Shown: positions 1-20,315 of the stretch, piece after piece
Position numbering within the stretch: position 1 is the first letter of the stretch
How the letters are laid out: each line of letters starts with the position of its first letter
DNA from: a virus
Virus record (IMG/VR): IMGVR_UViG_3300042503_001357
Span: 1-20,315 of that record
Length of the DNA: 20,315 nucleotides
Direction: 5' to 3' (one strand)
The notes under the pieces: model-generated
The model's input: only the letters and a program-made list of their open reading frames with translations
Databases searched by the model: none
Told to the model about the DNA's origin: nothing
Program-made: the position numbers and the translations under genes

Positions 1-2802
1 GTATTGAGGCGGAGTGTATCTGTAGGAGGTACCCGTGTACCACGACAGTGCCGGATTTTCAGCAATTGTTTGAGTATTTTCCCAAACGTAAACGTATTGC
101 TCGTTTTCGTTAGTAAATCGACCTTTATTCTTAGGGATCAGTGTGATCTGGGCAACACCGAGTTTGATAGCTGAGATATCACGACCCAGTTGAGCAAGGA
201 TGTCTTCTTGACAAACGTACTTGTTAACGTAACGAAGGAGGTTCCCCTCGTACTCTTCCGTTCTAGCGGTATTTGTAACCGTGGTGTTAGTCCAGTTTAC
301 CACTGTGAGATTAGCAGTGAACGCTTTCATTACGCGGTACAAGTTTCTACCGTCCTCTGACAACACAGTGTCCTCAGAAAACAGAGCATAAGCAGGGTTG
401 AAATAAGGAATGTACTGATCTGCTACAAACTGACTGGAGTTATATGCCGAAGTTAGTGCGAAAATTCCGTTCTCCAGATAAACGTTGAAATCAAACAAAG
501 GTGTTACGTTAGTCGTAGCAGTGTAGGAGATCAAAGTGGTTCCTTGGCGGAAGAAGGTGCGGTCGCCCTTCCAGAACCTGAACATTCGAGTGGGTTTCCT
601 GGCTGTTGATGTCTGAAGAAACTGAATGAACTCAGACCTTTGAGTCGCATTCAAGTACAAGGGCACGATTACTCCCTGATTAACTAAAACCTGAGAGTCC
701 GTGCTGCTAGGTGTGAAGAAAGTGGATGCAATGAAAAATTCAGGAGTTGAGGCACTGTCAGGACGGTACTCTAAGTAAGTTCCAGCAGGGAAACGAGGTT
801 TATACTGATAGATCGGTATACCCGCATCACCATTTTGAACAGTGATTTCTTTTACAATACCTTGCTCCACCAGATTGTCAAAGTAAACACTTACTGTCTC
901 TGAGTCTGAGTTGGGGTTGTAGGTGAAACTTGAGATAACGTACGCATACTTATTGACTACGCCTTTGCGAATATCGACGTAATTGTAATAAGGGTCGGCT
1001 ACCGGGTTAGGACCTGAACCAACTTGCGGAGTGTAGACCCAAGTTCCTGCATTGTAAGAAACTCCGACCGTTAACTCCTGGGGAGTGACAGGAACGGAGC
1101 TTAGCTTGAAGTTTGTTTGAGCACCCGTCAAGTTGTTTGTTGTTGGTTCAAGAGTAAAGTTTTGAGCAGCAACCCAGACGAAGGCACCTGGGCGACTGTT
1201 TAGAGGTATGGGGGAAGTTGGTATAAACTCGTCAGGTAAGTAGTCGTACTCAATAACGTCCGGGGAGTAAAAACCGTTGGGGTCCACTGCCTGATAGGTG
1301 TTTCCCGTAACCCAGGGGCTGAACACGACTGCTTTGGAGATTTTACCGAGAGTGAGCACGGTCGGAATCTCGGCAACGGAGCCGATAGTCAAGTTCTCTA
1401 GGACGACGTGTAGGAAACCGTCCCCACCTGACGCAGGGTCCCAATACGTTACTTGACCCTGAGAATAAACACCAGGCACAAGGTACTGAATTTGCTGAAG
1501 TTGCAAATTACCGTAGATAGGTTGATCGCGCTTCTCGCCCGAGTAAGGTGTAAAAGAACCCTCAACGGAGTAATACACCGTGCTAGGGGTTGTGGTAACT
1601 ACCAGATCGTTTTTATTGAGCAAATACTCCTTGGGCTCAAAAGTGTAAACCTGAGTGTAAGTAGCTGCGCTAGCCTCCAAACCGGGTGGAGTGTTATACG
1701 CGGCGCTAACTTCAATGTGAGGGTCAATATAACGTGTGCCGGAGTCGAAAGTGTTGTAGAAAACTGCGTCCACGTCACTTACCGTGGGGTTCGTGTCGGC
1801 AGGGAAAAAGTTGCCGGGGCGCAGGATCTCAAACAAACGGTCCCTAAAGTTAAGCGAGGTGTCTTTCAAGTTGTTACCGAAGGCACCGTTTGCCTCAATC
1901 GTAGCCGTCAGATCATACTGTACTTGACTAAGGGTGAAGGGGAACAGCTGACCCGAGAACCCTAAGGGGGTGAAGAAATTGACGGCATTTTGTCCACGCT
2001 GAAGCTGAGGAACAGTGAGTTCCACGCCGTCGGGTCCCAATACGAAAAAGGAAACTTTACCGTTGGGTCGAATATAATCGGTTATGTAGTTGTAAGGTTG
2101 GGGCGTAGGGCGGTTGGGTTGAACTGAAGTAAGTGTGCCTGTGCCGAAGAAATCCACAAAAAAATCCTGCCAGTCTTGTGCACTGACGGGGTTTTTACGG
2201 CGAATAAGCGTGAAAAAGCGCTCCTGAACTTCCTGAAAAGTCTCAACGTCGCTACCGCCAACTGCTGGGCGAGGGTTGGTTACCTGGAGCGAGTTAACGT
2301 TGATCGCGGAGGCAGTTGTAATGGAGTTCGCCGGAACGTTGTAAACACTTCCAACGAACTGCGAGGTTACGGTTAAAGTGAACTCAGCTACGCCAGGAGG
2401 TACATCAACTTGATCTGTGGAAATATAAGTAAAAGACTCACCGCCGCTGAGGTTTGGGTTTGAGGTGAAACTTGCACCCGCCGGAATGATTATGGTTTGA
2501 TTCGAAGGGGGGATGGTAGCGACAAGTTGCGCAGTCGCGGGTGTCCCTAGACGCCTCATAGCACCCATAAAGGGTCCTAGCCACTCGACAAGAATCGAGT
2601 CAGGGAGCTGGTTAGCCCAGAAAAGAAACTCACCCTGCGCGAATGCCTGACCCTCTAGCAACGCGGCAAGAGGATTTCCGGCTGAGAAGTCGTTTAGAGT
2701 TTGGTTCGAAGCTTCATAGACCCTTTGCGAGGCTTCTTGAACGAGTTGAGCTTCGTTACGAGGATCAATCGAGACTGAGGGAAGTGGTGAATACCGTGGC
2801 AC
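1..2802 (-). CDS. Baseplate J / gp6-like baseplate wedge protein, giant, 3' end outside window
   Basis: The frame stays open for 934 codons from a GTG at 2802 to the window edge, so the C-terminus is missing. The GTG start is supported by a strong Shine-Dalgarno, GGGAGGT, about 6 nt upstream and just after the stop of the preceding gene. Residues about 90-220 look like the Baseplate_J family (T4 gp6, Mu gp47, P2 gpJ): a beta segment TIIIPAGASFTS, then GSVYNVPANSITT, then GGSDVETFQEVQERFF followed by VSAQDW, the usual region where J proteins list their repeated domain entries. These proteins build the wedge ring around the tail hub. The rest (about 230-934) is beta-rich with many Tyr, Asn, Thr and Pro residues and has no motif I can name. 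T4 gp6 is about 660 aa, so this is unusually long and may carry fused wedge or fibre-attachment domains. Family assignment is fairly sure; the role of the long C-terminal part is unknown. Confidence 0.75.
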   Translation of the reverse strand, partial: MPRYSPLPSVSIDPRNEAQLVQEASQRVYEASNQTLNDFSAGNPLAALLEGQAFAQGEFLFWANQLPDSILVEWLGPFMGAMRRLGTPATAQLVATIPPSNQTIIIPAGASFTSNPNLSGGESFTYISTDQVDVPPGVAEFTLTVTSQFVGSVYNVPANSITTASAINVNSLQVTNPRPAVGGSDVETFQEVQERFFTLIRRKNPVSAQDWQDFFVDFFGTGTLTSVQPNRPTPQPYNYITDYIRPNGKVSFFVLGPDGVELTVPQLQRGQNAVNFFTPLGFSGQLFPFTLSQVQYDLTATIEANGAFGNNLKDTSLNFRDRLFEILRPGNFFPADTNPTVSDVDAVFYNTFDSGTRYIDPHIEVSAAYNTPPGLEASAATYTQVYTFEPKEYLLNKNDLVVTTTPSTVYYSVEGSFTPYSGEKRDQPIYGNLQLQQIQYLVPGVYSQGQVTYWDPASGGDGFLHVVLENLTIGSVAEIPTVLTLGKISKAVVFSPWVTGNTYQAVDPNGFYSPDVIEYDYLPDEFIPTSPIPLNSRPGAFVWVAAQNFTLEPTTNNLTGAQTNFKLSSVPVTPQELTVGVSYNAGTWVYTPQVGSGPNPVADPYYNYVDIRKGVVNKYAYVISSFTYNPNSDSETVSVYFDNLVEQGIVKEITVQNGDAGIPIYQYKPRFPAGTYLEYRPDSASTPEFFIASTFFTPSSTDSQVLVNQGVIVPLYLNATQRSEFIQFLQTSTARKPTRMFRFWKGDRTFFRQGTTLISYTATTNVTPLFDFNVYLENGIFALTSAYNSSQFVADQYIPYFNPAYALFSEDTVLSEDGRNLYRVMKAFTANLTVVNWTNTTVTNTARTEEYEGNLLRYVNKYVCQEDILAQLGRDISAIKLGVAQITLIPKNKGRFTNENEQYVYVWENTQTIAENPALSWYTGTSYRYTPPQY

Positions 2803-2814
2803 GATTTACCTCCC

Positions 2815-3363
2815 TTAGTTGGGACAAATTACATTTGAACCACCGTTGTAGTTTTCACAAGTGGGGTTGGTAGCAGAGTAATAAATGCCGTTGTCGATCT
2901 CCAGATTCTCCAAGAGGTCGTTCAGTTGGTCGGCAAGTACCGATTTAGTGATTAAATCCGCGTTAGCAAGAGCGGCAAACTTTTGCGAAGGCGAGGGTGA
3001 CGGAATGTTATTTGCGTTCTCGTATTTGTCGTTAGTAGTGTAACTTTTGGGGGAATTAGCCAGAATATTCGTTAATGTTGGATTTACAGCAGTGTCATAG
3101 CCGAACATCCACGAACCTGTTACAACCTTGGCGCCGCTAATCGGTTGACCACTAATGAGGAGCCCGGCACCGGTTAAGACGGGTTGCTCAGTGTCCAGCG
3201 TAATATATCTTCCATCCAGACCGTCGGTACCCGATGTTACCATGGAGCTGAGGCCCAGCGGCGGGTAGTGCCAGTCTAAGTCTTGACCGTCGAAATAGAT
3301 TTGTTGAGCGCCATTTAGCCACTGGCTAGTGACGATGACACCCGAGCTAAATGTCGTCTTCAT
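2815..3363 (-). CDS. Unknown phage structural protein, probably baseplate or tail associated
   Basis: 182 aa, starting at ATG 3363. The N-terminus (about 1-40: FSSGVIVTSQWLNGAQQIYF then a DWHYPPLG stretch) resembles the opening of phage fibre/baseplate-associated structural proteins, but I cannot name a family. Residues about 40-110 are Gly/Thr/Ser-rich and likely beta. Residues 120-165 look helical (QKFAALANADLITKSVLADQLNDLLENLEI). The end is Asn/Cys-rich (PTCENYNGGSNVICPN). It lies between the homing endonuclease and the baseplate J gene, 12 nt upstream of the latter's GTG, so it is probably co-translated with the wedge protein. A GGGTAAAA element overlaps the stop of the gene upstream, 31 nt before this start. 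There is no signal peptide or membrane segment. Role inferred from position only. Confidence 0.6.
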   Translation of the reverse strand: MKTTFSSGVIVTSQWLNGAQQIYFDGQDLDWHYPPLGLSSMVTSGTDGLDGRYITLDTEQPVLTGAGLLISGQPISGAKVVTGSWMFGYDTAVNPTLTNILANSPKSYTTNDKYENANNIPSPSPSQKFAALANADLITKSVLADQLNDLLENLEIDNGIYYSATNPTCENYNGGSNVICPN

Positions 3364-3394
3364 GAACCCCTGCGGATCACCTTTCTTAGAGGTA

Positions 3395-3402
3395 TTTTAC
3401 CC
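3395..3402 (-). promoter_or_regulatory. GGGTAAAA junction element (copy 1)
   Basis: The octamer contains the endonuclease TAA stop (GTAGGGTAAAATA) and lies 31 nt before the next ATG. Copies 1-3 share a TA before the GGG, and copies 4-6 share a C before it. No copy exists on the plus strand. Confidence 0.45.
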
Positions 3403-3861
3403 TACATACAAATTTCCGTGGCAGCGAGTTCCTTTGAGGTGTTTTGTTAGGTTACCAATATTCATCAACATGCCGCATTGTGGGCAGGGTTGCTTTTTGG
3501 AGTTCGTATCAGAGACGGCGCGGGATTGTGCGGCCTTCTTGTGAGGGGGTTGAGCTGAGGGTTGACGGGCCGACTCGCTCATTTTTAGTTTAGTTGCGTC
3601 TGTGTGTTCCCATCCCGTTCCCCTAGGGGCTATACCCGGGCCAAGACCACCGTTTGTTTTTGATATATTGTAGCACAGTGGGTTGTCAACATTCTCTTGC
3701 AAAAGCTCATACTCGTAGTCACGAGTGTTTAGATCATCCTCTCTAAGAACTTCCCAGACAAATGCTTTTGGATCCACTCGATTCATATAGTGACAGTAGG
3801 ATTGTGCCGACCCAATATAATAACGGCCTGTTTTTGTATTAGTTGCCCTATAAGTAAGCAT
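3397..3861 (-). CDS. GIY-YIG family homing endonuclease with NUMOD3 and zinc-finger-like tail
   Basis: 154 aa from ATG 3861. The N-terminus MLTYRATNTKTGRYYIGSA matches a GIY-YIG nuclease core: YIG is intact (Y15-I16-G17), while the first half reads TYRATN instead of GIY. A candidate catalytic Glu lies in YEYELLQE (about 50-57). Residues about 81-100 (GTGWEHTDATKLKMSESARQ) fit NUMOD3, a DNA-binding module of free-standing homing nucleases. The C-terminus has C126-x2-C129-x11-H141-x5-C147, a zinc-finger-like pattern. The frame extends upstream to 4059, but that part reads across the tail tube gene in another frame and across a terminator, so the ATG at 3861 is chosen. It is a free-standing intruder between tail tube and baseplate genes. 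The usual Arg after YIG is not obvious, so activity is uncertain. Its stop codon (TAA) lies inside a GGGTAAAA element. Confidence 0.75.
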   Translation of the reverse strand: MLTYRATNTKTGRYYIGSAQSYCHYMNRVDPKAFVWEVLREDDLNTRDYEYELLQENVDNPLCYNISKTNGGLGPGIAPRGTGWEHTDATKLKMSESARQPSAQPPHKKAAQSRAVSDTNSKKQPCPQCGMLMNIGNLTKHLKGTRCHGNLYVG

Positions 3862-3885
3862 AAAAAAGCCCCCATTTCTGGGGGC
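3861..3885 (-). terminator. Intrinsic terminator after tail tube, just before homing endonuclease
   Basis: On the minus strand the sequence reads GCCCCC-AGAAAT-GGGGGC followed by six T residues. That is a 6 bp all-GC stem (3880-3885 with 3868-3873) with a 6 nt loop and a U tract. It begins about 30 nt after the tail tube stop, and the T tract runs straight into the endonuclease ATG. It should end most transcription of the capsid/tube genes and keep the endonuclease at read-through level. It is the only clean intrinsic terminator I see in the window. Confidence 0.85.
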
Positions 3886-3916
3886 ATTATAGGCAGAATT
3901 AAACCCCAGTAAACTA

Positions 3917-4360
3917 TCAGGTACGTTCCCAGTAGTTGACTGTATACTCGCACTCGATTGTCTGAACGTCACCGCTCTCACGGTCCACATCAGCGGTCGT
4001 GATTGAGAGGAACTGGCACTCGTAACAGATGTATTGGCCGCCACCAGGGGCTTCGCCAAGGCTGTTGCAAGAGCGAGGTGTAACAGTGATTGTGATAGGA
4101 TTACAGTTGTAATCTAACCAAAACTGCTCAAGCTGCTTGAAAATCGTGGGATCGTATGGGGCTTCCAACGTTACGTTGTCAGCGGTACGGGGACCTACGA
4201 CGTGATAGATGCGGTTACCTGTGCCATTAGCGTATGTGCTTTCTTCAGAGGAATCATTGATCCCGCTGAATTTGGTGAACACCGCTGTGAAAGTCGGTCC
4301 ACCAAGCGCAGTGAAGGAAACTTCGTACTGCGCCTTAGTCAATGGGCGAAGAATAGCCAT
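3917..4360 (-). CDS. Tail tube protein (T4 gp19-like)
   Basis: 147 aa from ATG 4360, preceded by a near-perfect Shine-Dalgarno (AAGGAGGTG, about 7 nt spacing). Length and pattern fit the myovirus tail tube family (gp19-like), which stacks as hexamers inside the sheath. Supporting features are the short N-terminus leading to beta strands (YEVSFTALGG, FTAVFTKFSGI), the middle segment YDPTIFKQLEQFWLDYN typical of tube helices, and the end beta segments with FLSITTADVDRESGDVQTIE. It lies 25 nt after the capsid gene, not next to the sheath, which is more than 7 kb away across the head genes. Several Cys residues (NCN, SCN, YICYEC) are unusual for a tube protein. The strong ribosome binding site and following terminator fit high expression. 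Tube is by far the best reading; a head-tail connector is the alternative. Confidence 0.7.
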   Translation of the reverse strand: MAILRPLTKAQYEVSFTALGGPTFTAVFTKFSGINDSSEESTYANGTGNRIYHVVGPRTADNVTLEAPYDPTIFKQLEQFWLDYNCNPITITVTPRSCNSLGEAPGGGQYICYECQFLSITTADVDRESGDVQTIECEYTVNYWERT

Positions 4361-4376
4361 GATAACACCTCCTTAG

Positions 4377-4393
4377 TGTCCTAAATCAGGACA
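4377..4393 (-). other. Small RNA hairpin at the capsid stop codon
   Basis: TGTCCT-GATTT-AGGACA is a perfect 6 bp inverted repeat with a 5 nt loop. It contains the capsid TGA stop and ends about 6 nt before the tail tube Shine-Dalgarno. There is no T tract, so it is not an intrinsic terminator. It could protect the upstream capsid message or tune access to the tube ribosome binding site. Confidence 0.4.
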
Positions 4394-5441
4394 GAATGTC
4401 GGTGACCATAGCGCCAGAACCGATAAGACCAGTAGCACCGAGGCCAACCAGGTTGACAACGCGCTCGACAGTGATCTCAGCGCGAACAACGCGACGCTCA
4501 CGAATGTAGTACTCAGGACGAACGGCAGGAGTGCCGGTCAGCTGGTAGGTGTAAGCGAAGGCGGGGGTAGCAGCGTTGGCACCACCAGCGGGCATAACGG
4601 AATCGCTAGGTCCGTTCGGGCTATAGAACAGCAGGATGCCGTTCTCAGGGAACACAGGCTGCAGGCTGCCATCGGTGGCCAGATAACGACCTTCGGCCAC
4701 GCGCAGACCGCGCTCCAGACCGAAGTAGCGAGCCAGCATGTCGGTGTCGATGCTGTCGGCGGTGGTGTACTTGATACGCTCAAGGATCGCCTGGTTGGTC
4801 AGCAGTTGGTCGAACACGGCGGTTCCAACAACCATTGAGTTGGGGCGGATACCGATCTGGTTAGCAACTGAACGCTTCAGGCTCAGTACGTCTTCGATCG
4901 GGTTTGAGGTTAGTGAGGACCAGGCTGAAGGACCGGCAGCGGTGCCGTAAGCTGTGCTGAAAGTTGTCCAGCTGGTGAATCCCAGACCGGTTTGAGATCC
5001 AGCACCGCCAACTGTGGGCTCATAGGGGTTATAGGTACCGGTTACGGTCACAGCCTGAGAAACGGTGTACTCGTAAGCGTTCATCAGGCGGCTCATGGCG
5101 TTGCGAGTTTCAATCGCACGCAGGTCTACCTGAGCGGGACCTTCACCAGCGTTCTCAATGACTTCTTCGGGCAGTTCCCAAGCCACAACTTCCTGCTCCA
5201 GAGCGTAAGGCTCTGAATCGTAACGTGATTGCACGTAAGGAATGTTGGTGCCGTATGCACGACGGAAATCGTTGATGGCGAACTGCTCTTTGCCGAAGCG
5301 CAGAATGCGGCCAGCACGAGTCGGGGTGTCTACAACGGGGGCAATAAAGTTGGCGATATTTGTCGCCGGCAACATAAAACCTTGAGCCAGTGTAGTCAGA
5401 ATCGGATCTACACCAGCATAGGTTTGCTGAAGGTTCATCAT
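4386..5441 (-). CDS. Major capsid protein (HK97-fold type)
   Basis: 351 aa from ATG 5441 (a tandem ATG-ATG start; either may be used, with GGAG about 10 nt upstream). Composition and length are typical of a major capsid protein: a soluble alpha/beta protein with no signal or membrane segment. The N-terminal stretch (LTTLAQGFMLPATNIANFIAPVV) is seen at the start of many HK97-fold capsid proteins. A helical segment (LRAIETRNAMSRLMNAYEYTVSQAV) follows. A late region (PNSMVVGTAVFDQLLTNQAI) is typical of the A-domain core. It sits directly after protease/scaffold, minor head and decoration genes, as in Mu-like head modules, and directly before the tube gene. A 100 nt leader with a strong hairpin lies upstream. 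Function is assigned from context plus sequence style; no catalytic motif is expected. Confidence 0.85.
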   Translation of the reverse strand: MMNLQQTYAGVDPILTTLAQGFMLPATNIANFIAPVVDTPTRAGRILRFGKEQFAINDFRRAYGTNIPYVQSRYDSEPYALEQEVVAWELPEEVIENAGEGPAQVDLRAIETRNAMSRLMNAYEYTVSQAVTVTGTYNPYEPTVGGAGSQTGLGFTSWTTFSTAYGTAAGPSAWSSLTSNPIEDVLSLKRSVANQIGIRPNSMVVGTAVFDQLLTNQAILERIKYTTADSIDTDMLARYFGLERGLRVAEGRYLATDGSLQPVFPENGILLFYSPNGPSDSVMPAGGANAATPAFAYTYQLTGTPAVRPEYYIRERRVVRAEITVERVVNLVGLGATGLIGSGAMVTDILS

Positions 5442-5490
5442 GGGAGGGGGTCTCCGAAATTAAATTTTGTCTTCAAATGGTTGCAACCAG

Positions 5491-5520
5491 GGCTGGGACT
5501 TACACCGAAGATGCCCAGCC
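5491..5520 (-). other. Strong RNA hairpin in the leader of the capsid gene
   Basis: Minus-strand GGCTGGG pairs with CCCAGCC across a 16 nt loop that can itself form CATC-TTC-GGTG. It lies in the 100 nt gap between the decoration and capsid genes and ends about 50 nt before the capsid ATG. No run of T follows, so termination is unlikely. Likely roles are RNA stabilisation or an RNase processing boundary allowing separate capsid mRNA levels (inference). The rest of the gap is A/T-rich with no clear promoter. Confidence 0.5.
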
Positions 5521-5541
5521 AAAGGTTTGCCAAATTATAAA

Positions 5542-6030
5542 TCAGGCGAATGAAACTAGAGCCAGCTTACGACCGCCGATGTTTACGATTTCACGAATCA
5601 GGGGGGTGGTGCCGTCATTGGTAACAGCGGTACCGGCGTTGGTGGCTTGACCACTCTGGTTAATTTGCAGGGGTGTGTTCAGGGTGATAGCAGCGGAAGC
5701 GGGATCCACTTCGATCAGCAGCAGTCCGCTGGTAGCAACGGTCAGCTGACGAGCGGTGTAAGGCTGAGCCAGAGCGGTAGGCATGTAGGCCTGGTTGATA
5801 CCGGCGATGGTGGTGGGGAAAGTAGCGAAAGCATCGGGAGCAGCAGCCACATTAGCGCCGGCTGAAACCAGATAGCTAACTGCACGCAGTTCGCCGATTT
5901 CCACGACGCCTTTTTCAGTACCAGCAGCGGTAGCCAGGGGGGAACCTACTTGGGCATTCGTAGCGGCTTCCCAGGTTTCCGCATAACGGATGTACTGTTT
6001 GCCGTAGATCGGAGCAGCATTAGTAGCCAT
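5542..6030 (-). CDS. Probable capsid decoration protein
   Basis: 162 aa from ATG 6030, with AGGA about 8 nt upstream. The protein is Ala/Thr/Gly-rich, almost free of Lys, without Cys, and predicted mostly beta. Segments such as KGVVEIGELRAVSYLV, ARQLTVATSGLLLIEVDP and GRKLALVSFA alternate in strand-like fashion. A small beta-rich protein encoded directly before the major capsid gene is the classic position of lambda gpD-like or other head decoration proteins, which bind the outside of the expanded capsid. I do not see a specific family signature, so this is an inference from size, composition and position. It could alternatively be a small head-fibre base. The 83 nt upstream gap carries a GGGTAAAA element and, closer to the start, the near copy AGGATAAAA. 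Confidence 0.5.
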   Translation of the reverse strand: MATNAAPIYGKQYIRYAETWEAATNAQVGSPLATAAGTEKGVVEIGELRAVSYLVSAGANVAAAPDAFATFPTTIAGINQAYMPTALAQPYTARQLTVATSGLLLIEVDPASAAITLNTPLQINQSGQATNAGTAVTNDGTTPLIREIVNIGGRKLALVSFA

Positions 6031-6106
6031 GTTTTTATCCTATAGGGGACTTCAAGTATTTTTGTTTGCTCTAGGACTGGTTTTGAACCTAGTTAAGCAT
6101 AAGGGT

Positions 6107-6114
6107 TTTTACCC
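6107..6114 (-). promoter_or_regulatory. GGGTAAAA junction element (copy 2)
   Basis: GGGTAAAA begins in the last base of the minor head TAG stop and lies 76 nt before the decoration protein start. Here it is embedded in a 14 nt palindrome, AGGGT-AAAA-ACCCT (6102-6115). It is one of six identical octamers, all on the coding strand and all at gene junctions. Function unknown; a phage-specific promoter or RNA-processing element is the leading idea. Confidence 0.45.
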
Positions 6115-6818
6115 TATCTGTACTCTATGGAGCACCGACAGCGGTCGTAGCACTGGCATTTACGGCCGGGCATAGGCAAGGTACCCAGTGGTTGCCAACC
6201 CCTTGCCCCGAACTCAATGCAGTCTGGACAAGTTCTTTGATCAAGTCTAGGCACCCTACGCATTTCCTTGTACCCTTGTTCCTCTCGAACGTAGTATCGA
6301 CCGAGGTCAAAAAAGGAGTAGGCAGGGTTAGCCAGGTATCTGATCACGCGAGCTAGAACTCCCGGCCAGGTTTGACCGACGCCGTACTTTTCCTGGAGCT
6401 CGTTGGAAGCTATTTCTTCAGGTATATTATCGGCAAATTCTAAAGTTTGGTCACCTATCTTTAGGATCCCGTCTTCTAGTCTTGCTTCAGTTTCCTTTAA
6501 AAAGGCAACCAGGGGCGTGAGCATGTCTCCGACAATAACGGGCCATGCTTTTTCCATTTTGTCGTAAGGTTTCTTGCCCTCAGACCCGAGATAGACGGCG
6601 GCGAGCGCGGATATGAGGGTTTTATCTAAGAGAGTTCTCTCGTACTCTTCCCACCTGATTTGTTTGTCACGGAGACCTTTCACAACAACCATAGACTCTT
6701 TTTTCATCAAGTCTTCTAGATCCTCTAGATCCTTGACCTTCTTGGCAAGAGTCTCTGCTTGTTGGAAATAATCTCCCCTCCTTTTAGTAGCCATTCCCAC
6801 GGCAGAGAGGAGATCCAT
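6114..6818 (-). CDS. Minor head protein, Mu F / SPP1 gp7-like, with Cys cluster
   Basis: 234 aa from ATG 6818, with GAGG overlapping the end of the upstream gene. The N-terminal half is highly charged and helical, with a coiled-coil-like stretch at about 20-60 (AETLAKKVKDLEDLEDLMKK). The C-terminus holds a six-cysteine cluster: C197-x2-C200, then C221-x-C223-x3-C227-x-C229, within DQRTCPDC and CQCYDRCRC. Mu gpF/SPP1 gp7 head morphogenesis proteins end in a similar D-x-TC-x2-C ... CRC metal-binding motif. The His common just before the final CRC is not present here (YDRCRC). Such proteins enter the head at low copy near the portal and help prohead assembly or DNA ejection. Position after portal and protease supports the role. 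The large N-terminal domain is not recognisable, so only the C-terminal motif is firm. Confidence 0.6.
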   Translation of the reverse strand: MDLLSAVGMATKRRGDYFQQAETLAKKVKDLEDLEDLMKKESMVVVKGLRDKQIRWEEYERTLLDKTLISALAAVYLGSEGKKPYDKMEKAWPVIVGDMLTPLVAFLKETEARLEDGILKIGDQTLEFADNIPEEIASNELQEKYGVGQTWPGVLARVIRYLANPAYSFFDLGRYYVREEQGYKEMRRVPRLDQRTCPDCIEFGARGWQPLGTLPMPGRKCQCYDRCRCSIEYR

Positions 6819-6825
6819 TTTAACC

Positions 6826-9342
6826 TCAGCTATACAGTGAGCGTTTTAGGGCTTCCACGTAATCGATCCCTTCGGACTCAACCAGTTTAAGAGCTTTAGC
6901 GTGGGGGTCCAGGTCCTCTTCAGAGTACTGGAAGGTGCCACCGGTGACAACTTCACCGAAGGAGACCATTGGGGGCAGTTTGCTCAGCAGGGTCAGCAGT
7001 TTGGTAGCAGCAGTCTCGCCTTCGCTAAACTCCAGGGTTCCAAACTCCAGACCTTCGCAGTAGCTGATTAGTTCTTGCTCGGGCATGATTCCGTCAGTCA
7101 GGCGACCTTCGGTGTAAAGGTGACCGATAGCACCGGCCATCTTTTCACGACGAGCACGCATCTTCTCTTCGGCGTGGCGGCGCTCGAGTTCAGCATACTT
7201 GTTCTTCAGAGACATTAGCTCATCGTACATTTGCTGAGCGCCGTTCATTGAAGGTGCCTGGGCCATTGAACCCATCCCACAATGATCGGTGGAGAGTTCG
7301 TTGTAGTCCATGTCATCTTCATCAACTTCCTCTTCACCTTCGTCGTAGGTGGACCCGAAACCGGTCTTGGTGTATGGGTTTTTCTTCTCACCGTGTTCTT
7401 CAGCGAAGTGACCTTGTGCCTTAACTTTATCCCGTTGCGCTTTCAAGGCAGGGGGAAGTTCGCCGTGAGCAGCTTCGATTCCGCCATCGCGCTTGCTAAC
7501 TTCGTCAGGAGTGTCAACGTCATTGATTCCGCCGGGTTGAAGTTGACGTGCGTTAGACTTCTTACCGTCACCGACGTTTTCACGCAGAGACTCGAGTGAA
7601 GATTCACCGAATGCACCCTCGGGTCCAACGGTTTGATCGGCAACGTCAATTTCGTCCATAGCACCTGGAGTCAGTTGCTTGGACTTGGACTTCTTCTCAC
7701 CTTTGTAAGACTCGGCAAAAGCGCCATCGGGACCAACGACTTGGCCGGGGGTATCGGTGTCACCCATTGCTCCAGGGATCAGTTGCTTGCTCTTGGATTT
7801 TTTACCGTCGCCGATTTCTTCGCGCAGTTCCCCAAGGCTGGCGTCGCCATCGGCGTCGTCAGTCTCATACTCCGCATAAAGCAGGTTGTGCATTTTAGCG
7901 GACTTAGCGCGAGCATCAGAAGACTTCTGACGAATAACACGCATGCTGCCATCAGACATCACGTTAACGGTGGAAACCGCAAATACCTCGTCATCGGGCA
8001 TTTCTTCCGATTCGGTAGGCATTTTGGTTTCGGTTTCGTCACGACCGTAAGGGTCAGTACCGGTGGACATCTTGGGTTTGTTTCCATCCGGGTAGTCGTT
8101 CAAACCGGCGTCATACTGGTCGGAATTCATTGCCTGATCATAGCCGTCAGCCTGACCGGCCCACCGTGATTCACCGTCGGCATCAGACTTGCTTGCCTTG
8201 GCGGTCTTCATGCGATTCTTATCTTGCTCACCGTTTTCGGCAGTGTGCATGCGGTCAGCGTCCTGCTCGCTGCTCTTAGCAGTTTTAAAGCGACCAGTGT
8301 TGGAGCCAGCATCAGCTTTGCCCACTTTCATGCGGTCGGCATAACCGTTGTCGGCAGAACGAGCGGTTTCATAACGACCGAACTCATCGCCTTCGGCGTG
8401 GTCCGCCGCCATCTCTTCTTTTTTGCTTTTAGCTTTCATTTTCTCAACGTTTTTCTTAAAAGCTGCCGGCATTTCACCGTGCTTTTCGTCGAGGTTTTTA
8501 TCGTCGGTCTCTTCGTAGACATTCTCTACGACTTGCATGACCTGGCCATGAGCACCCTTGGCGTGCTTCCGGCTGATTTTTCCGTCTTCCATAAAATCAT
8601 CCTCTGGGAGATTGTCTTCAAGTTCAGCCGTTTGCTGAGCAATTTCGGTGCCTTCTGGACCGTTCTCGGCATATTCCGATGAAGGGTTGTCAGGGCTGGC
8701 GATTTCCGTACCCTGACTAGGAGATTCCGGATCGCTGACTGATGTTTGTTTTTGAGATTGAGAAGAGTTTTGCAGCTCTTCTACGGCGGACGTAACGTCC
8801 TGGCGAACTTCGTTGAGTTTCTCCCGAAGCATTTCGAGAGGACTCTTCTCCACGATTAACGTGGGTCCGAGTTCGTCGTCAAAGATATCTGCCGCAGACA
8901 GAGCGACGGCATAGTCGAAGACACCCTCAACTTCGGCGAAGTTAAAAGGTTCTAGACCTTTGACGGCAGGGGGTGATGCCCCTAGTAAAGCTAAATGACG
9001 AGCACTCCACTGACCCTTGTGAGGGTTGATTTGGGAGTCTGGGGAGTAGAAGGAGATCGAGACCTTGCGGTAATGGCCATCTTTAACGAGATCTTTTGCT
9101 ACATCAGAAAACGCAACATTGGCGTAAAGATTTTCGCCATCTCGTTCAAATCCTTTGATCCACCCGTAGGAGGGCAGACTGTCATTATCGCCCTGGTGCC
9201 CAAGTACCAAAGGAGCTTCATGAACCGAAGGATCGTAGGTATCGACTACCTGTTGAAGTTCCTTCGGGCTGAATTTCCTCTGGATGCCCTGGGCGGAGGT
9301 CTGATCACCCGCCTTAAAGACGTGTACGCGTTTTGTAAACAC
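6826..9342 (-). CDS. Mu gpI-like capsid maturation protease fused to a long acidic repetitive scaffold region
   Basis: 838 aa. GTG 9342 is the most upstream start; a TGA lies just before it in frame and no ATG is available near the N-terminus. Residues 1-160 resemble Mu-like prophage I protease: FSPKELQQVVDTYDP, APLVLGHQGDND, LPSYGWIKGF, HYRKVSISF and ARHLALLGASPPAVKGL, matching the family order of strand, GH motif, V-S-x-F and L-x-L-L-x-x-x-P. Residues about 165-700 are extremely acidic/Lys-rich, low complexity and probably disordered. They contain DRM-x-TA repeats (about 340-400) and three copies of KKS-x-x-KQL-x-PG (starting at residues 514, 550 and 594). The last 130 residues are a coiled coil (ELMSLKNKYAELERRHAEEK) plus a compact end, as expected of a scaffold. 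In Mu, gene I also makes scaffold Z from an internal start; the same may hold here. The 838 aa length is more than twice the usual. Confidence 0.75.
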   Translation of the reverse strand: MFTKRVHVFKAGDQTSAQGIQRKFSPKELQQVVDTYDPSVHEAPLVLGHQGDNDSLPSYGWIKGFERDGENLYANVAFSDVAKDLVKDGHYRKVSISFYSPDSQINPHKGQWSARHLALLGASPPAVKGLEPFNFAEVEGVFDYAVALSAADIFDDELGPTLIVEKSPLEMLREKLNEVRQDVTSAVEELQNSSQSQKQTSVSDPESPSQGTEIASPDNPSSEYAENGPEGTEIAQQTAELEDNLPEDDFMEDGKISRKHAKGAHGQVMQVVENVYEETDDKNLDEKHGEMPAAFKKNVEKMKAKSKKEEMAADHAEGDEFGRYETARSADNGYADRMKVGKADAGSNTGRFKTAKSSEQDADRMHTAENGEQDKNRMKTAKASKSDADGESRWAGQADGYDQAMNSDQYDAGLNDYPDGNKPKMSTGTDPYGRDETETKMPTESEEMPDDEVFAVSTVNVMSDGSMRVIRQKSSDARAKSAKMHNLLYAEYETDDADGDASLGELREEIGDGKKSKSKQLIPGAMGDTDTPGQVVGPDGAFAESYKGEKKSKSKQLTPGAMDEIDVADQTVGPEGAFGESSLESLRENVGDGKKSNARQLQPGGINDVDTPDEVSKRDGGIEAAHGELPPALKAQRDKVKAQGHFAEEHGEKKNPYTKTGFGSTYDEGEEEVDEDDMDYNELSTDHCGMGSMAQAPSMNGAQQMYDELMSLKNKYAELERRHAEEKMRARREKMAGAIGHLYTEGRLTDGIMPEQELISYCEGLEFGTLEFSEGETAATKLLTLLSKLPPMVSFGEVVTGGTFQYSEEDLDPHAKALKLVESEGIDYVEALKRSLYS

Positions 9343-9369
9343 CGTGTTTCATAGTGACCCGATACCTGA

Positions 9370-9377
9370 TTTTACCC
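9370..9377 (-). promoter_or_regulatory. GGGTAAAA junction element (copy 3)
   Basis: The octamer shares its first G with the portal TAG stop (reading TAGGGTAAAA) and lies 27 nt before the protease/scaffold GTG start. It is identical to five others in the window. Regulatory role inferred from repetition and placement. Confidence 0.45.
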
Positions 9378-10783
9378 TACTTTTCGTCCATGGCGACAGC
9401 TTCATCCTCCGTTATTTTTTCGTCTTCAAACGGTTCGGGTTCGGGTTGTTCTTCCGTAGGGCTGACATTCTCTTCGTCAGTACCGAAGATTGAACCGAAC
9501 AGGTCCTGATCCTCTTCCGGGCTAAAAGTCGTATCTTCTTCCGCTGGCGCCCCGGGATCCTCCTTTTTATCCTCAAGTTCCACTCGGAAGTGGCGCTCAA
9601 TCCATTCCTTCTGCGGAGTGAACCCTGACTGAATCATTAGCGCCACATCGGGCATAGTCAGTGTGGACTCCTCAATTCGGAACTCCCTGGTAAGAGTTGG
9701 CGCAGCAACATCCACACCGAAGTTAAGGTCAACAATCCAACGAATAAGAGTTTGAGAGAGTGTGTGAGATAGCATCTCAGACAGTTCGGATGCTTTGACC
9801 ACGCGAACGATGTTCGCAACTTGGGAAGAAGCACGCGAACCTGCCTCTGCTTGCCCTGCTTCATTCTCCCCGCATAGGAGCACACTGATTTCTTTGTCAA
9901 TGTAGTCAATCAGGTTCTTGAAAACGTCGGGTGACCCTGAAGGCACAACGAAGTCAAGTTCGTAACCTTCCGGCAGAATCATTGCCGTTTCTTGACTCAG
10001 GTTGGACAGGTGATCATACAGGGTATCCAGTTCCCGTGTCGAAGCACTCAGTGGCGCCTTGGCAACTGCGGTTGGAGTCGCATAGCGATCACCGTACAGC
10101 ACATACGATTCAATAGCACGACGACGAAACTTAACCAGAGGGTAAAGAATGCGGCCCAGTGAGGCACCGTAAGGGTCGCCGTTGTGACTGACCCAGTAAC
10201 GATTAACGATGAACTTGCGTGAAGGAAGCTCCACACCTTCAAACATACGGTTGAAGGTCAGGCAACGCATCGTAAAACCGGTTTGAGCATCCTCCTCTTC
10301 CTGGAAGACGAAACGCCGCTGATCGCGCATACGAACATCAAACGGAATTACACCTCGTTTGGTTTTCTTCCACATAATTTCTCCGACGGAGAAACCGGTG
10401 ATGAGGCACTCGGCCATACCTTTGTATATATCGTCCAGCGCCATTTCTTGTAGAACCTCGGCGACGAAGTCCCTTACTGCGATATCGCCTGGTTTGTCCG
10501 AATACTGTTGTACGTACCACGGGCGAGAGGTAATCTCTTGCAACAACTTGCTAAAACATCCTTGAACTTGCTCGTCGTAGAGTAACCTTTGATAAACAGA
10601 TAGTGCCCGGTTACCACCCTTTTGAATCAATAAGTCGTCATTGGGTCGTACAATCGTGTTCCCCTGCCCTGTAAAGGGAGAGGAACTACCGAACATGTAA
10701 ATGCTCGAAAGATTATACGGATCGCTCGTATATCTTGCGACTTCACCTGACGGGACTGGAGCTGTCTTAAATCGAGATGCCAT
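9377..10783 (-). CDS. Portal protein, Mu gp29-like (DUF935 family)
   Basis: 468 aa from ATG 10783. Portal dodecamers form the DNA entry vertex and the head-tail joint. Family signs in order are SVYQRLLYDEQVQGCFSKLL near 60-85 (helical stem preceding the wing) and RPWYVQ. KFIVNRYWVSHNGDPYGASL follows, with the conserved 'F-I-V-x-x-Y' and 'G-x-PYG-x-x-L-G/R-x-L-Y' signature of Mu-like portals. Next come FRRRAIESYVLYGDRYATP and the EAGSRASSQVANIV stretch typical of DUF935. The C-terminal 60 residues are strongly acidic (DTTFSPEEDQDLFGSIFG and a Glu/Pro run), a tail often seen in portals. The gene follows the gp25-like baseplate gene after a 44 nt gap carrying GGGTAAAA, and precedes the protease gene, giving the Mu-like head order. 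No large terminase gene is in the window. Confidence 0.85.
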   Translation of the reverse strand: MASRFKTAPVPSGEVARYTSDPYNLSSIYMFGSSSPFTGQGNTIVRPNDDLLIQKGGNRALSVYQRLLYDEQVQGCFSKLLQEITSRPWYVQQYSDKPGDIAVRDFVAEVLQEMALDDIYKGMAECLITGFSVGEIMWKKTKRGVIPFDVRMRDQRRFVFQEEEDAQTGFTMRCLTFNRMFEGVELPSRKFIVNRYWVSHNGDPYGASLGRILYPLVKFRRRAIESYVLYGDRYATPTAVAKAPLSASTRELDTLYDHLSNLSQETAMILPEGYELDFVVPSGSPDVFKNLIDYIDKEISVLLCGENEAGQAEAGSRASSQVANIVRVVKASELSEMLSHTLSQTLIRWIVDLNFGVDVAAPTLTREFRIEESTLTMPDVALMIQSGFTPQKEWIERHFRVELEDKKEDPGAPAEEDTTFSPEEDQDLFGSIFGTDEENVSPTEEQPEPEPFEDEKITEDEAVAMDEK

Positions 10784-10817
10784 CCAAATCTCTCGTTAGT
10801 TTGCCTGTGTTGATTAG

Positions 10818-10825
10818 TTTTACCC
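10818..10825 (-). promoter_or_regulatory. GGGTAAAA junction element (copy 4)
   Basis: Found in the gp25-like to portal gap as CCGGGTAAAACTAA, 2 nt after the TAA stop and 34 nt before the portal ATG. The flanks match copy 5 (CCGGGTAAAAGTAA), so similarity extends beyond the octamer. Confidence 0.5.
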
Positions 10826-10827
10826 GG

Positions 10828-11205
10828 TTAGTTGGCCAAGGAGAAACTCAAAGGAGGTTGGGGTACTCCCCCAATCGCGTATTGAATAAACACCCGGTAA
10901 ACACCATCTTCGCCCCCAGTCACCCAGTCGCCCATTACACTGAGATCACTTAGACCGTTAACATTTTGTAGAATTGAATACTGAATAGCAGAGTTAACTT
11001 GTCCTGGATCAAGAATCTCCAAGACATAGTCCCCAATGCCATACTCCGCACGCATAACTCGCTCGAAGTATCTGGTCTCAACGATGCTGCGAATTTGTTG
11101 AGTAATAAGTGCAAAATCCGCACTCGTTCTGAGGTTTCCGTTGAGCACTTGCAAAGGATAAGTAATACCCCTAATACTCGGCGATAAGGGTTCCGGTGTG
11201 CTCAT
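10828..11205 (-). CDS. Baseplate wedge protein, T4 gp25 / P2 gpW-like
   Basis: 125 aa from ATG 11205, preceded by AGGAGGT. The order GITYPLQVLNGNLRTSADFA, then QQIRSIVETRYFERVMRAEY-G, then YSILQNVNGLSDL is the GPW/gp25 family signature: an N-terminal fold opening, a helix ending in 'L/V-x-T-x-x-x-ER-V/I-M-R-x-x-Y-G' at about residues 42-56, and a C-terminal strand pair (YRVFIQYAIG). In contractile injection systems this lysozyme-like-fold protein caps the sheath end at the baseplate and nucleates sheath assembly. The stop of the upstream small gene overlaps this ATG (ATGA), so the two are translationally coupled. The length is normal for the family. Confidence 0.85.
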   Translation of the reverse strand: MSTPEPLSPSIRGITYPLQVLNGNLRTSADFALITQQIRSIVETRYFERVMRAEYGIGDYVLEILDPGQVNSAIQYSILQNVNGLSDLSVMGDWVTGGEDGVYRVFIQYAIGGVPQPPLSFSLAN

Positions 11206-11483
11206 CGAATGTACCTCCTGGAGATTTGAAACTCTAATTGATTGACTCGTCGCCTTGCTTCCTCTCGAGGCAACCCACTTTCTATAATTTTGCGGACCTC
11301 TTGCCGCATCTCACTGTGACTTAAAGACGAATAGTAGTCAGGGTCCACCAACGTCTCTCCTTGTTTTGTGCCAGATAGAAGAGAAAGGCAGAGTACCTCC
11401 AGTGAGATACCCTGCTCTAGTGCTTTTCTTTCTAGGGAAAATAGAAGAGAGTCGGGAACATTTAGGTTTAGTTCCCTTGTCAT
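11202..11483 (-). CDS. Small ribbon-helix-helix-like protein
   Basis: 93 aa from ATG 11483. A GTG at 11498 would add five residues, but the ATG precedes the conserved-looking part and has GAGAG upstream. Residues about 3-38 (RELNLNVPDSLLFSLERKAL then EQGISLEVLCLSLLSG) have the strand, helix, turn and helix pattern of CopG/Arc-type ribbon-helix-helix DNA-binding proteins, with the typical 'L-x-V-P-x-x-L ... L-x-x-x-A-x-x-x-G-x-S' spacing. Residues 55-93 are helical and charged (EMRQEVRKIIESGLPREEARRRVNQLEFQ) and resemble no family I know. The gene lies 17 nt after the sheath stop and overlaps the gp25-like gene by 4 nt. It could be a regulator of late genes or a small structural/chaperone protein that happens to look like RHH. 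Confidence 0.5.
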   Translation of the reverse strand: MTRELNLNVPDSLLFSLERKALEQGISLEVLCLSLLSGTKQGETLVDPDYYSSLSHSEMRQEVRKIIESGLPREEARRRVNQLEFQISRRYIR

Positions 11484-11500
11484 TTGACTCTCTCTCACTA

Positions 11501-14500
11501 TCAGAGACCGGAGTTATCGGTGCCGAGACCGCGTAGATCCAGCTCGTTTTGCATTTGACCAATCGCAACGCGAATCAAATCGATCTGAATGCGCTCCAGA
11601 GTCGGAACAGGGGTCACGAAGACCTTGGCGTTGACGATACCGTTCTCAAGATCGGCAGGGGGGTTGATGCGGTTGTCGCAGATAACCTGGAAGGCTTCTG
11701 ACGGCCGGGAACCGAACAGTGCTCCCTTAACGTAAAGCTGGTTAAGGATGCTGTTGCCAACCGAGATAATCTGGTTGAATACAACACCGAATCCGTCGAT
11801 AACGTTGAAGATCTGAGAGTCAAAGGCAGCACGCAGTGAGCCGTAAACCACGTTGAGGATAACGCGGGTGTTGACAAACTGGTACAGTTTTTGCTGAGCA
11901 TCATCAGGGTTGCCCAGACGTGTGCGACCGCCCCAAATGAACACGGCACTCTGTGGGTAACCAGGCAGAGTACGAATCGCGTTGCAACCTTTGGGATTCA
12001 GCAGGTTTTGCTGAGCCGAGTTGATGGGAATCTGGGCGGACACAGCGTCAGCCAGTTGGTACTTGACGCCAGCAGGCGGGAACTGATAACCTTCGGAGCG
12101 ATAACGGCGAACAGCCACGCCAGTCACGTAAGGTGAGGGCGGGATGTACTGACCCGAAGCATTGAGAATCCAGGGACCGTAGAATGCAATGAACCCGAAT
12201 GGGTTAGAGTACATCTGTGAGTCGTCAAGCAGGCGATTAACGTTGTCAATACCCGCCTCAACAAACACGGCCTGGGGGATACCATTGAAGCCAACACCGC
12301 GCAGAGCACGGTCGATGATCTCGGTGGAGGTGATAGCGTCGAATCGCCACAGGTTTGCAGGGGGGGTTTGCTCTGCGCTAAACGACATCAGCACCTGAGT
12401 TCCATAGCAAGGCTGTGAAACAGTCGTCAGGTCACCACCGGAATTAAATTCGGGGATGACAGTCCAGGAGTAACGGCTACCATTGTAGGTAACAGCCATG
12501 CGATCGCCAATTGCAACGGGAGTGGTGCCGTCGGGTGCGAAACCTGCGGCGGTAATAACTTCGAAATAAACACCGACTAGAGCCGAAATAGCAGCTTGGA
12601 GGGAGTTGGACGAGTTATCAACGGCAAGGTTAGCAGCTGTAACATAAGTTGTGGGTGCAGCTGTCTCACCGAGAATGGAGGTAGCCACTGCTGTAGGATT
12701 GCAAGCAAAACCAGCGCCACCACCCAGAAGAGTGCCAGGGATGGTCAGTGAGTCGGCAGTTCCGTAACCCCATCCACCGGAAACAAAACTAACGGCCGTA
12801 ACAACTCCAGCGTTGTCAACAGTGATATCAGCCACAGCCCCATTACCTGTACCGCCGGACAGATAAACATTGCTGTAGGTGCCAGGGTTGTAGCCTGCGC
12901 CAGGAGTTACGATAGTGTAACCTGTAGCAGGACCCTTGGTACCAGTACCAGCAGGGTTGTATGTACCACCGTAGATTGGGTCAATGGCGGGAACCATGTA
13001 AGCTTCGGCTTGGAAGTTTTGATCTACAGTCGGTACGCAATAAGCGTTGTTGACGGCCGAGGAAGTGGACGCTGAAGGGTCAACCAGATTCAGCTTGGAA
13101 AGCCAACTAGCGGTTGTGTAAACTTCACCGAAGGGTGAGATTTCCTCCTCCCCGATAACAACTGCACTGTTGTTGAAGTAAATGGAAACCCCAGGGTTGT
13201 TAACCGAGGGTGTCGGGGCAGCAGCAGAGCTAGCAGCCTGATTGAAGATAGAGTTGGAGTCAAAGGCGTACTTGCGAGCACGAATCATAGGAATCGTGCC
13301 CAGCTCAGCCAGAGTAGCCGAAGTTACACCGCCACCGAACACGTCGGTGTAATAGACGGTGGGCAAAGTGCCGACGAAGCCGTTGACGTAGCGAACGAAG
13401 TTCTGAGCCGAAAAATTACCCAGGCTGTTGGAGACAACGAACGAGCTAGCGTTAATTACGGTGACGTAATAAGGGTTGGAAACCAGCTTGGTGGTGGCCT
13501 TGATCAGGGCGTTGCCGTTGACAGTGATAGCCTGTGTGAAGTAAAGTTTTTGACCGTTTAGAATTCCGTGGTTAGGGACGTTAAACTGAACAGCACCGCT
13601 ATAAACGCTGGAAACCTGGCCAACAACGGTAGCAACCTGAATTGTGAAACCAAAGCCAGACGCGCCAAGAACAGAGGAAGCAGCAGTTAGAGCGTCGCCA
13701 ACATAGTAGTTAGATCCAGCACTGTTCAGGACCACGCTGATAACATTGCCAGTTGCGTCAACTGTAATGTCAGCGGTTGCGCCTGAACCAGCACCGCCGA
13801 GAAGTGGGGTGGCAGTATACACGCCAGGGGTGTAACCGGAGCCTGAGGAAAGGCCGGACAGGCTAGCTACGGAGCCAACTTGACCGTAAGGTGAAATACC
13901 ACCAGGGTTTGCAGCAGGGTTGTAAATAGTCCGCGAAGCGAAACTAAGACGGTAGGTATTTGTGGGGTCCTGCAGAGTACCGGGCAAGTGAAGTGTATTC
14001 ACTCCAACTGCTGAACCGGAGATGTTCTCAATCAAGTCGGAAACTTGACCGTTAATGTTCACAGGCAAATCCCAGTAGGGATCGGCGTAAGTGAGGGTGA
14101 AGGTCGAACCTGTTCCAACACCGGTAATTGCGCCCGGAGGCACGGTCGTCATCTTGCTAGTACCCCCAGCCAGAGTCACTTGATTCAGAATCGTAGCAGC
14201 AACTGTAGCCGAAGTGGTTAAATACACCCAGTTCTGGGAGTAATCGCCAGCAATCGAAGTGTCGTTCGGGGGTGCAACAACATAAACTTCAGTGCCGTTG
14301 TAGGCATGAAGATCGTTGGTAACACCGGAAGCACCACCAAGAACCACCTTTTGGATGGGCAAAGTTACGGGCCAAATGTTAGACGTATTAAGTTGGAATT
14401 TACCAAGGGGGGCATTGAGACCCGGTTGAGAAGAACCAACGTAAATGCCCGAGTCAAGAAGACCGACAACCTGCCCGTCGGCAACGGTGTTGGTGGCCTG

Positions 14501-15694
14501 AAATACTGGGATTTTCGCCGAGTCACCGTAAACGATTGACTGGTAGTTCAGACGATCATAGTTGACGTCGGTACCAACCCACTCATAGATAGCGTTGTCA
14601 ACCAGGTACTTAAGACCGGTAACCAGATTGGCGGCGGCCTTATGAGGTGTGAAGTTCTTGTACTTGTTGACGTCCGTTACCAGAAAGGGACCGGGGTCAG
14701 CCAGGGCCATCCACTTGAAGTTATTGCTTTCGCAATGACGTGCGGCGGTAGCACCAACTGCGGCGCGGCCATCGGCATCAAACTGGGCATAAGCGGTAGG
14801 AGTTACCAGGTAACCCTGGTCTTGCTGACCGTCAAATGCGGTGTCGATGCACTGCTGATAGTCCTGAGGGACACGCTCCAGGTTTACTTGCTCACCAACA
14901 ATATTGTTGATGTCGTAAGTATTCTGCATGAACACGAAGTTAGATCCAACTGGCATAACTTCGGTTACAACTGAAACGTTGCCGTCGAAAGTAGAGGCAG
15001 CAATCGTAACGTAGCTGGTTTCCGAGTTTAAGGCAGGAAACAGATCGTTGGTCTGTCCGTACGAACGAACGTAAACAGAGGCACGAACTGAAGGATTGCT
15101 CTCGATAGCAGCAGCCACGGCGTCAGCCATAGCCTTCGAGATTTTGCGGTTGTTGACTTCGTCACCAGCAACATAGTTGACGGGGACCACAACGGGAACA
15201 CCCAGCCACTCGCCATCGGCGGTGTAACCGGTAGAACCGTCGCCGGCGACCAGCTTAAGACCGTTGATGATCATTTGGACATACACCACATTGCCAGCCA
15301 TCAGAGATGAAGGAAGGCTAGTCGTGTTAATCTTTGAACCGGAAGGCAGAAACTCAAGTTCTACGATCTGGTTAGGGGTGCCAACGCGAACTACGCGGAG
15401 GTCGCCAACCTGGGAATTCTGGAAGAACTCGTTGACGCAGTTGTAGCTCAGCTGAGGAATGCGTGTGGCGGGAATTCGGCCGCCCAGCAGCACACGGTAG
15501 TCATTCAGAGAAGTTACAGGAATAGGTTTGTTGAAAGGGAAGAGGGTTACTGGGGTGTCCCCTTCTGTTTCCACCAGCATATAGACTGTGCTAAAGCTGG
15601 TGATAGCGGCAGACGCGGCAATGCCGGCCTGCTCATTGATATATACGCCGGGGGCGCCGGGAGTTACTCCGCCACCCAGTGAAAAAGTTGCCAT
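11501..15694 (-). CDS. Tail sheath protein, unusually large with duplicated beta domains
   Basis: 1397 aa from ATG 15694. Both ends are recognisable as contractile sheath. The N-terminus (GAPGVYINEQAGIAASA, then VYMLVETEGDTPV) forms the subunit handshake arm. The C-terminus from about residue 1150 (SAQIPINSAQQNLLNPKGCN, RTLPGYPQSAVFIWGGRT, FVNTRVILNVVYGSLRAAFD, then a PTLERIQIDLIRVAIG end) is the conserved inner core that binds the tube. Known sheaths are mostly about 350-800 aa. The excess lies between about 480 and 1130, a Gly/Ala/Thr/Val-rich beta region. Within it a Gly-rich module of about 75 residues occurs twice (about 615-690 and 925-1001), with the shared core 'GY-x-PG-x-Y ... GG-x-G-x-GA-x-ADITVD-x-x-G-x-V'. 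These domains probably decorate the outside of the sheath. The gene is preceded by a 112 nt structured leader. Confidence 0.85.
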   Translation of the reverse strand: MATFSLGGGVTPGAPGVYINEQAGIAASAAITSFSTVYMLVETEGDTPVTLFPFNKPIPVTSLNDYRVLLGGRIPATRIPQLSYNCVNEFFQNSQVGDLRVVRVGTPNQIVELEFLPSGSKINTTSLPSSLMAGNVVYVQMIINGLKLVAGDGSTGYTADGEWLGVPVVVPVNYVAGDEVNNRKISKAMADAVAAAIESNPSVRASVYVRSYGQTNDLFPALNSETSYVTIAASTFDGNVSVVTEVMPVGSNFVFMQNTYDINNIVGEQVNLERVPQDYQQCIDTAFDGQQDQGYLVTPTAYAQFDADGRAAVGATAARHCESNNFKWMALADPGPFLVTDVNKYKNFTPHKAAANLVTGLKYLVDNAIYEWVGTDVNYDRLNYQSIVYGDSAKIPVFQATNTVADGQVVGLLDSGIYVGSSQPGLNAPLGKFQLNTSNIWPVTLPIQKVVLGGASGVTNDLHAYNGTEVYVVAPPNDTSIAGDYSQNWVYLTTSATVAATILNQVTLAGGTSKMTTVPPGAITGVGTGSTFTLTYADPYWDLPVNINGQVSDLIENISGSAVGVNTLHLPGTLQDPTNTYRLSFASRTIYNPAANPGGISPYGQVGSVASLSGLSSGSGYTPGVYTATPLLGGAGSGATADITVDATGNVISVVLNSAGSNYYVGDALTAASSVLGASGFGFTIQVATVVGQVSSVYSGAVQFNVPNHGILNGQKLYFTQAITVNGNALIKATTKLVSNPYYVTVINASSFVVSNSLGNFSAQNFVRYVNGFVGTLPTVYYTDVFGGGVTSATLAELGTIPMIRARKYAFDSNSIFNQAASSAAAPTPSVNNPGVSIYFNNSAVVIGEEEISPFGEVYTTASWLSKLNLVDPSASTSSAVNNAYCVPTVDQNFQAEAYMVPAIDPIYGGTYNPAGTGTKGPATGYTIVTPGAGYNPGTYSNVYLSGGTGNGAVADITVDNAGVVTAVSFVSGGWGYGTADSLTIPGTLLGGGAGFACNPTAVATSILGETAAPTTYVTAANLAVDNSSNSLQAAISALVGVYFEVITAAGFAPDGTTPVAIGDRMAVTYNGSRYSWTVIPEFNSGGDLTTVSQPCYGTQVLMSFSAEQTPPANLWRFDAITSTEIIDRALRGVGFNGIPQAVFVEAGIDNVNRLLDDSQMYSNPFGFIAFYGPWILNASGQYIPPSPYVTGVAVRRYRSEGYQFPPAGVKYQLADAVSAQIPINSAQQNLLNPKGCNAIRTLPGYPQSAVFIWGGRTRLGNPDDAQQKLYQFVNTRVILNVVYGSLRAAFDSQIFNVIDGFGVVFNQIISVGNSILNQLYVKGALFGSRPSEAFQVICDNRINPPADLENGIVNAKVFVTPVPTLERIQIDLIRVAIGQMQNELDLRGLGTDNSGL
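12690..12918 (-). repeat. Gly-rich beta module in sheath, copy 2
   Basis: Sheath residues about 925-1001. The core reads GAGYNPGTY, then GGTGNGAVADITVDNAGVV, then GWGYGTADSLTI and GGGAGF. It aligns with copy 1 with similar spacing. The two copies differ in sequence, so the duplication is old or acquired separately. Confidence 0.65.
13625..13850 (-). repeat. Gly-rich beta module in sheath, copy 1
   Basis: Sheath residues about 615-690. The core reads GSGYTPGVY, then GGAGSGATADITVDATGNV, then SNYYVGDALTA and GASGFGF. Similar 'GGAGSGA-x-A-x-I-x-V ... G-x-V' modules are common in phage fibre and virion-surface proteins, which supports an exposed position. Confidence 0.65.
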
Positions 15695-15806
15695 GAGTTT
15701 AGTAACTGGTCCTATTTTTTCTTACAGCGGTGTAGGCTAGGAAGATTCCTACGTGGTCTCCGTAGAGCCGCCGTTAAGACACGGTCGTGCAGTTACTTTT
15801 ACCCGG
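15695..15806 (-). promoter_or_regulatory. Structured 112 nt leader of the sheath gene
   Basis: The second largest regulatory gap in the window class and the longest here. It contains several inverted repeats: AGTAACTG/CAGTTACT, 8 bp, at 15790-15797 and 15701-15708, enclosing the leader; TAGGAA-TC-TTCCTA at 15738-15751; and CTACG/CGTAG just upstream of that. They suggest a multi-branched RNA. GGGTAAAA sits at its 5' end, and AATAGGA lies about 15-20 nt before the ATG as a possible weak ribosome binding region. There is no U-tract terminator. Confidence 0.45.
15797..15804 (-). promoter_or_regulatory. GGGTAAAA junction element (copy 5)
   Basis: CCGGGTAAAAGTAA directly after the stop of the LysM-like gene, 102 nt before the sheath ATG. 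Its last bases overlap one arm of the inverted repeat that encloses the sheath leader. Confidence 0.5.
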
Positions 15807-16166
15807 CTATTGAACTCCTGTTAAAGCCGAAAGATCGTCAAAGGAATATCCATTTACTGCCTCACGAAGAACCACTCCCGCTACTGTATACCTGCTGAGT
15901 GCCTCCGCATACGCTTCCTGAGACTCAAACGGGAAGATTGCGTCCGCTTGACGACCCTGAGGTATGTTAAATAGAAAAGAAGACTGTTTGAGGCCGTTAC
16001 TGGCCTGAGGGGTCGGCAAACGCAACTGTGCCCCGATCGGGGGCAGTTCAGTTACGTTCCACTGAGGGTTCTCTTCCAGGACAGCACGATACTCCAGAGA
16101 GTCCGTGTAAAACAGGTATCCCAGTTTACGCCAAGTAAATTGTTGCTGAAAAGGAAGAGAAATCAT
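15807..16166 (-). CDS. LysM-like tail protein, P2 gpX type
   Basis: 119 aa from ATG 16166, 2 nt after the upstream stop. Residues about 9-51 (QFTWRKLGYLFYTDSLEYRAV, then EENPQW, then LPPIGAQLRLP) follow the pattern of LysM-type tail protein X: 'T-x-x-x-L-A/G-x-x-x-Y-x-D-x-x-x-x-x-x-L-x-x-x-NP ... L-P-x-G-x-x-L-x-L-P'. Such small proteins belong to the tail/baseplate hub of contractile tails and link hub, tape measure and tail tip. The remaining 65 residues (PFESQEAYAEALSRYTVAGV) are helical and unrecognised. It lies between the tail completion block and the sheath, which fits a tail role. The LysM reading is moderately sure; binding to peptidoglycan is not implied. Confidence 0.6.
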   Translation of the reverse strand: MISLPFQQQFTWRKLGYLFYTDSLEYRAVLEENPQWNVTELPPIGAQLRLPTPQASNGLKQSSFLFNIPQGRQADAIFPFESQEAYAEALSRYTVAGVVLREAVNGYSFDDLSALTGVQ

Positions 16167-16168
16167 AA

Positions 16169-16531
16169 TCAGGCCATGTTACGTGAGCGAGCGATTAAAC
16201 GAGCACCGATAGAAGTGCCACGGGTGAGTTCAAAGTTCTCCTGCTTAGCAACTTCGCTAGCTGCTTTTTCCAAGGCGACAGGGTTGGAGGGCACAAAGGC
16301 ATCTTCCTTGTCTGACTTCTTAGCCAGTTTGGCGCGGACGTCGGTTTGAATTTGTTCGGCAGGGGCAGCTTCAGGGGCGCTCACAGGCTCATCGGAAGGG
16401 GTTTCCAATTCAATGTTTACCGGGGCAGTTTTTTCAACTACTTTCTCTTCGGCAACGGACTTAACAGGGGACTCAGCTTCGGTGCTTTTGGCTTTGCTGC
16501 TTGAGGTGGTTCGTGATTTAGAGGTTGTCAT
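16169..16531 (-). CDS. Ala/Glu/Lys-rich low-complexity protein, unknown function
   Basis: 120 aa from ATG 16531, 2 nt after the previous stop and 2 nt before the next gene, so clearly part of the tail operon. Residues 1-65 are Ser/Thr/Lys then Glu/Pro/Ala-rich and surely disordered (SKSRTTSSSKAKSTEAESPV). The C-terminal 40 residues (NPVALEKAASEVAKQENFEL, then TRGTSIGARLIARSRNMA) are more ordered and may be the binding part. No family recognised. A tail assembly or scaffold-like helper is possible from position only. Confidence 0.6.
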   Translation of the reverse strand: MTTSKSRTTSSSKAKSTEAESPVKSVAEEKVVEKTAPVNIELETPSDEPVSAPEAAPAEQIQTDVRAKLAKKSDKEDAFVPSNPVALEKAASEVAKQENFELTRGTSIGARLIARSRNMA

Positions 16532-16533
16532 GG

Positions 16534-16947
16534 TTAATTTTTAGGAGGAAGAATGTTTTTCCAGGATATCGGAACTATTTGTTCCAGGGACTTGTCCGGA
16601 ATGCCCACCCAGGGGCGAGCAGGCATCTTATAAGTACCGAACTGATGATAAGCGCCGTAAGAAGTGGTTTGAACTCGAAAACCTTGTCGCCAGGGTTGAA
16701 TAACAGCTCCATCTTGCATAGCGCCACTCGCCCTTAGAATTGGGGCTCCGGGCCATTTCTTTTGTTTCCTGTCCCCGTATTTCCGGGAGAGAGGAACCCA
16801 GGGCCTGCCCGTGGTGGGATCAGATTCACTACGCCAAGGCGCCTGATGATCTTTTAACAGGATGGGAGCCCACTCAATTTGAGTAGGCTTCCACCACCCG
16901 AGGTTGAACGGTTGCGCCGGCAACCCCGTAACTTTAAACTTAAGCAT
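16534..16947 (-). CDS. Phage virion morphogenesis / tail completion protein (Mu gpG, P2 gpS-like)
   Basis: 137 aa. ATG 16947 is preferred over the in-frame GTG at 16953 because AGAGGTGATC lies just upstream of it. The GTG overlaps the end of the preceding gene. The family pattern is clear: RSESDPTTGRPWVPLSRKY (about 39-57), then APILRASGAMQDG (about 68-80), then YGAYHQFGTYKMPARPWVG (about 97-115), which matches 'P-x-T-G-x-x-W-x-P-L', 'iL-x-x-SG-x-m' and 'YA-x-x-HQfG ... x-PARP-x-lG'. These proteins complete the tail or join head and tail. The position after the tail chaperone and before sheath-related genes agrees. Confidence 0.85.
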   Translation of the reverse strand: MLKFKVTGLPAQPFNLGWWKPTQIEWAPILLKDHQAPWRSESDPTTGRPWVPLSRKYGDRKQKKWPGAPILRASGAMQDGAVIQPWRQGFRVQTTSYGAYHQFGTYKMPARPWVGIPDKSLEQIVPISWKNILPPKN

Positions 16948-16949
16948 GA

Positions 16950-17369
16950 TCACCTCTTGGATGCCTTCTTCATCTGGGCCTCCTGCTGCTCGGCATGTTT
17001 GTTTACGATGCTAATCATGGTCAAGACTTTACTGATTGGTTGAACTTCCAGCCAGTCGATGGAGCTGTCCCAGCGTTGCTTACACAAGTGGTAAGATGCC
17101 TCCATCCAGTTCTCAACGGTCATTATTTTCTCAACCAGAAGCTCGTTAACAACCCAATCAAGCAATTTTCTGGCCTGAGGAACACTGAAGTCGTCCAGAG
17201 AAGAATCCTCTAGTGTTAACCTGCTCATAAGGGGAAGGATGCTTTCGTCCTTGCTTCTTAAAATCTGAGCAAGATAAAAATCCTTGGGGCAGAGTTCCCG
17301 GTAATGAACAGGAGGGTGATCGTCTATGAAGACCAAGTAGGTGAAGTCCTCCAGGTCTTCGACTCTTAG
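16950..17369 (-). CDS. Frameshift extension (T domain) of the tail assembly chaperone
   Basis: 139 codons readable in the -1 frame from the slippery site, beginning LRVEDLEDFTYLVFIDDH. The frame has no ATG near its beginning: the first possible start is a TTG at 17336, 11 nt after GGAGG. Two TGA codons close this frame just upstream of the slippery heptamer, so it is entered either by -1 frameshifting from the chaperone (giving about 246 aa) or by weak TTG initiation. In lambda and many other tailed phages the G and G-T products made this way guide tape measure protein folding and tube polymerisation. The C-terminus (NKHAEQQEAQMKKASKR) is basic and helical. Its stop codon overlaps the next gene's GTG. 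The sequence itself matches no family I can name; the assignment rests on architecture. Confidence 0.7.
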   Translation of the reverse strand, partial: LRVEDLEDFTYLVFIDDHPPVHYRELCPKDFYLAQILRSKDESILPLMSRLTLEDSSLDDFSVPQARKLLDWVVNELLVEKIMTVENWMEASYHLCKQRWDSSIDWLEVQPISKVLTMISIVNKHAEQQEAQMKKASKR

Positions 17370-17689
17370 TTTGGGTCCGAGTCGTCATCACCATTGGCTT
17401 TGGCGACGAGCTCGCTTAGTTTTCGGAAGTCCCGAACGCCAAGATCAAGAATTTCTTCGTAGGTGATTTTATCTTCACCGACGATGAGTCGCTCAATGAT
17501 TTTCATCCCTTTTTCCACGTCTCCGGCCTTGCTAAGGTCCTTCTCCATGAAAATAAGGTCCCGGCCGGTCATTTCCCGGATGGTGATTTTTCTGCCATCA
17601 GTCAATGTGACACTGAAAGTGGCCATAGGTTTTGCAGTTTTCTTGATTGCCGGTGTAGTTTCCACCGCGTCGTTGGAAATGGTCCTCAT
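17366..17689 (-). CDS. Tail assembly chaperone (G-type product)
   Basis: 107 aa from ATG 17689, 6 nt after the upstream TAA. A second ATG at 17626 (MATFSVTLTDGRK) is possible but has no better ribosome binding site. The core (about 24-95) is FSVTLTDGRKITIREMTGRD, LIFMEKDL, then KGMKIIERLIV and ITYEEILDLGVRDFRKLSEL. That is the strand-then-helices layout of phage tail assembly chaperones (Mu gp41/TAC-type families): a beta 'T-L-x-D-G-x-x-I-x-x-R-E-x-T-G-x-D' opening followed by 'L-x-x-x-D-x-x-x-L-x-x-L'. It ends in an acidic tail (NGDDDSDPN) whose last two codons form the slippery site. A tape measure gene normally follows within a few genes but is not in this window. Confidence 0.75.
   Translation of the reverse strand: MRTISNDAVETTPAIKKTAKPMATFSVTLTDGRKITIREMTGRDLIFMEKDLSKAGDVEKGMKIIERLIVGEDKITYEEILDLGVRDFRKLSELVAKANGDDDSDPN
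17369..17375 (-). other. Programmed -1 ribosomal frameshift site CCCAAAC
   Basis: On the minus strand the chaperone ends GAC-CCA-AAC-TAA, so the heptamer C-CCA-AAC fits the X-XXY-YYZ rule in the zero frame and lies directly before the stop. A one-base slip gives CCC-AAA and continues as CTA-AGA-GTC into a 139-codon open frame. The -1 frame is closed by TGA-TGA 12 nt upstream of the heptamer. Only about 18 nt are available for a shift, and the heptamer is inside it. Confidence 0.8.
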
Positions 17690-17695
17690 TGGTTG

Positions 17696-17917
17696 TTAAG
17701 GTAACTTGGATAGTTTTACCCGCTGACTGTAAAGGCGTGCCTCTAGTTCTAGAGTGCCTTCACCGGGGGGCAGATTTAAGTACAGTGCGTTTGCTATTTT
17801 CCAGCTGACCTCGGCGTCTTCTAGGTGCCCAGATTCCAGGCGGTCCTCAACGTCTATCAGCCAATAATCTATAGTCTCCCGTCTAAACTCAGGGTCTAAG
17901 GGAAGTGGGAAGGCCAT
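17696..17917 (-). CDS. Small protein of unknown function
   Basis: 73 aa. The start is ATG 17917, sharing a base with the upstream stop (TGATG), so translation is coupled. It is soluble and predicted helical (REIDYW-like start RRETIDYWLIDVEDRL, then DAEVSWKIANALYL), with a Tyr/Arg/Lys-rich end. I do not recognise a family. Small acidic helical proteins are common just before tail chaperones and may be tail accessory factors. A GGGTAAAA element is embedded in its last codons, which may serve the chaperone downstream. Confidence 0.6.
   Translation of the reverse strand: MAFPLPLDPEFRRETIDYWLIDVEDRLESGHLEDAEVSWKIANALYLNLPPGEGTLELEARLYSQRVKLSKLP
17714..17721 (-). promoter_or_regulatory. GGGTAAAA junction element (copy 6)
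   Basis: Unlike the other five it lies wholly inside a coding sequence (codons for Arg-Val-Lys near the end of the 73 aa protein, reading GCGGGTAAAACTAT). It is 24 nt before the tail chaperone ATG, so it keeps the same relation to the next gene start. Confidence 0.4.
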
Positions 17918-18105
17918 CAGAGAGCTTTTGCCATCCTGAGGATTTGATTCTCATCGTAGTACTCGCTGTTGTAAGCACAGTTTACCGAGGAAGGAATTTC
18001 TCGGCCCCGCTTATCGTAAGGGATAAGCAAGAAGTAAACCCCTGCGATACCTGAATAGAGGTCGTAGGAGGCGAATGATACCCGTGATTTGCGTGATTTT
18101 TTCAT
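17917..18105 (-). CDS. Small basic protein of unknown function
   Basis: 62 aa from ATG 18105, overlapping the polymerase stop by 4 nt (ATGA), with AAAGGT about 9 nt upstream inside the polymerase gene. The N-terminus is very basic (MKKSRKSR). The middle (YSGIAGVYFLLIPYDKRGRE) is hydrophobic, but too short and charged at its ends to be a convincing membrane segment. The rest is Tyr/Asn-rich. No family recognised. Tight coupling to the polymerase suggests co-expression and perhaps a replication accessory role, but this is only positional. Confidence 0.55.
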   Translation of the reverse strand: MKKSRKSRVSFASYDLYSGIAGVYFLLIPYDKRGREIPSSVNCAYNSEYYDENQILRMAKAL

Positions 18106-20315
18106 TTGATGAGACCTTTTTTGATGGCGTTGTAACGAGTGGTGAGTTTGTCGATTGCCCCGATCTCAGAGAGTTCCTGCATCGAGTACTCGGTGCCGAA
18201 AGGTTCGTTTACACCCTTCGGATTGGAAGGGGTGACAGTCTTCTCTTTGGGGGATTTGCGCAGGCGATCATCAATCGCAACGCTGGAGAAATACGCACGA
18301 GACAAAGGCAAATCAGACATATCCAGGGAGGAATGGAACAACGCCCAGGTGTACATGTGTGCAACCTGAAACATCACTGCAAACTGCTCTGCATATTTGT
18401 CTGGTGTCATGAACCAGATCTCGTCGTGAATACTAAGCACGAAACGACAAGGAATCTTGTACTCATCTGCCAACCAATGGACAGCAGTGAGCATGATTGA
18501 TAGAATCTCAGCACCCGAGGATTGAATAGTCCAGTTAACTCGCCCGGTCTTAAAGTCGTCACCCACAGCGGAAGGGCGCATGGCGGTTGAGATCTTAGTG
18601 CCGAGGCAAGGCAACTGAGGCACTCGCGTCTTCATAGCAATCTGCTCCATGAAGTTGAAGCAACCGGAGTCTAGTCCGGACTCATAGAGTCCATTCTTTT
18701 GCACACCTTTCTTCTTTTGAATCAAGGTGAAGGCAAGTTTCTTCGCCTCATCCGGTGTCTTCTCAGGGTATTTGCGACGAATGTAGTTTTGGACGCCACG
18801 GACGCCAGCACCGTAAAGGATGGCGAAACCCACAATCTTGGCAGTGTCGCGGTCCACGCCGCAGACCTTTGCAAGGGCACTGTGCGGGTCTGTGCCTGCC
18901 TCCTTGGACCCGCTGAGCACGTTGTACCCGAAGGGTGAGCACCCGACGTGCCCGCCCTCCCACTTATCGCTGTAGATGGATGCGATTTGCATCTCCTGAC
19001 CGTCGAAGTCAGCACCGACAATTTTCCAACCTTCAGGTGCTTGGACTCGAGTTTTCAACTCGGTGCCGATACGCCAGTTTTTCGTGGAGCACATTGTCAC
19101 CATCAGCGACTCCACGGTGCGACGAGTAACAGTGCCATGGCACAGAATCTCAGGCACGGTAACCAGCGCTTCGGCACCGTGAGGGTTATGAGCGGGAAGG
19201 AAGATTCGGTCCATGACTCGCTTGCGAACCGAGGTCCAGTAAGAGACTGCGTTGGCAATCTCCAGCGCCCGTTTCGCTTCTGGCAAGTCACTGGACAGAC
19301 GACCAACTGCCATATCGTCAACGAAGTCCTTGCTTAGGACGCCACCAACGTTATCACCCGTGCCCTTGGGGTGGGGGATTTTAATGAGTTTGCCTTCGTC
19401 GTTATGGAAGCACCACCCATTGTCCTTCGTGTAGACCATCGGTGTGCCCTCCCACTGAAGTTTCAGCAGCAGGTGTGCCAACCTGGACTTTACTCCAATC
19501 TTCTCATCCGGGTCCTTGATGTAAGGGCGCACCCACTCAGGGATGTGGGCGTATTTACCTTTGACCGCCTTAACTTCCCAGTCCAACTGGCACAGCCAAG
19601 GATCGCGAGCAACCCAACGGTCTGCCTTTGCAGGGTCGTTGAGGTACAGAGCACGCCAGTCTTCGTAGCAAGACCACAACAAATCCTTGCAGAGTTGAGT
19701 CATCTCCTCGTTATGATCGTGGAAGACTTTCTCCACATTCTGAATCCACTCTTGCCAGTCGGGCACCAGGGGTACAACGGACCCGTTCAGGTGATAGTGA
19801 CCGCAGAGTGCCACAAGAGACGGTGTGGAATCAAGGTACTTGGGCCACAGCGCCTGGAAGAGTTCGGCGGTGTAAAAGGCGTCCTTGACAGCGTAATCCA
19901 GGGCGTCAACCAACACCTGGCGAATCTGAGACAAATTAGTTGCCTTGACAAAAATGTCTCGAACCAGTTTGTCACTGGCACCCAACTCGGTTACATTCTC
20001 TCCGAAGAACTTGCGGACTGCCGCAACGTGGAAATTGTAGCACTCTACCAGAGAGTTTGTACTGCCCTCATCCAACCATTTGGGGGCATACCTCAGCTTC
20101 CGCTTCTCTTCTTCCGTAAGGTCTTCTGGGTCCTTACCTGCCAAAACGTAAAGCCAACGTTGACCGCCAGCAAGACCAGACACACCAATATGAGCGGACA
20201 GTGTGTCAAAGTAGAAATTCTCAGGTTTAACTCGTTCAAGACTGTAACCCTCCTGTGCACGGACACGGTCATAGCTGATGTTGTGGCCCGCGATAAACTT
20301 ATTCTCACCGATAGG
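18102..20315 (-). CDS. Family A DNA polymerase, mitochondrial pol-gamma type, 5' end outside window
   Basis: 737 codons visible; the N-terminus with Exo I is cut off. In numbering from the window edge, Exo II is GHNISYDR (D16), followed by YFDTLSAHIGVSGLAGGQRW, which resembles pol gamma FLDTMSMHMAISGL. Exo III is YAVKD (Y141-D145). Polymerase motif A is VGADFDGQEMQIASIYSD (D436); pol gamma has VGADVDSQELWIAAVLGD. Motif B is R-DTA-K...YGAGVRG (K493), and motif C is SIHDEIWF (D631). All catalytic residues seen are present, so both 3'-5' proofreading and synthesis should work. The region between Exo III and motif A is about 290 residues, against roughly 490 in human POLG, so the accessory spacer is reduced. 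It replicates phage DNA and is coupled (ATGA) to the small gene downstream. Codons 5' of 20183 are in frame, so a GTG there is not the start. Confidence 0.9.
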   Translation of the reverse strand, partial: PIGENKFIAGHNISYDRVRAQEGYSLERVKPENFYFDTLSAHIGVSGLAGGQRWLYVLAGKDPEDLTEEEKRKLRYAPKWLDEGSTNSLVECYNFHVAAVRKFFGENVTELGASDKLVRDIFVKATNLSQIRQVLVDALDYAVKDAFYTAELFQALWPKYLDSTPSLVALCGHYHLNGSVVPLVPDWQEWIQNVEKVFHDHNEEMTQLCKDLLWSCYEDWRALYLNDPAKADRWVARDPWLCQLDWEVKAVKGKYAHIPEWVRPYIKDPDEKIGVKSRLAHLLLKLQWEGTPMVYTKDNGWCFHNDEGKLIKIPHPKGTGDNVGGVLSKDFVDDMAVGRLSSDLPEAKRALEIANAVSYWTSVRKRVMDRIFLPAHNPHGAEALVTVPEILCHGTVTRRTVESLMVTMCSTKNWRIGTELKTRVQAPEGWKIVGADFDGQEMQIASIYSDKWEGGHVGCSPFGYNVLSGSKEAGTDPHSALAKVCGVDRDTAKIVGFAILYGAGVRGVQNYIRRKYPEKTPDEAKKLAFTLIQKKKGVQKNGLYESGLDSGCFNFMEQIAMKTRVPQLPCLGTKISTAMRPSAVGDDFKTGRVNWTIQSSGAEILSIMLTAVHWLADEYKIPCRFVLSIHDEIWFMTPDKYAEQFAVMFQVAHMYTWALFHSSLDMSDLPLSRAYFSSVAIDDRLRKSPKEKTVTPSNPKGVNEPFGTEYSMQELSEIGAIDKLTTRYNAIKKGLIK

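Follow-up and report, generated by a model that had tools for sequence, protein, structure and literature searches.

In a myovirus with the cyanophages S-CBWM1 and S-TIM5 among its relatives, the tail assembly chaperone gene most probably contains a site of -1 programmed ribosomal frameshifting, for which we estimate a probability of about 0.92 from comparative sequence analysis. The window, by which the whole analysed stretch is meant (20,315 nucleotides, positions 1 to 20,315 of the IMG/VR record IMGVR_UViG_3300042503_001357), is, judging by its gene content, part of the genome of such a contractile-tailed phage. Its long structural ORFs are located on the minus strand and encode a Mu-type portal, the major capsid, tube and sheath proteins, a gp25-like baseplate protein, and a polymerase-like protein. 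The chaperone module follows the DNA polymerase gene and precedes the tail completion and sheath genes; the chaperone pair is not located beside a tape-measure gene.

The first ORF of the module is located at 17689-17366 (-) and encodes a protein of 107 aa, the predicted short form (“G”). Its last codons are GAC CCA AAC TAA, and the heptamer C CCA AAC (17375-17369) thus stands in the X_XXY_YYZ register of the zero frame, with the TAA stop codon (17368-17366) immediately 3' of it. Two consecutive stops, TGA TGA (17390-17385), close the -1 frame 9 nt 5' of the heptamer, and the stretch in which a slip is permitted is limited to the 18 nt that follow, CGA CTC GGA CCC AAA CTA. The extension (“T”) is read in the -1 frame from CTA at 17369 to the TGA at 16952-16950 (17369-16950 (-), 139 codons and a stop), and this frame has no start codon before codon 12. 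The predicted shifted product is 107 + 139 = 246 aa in length, with the junction ...DPN-LRVEDLEDF.... The first-pass annotation had described the C-CCA-AAC-TAA end, the upstream TGA-TGA, the slip stretch of about 18 nt and the heptamer at the stop with coordinates that match exactly, and the 139-codon open -1 frame without an ATG at the junction is indeed present in the window. The overlap of this frame with the next tail gene, which had also been claimed, depends on the start of that gene: it is 4 nt in length if the gene starts at GTG 16953 and is absent if the start is ATG 16947.

The 107 aa protein matches the Pfam family PF10109 (Phage_TAC_7, P2 E and Mu 41), although marginally, with 25.8 bits against a curated cut-off of 25; the match is found in 52 of 55 relatives of the protein (E <= 0.01). 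A weak similarity to the tail assembly chaperone PHROG 344 (E 0.0014) was found as well. Judging by these profile matches, the first ORF is a tail assembly chaperone of the P2 E/Mu 41 type. A search of the extension against Pfam and NCBIfam gave no match. The next gene (16953-16534 (-)) encodes a Phage_tail_S/tail completion (Neck1) protein (PF05069, E 8.9e-8; PHROG 26, E 6.6e-15).

Two other features of the window can be mentioned. The tail sheath protein, which matches the tail sheath PHROGs 17610 and 23, is very large (1397 aa, 15694-11501 (-)), and its residues from about 924 to 998 match PHROGs that comprise tail-fibre proteins and other proteins of the virion, which suggests inserted repeats or decoration domains. 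The ORF at 4059-3397 (-) overlaps the end of the tail-tube gene, and its stretch YRATNTKTGRYYIGSA... resembles, by eye, a GIY-YIG homing endonuclease.

The motif CCCAAAC occurs three times in the window, while 3.86 occurrences are expected, so its presence by itself says nothing, and its weight comes from position and conservation. By chance, a sequence of the form XXXYYY, X and Y being different bases, would stand in one of the four registers open to a slip with a probability of about 0.9%. When IMG/VR was searched with each of the two ORFs, about 80 and 36 loci were obtained, and more distant loci came from further searches. The first collection of sites was picked by CCCAAA itself and hence was biased; its two CCCAAAT entries were rejected as chance matches within the extension. 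The second survey was motif-blind, the extension being found by profile homology alone, and gave 119 distinct junctions. The extension is in the -1 frame in 101 of them and in the +1 frame in 18, which make up the S-TIM5 group.

All 101 distinct -1-arranged junctions, that of the isolate S-CBWM1 (about 31% identity) included, keep CCCAAA followed by one more base, Z, which is C in 89 of them, A in ten and G in two; T was never seen at the slip site of these relatives. Conservation of the heptamer in related phages had been proposed as a check by the first-pass annotation, which considered its loss from relatives keeping both frames as evidence against the site; no relative of this kind occurs among the 101. 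None of the 18 junctions of the S-TIM5 group contains the heptamer. TAA or TGA occupies the position of the zero-frame stop in nearly all relatives, and in 7 of the 101 junctions the stop is one codon further 3', the heptamer being retained in all seven. In eight loci, a -1-frame stop is flush with the heptamer on its 5' side and the zero-frame stop is flush on its 3' side; therefore, a slip is possible there only on the heptamer. Phage records searched at the DNA level contained no match, and a scan of bacterial and archaeal genomes revealed no relative.

Conservation of the site exceeds what the proteins require, and it falls inside the overlap of the zero and -1 frames. Codon statistics were calculated over 56 lineages below 80% nucleotide identity. 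The proline codon of the site is CCA in 56 of 56 lineages, compared with 28% elsewhere, and the asparagine codon is always AAC, compared with 63% elsewhere. For pairs of sequences with the same residue, the level of codon sharing is 1.00 at codons -1, 0 and +1, and from 0.17 to 0.6 in most other codons. The Z base changed at least six times on the tree, and every change altered a residue in both frames, while XXXYYY (CCCAAA) remained unchanged. Since the changes of Z alter residues, the T that would be synonymous in both frames is absent, and CCCAAA is fixed, the constraint appears to be on slippage and not on the protein.

The nearest isolates are the Synechococcus phages S-CBWM1 and S-TIM5, the former being the closest with an identity of 31-34%. 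The S-CBWM1 genome (NC_048106) encodes a homologous pair, HOU61_gp118/gp117, with the same slip position, the heptamer CCCAAAA and a very strong downstream hairpin. The gene order is the same as in the window (polymerase, small ORF, chaperone, extension, tail completion), and the putative tape measure gene (90321-94568) is 42 kb away from the pair, which is located at 47.5-48.3 kb. The S-CBWM1 pair is annotated as two hypothetical proteins, and its junction CCCAAAATGA (locus L109, 5606-6402) contains both a slippery heptamer and an ATG, thus allowing frameshifting and a separate start alike. S-TIM5 and its IMG/VR relatives also encode a homologous two-protein pair (F417_gp147/gp148 in S-TIM5; locus L188, 49511-48737 (-)); however, unlike in the window, the +1 frame is used by the second gene, which has its own ATG and Shine-Dalgarno (SD) sequence, and there is no slippery heptamer. 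Loci L189-L212 are alike in this respect, with a conserved TTAGGATC-type (AGGA-type) SD. On an unrooted tree, the -1 and ATG groups are one change apart, separated by a long branch with a support of 98.

In a single sequence, such a frame break within a conserved protein pair could come from faulty sequencing or assembly, or from a frameshift mutation of recent origin. The frame is broken at the same base in the isolate S-CBWM1 and throughout the 101 distinct junctions, which come from many metagenomes, and this recurrence makes an artefact or a private mutation of one gene a negligible prospect. Transcriptional slippage would also join both frames, but it requires long homopolymers, namely A runs above 7 or T runs above 8 (PMC3711429), while the longest runs at the site are CCC and AAA, triplets that are both conserved together with their codon register; we consider this origin of the fused product highly improbable.

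A more serious alternative is that two separate proteins are made, the extension starting by itself at the TTG of its codon 12 (17336-17334 (-)) or by termination-reinitiation at the junction. The TTG is preceded, 11 nt upstream, by GGAGG (17352-17348), a strong SD by calculation (anti-SD pairing of -9.3 kcal/mol), the S-TIM5 group makes its homologous pair from a separate ATG, and an ATG directly follows CCCAAA in S-CBWM1 and in locus L010. GTG or TTG at -1-frame codons 11-16 (17339-17322 in the window) occurs in 31 of 56 lineages, compared with 16 +/- 3 expected from codon usage, and this excess favours a separate start too; it may, however, result from stem pairing, or reflect internal initiation at a low level in some members, among them the window. 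Of the 56 lineages, only nine carry the codon-12 TTG itself, and 23 lack any start codon in codons 1-16. In none of the 101 junctions does the -1 frame have an ATG, GTG or TTG from its upstream stop to the heptamer, and 91 of them also lack these triplets in the first nine -1-frame codons. Homology of the extension begins at codon 1 in most relatives, its conserved ExxEDFTY stretch begins at codon 4, and in the AF2 model of the extension (pLDDT 92.5) the first strand comprises residues 2-5, so that conserved residues and a predicted beta strand would be lost from a product starting at the TTG. The first -1-frame codon, CTA in the window, is CTA in 64 of 101 junctions, and ATG, although one substitution away from the CTG class, is found in only two. 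Reinitiation, moreover, leaves the invariant CCCAAA unexplained. Independent synthesis of the extension is therefore unlikely to replace frameshifting, although the TTG, or a GTG/TTG within codons 11-16, may give rise to a further product at a lower level.

Under the frameshift reading, most ribosomes would stop at TAA and release the 107 aa chaperone. Some ribosomes whose P site holds CCA and whose A site holds AAC would slip back by one base to CCC AAA and continue with CTA AGA GTC..., giving the 246 aa protein that contains the short form and the extension. This tandem slip of tRNA-Pro and tRNA-Asn would occur at low frequency, the 246 aa form being the minority product and the 107 aa form the majority. 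If the two forms work as those of lambda G/GT and P2 E/E+E' do, the tape-measure protein would be coated by the short one, and the recruitment of tail-tube subunits would fall to the long one. We infer the slippage itself, its rate, its stimulation and the chaperone action from the observed anatomy and conservation of the junction. The claim of the first-pass annotation that a -1 shift on CCCAAAC joins the chaperone to a second domain gains support from the comparative evidence (101/101 junctions; PF10109). In E. coli, C_CCA_AAG belongs to the most slippery heptamers, and almost every X_XXZ_ZZN sequence is shifty when stimulators are given (PMC4066793). In the same bacterial data, AAC in the A site, a heterogeneous codon, is a weaker shifter than AAG (PMC4066793), which counts against the frameshift reading.

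The slip rate would probably be boosted by the adjacent stop and, in many members, also by a stem-loop located 4-10 nt 3' of the heptamer. In the window, the candidate stimulatory stem-loop GAAGACC.TGGAGG...GGTCTTC (17360-17328 (-), about -14 kcal/mol) begins 8 nt after the heptamer. The fold signal was estimated by comparing the energies of single sequences with those of shuffled ones, including a codon-permutation null that keeps the protein. In the 66 nt 3' of the heptamer, the family mean z is -1.6 (codon permutation), with 54% of lineages below -1.5, and the bias drops to about -0.2 in the parts of the -1 frame that lie further 3'. Some fold bias, from about -0.4 to -1.3, is also present in the zero-frame ORF 5' of the heptamer, and the contrast is sharpest on the 3' side. 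The stem-loop of the window has a z of -3.12 with the codon-permutation null but an unremarkable z of -0.88 with the dinucleotide null. The same 5' arm pairs with different 3' arms across subgroups and lineages. No compensatory pair changes in the stem-loop were seen across the relatives compared, and RNAalifold found no common fold in the largest hairpin subgroup, probably due to the differing registers. Thus, the stem-loop present in many members, including the window, is a candidate stimulator. Both CCCAAAG junctions, which have the heptamer type that is strongest in E. coli (PMC4066793), are stemless (z of +0.8 and +1.5), which fits a tuning of the rate; however, there are only two such junctions, and they are close on the tree.

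Two further observations concern the region upstream of the site. A second peak of fold bias is located family-wide in the zero-frame ORF, about 140 to 70 nt 5' of the heptamer, with a mean z of -1.9 with the dinucleotide null and about -0.9 to -1.2 with the codon null. Glutamate at codons -3/-2 before CCA (17383-17378 in the window) is encoded family-wide by GAA in 67 cases and by GAG in three, compared with a ratio of 281:187 elsewhere in the ORF (p about 1e-10); GAG seems to be avoided just 5' of the slip site. An upstream SD stimulator was considered but is not proposed, given the weak anti-SD pairing and this avoidance of GAG at codons -3/-2.

The chaperone domain seems to be present a second time, in diverged form, within the extension (the whole module occupies 17689-16950 (-)). 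A comparison of the profiles of the zero-frame and extension families gave an E of 6.6e-5 with a probability of 64, and the predicted order of secondary-structure elements agrees between the zero-frame domain and the extension. The second protein of S-TIM5 (gp148) has 34% identity with the zero-frame protein (pairwise E 2e-6) and matches the extension family with an hhalign probability of 98 (E 1.7e-13); being similar to both domains, it bridges the zero-frame chaperone and the extension. A sequence search of solved structures with both domains found nothing, and a Foldseek search of the PDB with the -1 domain gave nothing convincing.

Frameshifting in phage tail chaperone genes has long been known, and the present site is another case of it. 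In phage lambda, the -1 shift that gives gpGT from the gpG gene reportedly takes place on GGGAAAG. The window shares with this -1 frameshifted chaperone (reviewed in PMC5009743) a short chaperone ORF, an X_XXY_YYZ sequence near its end and a start-less -1 extension reading into the region of the next gene. It differs from lambda in the heptamer CCCAAA[C/A/G], the stop flush with it, the absence of a tape-measure neighbour and an extension resembling a second chaperone copy. The first-pass label of a lambda G/GT arrangement thus holds for the start-less second ORF and the -1 shift on another heptamer, but not for the location, which is away from the tape measure, or for the protein family, which is that of P2 E/Mu 41. 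With P2 gpE/E+E' (PF10109, together with Mu gp41), the window shares the family of the zero-frame domain, the contractile tail and a frameshifted extension. The slippery sequence of P2 is T-rich and differs from that of the window, whose 139-codon extension, moreover, has no Pfam match. TAC-N/TAC-NC proteins of the Pseudomonas phage Adele and of Vandenendeviridae and Andersonviridae phages have a predicted -1 shift on GTTTTT (PMC12846349); they resemble the present case in that the prediction is backed by family-wide conservation, whereas the motif is different and the phage group is unrelated. A literature search on frameshifting at CCCAAAC brought up no relevant paper, and an earlier report is possible. 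As cited in PMC12846349, Vladimirov et al. (2022) describe T4-like chaperones as made without frameshifting.

Taken as one family, these phages may share a tandem-duplicated chaperone with two modes of expression: a -1 fusion on CCCAAA+Z, its rate set by Z against the hairpin, in one branch, and two ATG-started proteins in the S-TIM5 branch, with junctions of the CCCAAAATGA type as in S-CBWM1 being possible intermediates. We hold this view tentatively, at somewhat less than even odds; if it is true, the fused long form would be a hybrid of the lambda frameshift scheme and the T4 scheme of duplicate genes. How phages pass from frameshifted to separate chaperone genes, or back, could be studied by comparing these phages with S-TIM5. 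The heptamer has an asparagine (AAC) A-site codon and is flush with the stop; in some members the slip window is just seven bases in length, so that nature provides there an unusually clean test of -1 slippage in bacteria. The site also identifies a chaperone pair and a hidden, predicted 246 aa product, both in S-CBWM1 and in uncultured phages of a widespread group.
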